Shown here in pieces: positions 1 to 64,000 of a stretch of DNA of 64,000 nt (position 1 is the first letter of the stretch; each line of letters starts with the position of its first letter). The stretch is taken from contig MTMD02000010.1 in NCBI GenBank assembly GCA_002010065.2, positions 7,478 to 71,477 on the forward strand, given 5' to 3'. The notes below the pieces were generated by a model, which saw only the letters and a program-made list of their open reading frames with translations, did no database searches and had not been told where the DNA came from. This DNA comes from Candidatus Pyrohabitans jungbluthii. GTDB taxonomy: Archaea; Hydrothermarchaeota; Hydrothermarchaeia; Hydrothermarchaeales; BMS3B. The translations under genes and the position numbers were made by a program.

Positions 1-558
1 ACTCCCTGGGCCATGGCAGGCTTCGCACTGCACGCCACGGAAGGTCCAGTTGCCAACCATGCCAGGCAGGTCCTTGTGGTTCTCATCGTAAGTTGATCCG
101 GTGTTGTGGCATCTGGTGCAGTCGTACTTCTTATCCTCGCCGCTGTGGTAAGCACTCCATGTTCCAGTCTCCCAGTTGTACTGGTTCTTTTCGAGGGGCT
201 GTCCATCTTTTGTCTTTGTGATTATAAAGCCGTCCTTGCCGATGTAGCGGGACTTCCAGCCCCAGCCGCCAAGAACGTAGAGGATGTCGTCCCATGTGTA
301 GCCCTCTGGCAGCGGTATCTCTGGCCTAATCGCCTTCGCTTCTTCGGGTGTCATCAACTTATAGGGGTGTCCCGACTTCTTCCAATCCTCATACTTATCT
401 GGGTGGCATGTTTTGCACTTCTCTGCCCCAACATAAGTCGCCGCCGGGTCACCTTTAGCTACTGGCATCTTTTGGTCGCCAATAACGTACTCTTTTGCTG
501 CCACCGGTATGGCAATAAGTAACATGGCAGCAAGTAGAACTATGGGTAATCTCCCCAT
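1..558 (-). CDS. Multiheme cytochrome c, exported (3' end beyond window)
   Basis: Translating the minus strand from ATG at 556-558 gives an open frame of 186 codons that runs off the left edge, so the C-terminus is missing. Residues 1-20 form a signal peptide (hydrophobic core VLLAAMLLIAIPVAA). Three CXXCH heme-binding motifs are visible: CKTCH (403-417), CTRCH (106-120) and CEACHGPGS (13-27); the last form is typical of the cytochrome c-554-like multiheme family. GGAGGTG at 564-570 is a well-placed ribosome binding site. The protein should carry covalent hemes outside the membrane and move electrons; the CcmF gene at 53.8 kb could serve its maturation. More hemes may lie beyond the window. 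Confidence 0.9.
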   Translation of the reverse strand, partial: MGRLPIVLLAAMLLIAIPVAAKEYVIGDQKMPVAKGDPAATYVGAEKCKTCHPDKYEDWKKSGHPYKLMTPEEAKAIRPEIPLPEGYTWDDILYVLGGWGWKSRYIGKDGFIITKTKDGQPLEKNQYNWETGTWSAYHSGEDKKYDCTRCHNTGSTYDENHKDLPGMVGNWTFRGVQCEACHGPGS

Positions 559-752
559 ATCCACACCTCCTAATTTTATAAACCAATCTTCATTATATTT
601 ATAATTTTATTTAAGCTTTTCCTTTCGGCAATCCAAAAATCTGCTCTGGACGCAAAAGGGTGGTGCTCTCGAATCATAGAAGATAATTTCTATTACCATA
701 GAATGTTAAAAAGTGAAAAACCTTTTAAGCCAAGAAGAATATCCGATAACCA
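559..752. other. Divergent intergenic region with AT-rich promoter sequence
   Basis: The spacer separates the leftward cytochrome gene from the rightward HTH gene. An AT-rich run at 585-615 reads as a TATA-like box (TTATAAATATAAT) for the cytochrome on the minus strand, about 30-50 nt before its start. A weaker TTTTAAG at 723-729 lies about 25 nt before the HTH gene, which has no clear ribosome binding site and may be leaderless. Confidence 0.5.
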
Positions 753-1052
753 ATGAAAAGACTTCTCTGGTGGCTCCTTGCCGGCACCCGTGGGGGAGAA
801 ACACGAGCCATGATTTTAAAGCTCCTAAAAGAGCGACCATACAACGCTAACCAGCTAACACAGGAGCTTGGACTGGACTACAAGACTATCCGTCACCACC
901 TCCGTGTGCTCCAGAAGAATAAAATAGTGGTTACGAGGGGTGGCAGGTATGGCAAATTATACTTCCTCTCACCCGAGATGGAGAAAAACCTTGACATCTT
1001 CGAAGAAATCTGGAGCAAAATTGGGAAAAACAAATTAAGTAAAAGGAGGTGA
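753..1052 (+). CDS. Winged-helix (ArsR-like) transcriptional regulator
   Basis: This 99-aa protein has a winged-helix fold over residues 15-75: the stretch [19 protein letters not shown] is the positioning part, [16 protein letters not shown] the recognition helix, and [15 protein letters not shown] the wing. It lacks the metal-binding Cys/His set of classic ArsR sensors, so the signal is unknown. It heads a rightward run with a membrane protein, a PCYCGC protein and a thioredoxin, and lies divergent to the cytochrome c gene. It could control either side; that is inference. No ribosome binding site is visible, so the message may be leaderless. Confidence 0.8.
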
Positions 1053-1055
1053 ATC

Positions 1056-1343
1056 ATGTATATGTTCCATGAGATATACGCGGCTTCGAATTTTATAAAT
1101 ATGGTACTTCTTATCGTGCTGATCTATCTCTTCCTTCAGGACTATATAAAGGTGCGCTCATATTTCACCTTGGGGCTGGTGATCTTTGCTGTAGTGTTGT
1201 TTATAAACGCCTTACTCTCGTGTCCAAGCGTGCAGTACCTTTTTTCCGAGTACGAAGCATGCCCGTACGAACCCTACCACGCCGCCGCTTCTGTGTTTGA
1301 AACCATCGCATTGGTTGTGCTACTGTATATAAGCACACGGTAG
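1056..1343 (+). CDS. Small membrane protein, unknown function
   Basis: The 95-aa product has three predicted membrane segments, near residues 13-27 (INMVLLIVLIYLFL), 36-53 (YFTLGLVIFAVVLFINAL) and 78-92. Two Cys residues, in LLSCPSVQ and YEACPYEPYH, face the loop between segments two and three. The ribosome binding site AAAGGAGGTG (1042-1051) overlaps the stop codon of the HTH gene, so the two are translationally coupled. I do not recognise the family. Pairing of a winged-helix regulator with a small multi-pass protein is common in archaea and could mean that the membrane protein relays a signal to the regulator. Confidence 0.75.
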   Translation: MYMFHEIYAASNFINMVLLIVLIYLFLQDYIKVRSYFTLGLVIFAVVLFINALLSCPSVQYLFSEYEACPYEPYHAAASVFETIALVVLLYISTR

Positions 1344-1391
1344 TTTTGAAAGAATTGACAAGGTTAAAATCAAGAGCAGGGGATGAAGTAC

Positions 1392-1871
1392 ATGGCAAAA
1401 AAAAGGAAGGTTAAGAAAAATACGAAAAAACAAAAGAATCCCACCCTGCTGCTTCTTTCCATTGTAGTTATTGCAGGGGCAGGGATATATTTCATGATGG
1501 GCGGTAGCAAGGATAATTTGCCGGAGAATATTCCGCTTCCTGATTATGCATACAAGAGCGAGAGAGTGCTTACCGCTTACAAGATAGCCGTGGCTTACCC
1601 GGAGATCGGCAAGGCAGTGCCCTGCTACTGCGGATGCAAAGATGTGAGAACACCTCAGTTTCCCACAGGGCACAAAAATCTGTACAACTGCTTCCTCGAT
1701 GACCTCGGGCGATTCACCTCTCATGGGGCCAACTGCTTTATATGCGTTGATGAGATGCTGGAGAGCTACGAGATGTACAAGAAAGGCTACTCTTTGAGGG
1801 AGATTCGCGCTGCTATAGATGGAAAATACGCAGGCAAGTATGCCGATCCCACACCTACACCACCTGTATGA
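1392..1871 (+). CDS. PCYCGC-motif protein, membrane anchored
   Basis: The signature PCYCGCKD lies in the middle of the protein, and two more Cys pairs follow (YNCFLDD and NCFICVDEM), giving a Cys-rich extracytoplasmic domain. A basic N-terminus (KKRKVKKNTKKQK) precedes one membrane segment (LLLLSIVVIAGAGIYFMM), so the domain faces outside. I chose ATG 1392 over ATG 1383 because AGGGGATG (1377-1384) is better spaced from it. The family is usually described as a lipoprotein of unknown function, often near redox or metal genes. Here it is followed 9 nt later by a membrane-anchored thioredoxin, which could be its reductant. The C-terminus is a short Pro/Thr tail. Confidence 0.8.
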   Translation: MAKKRKVKKNTKKQKNPTLLLLSIVVIAGAGIYFMMGGSKDNLPENIPLPDYAYKSERVLTAYKIAVAYPEIGKAVPCYCGCKDVRTPQFPTGHKNLYNCFLDDLGRFTSHGANCFICVDEMLESYEMYKKGYSLREIRAAIDGKYAGKYADPTPTPPV

Positions 1872-1880
1872 GGTGAGAGT

Positions 1881-2339
1881 ATGAATCCAAAAACGCTTAT
1901 AACCGTGGCTGCGTTAATTGCCATCGCAGCGTTTGCAGTGCTCTCGGCGAAGACAACACCCGTGGTTAGCGACAAGGACCATACCTACGTGGGCGATTTA
2001 GTGTGGCTCAACTCGTACGAAGCTGGACTGGAGAAGGCAAAACAGGAGAACAAGCCTGTGCTCCTCTATTTTTGGGCGACCTGGTGCAAGTTCTGCAGAA
2101 AGCTGAATACAGAGGTTTTCCCTGATCCAGAGGTCAACTCCCTGCTTCGCGAGCGTTTTGTGCTTGTGGCGATAAACATCGACCAAAACAAGGAGATACC
2201 CCAGAAGTATGGGGTGCAGTACCCACCTGCAGAGATTTTTGTGGACGCCGATGGCAATGTCATAACAAAGGTGATGGGCTACACCCCAAAGGAGAACTTC
2301 CTGCGGTACATAAATACAGTGCTCGCTCAGTATAGCTGA
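1881..2339 (+). CDS. Membrane-anchored thioredoxin-fold protein (WCKFC)
   Basis: The protein is 152 aa. Residues 5-25 form an N-terminal anchor or signal (LITVAALIAIAAFAVLSA). The redox motif is WATWCKFCRK with Cys69 and Cys72, and a cis-proline site follows in QYPPAEIF. It is expected to act on disulfides outside the membrane. The same architecture recurs at 53346-53819, where it sits before ccmF: the two share the N-terminal pattern TPV-SD--TY and a WN-Y-AG motif, so they are paralogues. Ribosome binding site GAGGTGA lies 8 nt before ATG. Its neighbours, a PCYCGC protein and a multiheme cytochrome c, suggest a role in thiol or metal handling for cytochromes. Confidence 0.88.
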   Translation: MNPKTLITVAALIAIAAFAVLSAKTTPVVSDKDHTYVGDLVWLNSYEAGLEKAKQENKPVLLYFWATWCKFCRKLNTEVFPDPEVNSLLRERFVLVAINIDQNKEIPQKYGVQYPPAEIFVDADGNVITKVMGYTPKENFLRYINTVLAQYS

Positions 2340-2340
2340 G

Positions 2341-2515
2341 TCTATTGTAGCAGAGGCAACCGCTGGTGATTACCGGAACGAAGATTGCGGCGTGACGGAG
2401 TTGCCCGTCTCACGCGTTAGCGTGATAGGGTGACGAAGAAAGCGCTACCATATCGTGGATCTTATTCAGCTCGGAAGGGGTAATAGAGGCGGGGTAGGCG
2501 CCCCTATCCGGCGAA
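2341..2515 (+). ncRNA. Candidate structured RNA between thioredoxin and alba
   Basis: No open frame is seen here, yet the sequence is GC-rich between AT-rich flanks and is full of complementary segments. GTAGC (2347-2351) pairs with GCTAC (2444-2448) and would close a domain of about 100 nt. Inside are CTGGT-GATT-ACCGG (2363-2376) and three alternating segments, GCGTGA (2390-2395), TCACGC (2410-2415) and GCGTGA (2420-2425), where the middle one can pair with either neighbour. GTTGCCC (2400-2406) also pairs with GGGTGAC (2428-2434). A TATA-like ACATAAATAC at 2308-2317 could start a transcript near 2340. It matches no RNA I know; RNase P and SRP signatures are absent. The alternative is a repeat-derived spacer. 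Confidence 0.4.
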
Positions 2516-2516
2516 A

Positions 2517-2528
2517 TCTATTTAAATA
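2517..2528 (+). promoter_or_regulatory. TATA box of alba
   Basis: TCTATTTAAATAT sits abruptly after the GC-rich stretch and about 40 nt before the alba start codon, leaving room for a short leader that contains GGAGGAGGT (2547-2555) as ribosome binding site. Confidence 0.65.
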
Positions 2529-2563
2529 TTCTGCTACTATGTGTAAGGAGGAGGTAGATAAGA

Positions 2564-2833
2564 ATGGCTGACGACAACGTCGTTTATATCGGCAACAAAC
2601 CCGTGATGAACTACGTTTTGGCTGTAACAACGCAGCTGAACAGTGCCAATGAGGTTACAATAAAGGCAAGGGGTCAGGCAATCTCCAGAGCTGTTGACAC
2701 CGCCGAAATAGTGAGAAACCGCTTCATGCCAGAGGTCAAGGTTAAGAGCATAGAGATAGGCACAGAGACTATAACGCGAGAGGATGGGAGCACCATCAAC
2801 GTCTCCAGTATGGAGATTACCCTGGCCAAGTAA
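2564..2833 (+). CDS. alba: Alba chromatin/RNA-binding protein
   Basis: The 89-aa product matches the Alba family along its whole length: an N-terminal [16 protein letters not shown] segment with the conserved lysine in KPVMNY, the central helix with [14 protein letters not shown], and the RNRF loop before the C-terminal strands. Alba dimers coat DNA and RNA in many archaea. It has its own TATA box and a strong ribosome binding site, as expected for an abundant protein. A T-rich run at 2849-2856 follows the stop and can act both as its terminator and as part of the polB promoter. Confidence 0.95.
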
Positions 2834-2848
2834 ATAAACCTCCCCTAC

Positions 2849-2860
2849 TTTTTTTATACC
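2849..2860 (+). promoter_or_regulatory. TATA box of polB (leaderless start)
   Basis: TTTTTTTATACC is centred about 26 nt before the polB ATG at 2881, the spacing expected if transcription begins at the start codon. No ribosome binding site is present, in agreement with a leaderless message. Confidence 0.6.
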
Positions 2861-2880
2861 ACCTCGCCCATAGTTAGTTT

Positions 2881-5295
2881 ATGCCCCGCGTGGTTAAAGG
2901 TTTTCTTATCGACGCTGACTACGAAACCGTCGAGAGGAAAGCGCTTATCAGGCTGTACCTGCGTGATGAGCAGGGAAAGAGTTTTATCGCCTACGACGAC
3001 TCCTTCTCACCCTATTTCTTCGCTCTTCCCGGCGATGAGCCGGAGAAGGTTAAGGATAGGATACTCACCTCAGACGAAGAGGGTATTATACAGAGCATTA
3101 CCATAGAAGAGAAGAGGTTCTTTGGCAAACCCGTTACAGCGCTCCGCATCACTGTACGCCACCCTCAGGATGTGCCACGAATACGGGAGCGGATACGCCA
3201 CCTTGAGGGCGTAGATGCGATAAATGAACACGACATCCTATTCGTTAGACGCTACCTGATAGACCGCGGGATTAAACCTCTTACCTGGCTCACGATGGAG
3301 GTTGAAGAAAGGCAGGACAAGCTCTTTGTGCGCAGAATTGAGCAAGCGGAGGGTGAGTTACCCGGAAGCGGAGCTTCCGGTGTGACGAAGCCTCCAAAGC
3401 TAAGGGTGGCGGCTGTAGATATAGAGGTTTACAATCCAAAGGGGGCGCCGCGCAGCAAGCAGGATCCCATAATCATGGTGAGCATAGCTACAAACGACGG
3501 CATGGAGAAGGTGCTAACCTGGAAACCTATAGAAGGCGAAGCGTACGTTGAGACCCTAAGCAGCGAGGAGGAGATGCTGCTCAGGTTTGCGCAGCTTATG
3601 CAGGAAGGCGATTACGATGTGATCGTGGGGTACAACACAGACAACTTCGACTTCCCGTACATTAAAGATAGGGTGAAGAAGCTTGGCATTTCCCTGCCCC
3701 TGGGCAGGCTAAACGCAGAGCTTGAGGTGAGCAAGAGAGGCCCGCTACCAGAGGCGAGAATTCGTGGCAGGGCGCATGTTGATTTATACCCCATAGTGAG
3801 GCGCCACGTTAAGCTGAACAGCTATGTGCTCGAGAGCGTGGTGGAGGAGCTTCTTGGGATAAAAAAGGAGAAGATAGACGGGGATAAGCTCTTCACATAC
3901 TGGGATGCTGGCGGGGAAAACCTTGCTATGCTCGCCAGGTATTCTCTTGAGGATGCGCGGGTTACCCTGAGCCTGGCTGAGAAGTTTCTCCCTCTCTACT
4001 ACGAGCTCTCCACTATCGTGGGACAAAGCCTAAACGACGTTGCGAGAATGACGTCTGGACAACTTGTCGAATGGCTGCTCATGCGGTTCGCTACGCCAAG
4101 AGGAGAACTAATTCCCAACCACCCCGCTGGCGAGGAGTATGCAGCGCGGGCGAGTGCGACCTACGTTGGTGGGTATGTACGTGAGCCGAAGCGGGGGTTA
4201 GTCGAGAACATAGCGGTGTTTGACTTCCGTAGCCTTTACCCAAGTATAATTGTGAGCCACAACATAGACCCGAGTACGCTGATTATAGGCAACTGCGAGG
4301 AGAACCGCGCGCCAGGTTTAGACTACTGCTTCTCCCTGGATAAGGAGGGATTCATACCCGAAATTTTAAAGGGGTTGATCCAGCGCAGGGCTGAGATAAA
4401 GCAGCAGATGAGGCAGGTAGGCGAGGATAAAAGAAGGATGCTGGACGTCGCTGAGAAGGCACTTAAAATCCTTGCAAACTCCTTCTATGGCTACATGGGC
4501 TACCCGCGAGCGAGGTGGTACCGCCGCGAGTGCGCAGAGAGCGTCGCCGCCTTTGCGAGGATGTACATAAAGCAAGTTATGCGCATCGCCGAGGAGGAGT
4601 TCAACCTGGAGGTGGTGTACGGCGATACAGATTCGCTCTTCGTGGTAATTCCGCCTGCTAAGCGTGAGGTGGTGCAGGAGTTTCTGCGCAAGGTCAACGC
4701 CAGCATGCCGGGCATGATTGAGCTGGAATTCGAGGGCTTTTATAAGCGAGGACTGTTTGTTACAAAAAAGAGGTATGCGCTTCTGAGTGAAGAAGGCAAG
4801 ATGGTGGTCAAGGGCTTAGAGTTTGTGCGCCGCGACTGGGCACCGATAGCGAGAGAAACCCAGCGGGAGGTGCTTCGCATTCTGCTGGAGGAGGCAAACC
4901 CCGAGAAGGCGGCAAAGCTTGTTCGCGACGTTATTCAGCGAATACGTGAGCGCAGGGTAACTCTTGAGGACATAACAATATACACCCAGCTTACAAAGCG
5001 AATAAAGAGCTATAAAAGCTTAGAGCCCCATGTGGTGGCGGCGCAGAAGCTTAAGGAGCGCGGTCGCGAGGTGGCGCCTGGCATGATTATAGGATACATA
5101 ATAACCAAGGGCGCAAAGGCGATATCACATCGCGCTCTGCCTGTGGAGTTCGCCAAGCTTGAGGATTATGACCCGGATTACTACATAGACAACCAGATCC
5201 TGCCCGCGATACAGCGCATATTCGAGGCGATAGGCTACACCCGGGATTACCTCAGGGAGGGGATTACTCAGACCAGCTTAAGCAAGTGGTTTTAG
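2881..5295 (+). CDS. polB: Family-B replicative DNA polymerase
   Basis: The 804-aa protein has all hallmarks of archaeal family-B polymerase. The 3'-5' exonuclease has Exo I DIEVY (residues 180-184), Exo II GYNTDNFDFPY (about 250) and Exo III YSLEDARVT (about 354). The polymerase has motif A DFRSLYPSII (about 451), motif B KILANSFYGYMGY (about 530), motif C YGDTDSLF (580) and KKRYAL (about 630). The C-terminus ends QTSLSKWF, a PIP box for binding the PCNA clamp. Just before Exo I, residues about 159-170 (ELPGSGASGVTK) are encoded by a perfect hairpin resembling intergenic elements in this window, so this linker looks like an in-frame insertion. It could be the main or a secondary replicase. 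Confidence 0.96.
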   Translation: MPRVVKGFLIDADYETVERKALIRLYLRDEQGKSFIAYDDSFSPYFFALPGDEPEKVKDRILTSDEEGIIQSITIEEKRFFGKPVTALRITVRHPQDVPRIRERIRHLEGVDAINEHDILFVRRYLIDRGIKPLTWLTMEVEERQDKLFVRRIEQAEGELPGSGASGVTKPPKLRVAAVDIEVYNPKGAPRSKQDPIIMVSIATNDGMEKVLTWKPIEGEAYVETLSSEEEMLLRFAQLMQEGDYDVIVGYNTDNFDFPYIKDRVKKLGISLPLGRLNAELEVSKRGPLPEARIRGRAHVDLYPIVRRHVKLNSYVLESVVEELLGIKKEKIDGDKLFTYWDAGGENLAMLARYSLEDARVTLSLAEKFLPLYYELSTIVGQSLNDVARMTSGQLVEWLLMRFATPRGELIPNHPAGEEYAARASATYVGGYVREPKRGLVENIAVFDFRSLYPSIIVSHNIDPSTLIIGNCEENRAPGLDYCFSLDKEGFIPEILKGLIQRRAEIKQQMRQVGEDKRRMLDVAEKALKILANSFYGYMGYPRARWYRRECAESVAAFARMYIKQVMRIAEEEFNLEVVYGDTDSLFVVIPPAKREVVQEFLRKVNASMPGMIELEFEGFYKRGLFVTKKRYALLSEEGKMVVKGLEFVRRDWAPIARETQREVLRILLEEANPEKAAKLVRDVIQRIRERRVTLEDITIYTQLTKRIKSYKSLEPHVVAAQKLKERGREVAPGMIIGYIITKGAKAISHRALPVEFAKLEDYDPDYYIDNQILPAIQRIFEAIGYTRDYLREGITQTSLSKWF
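3357..3390 (+). repeat. Hairpin element inside polB (copy B)
   Basis: GTTAC (3357-3361) pairs with GTGAC (3382-3386), and CCGGAAGC (3362-3369) pairs perfectly with GCTTCCGG (3373-3380) around a GGA loop; one unpaired T separates the two arms. The outer part, GTTACCCG then GTGACGA, recurs at 2400-2438, 25657-25680 (minus) and 47249-47273. In polB it stays in frame and lies in the linker between the N-terminal domain and the exonuclease. Confidence 0.5.
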
Positions 5296-5346
5296 GGTTC
5301 AAATTGTACTTCAAAATGAAATTAAATTAGAAAATTGAAGAGATTC

Positions 5347-6825
5347 TTACGAAAACAGGCTGCTTGCCGCATTCAGCGACAGCGAGACAAAAGAGTCTGG
5401 GAAAACGCCGATGTAGATAACCAGAAGCGCTGCTACTACCAGTGCCACGCTCAGCAGCAGGGGCTCGCGCTCACGCTTTACCTCGGCTTCTGCGAAGTAC
5501 ATGTAGCGGATTACGCGAGCATAGTAGTACAGCGAGACCACGCTGTTGATTATGAGCAATATGCCAAGTATAAGATAAGCGCCGCCCGCAGCAATGCTTG
5601 CGGTGAGTATCATGAACTTGCTCACGAAGCCTGCGAAGAAGGGTATCCCCGCCAAGGAGAGTAGGAATATGGTCATTGTCAGCGCAGTCACGGGAAGGCG
5701 CCTTCCCAGCCCAGCAAAGTCCTCAAGGTTGGAGCCTATCATATAGTAGCTCGCAGCCGCAACCGCGAGGAATGCCCCGCCCTTCATTATCGCGTGCGTA
5801 AGGATGTGGAGCAGGCCAGCGCCAATGCTGAGGTTGAGGTCCACCTGCGTCGAGGCGAGCAAAGCAAAGACTATGAGCACATAGCCGGCTTGGCCAATGC
5901 TGGAATAAGCAAGCATGCGCTTTATGTTGGTCTGTGCCAGAGCAACGACGTTGCCCAGGGTCATGGTTATCGCAGCCAGAATAGCGAAGAGCAATGCCCA
6001 TTCCTTAACAAGCGCCGGCATGGAGAGGGCGATTAAGAAGATGCGCAGCAGGGCTACGAAGGCCATCTTTTTGCTCGCGGCAGCGAGAAAGGCGCTCACC
6101 GGCGAGGGCGCACCCTGGTAGGTATCGGGTGCCCACATGTGGAAGGGCACCGCAGCGACTTTATAACCGAAGCCTGCGATGAGGAAGACTACAGCCAAAA
6201 TGAGCACCCAGTGGAACTCTGCAGTCTTAGGCAGAGCCTCTGCTATCGCATACAGGTTCGTGCTCCCGGTTAAGCCGTAGAGCAGGGACATGCCAAACAC
6301 AATTAAACCTGAGGAGAAGGCACCTATGACGAAGTACTTCATAGCCGCCTCTGTGCCAGTGCGGTTTTTCCTGAAGGCGGCTAAAGCGAAGGTGGAGATG
6401 CTCGCCAGCTCCACAGCGACGAAGAGGAGCACTAAATCAGCGGCCATGGCAGCGAACATCATTCCAAGCGTTGCGAAGAGTATGAGCGAGTAATACTCCC
6501 CCTTGTACTTATCCTTGCGGGTGGCATCGAGGGAACCCAGGATTACCAGAAGCGCCACCAGCAGAAACACCAGCTTGAAGAAAACCGCAAAGAGGTCAAC
6601 GCGTATTAAGCCGGAGAAGAAGCTCACCTGAAGTGCCTGCTTCGCTGCTATGGCAGCGAGAAGTGATTTTGCCTGGGAGAAAACCATAGCGAGGGCAATA
6701 CCCACGCCTACAAGACTGAGGTAGCCCAGAAATTCCTTATCGTCTTCGCGCAGGGTCATGTCTATGAAGATAACAGCCAGCGCAAATACTGCAATTACCA
6801 GCTCCGGCATAAGTGCTTCGAGCAT
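5347..6825 (-). CDS. nuoN: Complex I subunit N (proton-pumping antiporter-like)
   Basis: The 492-aa membrane protein has about 14 hydrophobic segments and the antiporter-like (Mrp) core: the lysine/proline-rich stretch YKVAAVPFHMWAPDTYQGAP is the diagnostic PFH-WAPD-Y-GAP motif, and a conserved Glu sits in LFVAVELASIS. It is the last gene of the ten-gene minus-strand operon. Its ribosome binding site TAGGAGGT lies within the end of nuoM, whose stop is 1 nt away. It converges with polB, with about 50 bp between. In the cell it would be one of three proton channels of the membrane arm. The equivalent in methanogens is called FpoN. Confidence 0.93.
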   Translation of the reverse strand: MLEALMPELVIAVFALAVIFIDMTLREDDKEFLGYLSLVGVGIALAMVFSQAKSLLAAIAAKQALQVSFFSGLIRVDLFAVFFKLVFLLVALLVILGSLDATRKDKYKGEYYSLILFATLGMMFAAMAADLVLLFVAVELASISTFALAAFRKNRTGTEAAMKYFVIGAFSSGLIVFGMSLLYGLTGSTNLYAIAEALPKTAEFHWVLILAVVFLIAGFGYKVAAVPFHMWAPDTYQGAPSPVSAFLAAASKKMAFVALLRIFLIALSMPALVKEWALLFAILAAITMTLGNVVALAQTNIKRMLAYSSIGQAGYVLIVFALLASTQVDLNLSIGAGLLHILTHAIMKGGAFLAVAAASYYMIGSNLEDFAGLGRRLPVTALTMTIFLLSLAGIPFFAGFVSKFMILTASIAAGGAYLILGILLIINSVVSLYYYARVIRYMYFAEAEVKREREPLLLSVALVVAALLVIYIGVFPDSFVSLSLNAASSLFS

Positions 6826-6826
6826 C

Positions 6827-8281
6827 TCAGATACCTCCTATTAACGCCACTATCGCTTGGGATGTGGTGCTTATCATATTCATCAGGGGCGCAGGATAGA
6901 GTCCCAGCAAGGTTATGAGTATAACCAGAACAAGAACTGGCACTGCTTCGTGCCATGCAACGTCGCTGCGCGCGCTCTCAATGAGTTCGCTGGTAGCGCC
7001 AAACGCTGCACGCTGGAGCATCCATAGATAATAACCTGCGGTAAGGGGCAACGAAAGCACTGCAAGGTAGGCAAGAGAGGAGAAGCTCTTGAAGAGCCCT
7101 AGGAGGATGCTGAGCTCAGCCACGAAGCCGCTAAGCCCCGGTAAGCCCAGCGAAGCGAGTGAAGCGAACACCAGGACCCAGCCCAGGAAGGGCGCCTTGG
7201 TTATAAGCCCGCCTAGGTAGGGGATCTCTCGCGAACGTGCTTTCTCAACAAGCATGCCTGTGAGGAAGAAGAGTAAAGCGACGATTAAGCCGTGGCTCAC
7301 CATCTGGAATATCGCACCGTTTATTCCGATTAAATTCAGGGACGCTATACCGAGAACAATAAAGCCCATGTGCGAGACGCTGGAGAAAGCCACCAGACGC
7401 TTTATATCCCGCTGTGCCAGAGCAGCGAAGGCAGCATAGAATACGCTCACAACCGCAAGCACGGCGATAGCATAGGCATAGCTCTGGAAGGTCTCAGGTA
7501 GAAGGGTGACGCCAATGCGGAGCAAGCCATAGGCACCCATCTTGGAGAGCAACCCAGCGAGGAGCACACTCACCGGCGTGGGTGCCTCGGTATAGGCATC
7601 TGGCAACCATGAATGGAAGGGCACCAGGGGGATCTTGAAGGCAAAACCTATGAAGAGCAGGAGGAAGACAAAGCTCTTAAAGCCTGCATCTAGAGAGGCG
7701 AGGGTGTCTGAGATGGCGAAGAAGGAGAAGCTTCCCGCCTTGAGGTAGAGCAGTATGAAGCCAATAAACATGAAGAGGCTTCCCAAGTGGGTGTAGATGA
7801 GTATCTTCATGGCAGCATAGCTTCGCTTAGCTCCGCCCCAGCCGTTTATCAGGAAGAACGCGGGGATGAGCACAATCTCCCAGAAAACGTAGAAGAGGAA
7901 GAGGTCTAACGCAAGGAAGACGCCCATTAGACCGGCTTCCATGAACAGGAGCAGGGCGTAGTAACGCTTGGTGTTCGCCTCTATATTCCAGGAGGCAAGT
8001 ATGGCTACGACAAAGAGCAGGGCAGTGAGCAGCACAAGCGAGAGGCTCATCGCATCCGCGCCCAGGGTGAAGGTAATCCCAAAGTCTGAAATCCACTCCC
8101 AAGCTTGAGCTGGGAACATCTCCTTCCCGCTCAGGAAGCTGTTCAGCGCCGCGAGGGAGACGAGCAGAGTGAGAAGCGACGTAGCGAAAGCTACAGAGCG
8201 CGCTTTGGCTATGCCATAGCGCTCAGCGAAGTAGCTCGCAAAGGCTCCTACGAATGGAATGGCAATGAGATAAGCCAGCAT
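6827..8281 (-). CDS. nuoM: Complex I subunit M (proton-pumping antiporter-like)
   Basis: The 484-aa protein has about 14 membrane segments with the family motifs FKIPLVPFHSWLPDAYTEAP and the channel glutamate in FYVFWEIVLIPAFFLI. The start codon shares one base with the nuoL stop (TAATG), so the genes are translationally coupled. The product is an antiporter-like channel of the membrane arm of complex I. It is distinguished from nuoN and nuoL by length and by the WEIVLIP motif typical of NuoM. Nothing unusual was seen. Confidence 0.93.
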   Translation of the reverse strand: MLAYLIAIPFVGAFASYFAERYGIAKARSVAFATSLLTLLVSLAALNSFLSGKEMFPAQAWEWISDFGITFTLGADAMSLSLVLLTALLFVVAILASWNIEANTKRYYALLLFMEAGLMGVFLALDLFLFYVFWEIVLIPAFFLINGWGGAKRSYAAMKILIYTHLGSLFMFIGFILLYLKAGSFSFFAISDTLASLDAGFKSFVFLLLFIGFAFKIPLVPFHSWLPDAYTEAPTPVSVLLAGLLSKMGAYGLLRIGVTLLPETFQSYAYAIAVLAVVSVFYAAFAALAQRDIKRLVAFSSVSHMGFIVLGIASLNLIGINGAIFQMVSHGLIVALLFFLTGMLVEKARSREIPYLGGLITKAPFLGWVLVFASLASLGLPGLSGFVAELSILLGLFKSFSSLAYLAVLSLPLTAGYYLWMLQRAAFGATSELIESARSDVAWHEAVPVLVLVILITLLGLYPAPLMNMISTTSQAIVALIGGI

Positions 8282-10128
8282 TACGCCGCACCTCCTGTAA
8301 GGCGAGCGATTATGAGAAGCAAACTCGCTCCCAGCAGGAGCCAGGAGGCGTAGTCCTGGGTTATGCCTGTCTGAATTCTCCGCATGACTTCACCTGCCTT
8401 CGCAGTGGCTTTGCCTATGCCATTCACCAGGCCATCGATGAAGTAGGCATCAATAGCGTTTATAACGGTGCTGGTATCCTTGACCACTTTCGTCGCGAAG
8501 AAGAGGTATATGTGGTCTAAGTAGTAGCGGTCGATTAGCAGAGTATGCAGTGGTTTAAAGGTGGTGCGTATCTTCTCAGCTGAGAGCACAGGCTTATAGT
8601 AGGTTATCCCCGTAAGCACAATACCCAGGGCAGCAAGAGCTATTGAAAGGCTCATAACAAATCCGTGCCCGCCCTCATGGGCTGCGAAGTGCTCCGCGAG
8701 TTCAGCGGGCAGGGTATTGAGCACAAACTCCTCAAAGCCAGCGAAGCGAACAAAGCCTGAGAAAAGCGCCCCCAGGGATAGGATCATGAGCGGCACCGTC
8801 ATAACCCTCGGCGCCTCATGCGCATGCTTTACAGCCTCGCTCTCTTTGCCTGTGAAAACTATGAAGAAGAGTCTTGAGATGTAAACAGCGCTGAGTAGCG
8901 CCGCGAAGGCGGCAATTATGAAGAGCGGTGTGCTGTACCCATAAACCGCCGCAAGAATGTCGTCCTTGCTCCAGAAGCCGCTCCACGGGGGTAAGCCAGA
9001 GAGAGACCACGCACCGATGAAGAACGCAGTGCCAGTGATTGGCATGCGTTTCCACAGCCCGCCCATGTCGCGAATATCCTGAGAATGCACCGCATGTATC
9101 ACCGCACCCGCGCTGAGGAAGAGCAGCGCTTTAAAGAAGGAGTGGTTGAGCAGATGGAACACGCCAGCGGCGTAGCCACCGACACCCAGAGCTAAGGTCA
9201 TGAAGCCCAGGTGGGAGACTGTGGAGTATGCTATAACCCGCTTGAGGTCTGTCATGACCACAGCCATCGTCGCGGCCATGAGCGCTGTTATACCCCCTAT
9301 CCATGCAACCACGAAGAGAGACTCAGGGGTAAAGAGGGGGTAAGCTCTGGCTACGAGGTATACACCTGCCTTTACCATAGTTGCCGCATGTATAAGCGCG
9401 CTGACCGTGGTGGGACCCTCCATTGCGTCGGGCAACCACACGTGCAGCGGGAACTGTGCGCTCTTACCTACCGCTCCGCCGAAGAGGAGAAGCGACGCAA
9501 GGGTAAGCGTAGCAGGCGCCGCGCTCGGCGCGAGCTCGAAAAGTTCGCTTAGATTAAGGGTGCCAAACTTGGCGTAGAGCACAAGTATGCCCGCCAGGAG
9601 CATAATGTCGCCCACACGGGTGACCAGGAAGGCCTTCTTCGCCGCGCTCGCCGCACTGGGCTTGCGGTACCAGAAGCCTATTAAAAGGTAGGAGCACAGA
9701 CCCACCAGCTCCCAGCTGATGAAGAGGAAGACAAGATTGTTAGCTATAATTAATGCCAGCATGCTGGCTATGAAGAGGCTTATCTCGGCGTAGTAGCGCT
9801 GTACCCCGGGGTCACCATGCATATAACCCAGGGAGTAGACCACGATGAGAAATCCCACAAAGCTAACCACGAAGAGCATCACCGCCGCGAGGGGGTCTAT
9901 GAGAAAGCCAAAGCGAAAGGCTTCGCTACCCAGCCATGAGATGCCCTCGCTTTCGTACCTGCCAACTGAGAAAACATCGCGAATTGTGAGCAGCGAGACG
10001 AGCATGGACAAGCCAACAAAAGCTACAGCAACGTAGCCTCCGCCCTCTTTCATGCGCTTGCCAAACAGGAGGATAATCAGAAATGAAATCACTGGAAACA
10101 GTGGAATGAGCCACGCCTGTTCTATCAT
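8281..10128 (-). CDS. nuoL: Complex I subunit L (distal proton pump with lateral helix)
   Basis: The protein is 615 aa, the longest of the three antiporter-like subunits as usual for NuoL. It shows FISWELVGLCSYLLIGFWY with the channel Glu, and KSAQFPLHVWLPDAMEGPT, the NuoL version of the PFH-WLPDAM-GPT motif. The extra C-terminus (about residues 480-615) would form the long helix along the membrane arm and its last anchor. It is followed directly by nuoM and preceded by nuoK after one base. Its role is proton translocation coupled to quinone or methanophenazine reduction. Confidence 0.94.
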   Translation of the reverse strand: MIEQAWLIPLFPVISFLIILLFGKRMKEGGGYVAVAFVGLSMLVSLLTIRDVFSVGRYESEGISWLGSEAFRFGFLIDPLAAVMLFVVSFVGFLIVVYSLGYMHGDPGVQRYYAEISLFIASMLALIIANNLVFLFISWELVGLCSYLLIGFWYRKPSAASAAKKAFLVTRVGDIMLLAGILVLYAKFGTLNLSELFELAPSAAPATLTLASLLLFGGAVGKSAQFPLHVWLPDAMEGPTTVSALIHAATMVKAGVYLVARAYPLFTPESLFVVAWIGGITALMAATMAVVMTDLKRVIAYSTVSHLGFMTLALGVGGYAAGVFHLLNHSFFKALLFLSAGAVIHAVHSQDIRDMGGLWKRMPITGTAFFIGAWSLSGLPPWSGFWSKDDILAAVYGYSTPLFIIAAFAALLSAVYISRLFFIVFTGKESEAVKHAHEAPRVMTVPLMILSLGALFSGFVRFAGFEEFVLNTLPAELAEHFAAHEGGHGFVMSLSIALAALGIVLTGITYYKPVLSAEKIRTTFKPLHTLLIDRYYLDHIYLFFATKVVKDTSTVINAIDAYFIDGLVNGIGKATAKAGEVMRRIQTGITQDYASWLLLGASLLLIIARLTGGAA

Positions 10129-10129
10129 T

Positions 10130-10435
10130 TCACCACCTCAACTCCTTGATTTCACGCAGATTGACAGTGCGGAAGTTGCGGTAAAGAGCTAAGAGAATCG
10201 CCATACCAACGCCTGCCTCCGCGGCGGCTATTGCTATGGTGAAGGCAGCAAAAGCCTGACCACTCAGGTTGCCCAGGTAGCTTGAGAAAGCCACCAAATT
10301 AATATTAGCGGCGTTTAGCATGAGCTCAATGCTCATGAGCATTCTCACGGCGTTGCGCGAGGATAGCAAACCATAAGCGCCGATGGAGAAGAGCACCGTC
10401 GCCAGGAACACATAGTGGAACACCGTAACGCTCAT
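10130..10435 (-). CDS. nuoK: Complex I subunit K
   Basis: The 101-aa protein has three membrane segments: residues 5-24, 29-49 with the conserved Glu in MLMSIELMLNAANINLVAF, and 62-83 with the second Glu in AIAAAEAGVGMAIL. Both acidic residues belong to the central proton path. The start overlaps the stop of nuoJ by 4 nt (ATGA). Length and motifs are standard. Confidence 0.94.
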   Translation of the reverse strand: MSVTVFHYVFLATVLFSIGAYGLLSSRNAVRMLMSIELMLNAANINLVAFSSYLGNLSGQAFAAFTIAIAAAEAGVGMAILLALYRNFRTVNLREIKELRW

Positions 10436-10932
10436 TTCGCAGCCTCCTTTTTCGCCAGGAATATGGCACCTACCATTGCAGCAAGCAGAAGCAAGCCTAC
10501 AAGCTCAAAGGGTATAACATAAGCCTGAGGGTTGAATATAAGCCCGCCTACACTGCCCACGCTTCCAATCACACTGGCGCGCTCTCCCAGTGAGGCAAAG
10601 CCCGAACTGGCGACATAGAAGAGGGCAACTATCGCGAAGATCACAGCACTAACCGGCGCAAGTTCATCGCCACGAGGCGGCCTCTTTAACTGAAGGTCGC
10701 TCTTTGTAAGCATTGTGGCAAAGAGGAAGAGCACCACAACACCACCAGCATAGACGAGCACCTGAATGACGGCGAGAAACTCCGCGCCAAGAGTTACAAA
10801 CACCGCAGCGACGCCGAGCAGAGCCAGAGCTAACGCGAGTACTGCATGGAAAATGCGCTCTGCCATGACAACGCCCACTGCGCCTGCGATGACCACCGCC
10901 GAGATTATGAAGAACACCAGCGAGTCCATCAT
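10432..10932 (-). CDS. nuoJ: Complex I subunit J
   Basis: The 166-aa protein has five membrane segments and the NuoJ signature LGAEFLAVIQVLVYAGGVVVLFLFATMLT at residues about 49-77, with the conserved Tyr in the pi-bulge helix. Start and stop overlap its neighbours by 4 nt each. Some archaeal operons split this subunit into two genes; here it is a single full-length gene, as in bacteria. Confidence 0.93.
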   Translation of the reverse strand: MMDSLVFFIISAVVIAGAVGVVMAERIFHAVLALALALLGVAAVFVTLGAEFLAVIQVLVYAGGVVVLFLFATMLTKSDLQLKRPPRGDELAPVSAVIFAIVALFYVASSGFASLGERASVIGSVGSVGGLIFNPQAYVIPFELVGLLLLAAMVGAIFLAKKEAAK

Positions 10933-11393
10933 TGTGTTTCGCCTCCTTGCTCTGGTTCGCGCTCATAGCCTGCGAGCTTCCACCAGGGGTAGAAGAGTTC
11001 TTCCCGCGAATATTCCGCAAGCTCTATAGCCTCATTGTCCCAGGTTAGCGCACCCGTGGGGCAGGCTTCGACGCAGAGTCCACAGAACATGCATCTCCCG
11101 AGGTAAATTTCGGGATGCTTCTTTTCCTTCTTTATTATGCGGTCCTTCACCTTCTTCTCCTCTATCCCCACAACCTTCATCTCTATGGTAGCATTAGGAC
11201 AAGCACGGGCACAGCTGCCGCAGCTTATGCACTTTTTAACATCCAGGCGCTGCCTCCCGCGATACCGCGGCTTCATCACGTCGCGCTGCTCGGGATACTG
11301 TATGGTAATGGGAGGCTTGAAGAGATGCTTAAAGGTAACGCTCATTGGCAGCAGATGGGAGAGATTCTTGAGCTTCTGTTTCAGCATCATCAT
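10929..11393 (-). CDS. nuoI: Complex I subunit I, two [4Fe-4S] ferredoxin-like subunit
   Basis: The product of about 155 aa carries two four-cysteine motifs, CISCGSCARACP and CMFCGLCVEACP, which bind clusters N6a and N6b of the peripheral arm. The start lies in a GTG-ATG-ATG-ATG run and is uncertain by a few codons; I use the first ATG. The nuoH stop lies 4 nt before it, and GGTG in the gap may serve as ribosome binding site. The C-terminus (WWKLAGYEREPE) is charged and variable. The protein passes electrons to NuoB. Confidence 0.92.
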   Translation of the reverse strand: MMMLKQKLKNLSHLLPMSVTFKHLFKPPITIQYPEQRDVMKPRYRGRQRLDVKKCISCGSCARACPNATIEMKVVGIEEKKVKDRIIKKEKKHPEIYLGRCMFCGLCVEACPTGALTWDNEAIELAEYSREELFYPWWKLAGYEREPEQGGETQ

Positions 11394-11397
11394 CACC

Positions 11398-12429
11398 TTA
11401 AATACTCAGTACTACACCTGTAATAACCACATTCGCCAGCGCCAGAGGGAGCAAACCCTTCCAGCCGAAGCTGAGCACGTGGTCAACCTTTGTTCTCGTA
11501 AGCGTGCCGCGCACCCACATGAGGGTGAAGATTATCACGTACATCTTTGCCACAAAGATGCCCGCCTGGACTATGTACTTAATCCATCCCAGGTTTTCCA
11601 CTAGCGGGGAGATTATGGGCAGATGCCATCCGCCAAGGAAAAGGGTCACCACAAGCGCCGAGCCTACGACGAAGTGGATGTACTCAGCGAACATGAACAT
11701 GGCAAACTTCATCCCGCTGTACTCCGTATGAAAGCCTGCGACGAGCTCAGACTCGCTCTCCGGCAGGTCGAATGGTATCCTGCCCATTTCCGCCACGACG
11801 GCTGCAAAGAACACTATAAACGCAAGCGGCTGGTAGAAGATGAACCATTTGGGTATTATCCCAAACCATGCCTGGGACTGCGCCGCGACTATATCCTGCG
11901 TACTTAGTGAGCCAACTATCGCCACTATACCAATCATACTCAGCACAAGGGGTATCTCATAGCTCAGGCTTTGCGCTGCAGTTCGCATACCTCCAAGCAG
12001 AGAATATTTGTTGTTTGAGCCCCACGCTGCCATCAGGATAGCCAAGGTCGAGAGCGACGAAACGGCGGCAATGTAAAGCACGCCAACACCTATGTCAGCG
12101 GCAATGAGCCCGCTCCCTATGCCTACCGCTGCCGCCGGCATAAGGGCGAATAGAAAAGCCGCCATCGGAGCAAGGTTGTACACCAGCTTGTCAGCCTTCT
12201 CCGGCACTATGTCCTCCTTGGTCAGGAGCTTAATCATGTCTGCGATGGGCTGAAGCAATCCGTAGGGCCCAGCACGGTTGGGGCCGTAGCGCACGTGTAT
12301 GCGCGCTATAACCTTTCGCTCAAGCCAAGTGAGGAAGAGCACATTAAGGGAGAGGAATAGAATAACGGCTACCACGCCTATGAGTCCGCGTATAATGTTC
12401 ATTATCAGGGGGTTTTCCACGCTCACCAT
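11398..12429 (-). CDS. nuoH: Complex I subunit H (quinone-site membrane subunit)
   Basis: The 343-aa protein has eight or more membrane segments and the NuoH signatures LERKVIARIHVRYGPNRAGP near residue 35 and GRIPFDLPESESELVAGFHTE near residue 215, whose acidic loop lines the quinone chamber. It connects the peripheral arm to the membrane arm. It lies between nuoCD and nuoI, the order seen in bacterial nuo operons. Confidence 0.94.
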   Translation of the reverse strand: MVSVENPLIMNIIRGLIGVVAVILFLSLNVLFLTWLERKVIARIHVRYGPNRAGPYGLLQPIADMIKLLTKEDIVPEKADKLVYNLAPMAAFLFALMPAAAVGIGSGLIAADIGVGVLYIAAVSSLSTLAILMAAWGSNNKYSLLGGMRTAAQSLSYEIPLVLSMIGIVAIVGSLSTQDIVAAQSQAWFGIIPKWFIFYQPLAFIVFFAAVVAEMGRIPFDLPESESELVAGFHTEYSGMKFAMFMFAEYIHFVVGSALVVTLFLGGWHLPIISPLVENLGWIKYIVQAGIFVAKMYVIIFTLMWVRGTLTRTKVDHVLSFGWKGLLPLALANVVITGVVLSI

Positions 12430-12433
12430 GGTA

Positions 12434-14089
12434 TCACCTGTCTATCTCGCCCATCACAATATCCACACTTGCAAAGTTGACTATCATGTCGGGGATTATC
12501 TCGCCAGTAGCATAGTGGGGGAAAGCAGAGAGATTGCAGAAGGCAGGGCTCCTTATCTTAACGCGGTATGGGTTGGGCGACTTGCCGTCGCTCACTATGT
12601 AGTAGGCCAGCTCGCCCTTTGGCGACTCTATGCGAGAGTAAGCCTCACCCTTGGGCGGGCGTATAACCTTGGGCACCTCGGGGGAGCGAACCTCGCCCTC
12701 AGGTAAATCGTTGAGCGCCTGCTCTATTATATTTAAACTCTCGAATATCTCGCGGAAGCGCACATTGAACCTGGCGAGGGTATCTCCCGCCTCTTCGGTT
12801 ACAACCTCAAAGTCAAAGCGGTCGTATATGGAGTATGGGTCATCCTTGCGAACGTCTCGAGCTACGCCGCTGGCGCGCAGCATTGGACCTGTGACGCCGA
12901 GCTCAATTGCCAGCTCTGGCTCGAGTACGCCCACACCCTCACATCTTTTTATGAAAATCTCGTTGTTGTAGAAGTAGGTCTTGTAGTCAGCCAGGCGCTC
13001 TGGCAGAACGCGAAGGAAGTTGCGCACGTTCTCAACCCAGCCCTCAGGCACATCTTCTTTAAGACCGCCTATGCGTAGGAAGTTGTAAAGCAGGCGCTGC
13101 CCTGAAACCTGCTCCATTAAATCCAGAACCATTTCGCGCTCGCGGAAGCCGTACATCATCACCGTCCACGCACCAAGGTCTGCGCCGAAGGCGGCGATGA
13201 ACATTAAATGGTTGGCGATGCGCTGCAGCTCAGAGAGAATAACGCGGAGGTACTCCGCCCGCTCAGGCACCTTCACACCAAGAAGCTCCTCCACCGCCAG
13301 CACGTATGCAAGGTTGTTGGTGATAGAGGATATATAATCCATCCTGTCTGTTAGAGGTAAAAACTGCGGATAGGTGCGCTTCTCAGCAATCTTCTCCACG
13401 CCGCGGTGAAGGTAGCCTATCACCGGCTCTATCTTCACCACAGTCTCGCCGCTCAGCGTGGTAACCAGCCTGCACACGCCGTGGGTAGAGGGATGCTGGG
13501 GACCTATGTTGAGCACCATGGTCTCGGTCTCGCCCTCCTCAGGCGGTGAAACCTCCACCTGAGTCTCCCACATCTCAGCCTCGCCCTCAGAGTACCAGGA
13601 CATGGGCTCGGTTTTAAAGTCCTTGCGCAGGGGGTGACCCTTAAAGCTCTCCGGCAGTAACATGCGCTTCAGGTTGGGGTGTCCCTTGAAAATTATACCC
13701 ACCATGTCGTAAGCTTCGCGCTCATGCCAGTCTGCAGCGCGGTAGAGAGGCACCAAACTCGCAATCTCAGGATTTTCGCGGGGAAGCTCCGCGTTTATCT
13801 GCATCAGCTCCCCTCTCGGGTAGCTCCATATGTGATAAACAGCCTCTATTCTATCCTCGTAGTCCACACCAGAGATGCAGGAAAGGTGATCAAAGCCAGA
13901 GTTCTTTAAAAACTCCGCCACAGGGTAAAGGTCCTCGCCCTTTATCCTCACCTGAAGTCTGCGTGGGCGTCTCAGCTTGGCTTCCAGAATCTTCTCCCCA
14001 AACTTTGACTTCAGCGTATCCAGAAGCTCGTGCTTAACTTCCTGCGCCTCTTCTACCTTCTCCTCTTTCGCTGGTTTCTCCTCTGCCAT
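12434..14089 (-). CDS. nuoCD: Complex I fused subunits C and D
   Basis: The 551-aa protein joins a NuoC domain (residues about 25-175, with YPRGELMQINAELPRENP and WHEREAYDMVGIIFKGHPNL) to a NuoD domain (about 190-551, starting VLNIGPQHPSTHGVCRL). The [NiFe]-hydrogenase cysteine pairs are absent: the N-terminal site reads YLHRGVEK and the C-terminus ends IVMGEIDR. This makes it a quinone-reducing type, not a hydrogenase. The quinone-site His is kept in QHPSTHG. Fusion of C and D is known in E. coli and several other lineages, whereas methanosarcinal fpoC and fpoD are separate genes. The N-terminal 25 residues are highly charged (Lys/Glu). Confidence 0.95.
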   Translation of the reverse strand: MAEEKPAKEEKVEEAQEVKHELLDTLKSKFGEKILEAKLRRPRRLQVRIKGEDLYPVAEFLKNSGFDHLSCISGVDYEDRIEAVYHIWSYPRGELMQINAELPRENPEIASLVPLYRAADWHEREAYDMVGIIFKGHPNLKRMLLPESFKGHPLRKDFKTEPMSWYSEGEAEMWETQVEVSPPEEGETETMVLNIGPQHPSTHGVCRLVTTLSGETVVKIEPVIGYLHRGVEKIAEKRTYPQFLPLTDRMDYISSITNNLAYVLAVEELLGVKVPERAEYLRVILSELQRIANHLMFIAAFGADLGAWTVMMYGFREREMVLDLMEQVSGQRLLYNFLRIGGLKEDVPEGWVENVRNFLRVLPERLADYKTYFYNNEIFIKRCEGVGVLEPELAIELGVTGPMLRASGVARDVRKDDPYSIYDRFDFEVVTEEAGDTLARFNVRFREIFESLNIIEQALNDLPEGEVRSPEVPKVIRPPKGEAYSRIESPKGELAYYIVSDGKSPNPYRVKIRSPAFCNLSAFPHYATGEIIPDMIVNFASVDIVMGEIDR

Positions 14090-14093
14090 GGCG

Positions 14094-14564
14094 CTACCTC
14101 TTTATCTTGCCCTCTTTGATCTTTTTCTGGAGCTTTACTATCGCATCGATTAGCGTCTCAGGGCGCGGAGGACATCCGGGCACGTACACATCGACGGGAA
14201 TAATCTCATCCGCACCGTTCACAACACTGTAGCTGTCGTAGAAGGGTCCACCGCAGATCGCGCACTCGCCCATGGCGATGACATACTTGGGCTCCGGCAT
14301 CTGCTCATAGAGTCTGCGCACATTGGGCGCCATCTTCTTTGTAATGGTGCCCGCCACTATCATCAGATCCGCCTGTCTGGGCGTTGCGCGGAAGAGCATG
14401 CCAAAGCGCTCAAAGGCGTCATAGCGCGAGCAGCCGGTGGCCATCATCTCTATGGCGCAGCACGCTAAGCCAAAGGTGAGAGGCCACATCGTGTAGGGCC
14501 TCGCCTTATCGAAGACCAGACGGTCGAGCTTTGTCAATATAACGTTGGGAAGCTTTACCTCCAT
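14094..14564 (-). CDS. nuoB: Complex I subunit B, cluster N2
   Basis: The protein is about 156 aa. The N2 cluster ligands are visible: CC in [11 protein letters not shown], Cys in GECAICGG, and Cys in [11 protein letters not shown] chose ATG 14564 over the upstream GTG at 14597, because GGAGTG is well placed before it and the overlap with nuoA is then only 10 nt. It receives electrons from NuoI and passes them to the quinone at the NuoB-NuoD interface. Confidence 0.94.
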
Positions 14565-14932
14565 CCACGCATCCACTCCAGTGCACCTTTCTTCCACGCG
14601 TAGGCCAAGCCTAACGCAAGCACGGCGATGAAGATTATCACCTCAACCGTGGCGAATAAGCCAAAGCTTCGATACGTCATCGCCCAGGGGTATAAGAACA
14701 CTGTCTCGACATCGAAGATGACGAATAACAGAGCATACATGTAGTACTCCACATTGTGCTGAACCCACGCAGGACCAAAGGGTAGGACGCTGCACTCATA
14801 GGTAAGGTACTTCTGGGGCTCAGGCGTCCTGGGCTTCCGCAGCAGGCTTGCGACAAATATCGTTAAGACAGGGAATATCGCTCCCACAATCACAAATAGC
14901 GCAATGGTGATATACTGCTCGCCGACGCTCAA
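14555..14932 (-). CDS. nuoA: Complex I subunit A (first gene of operon)
   Basis: The 125-aa protein has three membrane segments and the NuoA motif [14 protein letters not shown] followed by [15 protein letters not shown], with the conserved acidic residues. The start codon is TTG (14930-14932): AAAGGTGG lies 6 nt before it and no better in-frame start is present. It opens the operon nuoA-B-CD-H-I-J-K-L-M-N. No electron-input gene (nuoE, F, G or the F420-oxidising fpoF) lies in this operon, so ferredoxin or a separately encoded subunit must feed the complex. Confidence 0.92.
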
Positions 14933-14970
14933 GGTACCACCTTTCCGACTTTAAAGAATCAACAACCGCA

Positions 14971-14980
14971 CTATATAATT
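14971..14980 (-). promoter_or_regulatory. TATA box of the nuo operon
   Basis: Read on the minus strand, AATTATATAG lies about 40 nt before the nuoA TTG and is the only good TATA-like box with room for a leader carrying the AAAGGTGG ribosome binding site. A second AT-rich box (AAATTTTTATACC) lies just upstream. Confidence 0.55.
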
Positions 14981-15085
14981 ACCAAGTGGTATAAAAATTT
15001 TTCCACCATCATAGTTTAAAGTTTATCAAACACCTTATTCTTTTCAGACGGATTCATATAATTTAAAATAATATTTAAAAAAATT

Positions 15086-15556
15086 TTAAAAAATTTTAAC
15101 CATCCTCAACCACTTTCCAACCACGTCCTTAGCTTGAAAGCCCAGACTCTCGTAGAACCTCTTTGCTGAGCGATTCTTCACCCCAACCCAGAGCTCAGCC
15201 ACACTTCTACCCCTTCCCTTCAGGTATTCCAGCGCCTTTTCCATCAGCCGTCTTGCGACCCCCATGCGCCTGTATTCAGGAAGCACCACCAGCTCGTGTA
15301 TCGCACCCACCTCTTCCTTTGCATAGTCGCTAAGCCAGCGGGAGTCGCTGCATATGAAACCTACAACCTGCCCGGAAACCTCTGCCACAAAAACTCCTGC
15401 GCTATCGCGGGTAATCAGCCAGTGGAAGTACGCCTTTATCCTCCTGCGGGTGGTGTACGCATAGTCCTCTAAACCTTTGTACGCCCTTGTGTACACATCC
15501 AGAAATGCAGGAAGGTCTTCTCTTCTTGCACGGCGTATCTTTATCTCCATGCTCAT
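15086..15556 (-). CDS. GNAT-family N-acetyltransferase
   Basis: The 156-aa protein matches the GNAT fold: an N-terminal IKIRRARREDLPAFLDVY, motif A with ELVVLPEYRRMGVARRLME (acetyl-CoA pyrophosphate loop R-x-x-G-x-A, about residue 100), and motif B WVGVKNRSAKRFYESLGF. It resembles RimI-type enzymes that acetylate protein N-termini or small amines, but the substrate cannot be read from the sequence. It is divergent from the M20 peptidase gene. The AT-rich 85 bp between its stop and the nuo promoter region carries nothing else recognised. Confidence 0.88.
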   Translation of the reverse strand: MSMEIKIRRARREDLPAFLDVYTRAYKGLEDYAYTTRRRIKAYFHWLITRDSAGVFVAEVSGQVVGFICSDSRWLSDYAKEEVGAIHELVVLPEYRRMGVARRLMEKALEYLKGRGRSVAELWVGVKNRSAKRFYESLGFQAKDVVGKWLRMVKIF

Positions 15557-15587
15557 CTTTTTATTTCTAAAGTATATATGTAACCTA

Positions 15588-16568
15588 ATGATTGAAAAGG
15601 TCGCTGAACTGCTTCGGGAGCTGGTTGATATAGCCTCTCCTCCCGGAGAGGAGAATAAGCTGGCAGGACATATTGAGGAGAAGTTTGATAAGCTTGGCTA
15701 CGAAGCCGAGCGCTTTCAGGGTAACCTGCTCCTGAATCCGGAGGCAGACTTCTGGGTAGCGACACACCTCGATGCCCTCACTGTGAGCAGCGAATTTCGC
15801 ATCTCTCGCGGCTATGCCTTCGGTCCCGGTGTATGCGATGCCAAGGCAGGCATTGCAGCGATGCTGCTCGCGCTTGAGCGCATCGCAGAGCTTAAGCTTG
15901 GTTTTGCCCTGTTTGTGGAGGAGGAAACCACAGGCAAAGGCTCAGCGCTCATCGCAGAGCACTACTCCCCGCGACGCTGCGTTGTGCTTGAACCCACCTC
16001 GCTGCGCATCGCGAGGGAGCAGTATGGAAGTATTGAGCTGGCTTTCAGCATTACCGGAAAAGCGGCACATGCTGCAGTACCAGAGCGGGGGGTTAATGCA
16101 GTAGAACGCGCCTTCGCACTGCTCGAAGAGTTGAGAAAGCTCCCTGCGAATGTGAGCATTTTGAAGATCGCTGGAGGGAACGACATCTACGCAATACCCG
16201 AGAGCTGCAACATGGTGGTGGACATAATATTCCCTCCCGGGGTTAGCCTGAAGGAGGTGCGCAGCGCAGCCCTCAGGATTGGCAGAGCCTATGGAAGCGT
16301 TGAGGTGGTGGAGGAAGAAGAGGCTTTTAACTTAGACGGTGAAGCTGCAGGGCTTCTGGAAGAAGCTCTAAAGCGGATGAAAATAGAACCACGAACCTCA
16401 GCCATGCCCTCGTGGTGTGATGCCTCAAATCTCAAAAAGGCTGGCTGGGATGTTGTGGTTTTTGGACCAGGAGAGCTTGCGCCCTGCCATACGCAGCGCG
16501 AGAGGGTTAGCCTCCGCGAGGTTCTTCTAACTTCACGGGTTATTGAGGAGCTGAATGCGCTGGTGTAG
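15588..16568 (+). CDS. M20-family metallopeptidase/deacylase (ArgE/DapE/LysK-like)
   Basis: The 326-aa protein has the M20 metal site: His-Asp in ATHLDAL, Asp in GVCDAKAG, the catalytic and metal Glu pair in FVEEETTGKGS, Glu in VVLEPTS, and His in ELAPCHTQRERV. The dimerisation domain lies in the middle (about 150-260, GKAAHAAVPERGVNA). Members remove acyl groups from arginine, lysine or diaminopimelate intermediates or cut dipeptides; this one could be a LysW- or N-acetyl-type deacylase but nothing here decides it. ATG 15588 follows a TTTTTATTT box by about 25 nt, so the message may be leaderless. Confidence 0.88.
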   Translation: MIEKVAELLRELVDIASPPGEENKLAGHIEEKFDKLGYEAERFQGNLLLNPEADFWVATHLDALTVSSEFRISRGYAFGPGVCDAKAGIAAMLLALERIAELKLGFALFVEEETTGKGSALIAEHYSPRRCVVLEPTSLRIAREQYGSIELAFSITGKAAHAAVPERGVNAVERAFALLEELRKLPANVSILKIAGGNDIYAIPESCNMVVDIIFPPGVSLKEVRSAALRIGRAYGSVEVVEEEEAFNLDGEAAGLLEEALKRMKIEPRTSAMPSWCDASNLKKAGWDVVVFGPGELAPCHTQRERVSLREVLLTSRVIEELNALV

Positions 16569-16600
16569 GTGCTTAAAAATCTTTTTACACGTGGCTTCGC

Positions 16601-18379
16601 ATGCTGAGCACGGGTGAGCGCTTGAGGATCGCGGTTATAGACTACTCTCGCTGCCAGCCCAAGAAGTGTTCTCTGGAGTGCATAAAGTTCTGCCCCGGCG
16701 TGCGCATGGGCGATGAGACAATTGTTATGGACGAAGCCAGGGGCAAGCCTGCGATTTCAGAACTCCTGTGCACGGGCTGTGGAATCTGCGTTAAGAAGTG
16801 TCCCTTTGAGGCAATAACAATAGTTAACCTCCCCGACGAGCTGGACCGCGACAAGGTGCACCAGTACGGGGAGAACGGTTTCCGCGTTTTTCGACTGCCC
16901 TACCCGAAGGAGGGTGCGGTTACAGGCCTAATTGGCGAGAACGGCATCGGCAAGACCACAATCCTGAAAATCCTGGCGGGCGAACTCGTGCCCAACTTCG
17001 GCGAGGATAGTGCTGATAAACAGCGCGTGCTTGAGCACTTCGCGGGCACGCAGCTTCACGACTACTTCAAAGCGCTCTACGCCGGAGAAATTAAGCCTGT
17101 GCACAAACCCCAGTACGTGGATGCTCTGCCCAAGGTGGTTCGCGGAGAAGTTCGCGAGCTTCTGGAGAGCATAGACGAGCGGGGCGAAATGCGCGAGATG
17201 GTGGAAAAGCTTGAGCTGACCCATGCACTGGATAGGGAGCTTTCCCAGCTCAGCGGGGGCGAGCTCCAGCGCGTGGCAATAGCGGCGGCGCTTCTTCGCG
17301 AGGGCGATGTGTACATCTTCGACGAGCCCTCGAGCTACCTCGACGTTGCCCAGCGCCTCAAGGTGGGCAGGGTTATACGCGAGCTGGCACAGGAGAAGCG
17401 CGTTATTCTGGTGGAACATGATTTGGTTGTTCTCGATTACCTCGCCGACTATGTGCACGTGCTCTACGGTAAAGCGGGAGCCTATGGTATCGTCTCCCAC
17501 CCGCGCAGCGTTCGGCAGGGAATAAACGTATACTTAAACGGCTACCTGCGCGAGGAGAATGTTAGAATAAGAAGCGAGCCTGTGAGATTTGAGGTTAAGC
17601 CACCAATAGTTGCCAGGGAGGAGAACCTGCTGCTGAGCTTCTCAAAGCTGAGCAAGAGCTACGATGGCTTTAAGCTTGAGGTGGAGGGTGGCGAGTTCTA
17701 CCGCGGCGAGGTTGTAGGCGTACTCGGACCAAACGCCACCGGAAAGACCACCTTTGTGAAGATGCTCGCGGGCGTAATTGAGCCCGACGAGGGTGAGGTG
17801 AGCACCTCCGCAAAAGTGGCGTACAAGCCCCAGTACATTAAACCAGAGTTCTCTGGAACAGTGCTTGAAGCTCTTGCCAGAGTTGCGACGCTGGGCGATG
17901 CCTTTTTCGAGAATGAAATTGCAAGACCCCTGGACTTAAAATCTCTCTACGACCGCAAGGTGAAGGAGCTGAGCGGAGGCGAACTTCAGCGCGTGGCAAT
18001 AGCGCTGTGCCTGGCAAGGGAAGCTGAGGTGTACCTTCTCGATGAACCCAGCGCTTACCTGGATGTGGAGCAGCGCCTCAGAGTGGCGAGGATGATCCGC
18101 CGCGTAATGGAGAAGCGCGAAGCTCTCGGTATAGTGGTGGACCACGACATCCTCTTCATAGACTACATCTCAGACCGCGCTATGGTCTTTGCTGGCGAGC
18201 CCGGCAGGCGGGGCGAGGCAACGGCACCGCTCGAGATGCGCTCAGCTATGAACACCTTCCTGAGCGGGATGGACATAACCTTCAGGCGCGACCCGGAGAC
18301 AGGGAGACCCCGTGCGAATAAGCCAGGGAGCGTTAAGGATCGCGAGCAGAAGGCGAAGGGAGAGTACTACTACCTGTAG
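16601..18379 (+). CDS. abce1: Ribosome-recycling ATPase ABCE1 (Rli1)
   Basis: The 592-aa protein has the N-terminal two-cluster Fe-S domain ([15 protein letters not shown] and [15 protein letters not shown], residues 18-70). Two ABC domains follow, with Walker [10 protein letters not shown] and GPNATGKTT, signatures [15 protein letters not shown] and [15 protein letters not shown], and Walker [11 protein letters not shown] and [10 protein letters not shown]. The order is that of ABCE1, which splits ribosomes after termination and is universal in archaea. GCTTAAAAAT (16571-16580) is about 25 nt from ATG, pointing to a leaderless transcript. Nothing abnormal was seen. Confidence 0.97.
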
Positions 18380-18503
18380 CTTGAGCCCAAAACCGCAAAG
18401 TATATAAATCACACCGCAAGAGAGGGGATGACCTCAGGTGCCTCCGCAACTCCTGGGCAGAATGGAAAATATTAAATATACCCGCGATAACTGTTGAATT
18501 CTG
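18380..18503. other. Intergenic region with two TATA-like boxes
   Basis: AGTATATAAAT (18399-18409) and ATATTAAATATACC (18470-18483) are both good TATA boxes. The second lies about 25 nt before the GTG that starts the next gene. Between them a 15-codon frame opens at ATG 18427, but nothing else supports it as a gene. The first box could drive a short leader or small RNA. Confidence 0.4.
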
Positions 18504-18806
18504 GTGGTTATATTGACTGGTGATAATTGGACTGATGAAGAGGAAAGTGTGTTTCACAAAAAACTGAAGATAAAACTGAAGGAGAAGGGCAAAGAGGGAA
18601 GAATTCTGTTCCTTAAGGATTATCTGGATTATCTCCTGAGGAACGACAGACCTCTGCCGCCCGACTTTCCCACTTTTGCAAGGGAGATTATGGGTCTCGA
18701 CGACAGAAAGGGGTTTATCCACATACGGATATGGCACGAGAGGAGCGAACTCGTGGAGTTCGCCCAGGCGATGGGATACGAGTACAGGATAGACCACTAT
18801 GACTGA
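18504..18806 (+). CDS. Conserved-looking 100-aa protein before fae-hps, unknown
   Basis: The protein is 100 aa, strongly charged and soluble. It starts with GTG 18504, about 25 nt after a TATA box, so it may be leaderless. The N-terminal half is a Lys/Glu-rich helix; the C-terminal half reads [17 protein letters not shown] followed by [18 protein letters not shown]. It overlaps the start of the fae-hps gene by 8 nt, which implies co-translation. I do not recognise a family. Its position suggests a role linked to formaldehyde fixation or pentose synthesis, but this is only context. Confidence 0.65.
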
Positions 18807-19995
18807 AGAGGATTTTCTTGTGGGAGAGGCTCTCGTTGGAGAGGAGCCTGAAATAGCGCATATAGATTTGATTGTGGGCAAGAAGAGTGGGCCCGCCGGC
18901 ATGGCATTCGCAAACTCCTTCGCCCAGCCGAGGGCAGGGCATACGCCGATACTTGGAGTTATCCGCCCCAATCTTCCCGCGAAGCCGGCGACGCTCATAG
19001 TGCCCAAGGTGACTATCAGAAACCTCGAAGATGCGGAGAAGATGTTCGGCCCGGCGCAGAGCGCCGTTGCCAAGGCAGTGGCTGACGCCGTAGAGGAGGG
19101 AATTATTCCCAGAGCGCAGGCGGAGGAGCTTGTGGTTATAGTTTCAGTGTTCATCCATCCCAGAGGCAGGGACTACCAGCGCATCTACCGATACAACTAC
19201 GCAGCAACGAAGCTTGCACTCCGCAGAGCGATGAGCAAATTCCCGTGTATAGATAAAGTTTTAGAGGAGAAGGATAAGTCTATGCATGCTATGATAGGAT
19301 TTAGAATAAACAATCTGAAGAAGCCCCCATACCTGGAGGTGGCTCTGGACATTCCGGACTGGCGCAGGGTGGAAGGGATTATCAGAGCATTACCGAGGAG
19401 CGACGCGATTATAATCGAGGCAGGCACGCCCCTGATAAAACGCTATGGCGTGGAGGTGGTGCAGAAGATCCACCAGCTTAGGCCGGAGACCGTCGTGGTG
19501 GCTGACCTTAAGACCCTGGACACAGGTAACTTAGAGGCGAGGATGGCGGGCGATGCCACGGCTGACGTGATAGGTTTCTCAGGCCTTGCCCCGCTCAAAA
19601 CCATGGAGAAGTTCATAGAGGAGTGCAAGAAGGTTGGAGCACTCTCGCTGATGGACACCCTCAACGTTCCCGACCCCGTGGAGGTGCTCAAAAAGCTGAA
19701 GGTTAAGCCGGACATAGTGGAGCTTCACAGAGCCATAGACGTGGAGCAGACGCAGGAGTCTGAGTGGGGCAACATCCAGGAGATAAAGAGGGTGTGCGAC
19801 AACAAGGTTCTCGTAGCAGTGGCCGGCGGGATAAGAGTGGACAAAGTACCAGAGGCACTAAAGGCAGGCGCTGATATCCTCGTCGTCGGTCGTGCGATTA
19901 CCGCAGCCAAGGACGTTACAGGCGCTGCGAGGGCATTCCTCCAGAAGATGGGCGTTGAGGAAGTGGATCAGTTCAGAATAATGACGGACTTTTAG
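18799..19995 (+). CDS. fae-hps: Bifunctional formaldehyde-activating enzyme / hexulose-6-phosphate synthase
   Basis: The 398-aa fusion has an Fae domain (residues about 1-165, with [36 protein letters not shown] and the conserved His in the first motif) and an Hps domain (about 170-398, a TIM barrel with [18 protein letters not shown] and [20 protein letters not shown]). Fae condenses formaldehyde with tetrahydromethanopterin. Hps interconverts formaldehyde plus ribulose 5-phosphate and hexulose 6-phosphate; in archaea that lack the oxidative pentose pathway the reverse direction supplies pentoses. Fae-Hps fusions are known from methanogens and Archaeoglobus, which supports a euryarchaeal host with H4MPT. 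Confidence 0.96.
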
Positions 19996-20028
19996 CTGAG
20001 AAAATCAGATTTAAAGTAAAAAGAGAGC

Positions 20029-20154
20029 TCACCAGTAGGTTTTGAGAAGGTCGTCCTCGGTGAGCTTTCTGACCTTGCGCGGGTCATACACCTGCGCAGC
20101 CTCGCCATCGCCTCCGTAACCATGAGTTCCGCAGTTGCCAGTGCACATTCCCAT
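20029..20154 (-). CDS. 41-aa Cys/Gly protein (MGMCTGNCG...), unknown
   Basis: Minus-strand translation from ATG 20154 gives 41 aa beginning MGMCTGNCGTHGYGGDGEAA and ending KLTEDDLLKTYW before TGA. GGGGTG (20161-20166 in minus orientation) is a good ribosome binding site 6 nt upstream, and AT-rich promoter sequence lies further up. A C-x3-C pair with a nearby His could bind a metal or an Fe-S cluster; the Gly-rich part is flexible. The size is typical of overlooked archaeal redox or regulatory peptides. I do not know the family. The gene sits alone, convergent with fae-hps and separated from the acylphosphatase gene by about 80 bp. Confidence 0.65.
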   Translation of the reverse strand: MGMCTGNCGTHGYGGDGEAAQVYDPRKVRKLTEDDLLKTYW

Positions 20155-20164
20155 TTTTTCACCC

Positions 20165-20197
20165 CTGGTTATTTTAACCTGTGGTTAGAATACTAAC
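20165..20197 (-). promoter_or_regulatory. Two tandem palindromes upstream of the 41-aa Cys protein
   Basis: GGTTA-TTT-TAACC (20167-20179) and GTTAG-AATA-CTAAC (20184-20197) lie side by side immediately before the ribosome binding site. Both contain a GTTA/TAAC half-site. Placed between a TATA-like AAAAATATTT (about 20205-20215, minus) and the start codon, they look like operator sites for a dimeric regulator. Confidence 0.45.
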
Positions 20198-20235
20198 ATT
20201 GCAAATATTTTTACAAGGCAAAAAAAGAGGCGTGT

Positions 20236-20979
20236 TTATGCTCCCACTTTCTCCAGAACTCTGGCGAGGGTTGCTTTTATTTCGTCTATTTCTTCGTAAA
20301 TCCTTGCAATATCGCTGGCAAGATGGTCTTTAAAAGCTTCTCTGTTCTTTTCTCCCTCCTCTTTAATCGCGCGAATGGTCTCATCCTGCTTGTTGAGCAT
20401 TGCCGAAGTATCTTCTTTTACTGATTTTATGGTTTGGATAGTCTCATCCTGCTTTTGAAGCATTGCTGACGTGTCCTCTTTTACGGATTTTATGGCTTTG
20501 ATAGTTTCGTCCTGCTTTTCAAGCATCATCGTTGTGTCTTCCTTAACAGACTTTATAGCTTCGATAGTTTCGTCCTGCTTCGTGAGCATCGCCGTTGTGT
20601 CTTCTTTCACAGATTTTATTGCTTCGGTAGTTTCATCCTGCTTCTTAAGCATCTTACCCCCATAGGTAGCAATTTTAGAGAGCTGCATCGCCGTGAGGTA
20701 GCGGTAGTAGTTTTCCGTTTTCATAACGTTCCCCGAGTAATCTTCACTCTCTACTTTCTCCACTTGGCTGTTCTCCGGGAACTTCGAAGAGACGATTTCA
20801 AGAAAGGCGTTGACCTTCTCTTCAGAAGAATCAATTAGAGTAAAAACAGCCTGCCTGCCGTTGATGTAGGTGTTGTCGGCAAAAAAGCGCTCTATTTCAA
20901 GAGACTCTGCTATGCCAAGGAGAAAGGGGCGGTAGCCAACGTCGTGGACACTGCCGATAATCGTTATTTTCTTCTTCAT
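20236..20979 (-). CDS. Acylphosphatase-like domain fused to a repeat coiled coil
   Basis: The 247-aa protein begins with an acylphosphatase-like fold (residues about 1-75: ITIIGSVHDVGYRPFLLGIA contains the G-x-V-x-x-V-G-Y-R loop, and the expected Asn lies in FFADNTYINGRQA). A linker leads to a run of near-identical 21-residue units of the form MLxKQDETIxAIKSVKEDT, then a C-terminal helix with DIARIYEEIDEIKATLARVLEKV. The repeats should form a long coiled coil. I start at ATG 20979, about 28 nt after a TATATATAA box. Similar proteins occur in other archaea, but their role is unknown. The enzymatic domain may serve only as a binding module. Confidence 0.8.
   Translation of the reverse strand: MKKKITIIGSVHDVGYRPFLLGIAESLEIERFFADNTYINGRQAVFTLIDSSEEKVNAFLEIVSSKFPENSQVEKVESEDYSGNVMKTENYYRYLTAMQLSKIATYGGKMLKKQDETTEAIKSVKEDTTAMLTKQDETIEAIKSVKEDTTMMLEKQDETIKAIKSVKEDTSAMLQKQDETIQTIKSVKEDTSAMLNKQDETIRAIKEEGEKNREAFKDHLASDIARIYEEIDEIKATLARVLEKVGA
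20362..20652 (-). repeat. 63-bp tandem repeats in the coiled-coil gene
   Basis: Four complete 63-bp units and one partial unit follow each other, each starting with ATG-CTN (MLxKQ) at 20652, 20589, 20526, 20463 and 20400 on the minus strand. The unit encodes 21 residues, three heptads, so unit number can change without breaking the coiled coil. Confidence 0.85.
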
Positions 20980-21152
20980 AATAAATGGATTCCAGAGGCG
21001 CCTTATATATAATTTTCCTGTGGGCAGGTTCTTGCACAACCTCAATCGCTTATCTATAAGTACATTTTTTAATAGCATTTATTTACCTTAAGGCGTTTAT
21101 AGTTGTTAATTATTCAAAATCGAGGGTGAGTTGGAGGAAGGGCAAATGTCAG

Positions 21153-21578
21153 ATGAAAAAATTAATTGAGATAGAATTATATAAGGAAATATTGAGCTTT
21201 CGAAAACATAACGACACAATTTTGATGTCTGAAGCTTCAATACTAACAGCTTTAACTTCTGGGTTAATTTATGCTTACGGAACGTATGCAGGCAGCATAA
21301 TAAGTGCATATATCGCAATAGTAGGTATTGCTTCTTCTATATGTTTCCTGCTTTTAATGCGGCAGATGGTACTTGGTGCCGAGGCAAGAGATAAAATAGC
21401 AAAAGATATTGAGAAAAAGTTAGGATTTAAACACATTAATTATGTTAAGTTTTATATGAAATTCTGCCGATGGAGCGTTAAAGCAAGGCATATCATAATT
21501 GGCTATGGAATATTCCTTATGATTTTATGGTTATCTTTGTTTACTGCTGCTTTAGATTATCTAATTGCTAGTTGTTAA
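21153..21578 (+). CDS. Two-TM membrane protein in AT-rich island, unknown
   Basis: The product is about 141 aa with an N-terminal amphipathic helix (KKLIEIELYKEILSFRKHNDT), two close membrane segments (about residues 28-48 and 52-72), a charged cytoplasmic part (GAEARDKIAKDIEKKLGFK) and a last hydrophobic stretch (GYGIFLMILWLSLFTAALDYLI). GGAGGAAGGG at 21133-21142 supports ATG 21153. AT content is clearly higher than in neighbouring genes. The layout resembles small 2TM proteins of the SLATT/RipA type, some of which are predicted pore-forming effectors; this is by architecture only. Confidence 0.65.
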   Translation: MKKLIEIELYKEILSFRKHNDTILMSEASILTALTSGLIYAYGTYAGSIISAYIAIVGIASSICFLLLMRQMVLGAEARDKIAKDIEKKLGFKHINYVKFYMKFCRWSVKARHIIIGYGIFLMILWLSLFTAALDYLIASC

Positions 21579-21656
21579 ATTACGAAACGTTTAAATATAA
21601 GATTTTCAATTATCTAAATAAATTTCCATCCAAGCACATTCGTGTTGGAGATTGAA

Positions 21657-22454
21657 ATGGGGAATTTTATTTTATATGGTCTGCAACATAAAAATGTCTT
21701 TGTAAAAATATATACAAGTTTATTAATTTTGTGGTTCTTGCTAATTTTGTGGTTTGGAATAGATTCTAAGGATATTGGTACGTTTTTAGTTGCCTTAATA
21801 TTTTTTGCTCTTCCGCCTGCAATCCCACTAATTTATTTCGAAAGAAAGCGTAACAAACCCGTCCAAACAATGGTCACCAAAGATGCAACGCACATAACAG
21901 AAGAAAAAGATATACTTATTGAACAAAAATTGGATGAAAAGTGTCCTTATTGCTCAGGAGACCTTTTTGAAATTGAAAGAAAAGGTTTATTTGGAATTAA
22001 AAAGGAGATTAAATGTAAATCATGCGATAATAAATGGAAAAATATAGATCAATTGCTTAAATTTAAGAATATGCTGGATGAACTGGCAAAAGCGAGAGCA
22101 GAAGAAAAAAAGAAAATTGAAGTTGATAAATTCACTATTAAGTTTTGCCCTAAATGTGGCAATGAAATATCTAAAAGAAGTAATTTCTGTCAGAATTGCG
22201 GTCAAGATTTAACTGCCTATAAAGCTAAATCATCAGGAAATACATTTGGAGTTGCTGCTCTTGCAAGTGCGGTAGTTGGACTTATAACATCTTTTGTAGG
22301 TCTAGGAATTCTTTTGGGACCTCTTGCTATAATATTAGGTGCAATAGCACAAAGTAGAGGAGAAAAATATGCCATTGCAGGAATTTTCCTCGGAATAATT
22401 ACAACTTTGTGGAGCCTTTTCATTGAAATTTTGGCTGCACTAATATTCTTTTGA
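21657..22454 (+). CDS. Zinc-ribbon membrane protein with C-terminal DUF4190-like region
   Basis: The product is about 265 aa. Two membrane segments at residues about 18-60 are followed by two zinc ribbons, CPYCSGD with CKSCDNKW (about 100-135) and CPKCGNE with CQNCGQD (about 165-185). The end holds two or three hydrophobic segments rich in Gly/Ala/Ile (VVGLITSFVGLGILLGPLAI, YAIAGIFLGII) as in DUF4190-type domains. TTGGAG precedes ATG 21657. Such zinc-ribbon/DUF4190 proteins are widespread and uncharacterised. The base composition is AT-rich like its two neighbours. Confidence 0.7.
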   Translation: MGNFILYGLQHKNVFVKIYTSLLILWFLLILWFGIDSKDIGTFLVALIFFALPPAIPLIYFERKRNKPVQTMVTKDATHITEEKDILIEQKLDEKCPYCSGDLFEIERKGLFGIKKEIKCKSCDNKWKNIDQLLKFKNMLDELAKARAEEKKKIEVDKFTIKFCPKCGNEISKRSNFCQNCGQDLTAYKAKSSGNTFGVAALASAVVGLITSFVGLGILLGPLAIILGAIAQSRGEKYAIAGIFLGIITTLWSLFIEILAALIFF

Positions 22455-22465
22455 TGTCTTAAATT

Positions 22466-22933
22466 CTAACAATCGAGTATTAAATACACCTGAAGGACTG
22501 TTATTACAATAAAAATAAAGAAAATAAAGTAGTGTATTGGTACCTTCAAGAGACAATTTTTGACAAATTGTGGCATCTTGATAAATTCTAAATAATTCTT
22601 TCGCTCTATTCCAAAAAGTAAATTTTTAATGCCTAACTCTTCTTCGATTTTCTGCATTCTCTTTTTTCGCTCTTCATTAAAATATGTCAGCCTTCTATCA
22701 ATCAACCATGCTATAAGGATGAGTAAACTAGACAAAATTCCTGCAAACTTTTTGTAAGTTTCTATATTTCCTTTGAGCAGTTCTCCAAAGATCGAAAAAG
22801 ACGATAACAATAAAATAGACATCAGAGCATAACTAATATACGTATTTCTTTTTCTTTCTTCTCTTAATTCTTGATATTCAAATTTTAGTAATTCGCATTC
22901 TTCTTTGGTTAACTTTTTGTCCTTCTCTGCCAT
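22466..22933 (-). CDS. Membrane protein with SLATT/RipA-like layout, unknown
   Basis: The 155-aa protein starts with a charged helix (KLTKEECELLKFEYQELREE), has two membrane segments (about 35-50 and 64-80, ILSSLLILIAWLIDRR), a charged cytoplasmic section (NEERKKRMQKIEEELGIKN), and a third segment near the C-terminus (HYFIFFIFIVITVLQVYLIL). Gene and flanks are AT-rich. It is convergent with the zinc-ribbon gene. The plan matches that of the 21153 gene although direct similarity is weak. No catalytic motif was seen. Confidence 0.6.
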   Translation of the reverse strand: MAEKDKKLTKEECELLKFEYQELREERKRNTYISYALMSILLLSSFSIFGELLKGNIETYKKFAGILSSLLILIAWLIDRRLTYFNEERKKRMQKIEEELGIKNLLFGIERKNYLEFIKMPQFVKNCLLKVPIHYFIFFIFIVITVLQVYLILDC

Positions 22934-23168
22934 TTATTTAACCGTCCTATACTTTGTAGACATACTATGCATGCTCTTTCTATTTTTAAATTTTAGTGGT
23001 GTCCAAATAAGCGTCGAAATGTCATGTTTTCCAGTACCACAGATTATCTATCCAGTTCTTATTTTGGACAGATATGCTAGCAGTGGTAGAAAATCTTTAT
23101 ACACTTTTTATAACAAGTCTAGAAGCGATTCGAAAGAGTTATCATAGACTTAATGGTAAGTGATACCC
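22934..23168. other. AT-rich intergenic region with an inverted repeat
   Basis: TGTCCAAATAAG (23000-23011) and CTTATTTTGGACA (23058-23070) are near-perfect inverted copies separated by 46 bp. They could be the ends of a very short mobile element remnant. TATA-like CTTTATAC (23093-23100) and TTTTTATAAC (23105-23114) precede cysS. No open frame of note is present. Confidence 0.5.
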
Positions 23169-24584
23169 ATGCCTCAGAATCCACCCATCAAGCTCTACAA
23201 CACCATGACGCGCAGGAAGGAGCGATTTGTCCCCCTTCACGAGGGCGAGGTGAGAATGTACACCTGCGGACCTACGGTTTACGACTATGCCCACATAGGC
23301 AACTTCCGTGCGTACGTTTTTGAAGACCTTCTGCGCAGGTTTCTGGAGTACAAGGGCTACCGCGTTATACAGGTGATGAACATCACCGATGTGGATGACA
23401 AGACGATAAAGCGAAGTCGCGAAGAAGGGGTTAGCCTACGCGAGTATACGCGGCGCTACGAGCGTGCATTCTTTGAAGACCTCGAAAAGCTGAATATAGA
23501 GCGAGCGGAGTACTACCCCCGCGCCACTGAGCACATCCCAGATATGGTGGCGCTCATTCAGAAGTTGATGGAGAAGGGCTACGCCTACAAAGCCAGCGAC
23601 GGAAGCATCTACTACGACATCTCCAAGTTTAAAGAATACGGAAAGCTCTCCCAGCTTAAGCTCGAAGGGCTGAAAGCGGGGGCGAGGGTGAGGCAGGACG
23701 AATATGCGAAGGAAGAGGCACACGACTTTGCGCTGTGGAAGGCGTGGAGCGAGGAGGATGGCGAGGTTTACTGGGACACCCCTCTTGGTAAAGGCAGACC
23801 TGGCTGGCACATAGAGTGCAGCGCCATGAGCATGCGCTATTTGGGAGAGACGCTTGATATACACGCAGGCGGAGTGGACCTGATATTCCCCCACCACGAG
23901 AATGAGATTGCCCAGAGTGAGGCGGCGACGGGCAAGACCTTTGTGCGCTACTGGGTGCACAATGAGCACCTCCTCGTGGAAGGGCGAAAGATGAGCAAGC
24001 GCTATGGCAACTTCTACACTCTGAGAGACCTCCTCGCAAAAGGTTACGACCCCTTAGCAATACGCTACCTCCTGCTGGCGACGCACTACCGGAGGAAGCT
24101 CAACTTCACATTCAAAGCCCTGGAAGACGCTGCGCAGGCGCTGCGCAGACTCAACGACTTCCTCTCCCGCCTTGAGAGCTACTCGCCTTCTGCGAAAGAA
24201 GCCACGGAGCTTTCAAAGCGCGTGGATGAGGCAAGGCAGGAGTTCGACGCGGCGCTGTGTGACGATCTCGATACTCCCCGCGCTCTTGCCGCGGTTTTTA
24301 AACTTGTGCGCGAGGCTAATAAGGCTATTAACCAGAAAAGCGCCAGTAGCGCTGACGTGGCTGCTCTGAAGCGCTTCTTCGCAGACTTCAACCGCGTCTT
24401 CGGCGTTATACGTGAGGATAAGCGGGAGCTTCCAGAGGAGCTGATGAAGCTAATACGTGAGAGAGAAGAGGCGCGCAGGCGAAAAGACTTCGCCACTGCA
24501 GATCGCCTGAGAGAGGAGCTTCTGAAGCGAGGAGTTATAGTGGAAGACACCCCCCAGGGCACGCGCTGGAAGTGGAGAAAATAG
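23169..24584 (+). CDS. cysS: Cysteinyl-tRNA synthetase
   Basis: The product is about 471 aa. It carries the class I HIGH-type motif HIGNFRAY (residues about 40), the KMSKRYGNF motif (about 277), and the zinc ligands Cys in YTCGPTVYD, Cys in IECSAMS and His in HHENEIAQ. I start at ATG 23169; the upstream GTG adds only three residues and has no support. It charges tRNA-Cys directly. The window also encodes SepCysS, which makes Cys-tRNA from phosphoseryl-tRNA, so both routes seem present, as reported for Archaeoglobus. Confidence 0.96.
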   Translation: MPQNPPIKLYNTMTRRKERFVPLHEGEVRMYTCGPTVYDYAHIGNFRAYVFEDLLRRFLEYKGYRVIQVMNITDVDDKTIKRSREEGVSLREYTRRYERAFFEDLEKLNIERAEYYPRATEHIPDMVALIQKLMEKGYAYKASDGSIYYDISKFKEYGKLSQLKLEGLKAGARVRQDEYAKEEAHDFALWKAWSEEDGEVYWDTPLGKGRPGWHIECSAMSMRYLGETLDIHAGGVDLIFPHHENEIAQSEAATGKTFVRYWVHNEHLLVEGRKMSKRYGNFYTLRDLLAKGYDPLAIRYLLLATHYRRKLNFTFKALEDAAQALRRLNDFLSRLESYSPSAKEATELSKRVDEARQEFDAALCDDLDTPRALAAVFKLVREANKAINQKSASSADVAALKRFFADFNRVFGVIREDKRELPEELMKLIREREEARRRKDFATADRLREELLKRGVIVEDTPQGTRWKWRK

Positions 24585-24622
24585 TTTAGAGGTTAAGAGT
24601 TGGGGTTTAGGCAGGTGAAAGC

Positions 24623-24901
24623 ATGGTAGAAAAAGAGATAGTGGTAAAGGCGCTGAAGGAGATTATAGATCCTCATACTGGCATAAGCGTGTACGACATG
24701 GGGCTCATCAAGGACCTGGAGGTAAACGATGGCGAGGTCTCGCTAACTTTCGTGCCCTCCTCGCCCTTCTGCCCCCTCGGAGTGCAGCTCAGTATGCAGA
24801 TAAAGGAGAAACTCGAAGGTATAGAGGGGGTTACAAAGGTTAAGGTGCGCGTCTCGGGGCATGTGCAGGAGAAAGAGCTCAACGAGATGCTCTGCAAGTA
24901 A
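24623..24901 (+). CDS. MIP18/PaaD-type iron-sulfur assembly protein (DUF59)
   Basis: The 92-aa protein shows the MIP18 fold: KEIIDPHTGISVYDMGLIKDLEV at the N-terminus, then PSSPFCPLGVQLSMQIKEKLEGI with the conserved Cys, which is proposed to take part in cluster transfer. Family members help load Fe-S clusters on target proteins; in archaea they work near ApbC/Nbp35 scaffolds. The gene is single, 38 bp after cysS. A 9-bp-stem hairpin overlaps its stop codon. Confidence 0.88.
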   Translation: MVEKEIVVKALKEIIDPHTGISVYDMGLIKDLEVNDGEVSLTFVPSSPFCPLGVQLSMQIKEKLEGIEGVTKVKVRVSGHVQEKELNEMLCK

Positions 24902-24922
24902 GGGCGCCGCACCCGCCCTTAC
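24898..24922 (+). terminator. Hairpin at the end of the MIP18 gene
   Basis: GTAAGGGCG and CGCCCTTAC form a perfect 9-bp stem around CCGCACC, overlapping the TAA stop. There is no T-run after it, so it may stabilise the 3' end rather than terminate. Confidence 0.5.
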
Positions 24923-25031
24923 CAACCCATCCTCACCATAAAGGACCAATTATCTGGTGAGACCTCCTAATTATAATCATCATCCCTGCCTCTAATGTGA
25001 AAGTGGCTCTTTAGGCAATATGGGATGATAT

Positions 25032-25517
25032 ATGAGCTTTTTCGCTCTCCTTGGCGAAATTGAGGGGCGCGAGCAGGTGCTCCGCCACGTTGCAGGGTAC
25101 TGCTCAGGCAGGGTGCTGGACGTAGCCACCGGCTCAGGTTACTTAGCGCGAAAGATTCGCGGAAGCGTTGTATGCCTGGACATCGACGCAAACGCAGTGG
25201 CGAGACTTAGCGATGTTGTGATAGGCGATGCTCGAAGGATGCCCTTCCAAAGTGAGAGCTTCGACGTCGTCGCCACCTGGTCGGCTCTGGCTCATATACC
25301 AGAATGGCATTCTGCGGTTGCGGAGATGTTCCGCGTGGCGAGGAGGCTGGTGATTACCGCCGAGCCAAAAGGAAAGCTCGCTCTGCTCGCATTTCGCGAT
25401 TTTCGGTGCAAGCATGAGCTCAGCCTTGAGGAGGTTATAGCAGAGTTTGAGCGTTTTGGGAGGGTAGAGGTGGATAACTTTGAGTTCTTCACAGTGGTGA
25501 AGGGGTGGAAGGATTAA
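25032..25517 (+). CDS. SAM-dependent methyltransferase, class I, substrate unknown
   Basis: The 161-aa protein has SAM-binding motif I GRVLDVATGSGYLARKI (about 26-42), the acidic end of strand 2 in VVCLDIDANAV, motif II IGDARRMPF (about 63-71) and ATWSALAHIPEWHSAVAEM. It is at the short end for the class and lacks a recognisable substrate domain, so the target cannot be told. GGGATGAT just before ATG can serve as ribosome binding site. It stands alone between the MIP18 and PhoU genes. Confidence 0.85.
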   Translation: MSFFALLGEIEGREQVLRHVAGYCSGRVLDVATGSGYLARKIRGSVVCLDIDANAVARLSDVVIGDARRMPFQSESFDVVATWSALAHIPEWHSAVAEMFRVARRLVITAEPKGKLALLAFRDFRCKHELSLEEVIAEFERFGRVEVDNFEFFTVVKGWKD

Positions 25518-25615
25518 GGCATCAACCGCAGGGTTTATAAAATATATGTTTATAAAATATATATAGCATATATATTTTTATAGCTTAATTTATACCTGTG
25601 AATATGTGTTCCTGG

Positions 25616-25680
25616 AGGTCTCGCCAGCTCTTTCAGAGCTGGCTTCGACTTCCCTCGTCACCCTCACTTCGTCGGGTAAC
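25616..25680 (-). repeat. Dispersed hairpin element in the leader of the PhoU gene (copy C)
   Basis: Read on the minus strand, GTTACCC (25674-25680) and GGGTGAC (25657-25663) flank GACGAAGTGA, and a second perfect hairpin CCAGCTC-TGAAA-GAGCTGG follows (25624-25642). The first part shares GTTACCCGA--GAAGTGAGGG-GACGA with 47249-47275 and the outer arms with 2400-2434 and 3357-3390. It lies between an AT-rich promoter (25540-25590) and the ribosome binding site of the next gene, so it would be transcribed in its leader. Confidence 0.55.
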
Positions 25681-25696
25681 GGTGGAGGTTCCTGTA

Positions 25697-26701
25697 ATGC
25701 AGACGCGCAAGATATACATGAGTGGCGGAAGCACCTACATAATGTCCCTGCCCAAGAAGTGGGTGCAGCGGGTTGGGCTTAGAGAAGGAGACAGCGTCGT
25801 CGTAACAGAGCGCGAGGGCGCCCTAACCATAGAGGCTCGTGAGAGGGAGGAGGAGAGCAGGGAGGTGACGATTAAAATCTCGCAGGTAGAGAGCGGCGAG
25901 GTTCTTGAAAGGCTGCTGATATCCTACTACCTGATAGGCTACGACACCATTAAAATTCTCCTCGACGACTCGCAGCACCTGAAGTACCGCGAGGTGGCGC
26001 GTAGAATACCCGACCTCCTTGTGGGCGTGGAAATTGTGGAGGATACCGACGAGGCGCTGACACTGGAGATCCTCCTCAATGAGCGCAAGATGCCCACACT
26101 AAAGGCAATGCGCAGGATAGATTTAATAGTGAGCTCAATGCTTGCAGAGCTCATACGCGTGCTGGAAGGTGAGGATGAGGCGCTGGCGAGAGATATTATT
26201 GAGCGCGAAAAGGAGGTTGACCGCCTTTATTTCTTAGTGGTGAGGCAACTCAAGGGGGCAGTGCGCTACCATCAGCTGGCTGAGAAGCTGGGCATCGCAA
26301 ATCCACGAGATGCTCTGGGCTACCGAATGGTGGTTAAGAGCTATGAGCGCATTGCTGACCACTGCGAGAACATCGTCCAGCTTTACCTCAGGCTCCTCGC
26401 GGAGGGGGGAGATGAGCTTGCAGATTGCGCAGCGCTTGCAAAGCTCGCATCTCAGGCATACAGGAAAGCCTCAAAGGCGTTTTTTGCTCTTGACATGCAT
26501 CTCGCCCATGAGGTCTTCTCCCACCTCAAAGAGATAAGGGAGCTCCAGGAGGACATACTCAACCGTCTCTTCCAGAGCAACATAAAGGCGAGCAGGGCGA
26601 TGCTCCTCAAGGGGATGATGGACAGCCTCAACAGAATCGCAAGCTACTCCAGCGACATCGCGGAGATAGCGATTAACATGAGCGTTGAGGTGCCGGGGTG
26701 A
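25697..26701 (+). CDS. AbrB-PhoU family regulator
   Basis: The 334-aa protein has an N-terminal AbrB/MazE-type DNA-binding segment (residues 1-50: MQTRKIYMSGGSTYIMSLPK then VQRVGLREGDSVVV) and a long helical PhoU part with two repeats (about 80-330; EREVDRLYFLVVRQLKGA and AYRKASKAFFALD). This architecture is the usual archaeal PhoU-like regulator, linked to phosphate uptake. ATG 25697 is chosen because GGTGGAGG lies 8 nt before it and homology begins there; an earlier GTG would read through the hairpin element. No phosphate transporter is next to it; a sensor kinase lies convergent. Confidence 0.88.
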   Translation: MQTRKIYMSGGSTYIMSLPKKWVQRVGLREGDSVVVTEREGALTIEAREREEESREVTIKISQVESGEVLERLLISYYLIGYDTIKILLDDSQHLKYREVARRIPDLLVGVEIVEDTDEALTLEILLNERKMPTLKAMRRIDLIVSSMLAELIRVLEGEDEALARDIIEREKEVDRLYFLVVRQLKGAVRYHQLAEKLGIANPRDALGYRMVVKSYERIADHCENIVQLYLRLLAEGGDELADCAALAKLASQAYRKASKAFFALDMHLAHEVFSHLKEIRELQEDILNRLFQSNIKASRAMLLKGMMDSLNRIASYSSDIAEIAINMSVEVPG

Positions 26702-26707
26702 AGGAAC

Positions 26708-28546
26708 TTATCTGTCTTTCCCCTCAATAGGCAGCACCATGTAGAAAGTGGTGCCCTTTCCAAGACCAGATTCCACCCAAATTTTACCCTTGTGGGCCTC
26801 GACAATATACCTCGCCACCGCAAGACCAGTGCCGGTGCCACCGTAGCGTCGAGTTGGACTGGGGTCGAGCTGGGTGAGGGGCTTGAAAATATCTTCAAGC
26901 CTGTCTTTCGGGATACCTATTCCCGTGTCGCTCACCGCTATCTTCACCCAGCCGTTTTCCTTTGACACCCTTACTCTGACCTCGCCGCCAGTGCGGTTAA
27001 ACTTTATTGCGTTGTCCAAGAGGTTTAAAATCACACGTTTCAGCTTAATGGGGTCAGCCACAATCTCACCGTCATAGTCCAGCTCCACCTCTATCTTCAC
27101 GTTCTTTTCTCCTGCCATCTTCTCCTTCTCTTTAACCGCGCTGCTCACCATCTCTGCAAGGCTCACACGCTTTTGCTGTAGGGTGAGGTCACCCCGCTGA
27201 ATTTTCGCCACCTGGATGAGGTCCTCAACAATATCATTAAGCCTGTAAAGCGCCTTAACCGCAGACTTGAGCTCATCCCTTCGCTCATTCTCGTCCTCCT
27301 CCATCATCGCAAGTTCAATAAATCCCTTGGCTATGGTTATAGGCGTGCGAAGCTCGTGGCTCACGTTGGCTATTATGTTGCTCTTAAGCTCGTCTATCTC
27401 CCTAAGCTCCTCGTAGGCGTGCTGCAGCCGCTCATGTGCCTGCGCTATCTCCTCAGCCATGCGGTTAAAGGACCTTGCCAGTTCCCCAAGCTCATCTTCG
27501 TCTTCGAGGCGTCTGTCCTTTACCCTAACCCGGAGGTCGCCCTTACTCATCCTCCGCGTCGCATCCACCAGTATGTTAATGGGCGTGATTATTTCCCTAC
27601 CACCTAGGTAGCTCAGTCCCAGAGCCACCACAAAGCTCAGTACAGCCACCATGGCTATCGCCCTTTCAACACTCCCCATCAAGGCGGTGAACTCCTCCTC
27701 CCTCACGCCCACTGCTAGGGCGCCTACCACCTCGCCATCTAGGTTGCGGATGGGTTCACCGATGAACGCATAGGCAGGGCCATCTTTTATTTCCATGCTC
27801 CTGTGCACTCTCCCCGCCGCGAAGTCTTCCAGGGCATCGCCTGGAATCTCTCTACCAACAACGCTGCTGCCCTCTTCCCCTGAGATTGAGGATATCACAT
27901 CTTTACCTTGAATAATGAGCATCTGCATTTCTGGAAGCTTTTCCCTTACAGAATCAGGCACCCAGCTGTCGCCGTTGAGCAGGTCCCCGGTGATTATAAC
28001 CCCCAGGACATCTCCGCTGTCGTCCAGCACTGGGGTGGCGACCAGAAGCACAAGTCCATATTCACCCGCCATAGCTTCTATTCCCTCTTTTCTGAGAACA
28101 TCCCATGGGAACAGCTCGGATGATACTACGGGCTGCTTATTCTTAACTGCTCTTTCCACGATTTTGGCATGGTAGAAGATGTCACCTGTCTTCTCGCTTC
28201 CCAGCCTGGCGACTATTCTACCCTCTGGATTTACCACCATCCAGATGTCCACGTAGGGGCGGTACTTTTTCCACTCTCCCATCTGCATCCTGAGCGCTTC
28301 CGTATCCCCAGAGGCAATCCTGGCTTTGGTATGGCGTTCAGCAGCCGCTTGGAGCATTCCATACTTCATCTGCTCCCCCCTTACATAGAACTGTATCCAC
28401 GCCAGCTCCAAGTCGTGACGCAGTTTTTGCTGAAGGCTTTCCTCAACCTTTGCTTTGGAAACAGAAATCGCCAGCATCGAGAGGGTCCCCAGGGGAATAA
28501 TTGTTACCACAAGTAAGGTCAGCATCAACTTTACCTTAATCTTCAT
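26708..28546 (-). CDS. Membrane sensor histidine kinase (extracellular Cache, HAMP)
   Basis: The 612-aa protein has TM1 (about residues 8-28), an extracytoplasmic sensor of the double-Cache type (about 35-285), TM2 (about 293-313), HAMP (about 315-370), HisKA with [16 protein letters not shown] (His near 396) and a HATPase domain with [19 protein letters not shown] and [10 protein letters not shown]. It should autophosphorylate in response to an external ligand. No response regulator lies beside it. AAGGAG lies before ATG. Its catalytic part is identical at DNA level to the kinase at 29.2-31.8 kb over a 256-nt and a 105-nt block. Confidence 0.94.
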   Translation of the reverse strand: MKIKVKLMLTLLVVTIIPLGTLSMLAISVSKAKVEESLQQKLRHDLELAWIQFYVRGEQMKYGMLQAAAERHTKARIASGDTEALRMQMGEWKKYRPYVDIWMVVNPEGRIVARLGSEKTGDIFYHAKIVERAVKNKQPVVSSELFPWDVLRKEGIEAMAGEYGLVLLVATPVLDDSGDVLGVIITGDLLNGDSWVPDSVREKLPEMQMLIIQGKDVISSISGEEGSSVVGREIPGDALEDFAAGRVHRSMEIKDGPAYAFIGEPIRNLDGEVVGALAVGVREEEFTALMGSVERAIAMVAVLSFVVALGLSYLGGREIITPINILVDATRRMSKGDLRVRVKDRRLEDEDELGELARSFNRMAEEIAQAHERLQHAYEELREIDELKSNIIANVSHELRTPITIAKGFIELAMMEEDENERRDELKSAVKALYRLNDIVEDLIQVAKIQRGDLTLQQKRVSLAEMVSSAVKEKEKMAGEKNVKIEVELDYDGEIVADPIKLKRVILNLLDNAIKFNRTGGEVRVRVSKENGWVKIAVSDTGIGIPKDRLEDIFKPLTQLDPSPTRRYGGTGTGLAVARYIVEAHKGKIWVESGLGKGTTFYMVLPIEGKDR

Positions 28547-28830
28547 TATTGTTTTCTCCTTGTGCTAATTGATACGCTTTCCCTATATAGCTTATAGGGT
28601 ATGAGGTCTGAAGAAGCAACATAAATTAAGTAATCGAATAAAATATAAACTTTTTTATAAAATAGATTTTAAATAATAATATAAAACTTCACTTTTTTAC
28701 TTTTTTATAATATAATTTCATATCGATTATATTAAAAAATATCTCAATGCTAGTCTGAGAAATCCTAACAACATATTCTTTGAAGTAGATTTTTGTTTTC
28801 CATATTCTTCTCTCCTTTAAATTTCATGAA
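28547..28830. other. AT-rich spacer without recognised gene
   Basis: This stretch is very AT-rich with long runs of A and T and several TATA-like segments (for example 28655-28680 and 28700-28730). It holds no open frame with coding character. It probably contains the promoter of the kinase at 26708-28546. Confidence 0.5.
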
Positions 28831-29036
28831 TTACTGCTTAAATATAGCACTCCTAAGGGGCTGATCGCAAAATCTATCACCTAACTCTTCCTTTCTGCGT
28901 CCGACAAGTTCCAGGGCAGCATAGTTCGCCTCGATAATTGTATGGTTGAGGACAATAACGATTACTACCTCGTCAATGGCTTGAAAACATCCTTAAGGAG
29001 TTCACTATATCTGTTTTCAAGATATCTCGGACAGGT
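28831..29036 (-). pseudogene. Decayed PAS-domain fragment of a histidine kinase
   Basis: Minus-strand translation gives ENRYSELLKDVFK (29025-28985), then after a frameshift DEVVIVIVLNHTIIEAN and YAALELVGRRKEEL, ending at TAA 28831-28833. These match the N-terminal PAS of the 855-aa kinase ([40 protein letters not shown]). The frameshift and missing GAF, HisKA and ATPase parts show it is dead. It probably arose by partial duplication of the neighbouring kinase gene. Confidence 0.75.
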
Positions 29037-29220
29037 ATAAAATCCCTGCAATGGATTCAATAAGTGAACACCTGCCGGGTGAGAAGATACCACTAAAAAA
29101 GAAGAAAGATAGGTGACTTGAGCTGTCGAAAAGAGAGAAGGAATTTGTAAAATAATATTTTATGAGTTGATTCCGCTTAATTGAAGAAAGCAAAAAATTT
29201 GGAAGAACGGCAGAAGAAAT
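29037..29220. other. Remainder of intergenic region between kinases
   Basis: No gene is seen. CTATATCTGTTTTCAAGATATC and neighbouring short repeats may be further degraded kinase sequence, but I cannot align it with confidence. Confidence 0.4.
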
Positions 29221-31788
29221 TTATCTCTTCCCTTCAACAGGCAACAAAACATAGAAGGTAGAGCCTTTTCCAAGCTCAGACTCCACCCAGATTTTGCCTC
29301 CATGCGCCTCGATTATGCGCTTCGCCACCGCAAGACCAGTGCCGGTGCCACCGTAGCGTCGAGTTGGACTGGGGTCGAGCTGGGTGAGGGGCTTGAAAAT
29401 ATCTTCAAGCCTGTCTTTCGGGATACCTATTCCCGTGTCGCTCACCGCTATCTTCACCCAGCCGTTTTCCTTTGACACCCTTACTCTGACCTCGCCGCCA
29501 GTGCGGTTAAACTTTATTGCGTTGTCCAAGAGGTTTAAAATCACACGTTTCAGCTTAATGGGGTCAGCCACAATCTCGCCCTCGTAGGCAAGCTCTAACT
29601 CAACCTTCACATTCTTCTCCTTCGCCAACTTCTCCTTCTCCTTAACCACGAGACTTATCATTTCAGCGATGCTAAGCCGCTTTTTCTCAAGGGTTAAATC
29701 TCCCCGCTGAATGCTCGCCACTTCTATAAGGTCTTCCACAATATCATTGAGCCTGTGAAGCGCCCCAACCGCAGACTTGAGCTCACTCCTGCGCTCCTCT
29801 TCGTCGTCCTCCATCATCGCAAGTTCAATAAATCCCTTGGCTATGGTTATAGGCGTGCGAAGCTCGTGGCTCACGTTGGCTATTATGTTGCTCTTAAGCT
29901 CGTCTATCTCCTTAAGCTCCTTGTAGGCGCGCTCCAGCTTTTGCTGCGCCTCCTTAAGCGGAGTTATATCTACAAATGATGCAACAACGCCCTCCACACT
30001 ACCGTTCTCGTCGCGCATCGCTGAGAGGGATAGCTGCACAGTCTTACCGGAGTGGAGTGTAGCCTCCATGGTCACAGGCTCATCTGCCACCTCGCCGCTG
30101 AGTAGCTTTCGCACCGTTTCCTCTACCTGAGCTTCCATGAAGTGTTCTCCTATGCTCGTGCCCAGAATCTCCCTCTCGCTCTTCTCCAGGTATGCCATGG
30201 CGCGCCGGTTGAAAAAGTTTATAAGCCCGTCGCCGTTGGTGGTGAGCACCGCCGCGGGTACGGTATGTACGATGCTCTCCAGCTCTCTGAAGAAATCCTG
30301 AAGTTTCCTCCGCGATTCTTCAAGGATGACCTCCGCTCGCCTGCGCTCAACCGCTGCTGTTATCATATTTGCCACCGACTGCAGGAAGTCAACATCCGCA
30401 GAGGTGAATCTTCTCCTCCGCTTAGAGTGCACCCCCATTACCCCATAAACCTTATCCCCATAAACCATTGGCACGCTTATCCCGGAGACTATGCCGTGCT
30501 CTAGGAGCAGCGCTGGTGCTCTGAAGCGTTTCTCCTTGGTGAGGTCTTCCACAATCACCGGTTTGCGTATTTGCAGAGTATAACCTGCCTGGGATTCAAT
30601 CCCGGTGCTCACAGTAGCTTTACCTACCACTCCATCACGCCAACCAACACCTGCGACGAGTCGAAGCTTATCCCCTTCAAGCCACAGAATTTTGCAGAAC
30701 TCCGCATTCATCGCTTTTGCCACAAGCTCAACGGCTTCCTGCATTAGCCTTTCAATCTCTGCTCCGCTCAGGAAAAGCTCACCAACCCTCGCCACCACCG
30801 CATGCTGGGCAGCCCTCCTCCTTGCCGCCTTCTCCGCCTGCCTCTTCTTCTCCTCATCCTCAATAGCCTTAAGCGCAAACGCAAGGTCTTCACTTACCCG
30901 CATGAGCAGCTTAATCTCCTCCTCCGTAAACACCTCGCTGGTATCGGAGTAAACACTGAGTGCGCCGTACACGCGGTCGCCGTAAACTAGGGGCACCGAC
31001 ACAGAAGATATGTATCCCCTCTTCAGGGCCTCCTCGCGCCAAGGTTTAAAGCGTGGGTCATTGGGGATGTCCCTCATAACCTGAGGTTTCTTCGTCTTTA
31101 TCGCCATGCCCGTTGGCCCCATCCCCGTCTCGGAGTCGTCATAGGTTATGCGCACAGATTCGAGATAACCTTCCTCAATCCCCGCCTTCGCTACTGGCAC
31201 AACTTCCTTGGTATCCTCCTTTACCAAGCCTACCCAGACCATTTTGTATCCTCTAACCCTGTGAAGAGTCTCACAAACCTTTTTAAAGAGGGTGTTCGCA
31301 TCTTTTTCGCGGGTAATAGCGCTGTTTATCTCGTTTATAGCTTTTAGCACGCTGTTTAAGTGCTCTATCTCTTTTTCAGCACGTTTCTGAAAGGTTACAT
31401 CCCTGTTTATCTCCACTATTCCAATAATCTTCCCACCCTTATCCCTCAGGGGAGTTGCAGAGATTTCAGAAGTCCAGGGTTCCCCTGACCCTTTTATATG
31501 TTCGTGGATGAGACCTTTAACTTCGCCTTTCTCCAGTACCCCCTCTATTGTGCATGGCACGTCCTTGCACGGCTCGCTTTTTCCATGGGCAACCTTATAA
31601 CATTTTCTGCCTATGAGCTCTTCCCCTTTGCGTCCGAAAAGTTCCAGAGCGGCAGGGTTCGCCTCGATAATTGTGTAGTCGAGGTCGATGACGATTACCC
31701 CCTCGCCCATGGCGTTGAACACATCCTCCAGAAACTCACTCCTCTCTGCTTTTGAGGGCAGTTTTTTCAAATCCTCATGTACCTCCAT
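29221..31788 (-). CDS. Soluble multidomain histidine kinase PAS-GAF-GAF-PAS-HisKA-HATPase
   Basis: The 855-aa protein has no membrane segment. Domains: PAS1 (about 20-140), GAF1 (about 155-310), GAF2 (about 335-490), PAS2 (about 505-615), HisKA with [16 protein letters not shown] (His near 637) and HATPase (about 740-853; [29 protein letters not shown]). PAS1 contains [17 protein letters not shown], a Cys/His motif seen in PAS domains that may bind a metal or heme. It likely senses an intracellular redox or small-molecule signal. No response regulator is adjacent. Its catalytic region was evidently exchanged with the kinase at 26.7-28.5 kb. Confidence 0.94.
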
Positions 31789-32349
31789 ATGTTATTCCGG
31801 CTTCTGCATTACGAAATTATTTTATTATTTATATAATATGATAAATAAAAAGCTTTCTAAGATAAAATTCTACACTGGGGATTGTCTTTATTTTAAATAA
31901 GAAATAATAAGAGAATAGGAAAATTATAAAAAACACCTCTATTATCCATAAATCAACCAGGAGGTTAAGGTGTAAATCTGTAGGCAATCCCCAACTTTAT
32001 AGAAAACATAATCCTCGGAGAGTACCCCCAGAGGAAGAACATACCGAGGGTTGTGGTAAGCCGCTCGGTAGCGTTTCTCAACATCGAACTCCGCTTCATG
32101 CCATGAACGAACCCTTCTGCACCCATCTTAATGTATAGTTATAATGCCCTAATTTTTTATTAAAATTAATTCCAAACGTAATTTGGAGTTTGTATAGGGT
32201 AATCTCATGTTTTTATCCATTTTACGCCTTCGTGGACGGTCATGGACATTTATGGATGGATTTAACTCTTACCACACCATCAAGATGCTTTGGTCGTGTA
32301 GGCAAATTATAGCTCGAATGTTGCAAAGGTAGTGGCGAGGTGATTTGAA
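31789..32349. other. Non-coding region with inverted repeat and possible gene remnant
   Basis: About 560 bp without an intact gene. A plus-strand segment ending KFYTGDCLYFK-stop (31865-31900) and a minus-strand segment reading VFYKVGDCLQIY (about 31965-32005) look like inverted copies of one coding piece; both contain TGGGGATTG in opposite directions. On the minus strand a frame of about 58 codons without a start (32130 to about 31950) includes YVLPLGVLSEDYVFYKVGD, which has coding character but no recognised family. The likely reading is remnants of a gene or mobile element. GAGGTGATT at 32337-32345 is the ribosome binding site of the next gene. Confidence 0.4.
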
Positions 32350-33219
32350 ATGGAAAAGAAGAAGGTTGCAATTGCGGCACTCGCAAGCTACGCCCTGCTG
32401 CTCAGCTACACCTTCGCCATGGGCATGATGGGTGGCTATGGCATGGGCGGTGGAATGATGGGTGGCTACGGCGGCTATGGCGGAATGATGGGCGGCTATG
32501 GCGTTGCTCCAGGCTATGCTTGGGGAGACGACTACACGCAGACGAACCAGAGAGGCTTTGTTGATAGATTTCTCGGTGGCTTCCTCGGTAGAGGCTTCGC
32601 TGGCTATGGTATGGGCGCAGGGATGATGGGCGGCGCTGGCTACGGTGGAATGATGAGCGGCTATGGCATACCTAGCGGCTACAGCGGCATTATGGGTGGC
32701 TGTGGCGGCTTCTGGGGTGGCTATGCTACAGGTGAAGAGATAACCCCAGAGCAGGCAGAGGAGGCGATCGAGGACTACCTCAGCTACATCGGGGATGACA
32801 ACCTTGGAATCAGGGAGATAATGGAGTTTCAGTACAACTACTATGCCATAGTTGAGGAGAAGGATACCGGTAAGGCTGCGTTTGAGCTGCTGGTAGATAA
32901 GCGCACAGGCGTGGTTACGCCCGAGCCCGGGCCCAACATGATGTGGAACCTGAAGTATGGGCATCACAGCTTCGGCTACGCTGCAGAGAATAAGATAACC
33001 GAGGAAGAGGCTGTGAAGATAGCCCAGCGCTATCTCGACGTCTTTGCCCCCGGCTGGCAAGCGGATGAGCACGCGGATGAGTTCTACGGCTACTACACAC
33101 TGCACACCCTCGACGAGAACGGAAACATAACAGGCATGTTGAGCGTCAACGGCTTCACCGGCGAGGTGTGGTTCCACACCTGGCATGGCGAATACGAGGG
33201 CGAGGGGCACGAGGAGTAG
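32350..33219 (+). CDS. Exported Gly/Met/Tyr-rich protein with two PepSY-like domains
   Basis: The 289-aa protein has a signal peptide (KKKVAIAALASYALLLSYTFA) and then about 100 residues of Met-Gly-Tyr-rich repeats (GMMGGYGMGGGMMGGYGGYG). Two PepSY-like units follow: ITPEQAEEAIEDYLSYIG with FELLVDKRTGVVTPEPG (about 130-195), and ITEEEAVKIAQRYLDVFAPG with GMLSVNGFTGEVWFHTW (about 215-280). PepSY units are often inhibitory or binding modules outside the cell. Met-rich Gly repeats can bind Cu(I), but no copper gene is certain here. GAGGTGATTTGAA precedes the ATG. Two SHOCT-domain membrane proteins follow, probably in one operon. Confidence 0.85.
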   Translation: MEKKKVAIAALASYALLLSYTFAMGMMGGYGMGGGMMGGYGGYGGMMGGYGVAPGYAWGDDYTQTNQRGFVDRFLGGFLGRGFAGYGMGAGMMGGAGYGGMMSGYGIPSGYSGIMGGCGGFWGGYATGEEITPEQAEEAIEDYLSYIGDDNLGIREIMEFQYNYYAIVEEKDTGKAAFELLVDKRTGVVTPEPGPNMMWNLKYGHHSFGYAAENKITEEEAVKIAQRYLDVFAPGWQADEHADEFYGYYTLHTLDENGNITGMLSVNGFTGEVWFHTWHGEYEGEGHEE

Positions 33220-33247
33220 CCCTCTCGCCTTTTCAAAGGTGATGGAG

Positions 33248-33517
33248 ATGAGTGAGAAGAATACACTTGTGGCGGTAGGTTTGGGAATACTCTTCCTCAT
33301 CCTGCTCATTCCAGGCTTTGGAATGGGCGGTATGATGGGCATAGGCATGGGAATCGGCTTAGTCTTCTGGGTAGCCGTTGCTGCGCTGCTGTACTACGCC
33401 ATCATTGGCAGAGAAGAGAAAGAAAAAAGCGCACTGGAGATACTTAAGGAGAGGTATGCGAGAGGCGAAATCTCTCGCGAGGAGTACCTGAGAATGAAGG
33501 AAGAGATAGGAGGTTGA
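33248..33517 (+). CDS. Small membrane protein with SHOCT domain
   Basis: The product is about 89 aa. Two hydrophobic segments (VAVGLGILFLILLIPGFG and GIGLVFWVAVAALLYYAII) flank a Gly/Met linker (GMGGMMGIGMG), and the C-terminus is a SHOCT domain (SALEILKERYARGEISREEYLRMKEEI), a short helical unit found at the ends of many oligomerising proteins. AAAGGTGATGG supports ATG 33248. The Gly/Met linker echoes the preceding exported protein. It sits 28 nt after that gene and one base before the next SHOCT gene, which suggests one transcript. Confidence 0.82.
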   Translation: MSEKNTLVAVGLGILFLILLIPGFGMGGMMGIGMGIGLVFWVAVAALLYYAIIGREEKEKSALEILKERYARGEISREEYLRMKEEIGG

Positions 33518-33518
33518 G

Positions 33519-33884
33519 ATGAGCAGGTATATTGCATACGCAGCCTTCGGGCTTCTCGCACTGCTGCTCCTCCTGACGTGGCACTACGAGAGCGGTGGCT
33601 CCGCCTTAGGGGTGTGCCGCGCATGGGGGAGCTTTCTAACAGGCTCAGCACCGTGGAACGCGGCAGGGAGTATGCAGGAGATGCACCTGCGCCACATGGG
33701 TGGCTACGGCTTCCGCGGCTTTGGTCTAGCCTTCTGGGTGCTTGTCATAGCTTTCCTTTACCTCCTGCTCTCTGGCGGAGAGCGCAAACTCAGCCCCATA
33801 GACGAGCTTAACGCAAGATTTGCCCGCGGGGAGATAACGCGGGAGGAGTACGAGAAAGCAAAGAGGCTGCTGGAAGAGAAGTAA
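33519..33884 (+). CDS. Membrane protein with C-terminal SHOCT domain
   Basis: The 121-aa protein has an N-terminal membrane segment (IAYAAFGLLALLLLLTWHY), an extracytoplasmic loop with one Cys and MHLRHMGGYGFRGFG, a second segment (FWVLVIAFLYLLL) and the SHOCT helix pair (SPIDELNARFARGEITREEY). It pairs with the preceding SHOCT protein, likely as a partner. AGGAGGTTGAG precedes ATG and lies within the end of the preceding gene. Loop residues Met, His and Met could bind a metal, a possibility only. Confidence 0.82.
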   Translation: MSRYIAYAAFGLLALLLLLTWHYESGGSALGVCRAWGSFLTGSAPWNAAGSMQEMHLRHMGGYGFRGFGLAFWVLVIAFLYLLLSGGERKLSPIDELNARFARGEITREEYEKAKRLLEEK

Positions 33885-33956
33885 AAGATTTGCCTCAGAA
33901 ATTTTCCATTGTGGCAAATAAAAACTATAAATAGTGGCCAGGTTCTCAGATTTTCC

Positions 33957-34817
33957 ATGAGTCTGAGCAGCTTCTTCCATGAATACTTCGTCAAGCCTCT
34001 CCAGACGGGTGCCGGGTACAACCCCTACAATACCGTAGCTTATGGAATCCTCCTTATACTGGGCGCCTACGCAGTTTTGCGACTCTTAAGGCGTCTCGAC
34101 GTTCGCCTGGATGAGGAGCTTTTCAGGGCTCTTGTCCCTTTTGTGATTCTAGGCGGCTTGATAAGGGCACTGGAAGAGTTCGCAAGGGTAAGCGGCTCAG
34201 GCTTGGTTCCTCACAGCTTCCTATTTCTCACGCCCGGGGTTTACTTTTTAATTCTCACCCTTGTTTTATTATCCCTCGCAACCGGTATAGCGCTGAAGAA
34301 GGAGAAGTATCACCAGGTGGTCTTCTACTCCGGTGTGCTCCTGTGCGCCTTCGCCTCTGTGCTTTTCCTCTATGACCTCTCTCTGGTCGCTTCGCAGAGG
34401 GCGATATCTCTTTTTTCAGGTGAGCCACTGAAGCTCCAGGTGAGGGTTTTTATTGGCATCCTTCTATTCTCTCTGGGGCTTGCTCTCCTGGCCATGCTCC
34501 CGCTGAGGCGGCTCAACCTGGCCTCTCGCTTAAATACCCTGATTGTGTGGGGCGTTGCCTTCGACGCTGCCTCGGTGAGCCTGGCGGCACTTTCCTTGGG
34601 TTATGCGGCAGAGCAACCCCTTACCCAGAGCATGCTCTCCGCACATCCTTTAATTTATCCCCTCTTCAAGATGGGTCTCTACCTGGCTATCCTTTACTTC
34701 GTTGAGAGTGATGTGCCCAGGGAGGATGAAACCTACTGGCTCACCAAGCTTATCCTGCTGGTGCTTAGCCTGCCCATGGGTTTGCACAACTCGCTTCAGG
34801 TGCTTTTAGGGGTTTAG
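33957..34817 (+). CDS. DUF63 family archaeal membrane protein
   Basis: The product is about 286 aa with about eight membrane segments. The start FFHEYFVKPLQTGAGYNPYN followed by TVAYGILLILGAYAVLRLL is typical of archaeal DUF63, and the C-terminus has LPMGLHNSLQVLLGV. The family occurs only in archaea and its function is unknown. AACTATAAATAG (33924-33935) is about 27 nt before ATG 33957, indicating a leaderless message. It is convergent with the CCAHH membrane protein (4-bp overlap of ends). Confidence 0.85.
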   Translation: MSLSSFFHEYFVKPLQTGAGYNPYNTVAYGILLILGAYAVLRLLRRLDVRLDEELFRALVPFVILGGLIRALEEFARVSGSGLVPHSFLFLTPGVYFLILTLVLLSLATGIALKKEKYHQVVFYSGVLLCAFASVLFLYDLSLVASQRAISLFSGEPLKLQVRVFIGILLFSLGLALLAMLPLRRLNLASRLNTLIVWGVAFDAASVSLAALSLGYAAEQPLTQSMLSAHPLIYPLFKMGLYLAILYFVESDVPREDETYWLTKLILLVLSLPMGLHNSLQVLLGV

Positions 34818-35410
34818 TAAGGGGAGAGGTCCACCACGCCTAGGTAGCCCGCGATGGCCACGAGAACAAAGGTGAGCACCGCCACCACGAGGGTGACTCT
34901 GAACACCCTCTCCATGTTCACCCTGTAGAGCACCTGGAACCTGCTTCCTTCCTGGAGGAAACCATTCTGGGCAATAATTTTGAGCATGAAGGCAAGGCCT
35001 ACGAGGTTTGAAAGCAAGCCAAGCACCATAAAGAGAAGCTGGTACTCAGTCAGGAAAAGCGCCGCCGCAGAGACGCCGAGGATGGGCAGAACATCGCTGA
35101 CGTGGTGAGCGCAGCACGCCACCATGGCAACGCCGCTCATGCCTCCGCTTGCGGCGACGCCTGCGCCGGCATGTGCTTTTCTGAGCTTTGAAACTGCTCT
35201 GATGTAGTAGTATAGCGCCATCTGTGTGCCAAAGCCTGCGGAGAGAGCGAGGATCCAGTACCAGAGTTCTCTGAAAGAATCCAAGGCGTGCTCAAAGCTC
35301 TGCGCAACGGTGAGAATGCCAAAGTAGAGAAGAAGAAGGGCAGAGCCCCCGGCAAAGCCAGCGATAATCGCGCGAGTCTTTAGCGCGTTGAAATCCTCGC
35401 TTTGCATCAC
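34814..35410 (-). CDS. Five-TM membrane protein with CCAHH motif, possible metal binding
   Basis: The 198-aa protein has about five membrane segments. The third carries MSGVAMVACCAHHVSDVLPI; two Cys and two His in a row inside the membrane suggest a copper or other soft-metal site. Short acidic/His patches (ERVFR, SFEHALDSF) are in the loops. I recall related CCxHH proteins in halophiles and other archaea, with no assigned function. Upstream, a lipoprotein gene faces the same way 78 bp away. Position beside the Met-rich exported protein fits a metal-handling locus, but this is inference. Confidence 0.65.
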   Translation of the reverse strand: MMQSEDFNALKTRAIIAGFAGGSALLLLYFGILTVAQSFEHALDSFRELWYWILALSAGFGTQMALYYYIRAVSKLRKAHAGAGVAASGGMSGVAMVACCAHHVSDVLPILGVSAAALFLTEYQLLFMVLGLLSNLVGLAFMLKIIAQNGFLQEGSRFQVLYRVNMERVFRVTLVVAVLTFVLVAIAGYLGVVDLSPY

Positions 35411-35488
35411 CTCAACTCCTTCAAGTAGATAGGAACCACCAGCGGGTTCCTATTACCTCCTGCAACCATATGATTCATAATATCCACC

Positions 35489-35980
35489 CTATTGCTTGAA
35501 GTTCAGATTCCACCTGAAGATTCTCTTGCCCTGAATGCCGTCGATCTCAAGCACAATATACTCATCCTCCGGCGAAATCAGCTCTGTACCATTGATTCTT
35601 GCAGGAAGAACGAGATAGCCATAGCGATGATGCGAGGATTCTCTTTCCGGCACCCAGGTGAAGCCCTCATTCACCACAACGCCGCGACTGTTCCTGAAGG
35701 TGGAGAGCTTCTCAACCCTGTAGCCGGAGAGGTCAACGGAGTGGGTGTTCAGATATACCTTAAATACTATTTTCTCCTTCTCCTCCGGCATCAATGGGTT
35801 AAGATATACTACATCCACGTCCACCGCTCCGAGGCTGCTCCTTCTTACCAAGTCCCTCTCGCTGAGGGTTTTCCCAGAGGCAGCTGAGATGGAAGCGTCG
35901 CCACTTCCACTATTAGACGAAGTACAGCCTGTAAACAGCACAATCGCGCCAATCAGAAAAATTGCAAGGATTCTTCTCAT
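35489..35980 (-). CDS. Exported lipoprotein, unknown
   Basis: The 163-aa protein has a lipoprotein signal (ILAIFLIGAIVLFTGC, Cys at about 19) and a Ser/Gly-rich linker, followed by a beta-rich domain (about 55-160) of an immunoglobulin-like or similar fold: VDVDVVYLNPLMPEEKEKIV and VLPARINGTELISPEDEYIV. AGGTGATGAA precedes the ATG. It lies in the same direction as the CCAHH protein, possibly in one operon, and would be anchored outside the membrane. No catalytic site was seen. Confidence 0.7.
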   Translation of the reverse strand: MRRILAIFLIGAIVLFTGCTSSNSGSGDASISAASGKTLSERDLVRRSSLGAVDVDVVYLNPLMPEEKEKIVFKVYLNTHSVDLSGYRVEKLSTFRNSRGVVVNEGFTWVPERESSHHRYGYLVLPARINGTELISPEDEYIVLEIDGIQGKRIFRWNLNFKQ

Positions 35981-36259
35981 TTCATCACCTCATACTTTAA
36001 TCACACCTAAAGGGAGATGAAATTTGTTCGTAAAACTGTAGGCGAATGGAAATTCAGAAGGCACCCTCTTGCAACAACTACGCCTGAGACCGTCCAAAAC
36101 GGTACGCCGGGCACATTTTGGCTTCCGATTTCCATAACGCTTTCTTTGATGCGTACACCAAGGATGCGAAGGCGTTTACGCCTTCTGATTATACTCGCCT
36201 AACGTAGCGCGCATGCTTCCACAACAAATTTAAATACCTTCAAGCCTTACTTCATCAGG
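35981..36259. other. Intergenic region with two hairpins and the hisD promoter
   Basis: ACCGT-CCAAA-ACGGT (about 36089-36103) and GAAGGCG-TTTA-CGCCTTC (about 36169-36186) form stems. No credible gene is present; the open frame 36017-36202 has no coding features. The TATA box AAATTTAAATACC (36226-36238) is about 28 nt before the hisD ATG, giving a probable leaderless start. Confidence 0.5.
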
Positions 36260-37543
36260 ATGCTTTTCTCTGAGATTGCCAAGCTCACCCAAGAGCAGAA
36301 GGCTAAGCTCCTGCGCAGGGGCAGGGCAGACCTGAGCCAGGTTGAGGCGAAGGTAGCCGAGATTCTTGCAGAGGTTCGCTCACGAGGCGACGCTGCGCTG
36401 CGCGAGTTTACACGGCGCTTCGACGGCGTTGAGGTGGAGGAGCTCAAAGTCAGCGAGGAGGAAATCGAGAAGGCGAGGGAGAGAGTAGATGGAAAGCTCA
36501 TAGAGGCGCTGGAGCTTGCGAAGGAGAACATCGCCGAGTTTCACCGCCGCCAGCTCCGCAATGACTGGAGCTATGCCAAGGACGGCATTACTCTGGGGCA
36601 GGTTTATCGTGCCATTGAGAGCGTGGGGTGCTACGTGCCCGGCGGAAGAGCAAGCTACCCCTCTACTGTGCTGATGTGCGCAATCCCCGCGAAGGTCGCA
36701 GGGGTAAGCCGGGTAGTTGTGACCACGCCGCCCATGAAGGGCGGTGAGGTGAACCCCTTAACCTTAGCCGCTTGCTCCATCGCGGGTGTAGACGAGGTAT
36801 ACCGCGTTGGCGGGGCTCAGGCAATAGCAGCCCTCGCCTACGGCACCGAAAGCATAGCGCGGGTTGAAAAAATTGTTGGCCCTGGCAACGTTTACGTAAC
36901 CGCCGCGAAGCGCTTAGTGAGCAGCGAGGTTGCCATAGACATGCCCGCAGGTCCAAGCGAGGTGCTCATCATCGCGGACGACTCCGCTGACGCACGCTTC
37001 ATAGCGCTGGACATGCTTGCACAGGCGGAGCACGACCCCTTAGCCACGAGTGTGCTCGTAACCACCTCGCTGGAACTTGCAAAGCGGGTAAGAGAAATCC
37101 TTGAAAAAGAAACGCCTGCCCGCGCTGAGGCAAAGCAGGCGATTGAGGCTAATGGTGCGATACTCGTAGCCAGCGACATCGCCCAGGCGATAGATTTTGC
37201 AAATATGTTTGCGCCCGAGCATCTTGAGATTATCACTCGCGACGACGAAGCTGTGCTTCGCAGGATAAATAGCGCTGGCTCAGTTTTCCTGGGCAGCTAT
37301 TCCCCTGTTGCGTGTGGCGACTATGCGAGTGGCACAAACCATGTGCTGCCCACCGCAGGGTATGCGCGCGCCTACTCTGGACTAAACGTTTACGATTTCC
37401 TCAAGGTAATATCCTTCCAGAAGCTGAGCAAAGACGGGCTGGAGAGGCTTGCAAAAGCAATAGTACCCCTTGCAAAGGCGGAAGGACTTGAGATGCACGC
37501 TAAAAGCGTGGAAGCAAGATTAGCGAGGCGAGAGCATGATTGA
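36260..37543 (+). CDS. hisD: Histidinol dehydrogenase
   Basis: The 427-aa protein matches HisD throughout: GCYVPGGRASYPSTVLM (NAD and substrate part, about 130), the Zn ligands Gln and His in LAQAEHDPLATS (about 256), the general base in FAPEHLEI (about 318), the Asp ligand in GDYASGTNHVLPTAG (about 353) and the C-terminal His in MHAKSVEARL. It oxidises histidinol to histidine in two NAD-dependent steps. No other his gene is near. The stop overlaps the start of aspS by 8 nt. Confidence 0.97.
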   Translation: MLFSEIAKLTQEQKAKLLRRGRADLSQVEAKVAEILAEVRSRGDAALREFTRRFDGVEVEELKVSEEEIEKARERVDGKLIEALELAKENIAEFHRRQLRNDWSYAKDGITLGQVYRAIESVGCYVPGGRASYPSTVLMCAIPAKVAGVSRVVVTTPPMKGGEVNPLTLAACSIAGVDEVYRVGGAQAIAALAYGTESIARVEKIVGPGNVYVTAAKRLVSSEVAIDMPAGPSEVLIIADDSADARFIALDMLAQAEHDPLATSVLVTTSLELAKRVREILEKETPARAEAKQAIEANGAILVASDIAQAIDFANMFAPEHLEIITRDDEAVLRRINSAGSVFLGSYSPVACGDYASGTNHVLPTAGYARAYSGLNVYDFLKVISFQKLSKDGLERLAKAIVPLAKAEGLEMHAKSVEARLARREHD

Positions 37544-38852
37544 GCGCGTTTATTCGGGTGAGCTTTCCCCTGAGAAGGACGGAGAAGAGGTAAGCATCGC
37601 AGGCTGGGTGCATGAAAAGCGCAAGCTGGGCGGGCTTCTTTTCCTCCTCGTTAGAGACCGCGACGGCATAGTGCAGGTAACCCTGCCCAAGAAGTTCGTC
37701 CCAGCTGAAGTTTTTGAGACCGCAAAAGGTGTGAGCAAAGAGAGCGTCGTTGTTGTGAAGGGGAAGCTTCAGGCAATGGATAAGGCTCCCGGCGGAGTTG
37801 AGGTTATCCCCTCGCAGATAGAGGTGCTGAGCAGCGCCGCCTCGCCTTTACCCCTTGACCCCACTGGCAAGGTTCCCGCTAATTTGGACACTCGCCTGGA
37901 CCACCGCGTGCTCGACCTGCGCAAGCCCCAGGTGGCGGCGATTTTCAAGATACGCAGCCGTGCTCTGAAGGCTGCAAGGGAGCACCTCCTGAGCCAAGGC
38001 TTCATCGAGGTGCACACTCCTCGAATAATCTCTACCGCCAGCGAGGGCGGCACAGAGCTATTCCCAATAAGCTACTTCGAGCGCGAAGCCTTCTTAGCCC
38101 AGAGCCCGCAGCTGTACAAGCAGATGCTCATGGGCTCAGGTTTAGACCGCGTGTTTGAGATAGCCACCTATTTCCGTGCTGAAGAGCATGACACCATATG
38201 GCACCTGAATGAGATTACCGCCGTCGATTGTGAGCTTGCATTTATCTCTGGCTATGAGGATGTGCTCAAGGTTATTGAAGGGCTGATCTGTGCCATGATA
38301 CGCGAGGTTAAAGAGCACTGCTCGCAGGAGCTTGAGCGGCTTGGGGTGGAGCTTGAGGTACCGCGCACGCCCTTCCCGAGGCTAACCTATGCGGAGGTGC
38401 TCTCACTACTTGAAGAGGAAGCAAACTTGAAGCTGCCCTTCGGTGAGGATTTAACCACCGAGGCGGAGAAGAAGCTCGGCGAGATAATGCACCAGCGAGG
38501 GCACGAGCTTTACTTTGTCACCCGCTTCCCCCTCGACGCCAAGCCCTTCTACACCATGCCCGACAGCGAGGATCCCGAGCTGAGCGCCAGCTTCGACTTG
38601 GAGTTCAAGGGAAGGGAGATTATCTCCGGTTCGCAGCGTATCCACGATTATGATCTCCTCGTGCAGCGCATAAAGGCGAAGGGGCTCAGGGAGCAGAACT
38701 TCTCCAGCTACCTGGAAGCCTTTAAGTACGGCATGCCGCCTCATGGAGGCTTTGGCATGGGCATAGAGCGCTTCCTCATGCTGCTCTTAGACCTGCCAAA
38801 CATTCGCGAGGCGGTGCTCTTTCCGCGAGATAGGCACCGCCTGGAGCCGTAA
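37536..38852 (+). CDS. aspS: Aspartyl-tRNA synthetase, archaeal type (predicted non-discriminating)
   Basis: The 438-aa class II enzyme has an N-terminal OB anticodon domain, a motif 2 YFRAEEHDT, and motif 3 GMGIERFLMLLLDLPNIREA. The OB domain has His26 (GWVHEKR) and Pro85 (DKAPGG). From memory, archaeal AspRS with Trp26 and Lys85 discriminate against tRNA-Asn, while His and Pro at these sites mark the non-discriminating form, so this enzyme probably also makes Asp-tRNA-Asn for the GatCAB amidotransferase. That prediction is inference; the enzyme identity is firm. Translationally coupled to hisD. Confidence 0.95.
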   Translation: MIERVYSGELSPEKDGEEVSIAGWVHEKRKLGGLLFLLVRDRDGIVQVTLPKKFVPAEVFETAKGVSKESVVVVKGKLQAMDKAPGGVEVIPSQIEVLSSAASPLPLDPTGKVPANLDTRLDHRVLDLRKPQVAAIFKIRSRALKAAREHLLSQGFIEVHTPRIISTASEGGTELFPISYFEREAFLAQSPQLYKQMLMGSGLDRVFEIATYFRAEEHDTIWHLNEITAVDCELAFISGYEDVLKVIEGLICAMIREVKEHCSQELERLGVELEVPRTPFPRLTYAEVLSLLEEEANLKLPFGEDLTTEAEKKLGEIMHQRGHELYFVTRFPLDAKPFYTMPDSEDPELSASFDLEFKGREIISGSQRIHDYDLLVQRIKAKGLREQNFSSYLEAFKYGMPPHGGFGMGIERFLMLLLDLPNIREAVLFPRDRHRLEP

Positions 38853-38855
38853 AGG

Positions 38856-39854
38856 TTAAAACCACTTCTTAAACGTGGCTATGGTTACGACGGCTATGGC
38901 AAGCTGAAAGAGCAGCACAGTTGCCACGACCTCATATTCGTAGGCTTTTCCCTTTATTTTCCTGAGCAGAGCAACCGCCACGTGGGGCACACTGTAGATT
39001 TTGCTCTTAACCGCTAGGGAACCATCTTCGAGCACCTTTGCTGGCCACTCAGGCTTGAACCTCCCTCTCGCCTTGAGCACCAGCTCCATGTAATACATGG
39101 CGAACAGCACCGCCGCAAACCTCTCTATGTTCCCCAAGATTGCCACTATTGCCACGCCCGCGCCAGCGAAGTAGGTGAGCACATCACCAGGAAACACCTT
39201 TGAAGGATACCAGTTGAATATTAAGAAGGCGAGCAGCGCCCCAACGATGCACGCCGAGATGAGAAAGGCGTCAAAAGCATCCACCTCCCACGAGAGGTAT
39301 GCCAGCGTGGAGAATATCACTACACCCTGCAAAGCCTCCAAGCCATTGTAGCCCGCGAGCATATTAAAGGCGTTTGTAGTACCTACGATGCCTATGGGCA
39401 CTATGAGCAGAGGATAGAGCAGCCCCAGCTCCACCTGCCCCAGAAAGGGGAAGGTCATCATCGCATGCCCGGCATTAACCACCATTATAGGGATGGGCAC
39501 CATAAACGTGAGAAGCACCTTTTCACTCTGCCTTAGCCCTATCCTCCACCCCAGCATGTCGTCAACCATGCCTATAAGTGCGGCTATGAGCAAGCTCAGC
39601 GTGGCTGCAAGTAGCTCTATTATAGAGCCATCGCCATAGTAGAAGGTTTCAAGGGCGATCATCACAAGCAGTGCAAGGAGCACCCCAAAGACAACGGCGA
39701 TGCCCCCCATCTCCGCAACCTCTCTTTCATCCTGCTTGTGCACATCTCTTCCCACGAAACCGGTGCTCCTCGCGCGGTGTATCCACTTTGGCAGTGCCAC
39801 CAGTGTCGCAAAGAAGCTGATGGCAAATAAACCCACAGCGACCCCCAAGTCCAT
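38856..39854 (-). CDS. GPT-family glycosyl-1-phosphate transferase (AglH/MraY-like)
   Basis: The 332-aa membrane protein has about ten membrane segments with the catalytic motifs AALIGMVDDMLGW (Asp-Asp, about residue 95), NAFNMLAGYNGLE (about 160) and NWYPSKVFPGDV (about 215). It transfers a sugar-1-phosphate, often GlcNAc-1-P, from a nucleotide sugar to dolichyl phosphate as the first step of N-glycan or surface glycan synthesis. No other glycosylation gene is near. It converges with aspS, 3 bp apart. Confidence 0.9.
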   Translation of the reverse strand: MDLGVAVGLFAISFFATLVALPKWIHRARSTGFVGRDVHKQDEREVAEMGGIAVVFGVLLALLVMIALETFYYGDGSIIELLAATLSLLIAALIGMVDDMLGWRIGLRQSEKVLLTFMVPIPIMVVNAGHAMMTFPFLGQVELGLLYPLLIVPIGIVGTTNAFNMLAGYNGLEALQGVVIFSTLAYLSWEVDAFDAFLISACIVGALLAFLIFNWYPSKVFPGDVLTYFAGAGVAIVAILGNIERFAAVLFAMYYMELVLKARGRFKPEWPAKVLEDGSLAVKSKIYSVPHVAVALLRKIKGKAYEYEVVATVLLFQLAIAVVTIATFKKWF

Positions 39855-39984
39855 GGTGGTAGAGTCTGATGGCAGGTATTTAAAAGTAACGAAAGTGTTT
39901 ATAAATTCTGTTTAAAGTTACACCGGCGGCAAACCTTTATCTACGCTGAGAAATAATAACTGGATCCTGAAGGAAGGTGAAAAC

Positions 39985-41157
39985 TTGAAGTTTGTGAACC
40001 GTTATAAGGACTACGTGGTCATAAACCCGCTCATGCGTGGCGGGATTCTTCCGCAAGAGGTGCAGGAGCAGCTCTGCCAAGACGGCTGGCTGGAGATAGG
40101 TTACTCGGTGTGCCACGACTGCATCGAGGGAAGGAGCAGCCTGATTACCAAACCGCCGATTAGAAAATTTCTGAAACAGGTGGCAGAATTCTTTGGCGGC
40201 GATGAAGCGGAGCACACCTTCGGATGCAGGGCGGCGCAGTACGTGGTGATGAAAACCATAGCCGACCATGTGAAGGAGGAGGGGCTTGAGCCAGTGGTGG
40301 TGGTCGACCCTAACTCCCACTACACCACAAATATAGCGGCAGAGATGGTTGGCCTGCGCGTGGTTGAGCCTCCTCATACTGGCTATCCTGAGTACAAGGT
40401 TACCGTTGAAGCCTTTCAGGAGAAGATCGAAGAGGTAGGCAGGCCAGCGCTCGTGGTTGCAACGCATGCCGACCCTTACTTCGGCAACATTGAGCCCGTG
40501 GAGGAGCTGGGCAAGCTGTGCGAGGAGCTTGAAGTACCCTTCATGGTAAACGCCGCCTATACTGCTGGCGTGGCACCGATAGATATGAAGAAGATACGCG
40601 CCGACTTTCTCACAGTAAGTGCGCACAAGAGCATGGCTTCTCTTGCCCCTCTCGGCTTCGTGGTGACCACCTACGAGTGGAGCAAGAAGGCTTTCGCAGC
40701 GTCGAAGTCAAAGGCGGAGTGGACAGGCAGGGTGTTCGGGAAGAAGCTGCCCAACCTCTTTGGGTGCAGTGTGGGTGGAATACCTCTTATATCTGCGATG
40801 CTCAGCTTCGACTACGTTAAAGCGAGGGTAAAGCACTGGGAGGATGAGCTGAAGAAGATTAACGACTTCGTGGACAAGCTCGAGGATATAGGCGAGGGCG
40901 ATATAATGCTCCTGGGCGAGCGTCCAAAGCGCCACCACCTGCTCCACTTCGAGACTCCGCTGTTCTGGGAGATTTCCAAGAAGCACAAGCGAAAGGGCTT
41001 CTTCCTGGCGGAGGAGATGCTCAAGCGCCGCATCGTGGGGCTGCACAAAGGGCTGAGCAAGCACATAAAGCTGAGCGTCTACGGCTTGAGTGACGAGGAG
41101 CGCGAGCGAGTGCTTACCGCTTTTGAGGAGATTGCAGCGCTCAGGGAGAAGCTGTAA
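39985..41157 (+). CDS. pscS: Sep-tRNA:Cys-tRNA synthase
   Basis: The 390-aa PLP enzyme matches SepCysS: the N-terminal Cys-bearing segment GYSVCHDCIEGRSS (catalytic cysteines), the PLP-binding Lys in LTVSAHKSMASLAPLGFV (about residue 215) and FGCSVGGIPLISAM. It converts O-phosphoseryl-tRNA-Cys to Cys-tRNA-Cys using a sulfur donor. Start TTG at 39985 has GGAAGGTGA (39972-39980) well placed and homology begins there. Only SepRS and SepCysE would complete the pathway and neither is in this window; cysS is, at 23.2 kb. It is restricted to certain Euryarchaeota and related lineages. Confidence 0.94.
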   Translation: MKFVNRYKDYVVINPLMRGGILPQEVQEQLCQDGWLEIGYSVCHDCIEGRSSLITKPPIRKFLKQVAEFFGGDEAEHTFGCRAAQYVVMKTIADHVKEEGLEPVVVVDPNSHYTTNIAAEMVGLRVVEPPHTGYPEYKVTVEAFQEKIEEVGRPALVVATHADPYFGNIEPVEELGKLCEELEVPFMVNAAYTAGVAPIDMKKIRADFLTVSAHKSMASLAPLGFVVTTYEWSKKAFAASKSKAEWTGRVFGKKLPNLFGCSVGGIPLISAMLSFDYVKARVKHWEDELKKINDFVDKLEDIGEGDIMLLGERPKRHHLLHFETPLFWEISKKHKRKGFFLAEEMLKRRIVGLHKGLSKHIKLSVYGLSDEERERVLTAFEEIAALREKL

Positions 41158-41205
41158 TAAAACAGTCAGGAACATTAGCCGGAGGCTTCACCAAGCCTAC
41201 GTGGT

Positions 41206-42282
41206 TTACACCCCGCTTTTAAATCTGTTCACACTTTTAATCAAAACCAGATAGAGAGGCAGAGGCATTAGCGCAAATAAAGCGAAGGGGGCAATCTCAT
41301 AACTCCCACCCAGAGAGAGACTTGTGACCACATTCAGGGGCGATATGGTGCTGAATTGCATGCCCGCCAGGAAGAGGTTCATTAATAGCAACGAATACAG
41401 GAAGTGGGCTGTGCCCCTTTTCCTGTAACTCAGCACAAGAAGACAGCCAGAGATAATTAAAATAAGGGCGACGCTAAGAGTTAAGAGGAGGATTAAAAGT
41501 TCCCGCTCAACGGCGATGCCATTAAACTCCAGCAGCCTTATCCAGAGGTAGGACTGCACAGGCACTATTGCAAGGCAGACGATGATTTTGGCATTTATAA
41601 CCTGAAGCAAGCTTAAGGGCGAAGAAATGAGAATGTCTAGGGTCTTTTTCTCCATTTCCTCTGTGAATAAGTCGATAATCAATCCGCCTGCAATAAAAGC
41701 GGGAGCAAGTATCAGCAATGGTATAAGTATACCATAGACGAACTCAAAATAGCTTGATTTAACCCTGCTTTTCCCGATGCTGAGCTCATACCCCAGCACT
41801 TCCCTGATACCATCGGGTAAATAATCAACTCTCCCCCTGCGAAGATTTTCCTCATACCTTTCAATGGGCTCCTTGAGATAAGAGGCTATCAATGTAGCTT
41901 TGATATCATTTTTGGGCAGATATAAATCTATTTTAACAGGATCTGAGTATGGATCTCTTCCCGTAGATACCACCAGTATCCCATCCACATCATATCTATA
42001 AAAAGAATCAAGCGCTTTAGAGAAATCCTTGTAAAATTTCAGATTAAACTTTCCATCCTGCTGAAGCAGATTTATCAGTTCTTTGTCCTCAGATAGAACC
42101 GCCAGATCCACTCTCTCAAGGCCGTATGTGCCTAAAGTCTCTGGAGAAACATAACTCATAATTCCTACAACCAGAAAGGCGGAAAAGGAAGCTATTAAAA
42201 GTTGAATCAGCACCGTCAAAATTAGAGTCTTTTCCTTTATCAGACTCCTGAACTCCTTCTTGACCAGAGCTAACTCCTTCAT
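41206..42282 (-). CDS. ABC-2 type permease of the PrsW-linked exporter
   Basis: The product is about 358 aa. It has an N-terminal membrane helix (LILTVLIQLLIASFSAFLVV), a large extracytoplasmic domain (about 55-190) and five or so helices, with the ABC-2 segment FTEEMEKKTLDILISSPLS. GGAGGGGGAG precedes ATG 42282, which overlaps the stop of the upstream gene by 4 nt, so the two permease halves are co-translated. The ATPase gene starts divergently at 44188. Together they form a NatAB-like exporter; the substrate is unknown. Confidence 0.85.
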   Translation of the reverse strand: MKELALVKKEFRSLIKEKTLILTVLIQLLIASFSAFLVVGIMSYVSPETLGTYGLERVDLAVLSEDKELINLLQQDGKFNLKFYKDFSKALDSFYRYDVDGILVVSTGRDPYSDPVKIDLYLPKNDIKATLIASYLKEPIERYEENLRRGRVDYLPDGIREVLGYELSIGKSRVKSSYFEFVYGILIPLLILAPAFIAGGLIIDLFTEEMEKKTLDILISSPLSLLQVINAKIIVCLAIVPVQSYLWIRLLEFNGIAVERELLILLLTLSVALILIISGCLLVLSYRKRGTAHFLYSLLLMNLFLAGMQFSTISPLNVVTSLSLGGSYEIAPFALFALMPLPLYLVLIKSVNRFKSGV

Positions 42283-44084
42283 GCTCCCCCTCCAAGCAAA
42301 GAGTAATTGTAAAGAAGGTGAGCGACGCCTGAAAGCGTTAAGAGGAGTAAAAACCTCCTGTTTATCCTCCCTCTGCTCCACACCAGTCCCAGAGCAGCTG
42401 TGGAAGTTAACACCACATGAAGCAAAAGAGCATTGAGCAGATATCCCTTGAGGAAAATAACATAGCCAAACAGGGACTGGGAAATCTGGGCAAGGGTTAC
42501 AAGAGCTATCAGCTTTTCTCCGATAAAGAAACCTGAACCGCAGAACGCGCCAAGGAGTACTGTTCTACCAGGGCTCAATTTGGAATACCTGACAACTCCA
42601 GCCACGAAGGCTATCTTGATAACCTCCTCTAAGAAGGCAGAGAGGGTAAGCATCAGGTAGAGTGATAGTGGGAGAGGCACCTGGAATAGAGCCACTATAA
42701 ATATTAATTCAAGCATGTACGCCGCTACCGATGCCAAAATTCCAAAGAATACGCCTGCAATTAACCTCTCTCCACCCTTCTCCCACATTATATTAATGCC
42801 ATAAAAAATTTTGTCAAAGATGCCCTTCTGGGAAAAGAGTACCTCCTCTCTGAACATCAGAGTCCCCATGAAAAATATAATTGCGCTCATTGCAAATAAA
42901 GGGAGAGTTGTAAAAATATATTTGGAAAATTCTACTTTTTCGCCATCCATAACATTTACTATTATTGAAACAGGAGATATGTTGCTCACCGCATGTATAT
43001 TCACAAACATAGCCGGAAAGAATAGGAAAGAGAAGAATATTACTGAAATAAAAATTATAATAAAGGAATTTTCTTTATAGCTTCTGCTCAATATGGACAC
43101 CAGGAAAGAAAGGGACAGTAAGAAAAGAATAACCGGAATCAGTATCAAGATTATCTCAACTTCCAGCTTCTTTCTCAGAATCAGCGTTATTGCTATCACA
43201 CTGATCAAAGTTAATAAAAAGTGCGCAAGGGTTTTGCCAATTACCACATCCCCTGCGCTGAGAGGAGATGTCAGGAGCAGCTCAGCACGGCGATTTGTTC
43301 TCTCTTCCAGCATGCTCGAAGAATAAAACTGCGAAAACAGGTATATTGGAAAGGCAAGCAGAAAAGTTAGAAGGACTGATTTAAAAGGCAATGGGGGAGA
43401 GAAAATAGCTGGAAGGGTTATCCTCGACTCTTCCTGAGTTATTCCACGAACATCAAACCTCGCCTTCCTGTACTTCTCAATCAGATTCACAACTTCAGAG
43501 CGGGGCAGTGATTTTGGGTTGAGACTCTCAACCCTGCCCCCATCCGGGAAAGATTCAACTGCAGCTGAAACCTTCTGCTCCTCAGGCTGAGCGGAGGTGA
43601 AGTACTGGAACTCCTCGCTGCGTTTTAAATAATGAGTCTGAATCCATAGCGGGAAGGCATAGTTGACATGCTCTTCATCCACAGCAAAGATGGTCAGGGT
43701 TTTATACAGCCTTAAAGCCTGGGAGAGGGCATCCAGGGCTGCGAGCGACCTTTTAGAATCAGTATAAATTATCTTCGTCTCACCATTGGAGACCACAAGC
43801 AAATCCAGCTTTCCTCCTTCAAGCAGAACCTCCCCTCCATCTTTTATGTCCACTAGCCTGAACCTTCCGTCGTATTCGAGGGCAGATTTTATTATCCTGT
43901 CTTCTCCAGATATTCCGGCTGAATACAGAGCTTGTCCAGATGATGGCGAGGAGATAGATAGTAAAAACAGGGCTATAAAAGAGGCGAAGAGTAAAAGAGT
44001 GAGAATAGTAACATTGAAGCCAAATTTTGGCTTTGAACGTTTAATTTCCCATTTTGCTATGATCAGGATATTTTTAAAATTCAT
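42279..44084 (-). CDS. ABC-2 permease fused to a PrsW-like intramembrane protease
   Basis: The 601-aa protein joins two parts. Residues about 1-410 are an ABC-2 permease (TM near 25, extracytoplasmic region to about 230, then a cluster of helices with RRAELLLTSPLSAGDVVIGK). Residues about 430-600 match PrsW: EEVIK (about 486), GFFIGEKL (about 517), a His in LLHVVLTST (about 554) and HLLYNYSL (about 588), the Glu/His set of these membrane metalloproteases. Fusions of ABC-2 permeases with CPBP-type proteases are known; a PrsW partner is unusual in my knowledge. It might cut a substrate peptide during export. No ribosome binding site is seen, so a leaderless start is possible. Confidence 0.82.
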   Translation of the reverse strand: MNFKNILIIAKWEIKRSKPKFGFNVTILTLLLFASFIALFLLSISSPSSGQALYSAGISGEDRIIKSALEYDGRFRLVDIKDGGEVLLEGGKLDLLVVSNGETKIIYTDSKRSLAALDALSQALRLYKTLTIFAVDEEHVNYAFPLWIQTHYLKRSEEFQYFTSAQPEEQKVSAAVESFPDGGRVESLNPKSLPRSEVVNLIEKYRKARFDVRGITQEESRITLPAIFSPPLPFKSVLLTFLLAFPIYLFSQFYSSSMLEERTNRRAELLLTSPLSAGDVVIGKTLAHFLLTLISVIAITLILRKKLEVEIILILIPVILFLLSLSFLVSILSRSYKENSFIIIFISVIFFSFLFFPAMFVNIHAVSNISPVSIIVNVMDGEKVEFSKYIFTTLPLFAMSAIIFFMGTLMFREEVLFSQKGIFDKIFYGINIMWEKGGERLIAGVFFGILASVAAYMLELIFIVALFQVPLPLSLYLMLTLSAFLEEVIKIAFVAGVVRYSKLSPGRTVLLGAFCGSGFFIGEKLIALVTLAQISQSLFGYVIFLKGYLLNALLLHVVLTSTAALGLVWSRGRINRRFLLLLTLSGVAHLLYNYSLLGGGA

Positions 44085-44187
44085 TTTTAATCAGAATTAC
44101 TGAGGAATTTCTTAACCTTTTTGTTTCGATAGCTGAAAAATAATGCTTAAATAATCTGCTTCGAAAAACTAAGAAAGAGGTATTTTT

Positions 44188-45066
44188 ATGTTAAAAGTTG
44201 AGAATGTATCAAAAAAGTATGGTGATTTTCAAGCTGTTGATAATATATCTTTCAGAATAGATAAAGGGGAGATATTTGGAATAGTCGGGCCAAATGGTGC
44301 CGGGAAAACCTCAATTATTAAAATGATAGTCGGTCTAATAGAGCCGTCGGAAGGTGAAATCTGGATTTCACACTACAACATCAAAACCATGAGTGAGGAG
44401 GCGAAACGGCTGATAGGCTACCTGCCCGAGGAGAGTCCTGTATATGAGGATATGACAGCCATCGAATACCTGGATTTTTTCGGAGAGATATATGGAGTAG
44501 AAAGGCAGGAGTTAAAAGAAAGAGTGGATGCTATTTTAAATGATTTAAATCTTAAACACAGGAACAGGAAGCTTGGTGAGATGTCCAAGGGTATGAGGCG
44601 TAAGGTCGCGATTGCCCGCTCCCTCATAAACAACCCCTCTGTGCTTGTTTACGACGAGCCCACTTCTGGCTTGGACCCCATAACCTCCAACTATGTAATG
44701 GAATATATCAGGAAATTAAAGGGTGAAAAAACCATACTTTTAACCACCCACAACCTCTACCAGGCAGAGAAAATCTGCGATAGGATACTGATACTGAAGG
44801 ACGGCAGAATCGTGGCTGCTGGACCTGTGGAGGAGATTAAGCAGAGGTTTGGAGGGGTGAAATATGCGCTCTGGTTTAGATTAAAAAACATTTCAGGAAT
44901 TGATCTGCCAGTGGAAAATAGAAATGGGTGCAGAGTTGCTTTTAGTTCTAACATTGAAGATATCAATGCTCTCGCTAGCGAGGTGTCCCGAAGGGGCGGA
45001 GAGATTGTAAAGATAGAACACCATCCCTCAAATCTTGAAGAGGTGTTCTTGGAGGTTGTTAAATAG
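44188..45066 (+). CDS. ABC transporter ATPase (NatA-like), divergent from the permeases
   Basis: The 292-aa ATPase has Walker A GPNGAGKTS (about 35), signature LGEMSKGMRRKVAIARSL (about 130), Walker B VLVYDEPTSGLD (about 152), the H-loop LLTTHNL and an extra C-terminal region (about 215-292). The signature is EMSKGM instead of the LSGGQ form, as in many NatA/CcmA-type ATPases. It would power the two permease proteins at 41.2-44.1 kb. AAAGAGGT is the ribosome binding site, preceded by a TATA box ATGCTTAAATAAT (44140-44152). Composition is AT-richer than the genes around it. Confidence 0.88.
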   Translation: MLKVENVSKKYGDFQAVDNISFRIDKGEIFGIVGPNGAGKTSIIKMIVGLIEPSEGEIWISHYNIKTMSEEAKRLIGYLPEESPVYEDMTAIEYLDFFGEIYGVERQELKERVDAILNDLNLKHRNRKLGEMSKGMRRKVAIARSLINNPSVLVYDEPTSGLDPITSNYVMEYIRKLKGEKTILLTTHNLYQAEKICDRILILKDGRIVAAGPVEEIKQRFGGVKYALWFRLKNISGIDLPVENRNGCRVAFSSNIEDINALASEVSRRGGEIVKIEHHPSNLEEVFLEVVK

Positions 45067-45105
45067 GTTATACCCAAAATTATAAATATTCTCCTTTTAC
45101 TTAGG

Positions 45106-45127
45106 GTGCTATGAAATGACATAGCAC
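45106..45127 (+). promoter_or_regulatory. Palindrome at the start of the binding-protein mRNA
   Basis: GTGCTATG-AAATGA-CATAGCAC has an 8-bp perfect stem. It lies 16-30 nt after the TATA box AATTATAAATATTC (45079-45092), where transcription should start, and just before the ribosome binding site AGGAGGTG. It is either an operator or an RNA hairpin next to the translation start. Confidence 0.55.
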
Positions 45128-45141
45128 AGGAGGTGCCGAGG

Positions 45142-46479
45142 TTGAGAAACGCATGGAAGATTCTATTGCCGCTTATGCTTCTGGCGCTTATTGCAGGATG
45201 CGCCCAGAAGGCAGAGGAGGGGGCACCTAAGGCAGCTGGTGCAGAGGCTCCAGAGGCGATACGCATTGGTCTTGTGGCGCCACTCACCGGCCCAGCAAGC
45301 ACCACCGGCAACGACATGTTAGAAGCGGCTGAGCTTGCAGTGGAGGAGATCAACGCCCAGGGCGGAGTTTATGTGAAGGAGTATGGCAAGAAGATTCCGC
45401 TCAAGCTCTACAAGGGCGACACAGAGACTTCTACACAGGGCGGTGTTAAAGCCGTGACAAAGCTCATAACCGAAGACAAGGTGCATGTGCTTGTGGGCGG
45501 ATTCTCGAGCAGCATTACCTACGCTGATCAGGTTGTTGCGGCAGAGCACAAGATGCCATTCATAATCACCGGCGCGAGCTCACCCGTTATTACCCGAAGA
45601 ACCGACATAGACACGTCGACCTTCTTCCACCACTGCCCCACTACAGAAGACTACTCCGAGGCGACAATGCTCTTCGTCGACCAGGTCATAAGGCCGGCGA
45701 TAAACGCCAAGTTTGGCTTCAGCGAGGATAGACCGCTTCGCCTGGCGATGGTGTACCAGGAGGGCAAGTACGGTGAGGGCGTTCTCGAGGGTGTGAAGAA
45801 GGCGATTGAGAAGCACGGGCTCAAGATAACCATCGTAGCCGAGGAGAAGTTCAAGCGCGGAGAGAGCGACTTCCGCACCATACTGACGGCGGTTAAAGCG
45901 GCGAAGCCAGACGTGGTGTACCCCGCCACCTTCCTGAACGAGCAGGTGCCACTCGTTACGCAGGGCAGGCGCGACGTGGGCCTGAACACCATTTATCTTG
46001 CGGTTGAGGCAACGGACGACCCGGACTACTACCGCGACGTTGGCGAGTGGGGCGACTACTCCATACAGGAGAGCAGATTCTCACCATACACCACGCCACC
46101 AACGCCAGTAGGCGAGAGAGCCCAGCGCTTCAAGGAAAACTTCTACAAAAAATACGGGGACTACCCGAGCATGATGGGCGCTTCAACCTATGAGGGCATA
46201 TACATCGCCGCCAAGGCGATTGAGATGGCAGGCAGTCTGGACAAGGCGAAGATCGTGGAAGCGCTCAACCAGCTGGAGATGGAGGAGATAGTGGAGCCCA
46301 TGAAGGGCGGCAAGATATCCTTCAAGAACCAGTACCACGAGAGCAAGTTCGAGCTGTACATGCAGCAGCTTCGCTACGACCCCAACATAGGCGAGCCTCG
46401 CCCTGTGATAGTCTGGCCAGACAATCTGAAGGAGGCGGACTTCGAACTTCCGCCGTGGTATGAGCCGGGACCGCCCTAG
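45142..46479 (+). CDS. LivK-type (branched-chain amino acid or related) binding lipoprotein
   Basis: The product is about 445 aa with a lipoprotein signal (LLPLMLLALIAGC) and an Ala/Glu linker. The periplasmic-binding-protein type 1 fold starts IRIGLVAPLTGPASTTGNDM and includes INAQGGVYVKEYGKKIPLKL, LVGGFSSSITYADQVV, GASSPVITRR and MGASTYEGIYIAAKAIE. I choose TTG 45142: GGAGGTG is 6 nt before it and the signal peptide starts properly there. The LivHMGF membrane and ATPase genes are absent from the neighbourhood, so the transporter is elsewhere or the protein acts as a sensor. Ligands could be amino acids, amides or aromatic acids. Confidence 0.88.
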   Translation: MRNAWKILLPLMLLALIAGCAQKAEEGAPKAAGAEAPEAIRIGLVAPLTGPASTTGNDMLEAAELAVEEINAQGGVYVKEYGKKIPLKLYKGDTETSTQGGVKAVTKLITEDKVHVLVGGFSSSITYADQVVAAEHKMPFIITGASSPVITRRTDIDTSTFFHHCPTTEDYSEATMLFVDQVIRPAINAKFGFSEDRPLRLAMVYQEGKYGEGVLEGVKKAIEKHGLKITIVAEEKFKRGESDFRTILTAVKAAKPDVVYPATFLNEQVPLVTQGRRDVGLNTIYLAVEATDDPDYYRDVGEWGDYSIQESRFSPYTTPPTPVGERAQRFKENFYKKYGDYPSMMGASTYEGIYIAAKAIEMAGSLDKAKIVEALNQLEMEEIVEPMKGGKISFKNQYHESKFELYMQQLRYDPNIGEPRPVIVWPDNLKEADFELPPWYEPGPP

Positions 46480-46512
46480 GGCGGCTCTCTCTATTTTCTC
46501 TCTTTTTTAGGA
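46470..46512 (+). terminator. Intrinsic-type terminator after the LivK-type gene
   Basis: CCGCCC-TA-GGGCGG forms a 6-bp GC stem and is followed by pyrimidine-rich sequence ending in TTTTTT. It spans the stop codon region and should end the single-gene transcript. Confidence 0.7.
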
Positions 46513-46561
46513 CGGTATCTTTTTCAGCTTATTCTGCATAATATTAAGCGGAGGTGGAGAG

Positions 46562-47233
46562 ATGAAGATAACCTGGCACGGGCATGCTTGCTTTGAGCTT
46601 GTGGGAAGCAAACGTGTACTCATTGATCCCTTCATCACCGGCAACCCGCTTGCAAAGGTTAAACCTGAGGAGCTTTCGCCGGATGTGCTGCTGATAACCC
46701 ATGGGCATGAAGATCACCTGGGCGACGCCGTGGCGATATCCAAGCGTGCCAAACCAAAGATCGCCGTGATTCACGAGATAGCGGTTTTCCTGCAGGAGCA
46801 GGGTATCGAGGCGGAGGGGATGAACTTCTATGGCTCGGTGGATTTAGATGGGGTGAAGGTTACCATGGTGCCTGCGCTGCACTCCAGCAGCTACGCAGGG
46901 CGCTACATGGGCGACGCCTACGGTTATGTGGTTGAGATGGACGGCATTAAGGTATACCACGCGGGCGACACAGGTATCTTCGGAGACATGAAGCTCATAG
47001 GCGAACTTTTTTCGCCAGATATCATGCTGGTACCAGTGGGCGACAGGTACACCATGAGCCCACAAATAGCCGCCAAAGCGGTGGAGCTGGTCTCGCCAAA
47101 GATTGCGATACCAATGCACTTCGCCACATTCCCGGTGCTTGTGAGCAGCGCCGCTGACTTCAAGCGCCTCGTGGAAGAACGCAGCAAGACTGAAGTTGTG
47201 GTTTTAGAGCCAGGCGAGAGCTACGAGCTTTAG
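46562..47233 (+). CDS. UPF0173 metallo-beta-lactamase-fold hydrolase
   Basis: The 223-aa protein has the fold's metal motif LITHGHEDHLGDAV (HxHxDH, about 45), a His in VPALHSSSY (about 100), Asp in HAGDTGIFG (about 138) and a C-terminal His in IPMHFATFP (about 182). The N-terminal WHGHACFEL is also typical of UPF0173. The family is widespread in prokaryotes and its substrate is not established. GGAGGTGGAG precedes ATG. An intrinsic terminator overlaps its stop codon. Confidence 0.9.
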   Translation: MKITWHGHACFELVGSKRVLIDPFITGNPLAKVKPEELSPDVLLITHGHEDHLGDAVAISKRAKPKIAVIHEIAVFLQEQGIEAEGMNFYGSVDLDGVKVTMVPALHSSSYAGRYMGDAYGYVVEMDGIKVYHAGDTGIFGDMKLIGELFSPDIMLVPVGDRYTMSPQIAAKAVELVSPKIAIPMHFATFPVLVSSAADFKRLVEERSKTEVVVLEPGESYEL

Positions 47234-47246
47234 CTCAGCTTTTTTT
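47225..47246 (+). terminator. Intrinsic terminator of the UPF0173 gene
   Basis: GAGCTTTAGCTC (47225-47236) is a palindrome that includes the TAG stop, and TTTTTTT (47240-47246) follows directly. Confidence 0.65.
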
Positions 47247-47299
47247 AAGTTACCCGAATGAAGTGAGGGCGACGATTCAAAGAATCTCGACCAAGTTAC
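47247..47299 (+). repeat. Dispersed hairpin element with flanking direct repeat (copy D)
   Basis: GTTACCC (47249-47255) and GGGCGAC (47267-47273) flank GAATGAAGTGA, followed by a second hairpin GATTC-AAA-GAATC (47274-47286). AAGTTAC occurs at both ends (47247-47253 and 47293-47299), as a target-site duplication would. It lies between a terminator and the next gene. It shares its first half with the element at 25616-25680. Confidence 0.55.
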
Positions 47300-47337
47300 T
47301 TTTCAAGAACTTATTTTAAAGCTTCAGTAGTGATTGT

Positions 47338-48363
47338 ATGCTTAGAGAAGCGTGCTGCTATGAGCGCTTAAGCGAAGGCAGAGTGCGGTGCAACCTCTGC
47401 ATAAGGAGATGCATAATCAGCGAAGGTAAGCGTGGTTTTTGCAGAGTTCGCGGGAATCGTGGTGGTAAGCTGTACAATCTCCACTACGGCGAGCTTTCCA
47501 GCTTCTCTGTGGACTACGTGGAGAAGACTCCGCTCTACCTCTTCTACCCCAACCACCAGTTTCTGAACCTGGGAGGCGTGGGGTGCAACCTTGCATGCGA
47601 TTTCTGCCTCACCTGGAACATCACTCAGGTTGACCCCAACGAGGTTAAAACCTCGAAGCTAACGCCGGAGCAGATAGCCAGCGCTGCAAAGGCGACGAGA
47701 TGCAAGGGCATAGTTTACACTCACTCGGAGCCAACGCTAAACCTGGAGTTCTACCTTGAGGTGATGAAGGCTGCGAAGGAGCAGGGGCTGAAGAATGTGC
47801 TTGCCACCAATGGCTACATTACCCTAGAGGCCTTCTCCAAGATTGAGCCCTATCTGGATGCAGTGGCGCTGACCTTTAAGGGCAGTGCTGACTTCTACTC
47901 CCGCAGGTGCGGCGTCGCCTATGCGAAGGAGCACCTCCATGCGCTTGCGAGGAGAATTCGCGACGCAGGCAAGCACCTCGAGGTGGTGATGGTTCTCATC
48001 CCTGACGAGAACGACGACGAGGCTAGCCTGGCTGAAGCTGTGCATCTTGCCAAGCTCGGCAATGCGAGCATTATCTTCCTGCGCTTTTTCCCCAGCTACA
48101 GGATGGACACCCTCGAGGCAACGGACGAAGCGACGCTGGAGCGCGCTCTGAGCTATGCATACTCCAATGGCGTGGTCGCATTCCTGGAGAACATCTTCTC
48201 CCACCCCGGAAAGAACCTGTACTGCTCAAGCTGTGGAAACCTTTTAATAAGGCGCGAGGGTTATGGTGTTGTGGAGTGGAACCTGCGTACCTCTGGGGAT
48301 AAGAACTTCTGCAAAGCGTGCGGGGCTTTGGCTAAAGTCGTGGGAGACCTGAGGAATGATTAG
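47338..48363 (+). CDS. amrS: Radical SAM enzyme, AmmeMemoRadiSam (AmrS) type
   Basis: The 341-aa protein has N-terminal cysteines (CNLCIRRCIISEGKRGFC), the radical SAM cluster CNLACDFC (about residue 84-91) preceded by GGVGCNL, TSEP-like YTHSEPTLN, and C-terminal CSSCG plus CKACG. This arrangement is that of the PflA-related AmrS of the AMMECR1-Memo-radical SAM group, whose reaction is unknown. AMMECR1 and Memo genes are not next to it. It overlaps the next ATPase gene by 8 nt, which is unusual for this enzyme and may just be compact packing. Confidence 0.88.
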   Translation: MLREACCYERLSEGRVRCNLCIRRCIISEGKRGFCRVRGNRGGKLYNLHYGELSSFSVDYVEKTPLYLFYPNHQFLNLGGVGCNLACDFCLTWNITQVDPNEVKTSKLTPEQIASAAKATRCKGIVYTHSEPTLNLEFYLEVMKAAKEQGLKNVLATNGYITLEAFSKIEPYLDAVALTFKGSADFYSRRCGVAYAKEHLHALARRIRDAGKHLEVVMVLIPDENDDEASLAEAVHLAKLGNASIIFLRFFPSYRMDTLEATDEATLERALSYAYSNGVVAFLENIFSHPGKNLYCSSCGNLLIRREGYGVVEWNLRTSGDKNFCKACGALAKVVGDLRND

Positions 48364-49303
48364 GGTCGAGCGTCTGAGCAAGCGTTATGGCAATGCCCTT
48401 GCTTTAAGAGAGGTGAGCTTCTCCGTAGAGAGGGGTGAGGTCTTCTGCCTTCTGGGCCCCAATGGCGCTGGTAAAACCACGCTGCTTTCTATACTGGCGA
48501 CGCTCGTGAAGCCAAGCGCTGGTGAAGCGTACATCAACGGCATCTCGATTCGCGATGCCAAGGCTGTGCGCAGCCGCATTGGCGTTGTCTTCCAGGACCA
48601 GAGCCTTGACTTAAAGCTCACTGCCTGGGAGAACCTCGAGACAATAGGGGTGCTCTACGGGCTACGTGGCGAAAGGCTTGCGCATCGCATTGCGCAGGTG
48701 CTGGAGCTCCTCGGCGCAAGCGAAGTGGCGAACACGCTTGTGAAAAACTTATCCGGGGGTATGAGGCGCAGGGTTGAGGTGGCTAGAGCACTCCTGCATG
48801 AGCCAGAGGTGCTCATTCTGGACGAGCCCACTCTGGGACTTGACCCCAAGGTGAAGGAGGAGCTCTGGGACCACCTGCTCAGGCTTAGGCGTCGCGACGC
48901 GACGGTGCTGCTCTCCACCAACGATTTGGAAATCGCAGAAGCGTGCGACCGCATAGCCATAATGGACCGAGGCAGCGTAGTCGCTATTGGCTCAGCGGCG
49001 CAGCTTAAAGCGAGGATCGCCGGAGAGGTGGTGCGCATTACAACGCGCGCTCCTGAGGAAGCACTGGAGAAGCTGCGCGAGCTTGATATTCACTCTCCCC
49101 GGGTGCTAAGGGAAAAGCTCGCCTTCATTGCCAAAGATGCTGAAGAACTGGTGCCGCGCATAGCGAAGCTCCTCGGCGAGCTAGCTCTGGCGATAGAGGT
49201 GCGCCGCCCTACTCTAGCGGATGTCTTCCTCTTCTCCACAGGCAGAGAGATAGAGGGCGACAAAGGGAAGGGGCGCAAGAAGCGCGGGAGGCGCAGGCGA
49301 TGA
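48356..49303 (+). CDS. ABC exporter ATPase, DrrA-like
   Basis: The 315-aa ATPase has Walker A GPNGAGKTT, signature LSGGMRRRVEVARALL, Walker B VLILDEPTLGLD, the LSTND switch in place of the usual H-loop His (STNDLEIAEA), and a C-terminal tail of Lys/Arg (GKGRKKRGRRRR). It couples with the ABC-2 permease that starts 4 nt before its stop. Such pairs export antibiotics, lipids or metals; the substrate is not evident. The missing H-loop His, replaced by Asn in STND, may lower activity. Confidence 0.88.
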   Translation: MIRVERLSKRYGNALALREVSFSVERGEVFCLLGPNGAGKTTLLSILATLVKPSAGEAYINGISIRDAKAVRSRIGVVFQDQSLDLKLTAWENLETIGVLYGLRGERLAHRIAQVLELLGASEVANTLVKNLSGGMRRRVEVARALLHEPEVLILDEPTLGLDPKVKEELWDHLLRLRRRDATVLLSTNDLEIAEACDRIAIMDRGSVVAIGSAAQLKARIAGEVVRITTRAPEEALEKLRELDIHSPRVLREKLAFIAKDAEELVPRIAKLLGELALAIEVRRPTLADVFLFSTGREIEGDKGKGRKKRGRRRR

Positions 49304-50055
49304 GCACCTTAGCGTGCATCTTCATAATCTGGAAGCGGGACATAAAGCGCTACCTGAGGGAGCGCTCCCAGATTTTCTCAACGCTTTTCACCTCCCTGCT
49401 GTGGCTGGTGCTTTTCGGCATAGGTATAGGAGCGATGGAACTCAAGCGCGTGGACATAAACTACCAGGCGTTCCTCTTCCCCGGCATAATATCCATGGCG
49501 CTTCTTGTTACTTCTGTGCGCTCCGGTATATCTGTGATACGCGATCGCGAATTCGGCTTTCTGCGTGTTCTGATGATTACGCCGGCGCCAAGGCATGCGC
49601 TTGTGCTCGGGAAGGTGCTGGGCGGCAGCACAGCGGCGCTGCTTCAAGCGCTGGTGCTCCTCTCCCTAGGATGGGTGCTCGAGGTGAGAGTAACTCCGCT
49701 CAGCTTTGCCCAAGCTGCGCTGCTTGTGGTGCTCACCTCCCTTGGCTTTGTCGCCTTGGGTGTGGTGATCGCAAACCTCATAGACAGCTTAGAGGGCTTC
49801 AACCTGGTTATGAGTCTGCTCATTATGCCTGCGTTCTTCACCAGCGGGGCGCTCTTCCCGATATTCGTTCTCCCAGAATGGATGCAGACGCTGGCAAAGC
49901 TCAACCCACTCTCTTATGGCGTCGACGCCCTGCGCGAGGTTCTTGTTGGATTCCCGCCCAGCTACTTCGGCTTGGGCAGAGACGTTGCGACGCTTGCTGT
50001 GTTCACCTCGGCGATGCTCCTTCTGGCGGTGCTCACCTTTGAGAGGCGCTCATAG
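49300..50055 (+). CDS. ABC-2 permease, DrrB-like
   Basis: The 251-aa protein has six membrane segments and the ABC-2 motifs IRDREFGFLRVLMITPAPRH and SGALFPIFVLPEWMQTLAKL with NPLSYGVDALRE. The gene overlaps the ATPase by 4 nt, a typical exporter pair. The end overlaps the convergent aminotransferase by 6 nt. No sensor or substrate gene adjoins it. Confidence 0.9.
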   Translation: MSTLACIFIIWKRDIKRYLRERSQIFSTLFTSLLWLVLFGIGIGAMELKRVDINYQAFLFPGIISMALLVTSVRSGISVIRDREFGFLRVLMITPAPRHALVLGKVLGGSTAALLQALVLLSLGWVLEVRVTPLSFAQAALLVVLTSLGFVALGVVIANLIDSLEGFNLVMSLLIMPAFFTSGALFPIFVLPEWMQTLAKLNPLSYGVDALREVLVGFPPSYFGLGRDVATLAVFTSAMLLLAVLTFERRS

Positions 50056-51147
50056 GCTAGCGATCTTTGCTATCGCCTGCGAAACCTCATCGCGGGTGTT
50101 GTAGGCGTGGGGAGAGAGGCGGATGCTCTCCCTAACAGTCGCTATAATGCCCTGCTCCAGCAGCTTGGCTTTTGTGACGCCAGCTCTGCGAAGCGCCACG
50201 ATGCCGGAGCGGTTCTCCTCGGGAAAATCTGACACCACTTCAATGCCACGCTCCCTCGCAGCCTCTATCGCAGCGCTCGCAAGCTCAAGCACGTGCTTCT
50301 CTATCCTGCGCCTTCCCACCCGCGAAATCAGCGAAAGCGCCTCGGCTAAGCCGAGCAGAGGCGCGACTGCGAGGTTGCCAAGCTCAAACTTCTGGGCCTC
50401 ACGGAGAGGAGCATAGTTTTTCACGTTGAGGCTGAGGAAATCCTCGACGCTACGCCACCCGAGCACCGGCGTCGCCTCGAGGTGCTCCTCGCGGGCGAAG
50501 AATATAGCGGAGCCAAGAGGAGCAAGAAGCCACTTGTAGCAGCCCGCGCTCAGAAAGTCTATCTTAGCACGCTTCACATCAACCTCAAAGACGCCCAGGC
50601 TTTGAATCGCATCCACGTGGAAGAGCACGCCGCGCTCCTCGCACAGTTTGCCTATAGCTTCGATATCCACGCGATAGCCGCTCTGGTACAGCACGTGGCT
50701 CAGCGAAACCATTCGCGTATGCTCGTCCAGCGCTGCCTCGACCTCACTGGGGGTGAAGAAGCCTTTAAGATAGACCACCTCCACACCCTTGCGGCGAAGG
50801 TTGAGGAAGGGAAGCACATTCGCGGGAAAGTCCAGCTCACTCACTATAACCTTGTCTCCCCGCCTCCACTCAACCAGCTGGGTTACCAGATTAACCCCCT
50901 GCGAGGTATTTGTGAGCAGTGCAATCTCACCTCGAGCTGCACCGAGCAGCCTCGCCGCCTTCTCGCGAGCCTCCTCTATGCGGGAGTACCACTCGTTGTA
51001 GAAGAGGGCGCCACCCTGCTGCGCCTCCTCAAGGTAGCGCAGCACCGCCTGCTTAACAGGCTCCGCTAAGGGTGCCATAGAAGCAGCGTCCAGGTAGATA
51101 TAACGCCTGGTTACGGGAAAGAGGGCGCGAAACTGCGAGAAGCGCAT
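50050..51147 (-). CDS. Class V PLP aminotransferase (cysteine desulfurase/isopenicillin epimerase-like)
   Basis: The product is about 365 aa. It has the PLP site Asp in FHVDAIQSLGVFEVDV (about 190) and Schiff-base Lys in SAGCYKWLLAPLG (about 216), with TNTSQGVNL near 80 as phosphate loop. N-terminal YIYLDAASMAPL is typical of the class. The catalytic Cys loop of SufS/IscS type is not recognised, so a desulfurase role is uncertain; kynureninase-like or epimerase-like roles are possible. ATG 51147 lies about 25 nt after CCTTTTTAAT, hence leaderless. It converges with the DrrB-like gene. Confidence 0.85.
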   Translation of the reverse strand: MRFSQFRALFPVTRRYIYLDAASMAPLAEPVKQAVLRYLEEAQQGGALFYNEWYSRIEEAREKAARLLGAARGEIALLTNTSQGVNLVTQLVEWRRGDKVIVSELDFPANVLPFLNLRRKGVEVVYLKGFFTPSEVEAALDEHTRMVSLSHVLYQSGYRVDIEAIGKLCEERGVLFHVDAIQSLGVFEVDVKRAKIDFLSAGCYKWLLAPLGSAIFFAREEHLEATPVLGWRSVEDFLSLNVKNYAPLREAQKFELGNLAVAPLLGLAEALSLISRVGRRRIEKHVLELASAAIEAARERGIEVVSDFPEENRSGIVALRRAGVTKAKLLEQGIIATVRESIRLSPHAYNTRDEVSQAIAKIASL

Positions 51148-51255
51148 GGTTTTACTTCGTCGCGGGAGATTAAAAAGGTTGTACATGCTTACTGACAGCG
51201 TGCAAGAGCACAGTTAGCAGGGAATTTATCACACCGGCAAAGAGGAGCTTAGGCA

Positions 51256-52134
51256 TCAAAACAGGTAACAGTGGTCACACTCCGCCTTAAGCGTCTCCTC
51301 ATACTTCTTCGCAGCCTCTGGAGATAAGTATGGCGGCACGCGCTTCATAGCCTCGAGGAAGTGGCGCATCGCCACGCCCTTAAAATTCGCCCCCTGCTCG
51401 CGAATCGCGATTACGGTAGCCTCCCTCACAAGTCCGCGTATATCAGCTCCGACATAGTATTCGGTAAGCCTGGCAAGTTCTTCGAGGCTTACATCCTCAT
51501 TGAGAGGGGTATTGCGCAGGTGGATTTTGAAGATCTCAAGACGATCCTCGTAGCTGGGCGCTGGCACGTATACTCTGCGCTCCAGTCTGCCCTTCTTCCT
51601 CGCCTGATCGTCGAGCACATCCGGGCGGTAGGTACCACCTATGGTAATGACATCCCACCGCTCAGCCACGCGGTCAAGGTTCTCGTAGAATATCACAGTA
51701 ACCTCCTCGCTGGCAATGCGCACTGGCGCATCTCGAGTTATGCCCACAGCCCACAGCGAGCTTGCACCCCGCTTGGGCGCAAGGGCGTCGACCTCATTTA
51801 TAAAAACAACGCACGGTGCTAATTCCAGAGCCTTGTCGTACATCGCAGTTATCTCTTCAGGTTCGCCTATGATCTCAATAGCTTTGACTGCAATGTAGTT
51901 GACCCCCGCCTCGTATGCACAAGCCTCGGCGAGCACCGTCTTACCCCCGCCCGGCGGTCCCCACAGGAGAACGCCAGAGGGTGGGGCGAGATTAGCTTTT
52001 CTGAAGGTCTCGGGGTACTTGAGAGGAAGCACCACCATCTCTTCAAGGCGCTCCTTAACCTCTCGCAAGCCGCCAACTTTAGCGAAGTTCCAGCGGGGCT
52101 GCTTTATCTTGAAGTAGGCGCCAGTCTCTTTCAA
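51256..52134 (-). CDS. Single-domain AAA ATPase (Cdc48/proteasome-ATPase related) with altered Walker B
   Basis: The 292-aa protein is one AAA domain: Walker A GPPGGGKT (about 60-67), Walker B CVVFINEVDALAP with Asn in place of the first Asp, sensor 1 ITIGGTYRPDVLDD, and GRLERRVYVPAP where the arginine finger region lies. The second-region helices follow. There is no N-domain or second AAA ring. The C-terminus ends ECDHCYLF. GGAGGC is 6 nt before the TTG start. Partners and substrate are unknown; altered Walker B suggests slower hydrolysis or a structural role. Confidence 0.85.
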   Translation of the reverse strand: MKETGAYFKIKQPRWNFAKVGGLREVKERLEEMVVLPLKYPETFRKANLAPPSGVLLWGPPGGGKTVLAEACAYEAGVNYIAVKAIEIIGEPEEITAMYDKALELAPCVVFINEVDALAPKRGASSLWAVGITRDAPVRIASEEVTVIFYENLDRVAERWDVITIGGTYRPDVLDDQARKKGRLERRVYVPAPSYEDRLEIFKIHLRNTPLNEDVSLEELARLTEYYVGADIRGLVREATVIAIREQGANFKGVAMRHFLEAMKRVPPYLSPEAAKKYEETLKAECDHCYLF

Positions 52135-52223
52135 GGCACTGCCTCCAGATAATACATCCTCGCTAACAAATCAAAATGTTTCTTAACAAAGGTTAAATAA
52201 CTCTACAAACTTTAAGCTTACCT

Positions 52224-53231
52224 ATGTCTTTGTTGCTCGAGGCAATCGCCGGCAAGGCGGAGCGCGTGCCGGTTGCGCCGCTAATCACCCTCGGTCACGC
52301 ATGCAGAATCGCCGGCGTAGCTCAGGTGGATTACGTGTTAAAGCCGGAGAGCTACGCAGAGGCGCAGCTTAAAACAAAGCGCTACTACGGCTACGACTGG
52401 GTGTGGAGCCACCAGTTCTTTCAGGGGCCAAGCGAGAGAGAAAGGCAAAGCGCAGAGCGCGTCGCCGAGGGAGTAGCACTTACCCTTGACTTCGGGGCGA
52501 GGCTTCTGATACCCCACAAAGGCATGCCCCGTGTGCTCAGCGTGGCGCTTTCAAACAAAGAGGAGCTCTCTGAGCTTGAGGTGCCGGAGATCGGCGAGGA
52601 GAAGATGGCACCTCTGAAGCTTCTTCTGGAGAGCGAGGGCTTTGCCGCTGGCAACCTTAGAATGCCCTTCACCTTTGCGGCAACCTTGCTTTACCCCCTG
52701 GAAAACTTCCTGCTTGACCTCAGCCTGGACAAGCGCTTTGTCCACGCACTTCTTGATTATGCCTACCGCTACAACCTGGAGCTTGCCAAGGCGATGATAA
52801 ACGCTGGGGCGGAGCTGATATTCACAGAAGACCCAAGCGCATCGAGCAGCGTAATCTCGCCTTCGCATTATCGGGAGTTCGCCTACCCCTACGAGAAGAA
52901 GCTTATCCGTGAGATTAAAAGGCAGGGGGCTAAGACTGTGCTGCACATCTGCGGCAATATTTCGGCTCTGCTTGAGGACATGCTCACGCTGGGCGTCGAC
53001 GCCATAAGCGTAGACGAGAGCATGGACATGGCGACGCTCAGAGAAAAAACAGTAGCCTGGGGCAACGTCGCGCCCTCGCTGCTGGTTAGCGGCTCCCCCG
53101 ACGAGGTGGCTGAAGCGAGCAGGGCAATAGTTGCGCTACGCGAAGGCGTTGTGCTAAGCTCAGGCTGTGTTGTGCCGGGCAACGCCAAGCCTGAGAATAT
53201 CGCTGCGATGGTGGCTGCAGCGAAGGAATAG
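52224..53231 (+). CDS. UroD/MtaA-family methyltransferase
   Basis: The 335-aa protein is a UroD-fold TIM barrel. It has the zinc motif of methylcobamide methyltransferases: His and Cys in TVLHICGNISALL (about 235) and Cys in LSSGCVVPGNAKPEN (about 312). MtaA/MtbA proteins transfer methyl from a corrinoid protein to coenzyme M; in non-methanogens related proteins use other thiols or H4MPT-linked acceptors. True uroporphyrinogen decarboxylases lack the zinc motif. No corrinoid protein gene is next to it. Divergent from the AAA gene; GGTTAAATAACTC (52191-52203) is its probable TATA box. Confidence 0.83.
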   Translation: MSLLLEAIAGKAERVPVAPLITLGHACRIAGVAQVDYVLKPESYAEAQLKTKRYYGYDWVWSHQFFQGPSERERQSAERVAEGVALTLDFGARLLIPHKGMPRVLSVALSNKEELSELEVPEIGEEKMAPLKLLLESEGFAAGNLRMPFTFAATLLYPLENFLLDLSLDKRFVHALLDYAYRYNLELAKAMINAGAELIFTEDPSASSSVISPSHYREFAYPYEKKLIREIKRQGAKTVLHICGNISALLEDMLTLGVDAISVDESMDMATLREKTVAWGNVAPSLLVSGSPDEVAEASRAIVALREGVVLSSGCVVPGNAKPENIAAMVAAAKE

Positions 53232-53251
53232 TACCCTGGCTTCAATTTCAT

Positions 53252-53283
53252 CCTGAAAAGAATTTTTGTGGCTATTTTTTCAG
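53252..53283 (+). terminator. Probable terminator after the UroD/MtaA-like gene
   Basis: CTGAAAA (53252-53258) pairs with TTTTCAG (53277-53283), with T-runs within and before the second arm. Confidence 0.45.
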
Positions 53284-53345
53284 TTTGTCAATAAAAAAGT
53301 AATTAAATATCTGCAAAGATTATTTAAAAGAAAGGAGAATCTGTC

Positions 53346-53819
53346 ATGCTAAAAACCAGGAAGATACTCACCATTGTTGCGATTGTGGCTGTGCTTGTAT
53401 TTGCGTATTATGCCGCCAATGCAACGCCTGTGATAAGCGACCAGAACTACACATACATCGCAGAGCTGGAGTGGTACAATACCTACGACGCAGGCGCGAA
53501 GGCAGCGGCGGAGGCTAAGAAGCCCCTGATAGTTTACTTCTGGACCATATGGTGCGTCTACTGCGAAAAGTATCACAAGGAGGTATTCTCCCGCGAGGAC
53601 ATAAGGGAGATTCTCGCCCAAGATTTCGTGAGGGTGGCGATAGACATGGACGTGAACAAAGAGGATACGCGAAGGTTCAACGTCCAGGCGCCGCCACATG
53701 TAATTTTCATGACCTCCGAGGGCGAGATAATCACGCGCGTCCCAGGCTATATGCCAGCGGATGAGTTCAAAGAGGTACTGCTCAGAGTTAAAGCCTCTGC
53801 TGGAGGAGCGCACCCATGA
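53346..53819 (+). CDS. Membrane-anchored thioredoxin (WCVYC), cytochrome maturation context
   Basis: The 157-aa protein has an N-terminal anchor (TIVAIVAVLVFAYYAA), the redox pair WTIWCVYCEK (Cys70, Cys73) and a cis-Pro in QAPPHVIF. The linker TPVISDQNYTYIAELEWYN resembles that of the thioredoxin at 1881-2339, so they are paralogues. The stop overlaps the ccmF start by 4 nt, so this thioredoxin probably keeps apocytochrome cysteines reduced for heme attachment, like CcmG or ResA. GGAGAA precedes ATG. Confidence 0.92.
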   Translation: MLKTRKILTIVAIVAVLVFAYYAANATPVISDQNYTYIAELEWYNTYDAGAKAAAEAKKPLIVYFWTIWCVYCEKYHKEVFSREDIREILAQDFVRVAIDMDVNKEDTRRFNVQAPPHVIFMTSEGEIITRVPGYMPADEFKEVLLRVKASAGGAHP

Positions 53820-56197
53820 GCATAGGCGACGCGCTTCTATCGCTTGCTCTGCTCACCGGCAGTGCCACCGCTGCGCTGCTGGTGCTGCCCCATCAAGAGA
53901 AGCTGGAAAAACTGAGGAGAGCCACTCTGGTGCTATTCGCTTCCTCTCTCACAGCCGCCTTCATCCTTCTCCTCTACTACTTCGCTATAAGCGACTTCCG
54001 CATCTTCTATGTCTGGAAGTTCAGCAGCAGCGCATACCCCCTCTACTACAAGCTCTCAGGTGCATTAGCCGGGCAGGAAGGTACGCTCCTCTTCTGGGCA
54101 ATGCTGATAGCGCTAAGCGCACTCTGGCTTGAGCGTGGAGAAGAGCGAAAGCTTGCATTCGTGAAGCAGACCCAGCTGGTCGTCGTAGCCCTTGGGCTTT
54201 ACTTTACCTTTCTCACCTTCCTCCAGTCGCCATTCACAACAATCTACGAAGCTTTTCCCGACATACCAGTTGGCTACCTTCCCGAGGACGGCAACGGCTT
54301 GAACCCTCTCCTGCTCGACCCCTGGATGGCATCCCATCCCTTCACCACCTTTCTAGGCTACGCAGGCACAACGATACCCTTCGCAGGCGCTGTGGTGTAC
54401 CTTTTCACCACCGCAAGAGCGGGTGGCGTGGAGGGCGCTGCGCAGAGGCTGTGGGTAACCAAGGGCTTGCAGTGGCTCCGCTTCGCTTGGCTGTTCTCCA
54501 CGATTTCAATGGCCTTCGGCGGGATATGGGCATACAAAACCCTGGGCTGGGGCGGCTTCTGGGCGTGGGATCCGGTGGAGACGGCGATGCTACTGCCCTG
54601 GCTGATGCTCACCGCGGCGGTGCATGTTACGCTGGAGCATCGCCGCGACAGGACGAAGTACAACGTTTTAGCCCCCATCCTCGTTGCCTTCTCCTTCTCT
54701 CTGGTTGTGTACGCCACCGCCGTAACGCGCAGCGGAATTTTTGAGAGCGTCCATGCCTTCATCGCAGGCAGCGTGGGGAAGTACATAATGCTTCTGGTGG
54801 GTATATCCTTTGCCGTGCCTCTAGCGCTGGGACTCTGGAAGTATACCCGCATCCCGAGGAGAGAAGAGGAGGACGAGATTATAAACAGGACGAATATATT
54901 CTACGCCGCCATTCTGGTCTTCCTCATAACAATCTTCATCTCCTTCTACGGGATAACCTTCCCGCCTATAATGAAGCTGATAACCACACAGAAATACGCC
55001 ATAACAAAGCAGTTCTTCAACCTCTGGCTCTATCCATTCTTCCTACTCATGCTACTCCTCATAGGCTTGGGCCTGCACTACCGTGAGAGCAGAAAAGCAG
55101 AGGTTTTGCGAGATTTCTTCATTTTCACCCTCTTCACCATAGTGGCGGCCTTCATAAAGCCCACAGAGGACTACAACATCGTGGACTACACCTCCTTCAT
55201 CTCCGCCTCAAAGCCGCTGCTCTACTCAACCATAGGCGAGATTTCCTCATTAAGCGTGGTTCCGCCCGCCTTCTACATCTTCTACGCTTCCATAGAGAGG
55301 TGGCGCTTCTTTGCCTCCGCGTCAACGCGGAGAAAGCTTAGAGAGGCGGGAGTCATAGCGATCCACATTGGCGTCGCCCTCATTGCGATAGGCGTGGTCT
55401 TCTCTTCCATGTTTACCAGCGAGTTCTCGGTGACACTGAACAAGAATCGCATAGGAGAGGAGAAGGTGCTCGCCCAGGCGGTATTCCACGAGGGTTTCGG
55501 CAAGCTCGGCACCTGGGGTGTGCATCAGGGCGAAGTTTTAACCGATTACAAAATAAAGCTTCTTGACTACAAGGAGTATGTGGATTACGGCAGCGCCTCC
55601 AGGGTTAATTCAAAGCGTGGGATGAGCATACAGGAATTCCGCGCCGCAATTGCAAGGGGAGACGCGAGGAGCGAGTACACTGTGCGAGGCACGGTGAGCA
55701 GGGTACTCAGAGGAGAGCATGCCACATTTATAAAGCTCAGCGACGAAAGCGGCGAACTGTGGGTGGCAGCTGACCCAAGCCTGAGAGTTCCTATAGGCGT
55801 GGAGGCTGTTGCTAGGGGTGTGCCGCTGAGGGGGGTTAAAACCCCGGACGGTGCTACGGACGTGGTGCTCCTTGCCAATCAGGTTAGCGATACCATCGCC
55901 CAAGCATTCAAGAAGGTTCAGCTCGCTCGCGTTGCGATTTACAAAGGCAAAGCGAAGATCGGCGAGGGAGATGTGAAGTTTGAGGTGTACAAAAACGGCG
56001 ATGCGAGGCGTCCCCTCATCGACCGCAGTTTAGTAAGAGACGTTTTTGTGGTGCTGGATTCGCCTACCTATCAGGGAGACCTGTCAATAACAGTTAGGAT
56101 AAAGCCCCTGATAAATGAAATCTGGCTGGGCGTTATTTTATTTGTGCTGGGTATAGTTCTGTGCATCTTCTACGAAGCCAGAGGCTCAGAGAAATGA
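53816..56197 (+). CDS. ccmF: Cytochrome c heme lyase CcmF with inserted OB-fold-like domain
   Basis: The 793-aa membrane protein has the heme-handling WWD motif GWGGFWAWDPVETAMLLPWL (about 243-262) and about 14 membrane segments, plus ESVHAFIAG with the conserved His. It ligates heme to CXXCH cytochromes in system I. It is longer than bacterial CcmF (about 650 aa): before the last membrane helix lies an extracytoplasmic section including YTVRGTVSRVLRGEHATFIK and GELWVAADPSL (about 617-690), which looks like an OB fold of the CcmE or nucleic-acid type. The typical CcmE heme-binding His motif is absent. Flanked by a thioredoxin and an anchored protein. Confidence 0.92.
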   Translation: MSIGDALLSLALLTGSATAALLVLPHQEKLEKLRRATLVLFASSLTAAFILLLYYFAISDFRIFYVWKFSSSAYPLYYKLSGALAGQEGTLLFWAMLIALSALWLERGEERKLAFVKQTQLVVVALGLYFTFLTFLQSPFTTIYEAFPDIPVGYLPEDGNGLNPLLLDPWMASHPFTTFLGYAGTTIPFAGAVVYLFTTARAGGVEGAAQRLWVTKGLQWLRFAWLFSTISMAFGGIWAYKTLGWGGFWAWDPVETAMLLPWLMLTAAVHVTLEHRRDRTKYNVLAPILVAFSFSLVVYATAVTRSGIFESVHAFIAGSVGKYIMLLVGISFAVPLALGLWKYTRIPRREEEDEIINRTNIFYAAILVFLITIFISFYGITFPPIMKLITTQKYAITKQFFNLWLYPFFLLMLLLIGLGLHYRESRKAEVLRDFFIFTLFTIVAAFIKPTEDYNIVDYTSFISASKPLLYSTIGEISSLSVVPPAFYIFYASIERWRFFASASTRRKLREAGVIAIHIGVALIAIGVVFSSMFTSEFSVTLNKNRIGEEKVLAQAVFHEGFGKLGTWGVHQGEVLTDYKIKLLDYKEYVDYGSASRVNSKRGMSIQEFRAAIARGDARSEYTVRGTVSRVLRGEHATFIKLSDESGELWVAADPSLRVPIGVEAVARGVPLRGVKTPDGATDVVLLANQVSDTIAQAFKKVQLARVAIYKGKAKIGEGDVKFEVYKNGDARRPLIDRSLVRDVFVVLDSPTYQGDLSITVRIKPLINEIWLGVILFVLGIVLCIFYEARGSEK

Positions 56198-56700
56198 AAG
56201 CTAAAAACGCTGCGCTTGTGCTGCTTGGCATAGCTTTGCTCGTCTTCGCCTTCTCTGCCCAAGAGGAGGAAACCCCCAGCAAGGCTCAGCCAGAAGGGGC
56301 AATGAAGCTCCACCCCGCGAACTTCACCCTTGCAAGCCTTAAAGGTGGAGAAGAGGCTTTAAAAGAGGTTAGAGCACTTCACCGCGGCAGTTCTGCACTT
56401 GAGCTGGAAGACGCCCTCGTTGCCGAGTACATAACCCAAGACGGCAGGCTGGTGAAGGTGTGGGTGGGCATAGCTCGCAATGAGAGCACAGCAAGAGAAA
56501 TGCTGGCGCAGATGCGCGCGAAGCTTGGCACCTCAGGTATGTTTACGCCGGAAGGTAGCCTGAGCGTTGGCAATGTGCGCGTGTTTAAGGCAAGAGGAAT
56601 GGGGGAGTGGCACTACTACTACGCTCACAAAAACAGGGTGGTGTGGATCTCTGGCATGCTGAGCGATGAAGAGCTTAGCACGCTGGTGGAGAGCTTCTAA
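56194..56700 (+). CDS. Exported 168-aa protein after ccmF, unknown
   Basis: The product is about 168 aa with an N-terminal signal or anchor (AALVLLGIALLVFAFSA). The mature part reads as an alpha/beta domain with DALVAEYITQDGRLVKVWVG and NESTAREMLAQMRAK, then ARGMGEWHYYYAHKNRVVWI. No Cys is present. The ATG overlaps the ccmF stop by 4 nt. Position predicts a role in cytochrome maturation, or in using the cytochromes made, but no family is recognised. Confidence 0.72.
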   Translation: MKAKNAALVLLGIALLVFAFSAQEEETPSKAQPEGAMKLHPANFTLASLKGGEEALKEVRALHRGSSALELEDALVAEYITQDGRLVKVWVGIARNESTAREMLAQMRAKLGTSGMFTPEGSLSVGNVRVFKARGMGEWHYYYAHKNRVVWISGMLSDEELSTLVESF

Positions 56701-56703
56701 AGC

Positions 56704-57570
56704 TTAAACATCTTCAATGGCGCTTCTCACCGTCTCCACAGAGCGCTGGAAAAGGTGTGCCTCCTCTTCTGTCAGCTCAAAGTCAACGCTTCTCACACCA
56801 TTGCTAGAAATCTCAGCGAGGTAGCCGAGATATAGCTGGTGCTCCTCGATGAAGGTTGACACCGGATAAACTCCACCCTGCCTAACCGCCTCTATCACCT
56901 TTGCAATCGCCACCGCCGGAGCGAACCAAGTTGCGCCCTTTGTCTCAATCACCTTTGCAGCGCCTTCGCGAACCTCATCGAACACGCGCATTAACTCCTC
57001 CCTGGGGTGGTTGCCCCTCAGTCTGAACACTGGAAGCATGCTGTCGCCGTGCTCGCCGAAGATGTAAGCCTCCTCCTCGTAGTCTATCCCAAGCCTCTTT
57101 TTCAGCATGGACTTTAAGCGCAGTGTGTCCAGGAGTGTGCCAAGACCAAACACCCGCTCCTTGTCTAAGCCTGACTCCTGCCACGCGTAGTAGGTGAGCA
57201 CATCCACAGGGTTGGAAACCACAAAGAGCAGTGCATCCTTGCATTCGGCTACCACATTTCGCACCACATCGCGAATTATCCCCACATTCTTGTGCCTCAA
57301 ATCTAAGCGGCTCATTCCCGGCTTTCTCGGCACACCCGCGGTAATCATGACCACATCAGAACCCTCGACGCGAGAATAGTCGTCACCGCCTTCCACAACC
57401 ACATCGCTGTTCATGCCAGAAAGGGAGTGGGTTATGTCTAGGGCTTCGCCAGCAGCGCGCTCTTTTGCTATATCCAGAAGGTAAATCTCATCAACCAGGC
57501 CCAAATTTACGAGAGTATAAGCCGCGGTCGAACCAACCCTGCCAGCTCCACCGATAATACTAACCTTCAT
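56704..57570 (-). CDS. mdh: Malate dehydrogenase
   Basis: The 288-aa NAD-dependent enzyme has the Rossmann motif SIIGGAGRVGSTAAYTL, the substrate loop GVPRKPGMSRLDL and the catalytic His in FGEHGDSMLPVF. In the loop the third residue of V-P-R-K-P-G is Arg, the residue that marks malate rather than lactate (Gln) specificity. Length fits archaeal MDH. GGAGGAATCTC precedes ATG. It interconverts malate and oxaloacetate. It converges with the CcmF operon. Confidence 0.93.
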   Translation of the reverse strand: MKVSIIGGAGRVGSTAAYTLVNLGLVDEIYLLDIAKERAAGEALDITHSLSGMNSDVVVEGGDDYSRVEGSDVVMITAGVPRKPGMSRLDLRHKNVGIIRDVVRNVVAECKDALLFVVSNPVDVLTYYAWQESGLDKERVFGLGTLLDTLRLKSMLKKRLGIDYEEEAYIFGEHGDSMLPVFRLRGNHPREELMRVFDEVREGAAKVIETKGATWFAPAVAIAKVIEAVRQGGVYPVSTFIEEHQLYLGYLAEISSNGVRSVDFELTEEEAHLFQRSVETVRSAIEDV

Positions 57571-57700
57571 GAGATTCCTCCTGCAAAAGCCTGCCTATTA
57601 TTGCTTTCTAACCTAAAAAAACATTTTTCACATTCTCGGCGATTGTCGATAGCAACCTTTATAAATGAGCGAAAGTGTAGTAATAAAAAGGTGATTCAAG
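57571..57700. other. Divergent promoter region between mdh and the 59-aa gene
   Basis: CCTTTATAAATG (57656-57667) is a TATA box for the rightward small gene, and AAAAAGGTGATT before its ATG is the ribosome binding site. The leftward mdh start has a GC-rich ribosome binding site and a T-rich promoter at 57605-57635. Confidence 0.5.
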
Positions 57701-57880
57701 ATGGAAGGACCGAGAGACCCAAAGGTATATCGCGAGCCTGACCTTGAGGTATATCCTCCCAGGCTCCATGATGTGGTGGGGGTATTTGCGGGATACAGAG
57801 TAAAAACCAAGAGGGATAAAGACGGAGATCTGCTCCTGATAGTCTCAGATGGGGGGAAGAATCACCTAATAAAGGTTTAG
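57701..57880 (+). CDS. 59-aa protein, unknown
   Basis: The frame from ATG 57701 to TAG 57880 encodes 59 aa starting MEGPRDPKVYREPDLEVYPP and continuing with HDVVGVFAGYRVKTKRDKDG, then LLLIVSDGGKNHLIKV. A good ribosome binding site (AAGGTGATT, 8 nt before ATG) and TATA box support it. The protein is soluble, charged and without Cys. The end looks like a beta hairpin of a small binding domain. The next gene, polyprenyl synthase, follows 56 bp later. Family not recognised. Confidence 0.7.
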   Translation: MEGPRDPKVYREPDLEVYPPRLHDVVGVFAGYRVKTKRDKDGDLLLIVSDGGKNHLIKV

Positions 57881-57936
57881 TTTCCAACACTCTTTTTAAG
57901 ACGTTAGCCCGGGCGATTACCCAGAGGTTTTTTGTA

Positions 57937-58935
57937 ATGGACGCACTGTGGCAGCTGGTAGAGGATGCTTATCCAGGGTTTAGAAGTGATATGGAGAAAA
58001 TTGAGAAGCTGCTTATTGACAGTATCCCCCAGGCTACACCCACAGAACTCTACAGCGCCTCAAGGCACCTTATTTTGACCGGCGGAAAGAGAATCCGCCC
58101 CGCTCTGGTGCTCCTCTCCTACAAGGCGGTTAATCCCGAGGGCGAGGTTTCTTACGTTGCGCCAATCGCCGTAGGAATTGAGCTTATTCATACAGCTACC
58201 ATAATCCATGACGACATAATAGACCTTGCCACTATGCGACGAGGTGTGGAGACGGTCAACGCCAAGTGGGGTAATGACATCGCAATCCTTGCGGGGGACC
58301 TCATATTCTCGCGTGCTTTCGGCTTCATAGGTGTGCACCCTGTGAGAAAGGTGAGTGAGGTCGTCAGCAGGGCGTGTATGCGTCTTGCCGAGGGGGAGGT
58401 TCTTGAGACGCTGCACACGGGTAACGCTTCGCTAACAGAGGAGGTTTACCTGGAGATAGTTGAGAGGAAAACCGCCAGCCTCTTCGAGGCTTCTGCAGAG
58501 TGCGGAGCGCTTGCTGCAGAAGGTAGCGAAAAGGAGGTGGCTGCGCTTTCGCGTTTCGGCTACCTCCTGGGCATAGGATTCCAGATGACGGACGACCTTC
58601 TGGACATTATCTCAGGCGAGAATGTGCTCGGAAAGAAAGTTGGCATGGACATCTCTCTCGGAAAACCCACCTTTGTTATCCTGCATGCGCTCCGCAATGC
58701 TCCAGATGGGAAAAGAAAGGCGTTGGAGAGCATACTTAAAAAGGAGAATAAGACAAAGGATGATGTAAAGAGGGCGCTGGAGATATTCGAGGCTTCGGGC
58801 TCAATAGAGTACGCTGGCAAAAGAGCCAAGCACTTTATTGAGAAGGCAAAGGAGGAGCTTAAGCAGCTTCGCAGCACTCCGGCGAGGCGCGCCCTTGAGG
58901 TGATTGCAGAGTATGCGATAAGAAGAGAGTTTTAG
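57937..58935 (+). CDS. Trans-polyprenyl diphosphate synthase
   Basis: The 332-aa enzyme has the first Asp-rich motif HTATIIHDDIIDLATMRRG (about 86-104) and the second QMTDDLLDI (about 216). The fifth residue before the first motif is Ala, as in E. coli IspB (IHTATLLHDDVVD), whereas short-chain GGPP synthases of archaea carry a bulky aromatic there. So it probably makes a long-chain product, which could be the side chain of a respiratory quinone, rather than only membrane-lipid GGPP. Length is normal. The Gate-domain gene follows 9 bp later. Confidence 0.9.
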   Translation: MDALWQLVEDAYPGFRSDMEKIEKLLIDSIPQATPTELYSASRHLILTGGKRIRPALVLLSYKAVNPEGEVSYVAPIAVGIELIHTATIIHDDIIDLATMRRGVETVNAKWGNDIAILAGDLIFSRAFGFIGVHPVRKVSEVVSRACMRLAEGEVLETLHTGNASLTEEVYLEIVERKTASLFEASAECGALAAEGSEKEVAALSRFGYLLGIGFQMTDDLLDIISGENVLGKKVGMDISLGKPTFVILHALRNAPDGKRKALESILKKENKTKDDVKRALEIFEASGSIEYAGKRAKHFIEKAKEELKQLRSTPARRALEVIAEYAIRREF

Positions 58936-58944
58936 GGGGTCGGC

Positions 58945-59835
58945 GTGAGCTACATCCTGGAAACCCTGGCATACCTGTGCGCAGGCATAGTGCTTGCGAA
59001 CCTTTTTCTTGAGCTTGGCTTGACAAGCTATCTTGCAAAGGCAATAAAGCCTTTTCTCGCCGCATCTCATTTAAGCGGTGAGGTTGCAGCGAGCGCACTG
59101 GCGAGGGTGCTGAGCCCCAGCGCGGGTTACTCCACGCTGGCGGAGTTTCACCGCCGTGGTGAGCTGGACGAGCGGGAGGTGCTTCTAACCACCTTTCTCA
59201 CAACTTTCCCCTACGAGGTGCTTCGCGTGCCCAAGTTCTACCTTCCGGTGGTTGTTCCCCTACTGGGCGCCCCCCTGGCGATGAAATACATGGCGGTTAA
59301 GTTGGGCAGTGGGTTTATTCAGAGCTTTGCTGCCCTTATCTACGCCAGAGTGGCATTACCTGAGCGGGAGATAAACCTCAAGGAACAGGTGGCCAAGGGG
59401 AGTGTGCGCAAGGCGCTGGCGCTGAGCTTAAAGACGCTGCTCCGCGTGGTGCCCGTGTTCCTGGGCGCATATTTTGCGGTGCGCTACCTCCTGGCTTCTG
59501 GAATGCTCACAAAGCTTGCTGTTTTAGCCCAGCCAGTGATGGGTCTCTTCTCCCTACCCGGAGAGGCGGCTATCGTTATTGCCACCCAGTTAGCGAACGT
59601 TATCGCGGGGTTTGCCGTAGCCGGAGAGTTTCTGAAGCAGGGCATAATGAGCGAAAGGGAGGCGCTTGTTACTCTCGTCTTCGGTCTGGTGCTTTCTCTG
59701 CCACGAATCTATGCCCAGCACACCCTGCCAGTGGTGGCCTCGCTTTTTTCGCGAGGCATGGCGCTGCGGATAATCTTCTTCAAGATAACCTTCGAGGCTC
59801 TGGCATTGCTGGTAATGCTATTGGTGGTGCTATGA
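58945..59835 (+). CDS. Nucleoside-recognition (Gate) domain membrane protein
   Basis: The 296-aa protein has about eight membrane segments in two halves. The pattern AASALARVLSPSAGYSTLAEF and LLTTFLTTFPYEVLRVPKFY is typical of Gate-domain permease-like proteins in archaea and Spore-maturation proteins in bacteria. The start is GTG 58945 with AGGGGGT before it. The substrate is unknown. The stop overlaps the endonuclease III start by 4 nt. Confidence 0.8.
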   Translation: MSYILETLAYLCAGIVLANLFLELGLTSYLAKAIKPFLAASHLSGEVAASALARVLSPSAGYSTLAEFHRRGELDEREVLLTTFLTTFPYEVLRVPKFYLPVVVPLLGAPLAMKYMAVKLGSGFIQSFAALIYARVALPEREINLKEQVAKGSVRKALALSLKTLLRVVPVFLGAYFAVRYLLASGMLTKLAVLAQPVMGLFSLPGEAAIVIATQLANVIAGFAVAGEFLKQGIMSEREALVTLVFGLVLSLPRIYAQHTLPVVASLFSRGMALRIIFFKITFEALALLVMLLVVL

Positions 59836-60488
59836 GCGTACTCGACCACTTCACCTGGGAGGAGCTTCTCGAGGCTATGGAGAGGGAGGCAAGAAAGCGA
59901 AAAGCGCCGGTGTATGAGTTTAAGAAGCACATCACCACGCCCTTCCGCGCCTTGGTGGCTGTGCTTCTCAGCTCAAGGACAAAAGATGAAACAACCGCAG
60001 CTGTTACAAAGCGCCTCTTTCAGCGGGCTGACTCGCCTGAGGAGCTTCTTACGCTCAGCGAGGAGGAGCTGGCTAAGCTGATATACCCTGTGGGCTTCTA
60101 CAGGGTTAAGGCGAGAAAGCTTCGCGAGCTTGCAAAGGCTTTGATTGAACAGCATGCTGGAGAAGTGCCCCACACCTTTGAGGAGCTCACAAAGCTTCCC
60201 GGTATAGGGAGGAAGAGCGCAAACATCGTCCTTGCTTACGCCTTTGGCAAAAATGAAATAGCTGTGGATACGCACGTGCACAGGATAAGCAACCGCCTAG
60301 GCATAGTGAGCACCACTAAGCCGGAGGAGACTGAGAGGGCACTGCACGCACTCGTGCCTGAAGAGCTGAAAATCAGACTCAACCGCACTTTTGTTGCCTT
60401 CGGACAGACGGTTTGCAAGCCCATTAAACCGCTGTGCGAGGCTTGCCCCCTTACCAAAGCCTGTCCGAAGGTTGGTGTGAAAGCCTAA
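59832..60488 (+). CDS. nth: Endonuclease III (DNA glycosylase/AP lyase)
   Basis: The 218-aa protein has the helix-hairpin-helix LPGIGRKSANIVLAYAFG with the catalytic Lys in GRKSAN, the catalytic Asp in AVDTHVHRISNRL, and the [4Fe-4S] cluster ligands in C-x6-C-x2-C-x5-C at the C-terminus (CKPIKPLCEACPLTKAC). It removes oxidised pyrimidines. Overlap with the preceding membrane protein gene is 4 nt. Confidence 0.96.
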   Translation: MSVLDHFTWEELLEAMEREARKRKAPVYEFKKHITTPFRALVAVLLSSRTKDETTAAVTKRLFQRADSPEELLTLSEEELAKLIYPVGFYRVKARKLRELAKALIEQHAGEVPHTFEELTKLPGIGRKSANIVLAYAFGKNEIAVDTHVHRISNRLGIVSTTKPEETERALHALVPEELKIRLNRTFVAFGQTVCKPIKPLCEACPLTKACPKVGVKA

Positions 60489-60688
60489 TCTTCCCCACCA
60501 ATTCGCCAGGTTACCAGCAGGTACAGGTAGAATGGAACCACAAGCAGAATGAACACTGCAAGCCAGGCCTTCATCAGCAAGCTAGCTAACTCAGAATAAG
60601 CCTCGCCGAGCAGCATGATAACAATGAACAAACCAATATATGCGGCAAAAACCGCATTAATAACCGATTTTCTTACTTTTATATTCAT
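60485..60688 (-). CDS. Small two-TM membrane protein, unknown
   Basis: The likely start ATG 60688 gives 67 aa: basic N-terminus (MNIKVRKSVIN), two hydrophobic segments (AVFAAYIGLFIVIMLLG and AWLAVFILLVVPFYLYLLVT), and an acidic C-terminus. An earlier in-frame ATG at 60802 would add a low-quality 38-residue extension without coding character. No clear ribosome binding site is present. It converges with nth with a 4-nt overlap. The function is unknown. Confidence 0.5.
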   Translation of the reverse strand: MNIKVRKSVINAVFAAYIGLFIVIMLLGEAYSELASLLMKAWLAVFILLVVPFYLYLLVTWRIGGED

Positions 60689-60840
60689 AACAATATCTGC
60701 CAGAGAGTTACGTAATTTGTTGGAAAAATAACATATACCTGTCTTATTGAATGTATGAAAAAATTGCAAAATAAAAATACTGATACCGGTGAGATACCTC
60801 ATTTTCCTTTTCAGTGGTTATCCGAAAATTTTCAGTAGCT

Positions 60841-63480
60841 ATGGCGATAGAGTTTGTGAGGGAACCTTTCTCCCGCGAGGAAAGCTTAGGCTGCCTTGAG
60901 CACTATGTGCGCGAGTGGTTTAAGCGTACCTTCGCAGAGCTCACTCCGCCTCAGCAATTCTCCTTCAAGCTCATCTCCCAGGGCGAGAATGTGATAATCA
61001 CTGCACCCACTGGCTCAGGCAAGACCCTCGCGGGGTTCATGGCGATACTCAGCGAACTCTTCAAGCTTGGGGAGGAGGGTAAACTAAAAGATAGCGTTTA
61101 CTGCATCTATATCTCGCCTTTAAAGGCACTGGACAACGATGTGAAGAAGAACCTGCTGGTGCCTCTTCGCGAGATTCGTGAGATCGCCAGGGAGCGCGGG
61201 ATAGAATTACCCGAAGTGCGCGTAGCGGTGCGCACAGGCGACGTCTCCCCGCAGGAGAAGCAGCGCCAGCTTCGCAAGCCACCGCACATTTTAATAACCA
61301 CGCCCGAAAGCCTGGCGGTGTTGCTGAATGCGCCTAAATTTGTGGAGCACTTTCGCAGTCTTCGCTGGGTTGTGGTGGACGAGATTCATGAGCTGGCGAA
61401 CAACAAACGTGGAGTTCACCTCTCTCTGAGCCTGGAGCGCCTGCGCGAAGTCGTGGGTAAAGAGTTTGTGCGCATAGGCTTAGGAGCGACGCTTCACCCA
61501 CTGGAGGAGGCAGCCAAATATTTAGTCGGCTACCGCAATGACGGCGAGCTCAGAAGCTGCAAAATCGTCGATGTCAGCTGGTACAAGCCCTACGATTTAA
61601 AGGTACTATGCCCCGTCAAGGATATAGTGCATGCCTCTGCGGAGCAGATTAACTCCGCGCTGTACGAGCTTCTGGATAGGCTAATCTCTTCCCACACCAC
61701 AACGCTCATCTTCACAAATACCCGCTCCGGCACGGAGCGAGTCGTTTATCAGCTCAAGACGCGCTGGGGTGATAAGTACACCGACGAAACCATTGGAGCG
61801 CACCACGGCTCACTTTCGCGGGAGATTCGGCTTGAGGTGGAGGACAGGCTCAAGAGGGGTGAGCTTAAAGCAGTGGTCTGCTCAACTTCGCTAGAGCTGG
61901 GCATAGATATAGGCTACATCGATTTAGTGGTACAGATAGGCTCGCCGAAGAGCGTTACTCGCGCCGTTCAGCGAATCGGAAGAAGCGGGCACCGCTTCCG
62001 CGACGTGGCAAAGGGCAGAATAATCGCGTTAGATAGGGACGACCTGGTTGAGTGCGCCGTCATGCTGCGCTGTGCAGAGCAGCGCCGCTTAGACGAGATC
62101 CAGATTCCCAAGAACTGCTTGGATATACTCGCGCAGCACCTAGTGGGCATGGCTCTGGAGAAGCGCTGGGATGTGGACGAGGCTCTCCGCGTGGTAAGGC
62201 GGAGCTACTGCTACCATGAGCTCAGCAAGGAGAGCTTTATCTCGCTGCTCCACTACTTAGCAGGGCACTACGCAGAGCTTGAAGACCGCAAGGTCTATGG
62301 GAAGCTGTGGTTCGACGAGGACGAGGGCGCCTTCGGCAGGCGGGGGAAGTACACCCGGATAATCTACTACTTAAACCTCGGCGCTATTCCGGACGAGGTG
62401 AAGATCGACGTTTACCTTCTGCCGGAGAAGCGCTATGTTGGCGGAATAGAGGAGGGCTTCCTGGAGCGCCTGCGCCGCGGCGATATATTCGTGCTCGGGG
62501 GCAGGCTTTACAAATTCAGGTACGCCAGAGGGATGCGCTGCTATGTGGAGCGCGTGGGCAAGGATGCCTCGCCAACAATACCTGCGTGGTTCTCAGAGAT
62601 GCTGCCCCTGAGCTTCGACTTGGCGCTGGAGATTCAGAAGTTTCGGGGCACTGTGCGAGAGAAGCTCGAACAGGGAGAGAGCAGGGAGGAGATAATCCAC
62701 TGGATTAAGACAAATTACCCCGTGGATGAAAACTCTGCCAACTCCATCTACGAGTACTTCAGAGAGCAGTTTCTGTATACCAAAATCCCTGGCTATGGAG
62801 AGTTCCACGTAGAGGAGACCTACGACCTCGCCGGGAGGCGCTTCATAGTCTTCCACGCGCTGTACGGACGCAGGGTAAACGACGCTCTCTCGCGGGCGGC
62901 GGCTGTACTGCTGAGCGATATGATATCCCACAGCGTCGCCGTAATGGTGAGTGACAACGGCTTTGCCCTGCTGGTACCCAAGCAGAGGAAGATTAACATA
63001 GAGAGGCTGCTCGACAAGCTTAAGAACTGCAACTTGGAGGAGCTTCTGAAGAAGAGCATCCGCCGCACTGAGCTGATGAAGCGGCGCTTCCGCCACTGTG
63101 CTGCGCGAAGCTTCCTAGTGCTGCGCAACTATAAGGGCTACAAGATAAGTGTGAGCAAGCAGCAGCTCAGTTCTCAATCTCTTCTCAAGGCTGTGGAAGA
63201 GGTCGACCCCAACTTCCCTGTGATTCAGGAAACATACCGCGAGATTCTGCGCGACGTGATGGACATTGAGAGAGCAGAGCGCGTGCTAAGCTGGCTGAGG
63301 GATGGCAAGCTCAGCGTTGAGATAATCTCCACGCCCATTGCATCGCCCTTTGCCCACAACCTTATAATCCTGGGAGAGGCGGACGTCATATTCATGGAGG
63401 ACAGAAAACGCCGTCTGCTTGAGCTTCACGAGGCGATAATGCGCCGCATAGCGGAGCGTGCGGAGGTGGAGGTGAGCTAA
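60841..63480 (+). CDS. lhr: Lhr-type superfamily 2 DNA helicase
   Basis: The protein is about 879 aa. Helicase motifs: Q-motif PPQQFSFKLISQGEN, I APTGSGKTLAG (about 55-65), Ia ISPLKALDND, II VVDEIHELANNKRG (DEIH), III IGLGATLHP, IV LIFTNTRSGTERV, V CSTSLELGIDIGYIDLVVQI, VI AVQRIGRSGHR. The C-terminal part carries the winged-helix and accessory domains of Lhr-core. Lhr unwinds DNA and DNA-RNA hybrids in repair and replication restart. ATG 60841 fits the family start; an upstream GTG would add 9 residues. Codons are normal for the window. Confidence 0.95.
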   Translation: MAIEFVREPFSREESLGCLEHYVREWFKRTFAELTPPQQFSFKLISQGENVIITAPTGSGKTLAGFMAILSELFKLGEEGKLKDSVYCIYISPLKALDNDVKKNLLVPLREIREIARERGIELPEVRVAVRTGDVSPQEKQRQLRKPPHILITTPESLAVLLNAPKFVEHFRSLRWVVVDEIHELANNKRGVHLSLSLERLREVVGKEFVRIGLGATLHPLEEAAKYLVGYRNDGELRSCKIVDVSWYKPYDLKVLCPVKDIVHASAEQINSALYELLDRLISSHTTTLIFTNTRSGTERVVYQLKTRWGDKYTDETIGAHHGSLSREIRLEVEDRLKRGELKAVVCSTSLELGIDIGYIDLVVQIGSPKSVTRAVQRIGRSGHRFRDVAKGRIIALDRDDLVECAVMLRCAEQRRLDEIQIPKNCLDILAQHLVGMALEKRWDVDEALRVVRRSYCYHELSKESFISLLHYLAGHYAELEDRKVYGKLWFDEDEGAFGRRGKYTRIIYYLNLGAIPDEVKIDVYLLPEKRYVGGIEEGFLERLRRGDIFVLGGRLYKFRYARGMRCYVERVGKDASPTIPAWFSEMLPLSFDLALEIQKFRGTVREKLEQGESREEIIHWIKTNYPVDENSANSIYEYFREQFLYTKIPGYGEFHVEETYDLAGRRFIVFHALYGRRVNDALSRAAAVLLSDMISHSVAVMVSDNGFALLVPKQRKINIERLLDKLKNCNLEELLKKSIRRTELMKRRFRHCAARSFLVLRNYKGYKISVSKQQLSSQSLLKAVEEVDPNFPVIQETYREILRDVMDIERAERVLSWLRDGKLSVEIISTPIASPFAHNLIILGEADVIFMEDRKRRLLELHEAIMRRIAERAEVEVS

Positions 63481-63965
63481 ACCCTCAAAATCTCAATCTC
63501 AAGCGCATCCCCAAACTCGGCTATCGCAACGCTCGGCGAAGACCGCCTGGGCGTGGTTGGGCTCCCCGGGTTTATTATCATAACCCCTCCCATCTCCACT
63601 ATAGCCGGGGTATGGGTGTGCCCGGTTACCACGACGTCACAGCCGTGCTCCTTTGCAAGGTAGGCTAACTTAGACGCGTCGCCTCGTGGATAAATTCCCC
63701 TCCCGTGGATGAGCAGGACGCGGTGCCTACCCAGCGTGAGCACCTCCTTCTCGGGCAGCGAGGTTCCGTAGTAGGCGTCCATGTTGCCCTGCACCGCTAC
63801 AACGCGCGCAACCTTGCTTAGCTCCTTAAGCACATCCAGCGAGGTCAGATCGCCCGCGTGCAAAATAAGCTCAACGCCGCGCTTTTTGAAAGTCTCAATA
63901 ACTTTCGGGTTAAGCTTTGGCGCGCGGTCGTAGACGTGGGTGTCGCTGAGTATGCCCACAAGCAT
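63477..63965 (-). CDS. YfcE/MJ0936-type metallophosphoesterase
   Basis: The 162-aa protein has the metal site: DTH in LVGILSDTHVYD (residues 8-10), HAGDLTSLD (about 36), QGNMDAYYG (about 60), HG in LLIHGRG (about 85) and GHTHTPAIV (about 115-118) plus NPGSPTTPR. It belongs to the small YfcE branch (2',3'-cyclic or other phosphodiesters in vitro); true substrates are not known. The end overlaps lhr by 4 nt, in convergent orientation. 63966-64000 contains its promoter and nothing else. Confidence 0.92.
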   Translation of the reverse strand: MLVGILSDTHVYDRAPKLNPKVIETFKKRGVELILHAGDLTSLDVLKELSKVARVVAVQGNMDAYYGTSLPEKEVLTLGRHRVLLIHGRGIYPRGDASKLAYLAKEHGCDVVVTGHTHTPAIVEMGGVMIINPGSPTTPRRSSPSVAIAEFGDALEIEILRV

Positions 63966-64000
63966 ATCCCTTTAATCCCCGAGGTTCGTTGTAAAGAATA

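Follow-up and report, generated by a model that had tools for sequence, protein, structure and literature searches.

A lineage-specific family of small, putatively mobile palindromes in Candidatus Pyrohabitans, with one copy in frame in a family-B DNA polymerase gene

The hairpin found inside the gene for a family-B DNA polymerase (PolB) of Candidatus Pyrohabitans very probably, judging from sequence comparison, belongs to a lineage-specific family of small mobile palindromes with the behaviour of bacterial REP and RPE elements. Palindromic elements that sit in frame are known chiefly from Rickettsia and a small number of other bacteria. The gene lies in a stretch of 64,000 nucleotides (hereafter the window), whose genome (G000) was compared with that of JdFR-17 (G001) and with three congeners (G002, G003 and G004). 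These are mostly draft metagenome assemblies, in which genes were taken as ORFs with Pfam support. Because G001 is about 82% complete, absence of a copy from it was used only where a contiguous empty site could be read.

The element in the PolB gene reads GTTACCCGGAAGC-GGA-GCTTCCGG-T-GTGAC-GAA and contributes 11 residues to the protein (Table 1). It runs from base 3 of codon 159 through base 2 of codon 170, beyond the N-terminal domain and ahead of the Exo I motif (D180-I-E182). Its hairpin (3357-3386) lies within the reading frame, and codon mapping confirms the placement around residues 159-170 given in a preliminary description of this DNA. The same description called the hairpin perfect. 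A stable hairpin is indeed present, with a predicted folding energy as single-stranded DNA of -10.3 kcal/mol (z = -4.6; none of 200 shuffled sequences folds equally well), but it is only near-perfect: a single T is bulged out, and the third pair of GTTAC/GTGAC is a T.G wobble.

PolB matches to named records assign the window to the Ca. Pyrohabitans / Hydrothermarchaeota lineage. JdFR-17 is the closest named record (99% protein identity), and metagenome-assembled genomes come next, at 94%, 84% and 81%. In G000 and G001 the gene exceeds that of G004 by exactly 33 nt and those of G003 and G002, which carry small gaps elsewhere, by 36-39 nt. Alignment of PolB with its relatives, proposed earlier as a check, reveals a single 11-residue gap ahead of Exo I (GELPGSGASGVTKPPKLRVAAVDIEV in G000 and G001, GELPELKVAAVDIEV in G004), and the residues are missing at 94%, 84% and 81% identity as well as in all of the more distant PolBs aligned. 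At the nucleotide level, the filled junction of G000 and G001 is GAGGGTGA[GTTACC...GTGACGAA]GCCTCC and the empty junction of G004 is GATGGGGAACTTCC; precise empty sites are found in G004 and G002.

The protein appears to tolerate the insert. PolB is under strong purifying selection, with the frame maintained and the catalytic motifs intact: dN/dS is 0.041 between the insert-bearing G000 and G001 (dS 0.17) and 0.056 against G004, in line with the claim that the element entered without breaking the frame. In an AlphaFold2 model built from a 10-sequence alignment (mean pLDDT 85), no internal segment other than residues 158-170 falls below 50. This makes a disordered linker the most likely state of the insert peptide and bears out the linker location first proposed. 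The description of PolB as an essential replicase is not justified, because the large subunit of PolD is encoded in the same genome; PolB may be neither the main nor the sole replicase.

Table 1. Elements, genes and empty sites discussed in the text. Number ranges are window positions and L labels denote loci.
Feature	Position or locus	Strand	Details
Palindromic element in frame in polB	3357..3389	+	33 nt, GTTACCCGGAAGCGGAGCTTCCGGTGTGACGAA; filled in G000, G001; empty in G004, G003, G002
PolB copy, 5' arm	3357..3369	+	outer GTTACCC fixed, inner arm variable
PolB copy, 3' arm GCTTCCGG-T-GTGAC	3373..3386	+	bulged T at 3381; G3384 x T3359 is the conserved T.G pair
Family-B DNA polymerase, 804 aa	2881..5295	+	exonuclease and polymerase domains intact; Pfam-supported ORF
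Second copy, intergenic	2400..2437	+	38-nt unit, TCTCACG arm type; starts GTTGCCCG, not GTTACCCG
Third copy, short-arm type	25654..25680	-	in larger composite hairpin region, start of ORF 25598-26701
Fourth copy, decayed (GTTACCCGAATGAAGTGAGGGCGACGAT)	47249..47276	+	ends GCGACGA; no stable fold, z = 0.17
DHH-family phosphoesterase	L060		in-frame copy, insert-free orthologues
tRNA-binding-domain (tRNA_bind) protein	L079, L117		10-residue insert VTRGTAPGDG splits GE and ERQ exactly; insert-free orthologues
PMT_2-like membrane protein	L054, L120		in-frame copy, insert-free orthologues
TIM-barrel protein	L127		in-frame copy, insert-free orthologues
Empty orthologous site	L048:1645		empty in G001
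Empty orthologous site	L073		after tRNA-like 3' end; empty in G001, G004; one G fewer in G run
Empty orthologous sites	L110, L111		G001 copies, empty in G000
Empty orthologous sites	L120:5177, L124		G001 copies, empty in G000; L124 has two units
Empty orthologous site	L099		G004 copy, empty in G001, G000

Across the family, the unit is a hairpin of 26-40 nt with fixed ends, GTTRCCC...GTGACGRA, and arms that are variable yet complementary. All 110 curated copies begin with GTT, followed by A or G and CCC, while the 3' end is GTGACG, then A or G, then A (101/110) and G (95/110); the third stem pair is T.G in 107 of the 110. Inner-arm types include GGAAGC, GGAAC, CAAC, CAGC, TGAGC and TCTCG, among others, and stem length varies, with loops mostly of 3 nt. 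Pairing between the arms reaches 85.8% of cells, above the 76.2% of shuffled versions and the 33-47% of slid ones. Read along the minus strand, the element is TTCGTCACCC...GGGTAAC, and the PolB copy, when folded as that strand, leaves its CGTC unpaired. GACG, which is CGTC on the other strand, is found close to the 3' end of roughly 100 of the 110 copies, the AAC tail (complement of GTT) is invariant among them, and the consensus stem on that strand opens with an A-T pair followed by a C-G pair. Copies at one shared site, where the gene preceding a TFB-like gene ends (L126 in G001, L104 in G002), have different but complementary arms.

The earlier suggestion to search the genome for the motif with covarying arms led to a high-copy hairpin family. 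The exact pattern GTTACCCG-N0-30-GTGACGA occurs 13 times in the genome, compared with 0 for a reversed-pattern control, and twice in the window, compared with 0 in 100 shuffles. A covariance model trained on 37 G000 copies matched 53 places in G000 (a circular count, given the training set) and, independently of training, 52 in G001, 10 in G004, and 2 each in G003 and G002; these counts are good to about 10%, as some matches are one palindrome called on both strands. No convincing match was found in other genera among 41 genomes scanned, and one match in a distant archaeon (E = 0.0099) is at chance level. A second scan of 297 genomes gave matches at E <= 0.001 solely in G000-G004 and none in the 292 further genomes. 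Spread by known viruses was also considered, and one fixed-length pattern of the element had no match in viral contigs. On this sequence record, the family is shown to have expanded recently in the Pyrohabitans lineage. The majority of copies lie outside ORFs or at ORF ends.

Comparison of close relatives defines the inserted unit. At least eight sites, namely PolB and at least seven more, have a precise empty site in a relative (Table 1). What is gained is GTTRCCC...GTGACGRA, between a purine and usually a G, with no duplication of the target or at most one ambiguous G; a one-base duplication is possible because right flanks mostly begin with G, and at L124 there is none. A target-site duplication of at least 2 bp, the criterion for MITEs, was not found at the filled/empty junctions. 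Over 43 and 41 non-redundant flanks, a purine occupies position -1 in 89% and G position +1 in 73%, and T is enriched at -8, to 56% (p = 3.6e-6, uncorrected for about 100 comparisons). Deletion instead of insertion could account for several of the site differences, for example at L078, where JdFR-17 may carry a trace (GGGTGACGAAG). G000 (L048/L196) seems to hold an empty site for G001 L134, but this case was left out of the count, as the match on either side is limited to about 50 bp of a repeated sequence.

Units also accumulate and change at a given locus. All 22 same-strand neighbours within 60 nt are exactly 1 nt apart, head to tail, compared with 2 inverted pairs. Orthologous arrays differ in size, with three units in G000 and five in G001 at L066/L113, one and three at L062/L120, and 3 vs 2 and 2 vs 1 units at further sites; the G000 unit GTCTCGCGAAGCTTCCGG (L066) is an apparent fusion of two arm types. 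At 3 of 10 compared orthologous sites (L046/L116, L054/L120 and L050/L128), the inner hairpin matches clearly better when inverted, with the outer ends unchanged, which suggests hairpin template switching in this small sample.

Copies are not confined to intergenic DNA. In-frame inserts with insert-free orthologues occur in PolB, a DHH phosphoesterase, a tRNA_bind protein, a PMT_2-like protein and a TIM-barrel protein (Table 1), in agreement with the Rickettsia-like behaviour that had been proposed from the PolB copy. With a length of 30 or 33 nt, a unit leaves the frame intact and gives an insert of 10-11 residues; a consensus unit of either length has two open frames and a third that meets TGA in GGGTGACG, and the in-frame copies use the open two. 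The TIM-barrel copy of G000 (L231, G000:C2:483500-485000, reverse strand) reaches 87 nt through a second hairpin segment and stays in frame. A nested segment of this kind is also seen in the G001 orthologue of L074 (L167). A Hel308-like helicase (L061) has a copy in its C-terminal tail, where the length of orthologues varies.

Three more hairpins in the window were said earlier to share the outer sequence of the PolB copy. They do belong to the family, but the copy at 2400 and the decayed copy at 47249 depart from that sequence at their start and end, respectively (Table 1), and the minus-strand copy, placed at 25657, starts at about 25655. This last copy sits at 25600-25710 within a composite of several hairpins (CCAGCTCTTTCAGAGCTGG and others), which suggests nested insertion of different palindrome families. 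Other repeated hairpins were noticed. One, CGGAAGGGGTAATAGRGGCGGGGWAGGCGCCCCTAT, lies at 2472-2509 and upstream of several genes, and the main element is found at the same position inside this hairpin in at least six loci (L044, L058, L070, L109, L111 and L112); for this hairpin, the exact pattern CTTCCCTCGC...GCTCGGGAAG is rare, occurring twice in G001 and not in G000. Another, the near-perfect hairpin ATAGGAACCACCAGCGGGTTCCTAT at 35429-35453, is of a sequence type that flanks the main element at L048:1645, L077 and L125. An Rfam match to FsrA near the PolB copy scores 18.7 bits against a gathering score of 80 and is attributed to chance.

Could these hairpins be something other than mobile DNA? 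Residues 159-170 of PolB might be an ordinary linker extension with a palindrome that resembles the repeats by accident, as the linker is variable among distant PolBs, but an insert with exact termini and with the inner arms of other copies, of which exactly 33 nt are missing in the 94% congener, makes such an accident scarcely credible. It could alternatively be proposed that the family consists of RNA elements (terminators, stabilisers of mRNA 3' ends or regulatory hairpins) kept and multiplied by selection, with the PolB copy as a by-product. The concentration of copies between ORFs or at their ends would fit, as would the conserved T.G, which forms a G.U pair in RNA on one strand. Against selection for such a role, copy number falls from about 50 to 2 within one genus, close relatives differ in presence and in array length, copies have both orientations relative to genes and also lie inside coding frames, and no Rfam family is above threshold for the window copies; this explanation is regarded as improbable.

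As a further rival, replication slippage and hairpin template switching could copy a near or distant hairpin into a nick with no dedicated enzyme, a route compatible with the array turnover, with the inverted inner hairpins and with the failure to find a Y1 transposase in G000-G004; the GC clusters of yeast mitochondria are similar, and their mechanism is unsettled (PMC4478555). The fixed ends, the exact boundaries at dispersed sites and the preference for R/G and T(-8) point instead to sequence-specific recognition, so that enzyme-free origin is considered unlikely, although a good deal less so than a role in RNA. In the preferred reading of a mobile palindrome, the comparisons show insertion of the exact unit GTTRCCC...GTGACGRA after a purine and usually before a G, with one duplicated G at the very most, and units accumulate head to tail. 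Since the ends are conserved in sequence (T.G in 107/110) and the arms in complementarity only, a trans-acting enzyme probably reads the ends of the folded single strand, much as GTAG REPs are recognised by Y1 transposases. Slippage and hairpin template switching would afterwards alter arrays and inner arms at their existing sites, as the better inverted fit at 3 of 10 sites suggests. Genic copies of 30 or 33 nt in a frame that avoids the built-in TGA are retained as inserts of 10-11 residues, PolB being one such case.

Candidates for the mobiliser were sought in the genomes. A search with Y1_Tnp (PF01797), the one transposase family searched, gave no match in G000-G004, and a Y1/RAYT transposase was rejected as resident mobiliser there. 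G007, from the same family, has 13 Y1_Tnp matches and zero hairpin elements, so the two are unlinked. NucS/EndoMS was considered because of the conserved T.G mismatch, and its cutting pattern would fit the central T.G of GTTAC/GTGAC at the 5' boundary; it was rejected, as PF01939 is absent from the genome. The fullest version of the proposal, held tentatively and at somewhat less than even confidence, is that of an archaeal palindrome, mobile now or very recently, that would insert as single exact units at R/G sites without target duplication by means of an enzyme other than Y1/RAYT, re-insert at unit ends and repeatedly modify DNA replication and repair proteins.

The closest parallels are found among bacterial repeats. 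CGTC-tagged REPs are known from five bacterial phyla, include Rickettsia RPE-4 and RPE-6 as well as Neisseria dRS3, and have no associated transposase; many of their intragenic copies fall in genes for the replication and repair of DNA, among them that for DnaE of R. conorii (Di Nocera et al. 2013, PMC3733652). They are defined by an unpaired CGTC (or TGTC/CCTC) end, A-T at the first and second stem positions, a tail fitting CCA, a stem of 8-9 bp and a loop of 4-5 nt, with head-to-head dimers predominant and head-to-tail ones negligible (PMC3733652). The Pyrohabitans family shares the unpaired CGTC tag, a palindrome of 20-40 nt, heterogeneous arms, intragenic copies and the lack of an associated transposase gene (PF01797 searched in G000-G004). 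It differs in its AAC tail, its C-G second pair, its 22 head-to-tail neighbours vs 2 inverted pairs and its archaeal host; its loops are mostly of 3 nt, with stems of varying length and arms of several types. As tail, second pair and dimer orientation do not fit, the family falls outside the four described CGTC families; its behaviour is that of CGTC-REPs, and it may be a related archaeal family.

Other systems offer partial likenesses. RPE-1 and other Rickettsia palindromic elements are also tolerated as in-frame palindromes in unrelated protein genes, a likeness of behaviour, whereas the Pyrohabitans elements are shorter than RPE-1. GTAG REPs and REPINs, mobilised by RAYTs, are likewise small non-autonomous hairpins with conserved ends, clusters and high copy number, but the present family lacks the GTAG tag, and no Y1 was found in the window genome or in four congeners. 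Yeast mitochondrial GC42 and other organelle double-hairpin elements are short, GC-rich, strain-polymorphic palindromes, with merging and shuffling of units and an AG at the insertion junction (PMC4478555); these elements belong to organelle genomes, and in GC42 the AG is a putative target duplication (PMC4478555). In the Pyrohabitans family the A is part of the element itself, which leaves a single G as the most that could be duplicated. REP-like palindromes as such have already been reported in archaea (PMC12306157). A literature search, which did not cover most subscription journals, found no paper on such elements in Hydrothermarchaeota.

Altogether, this hairpin family of hot-vent archaea is a clear counterpart of the palindromic elements of Rickettsia and other bacteria. 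The in-frame habit is recorded here for an archaeon, where filled and empty sites are resolved to the single base and one of the genes entered encodes a DNA polymerase of replicative type. The family also shows one way in which core proteins gain small new peptide loops. Differences among close relatives at many sites reveal the exact insertion unit, the target preference and the dynamics of arrays, so that the manner in which CGTC-type palindromes move without a transposase gene can be tested directly.
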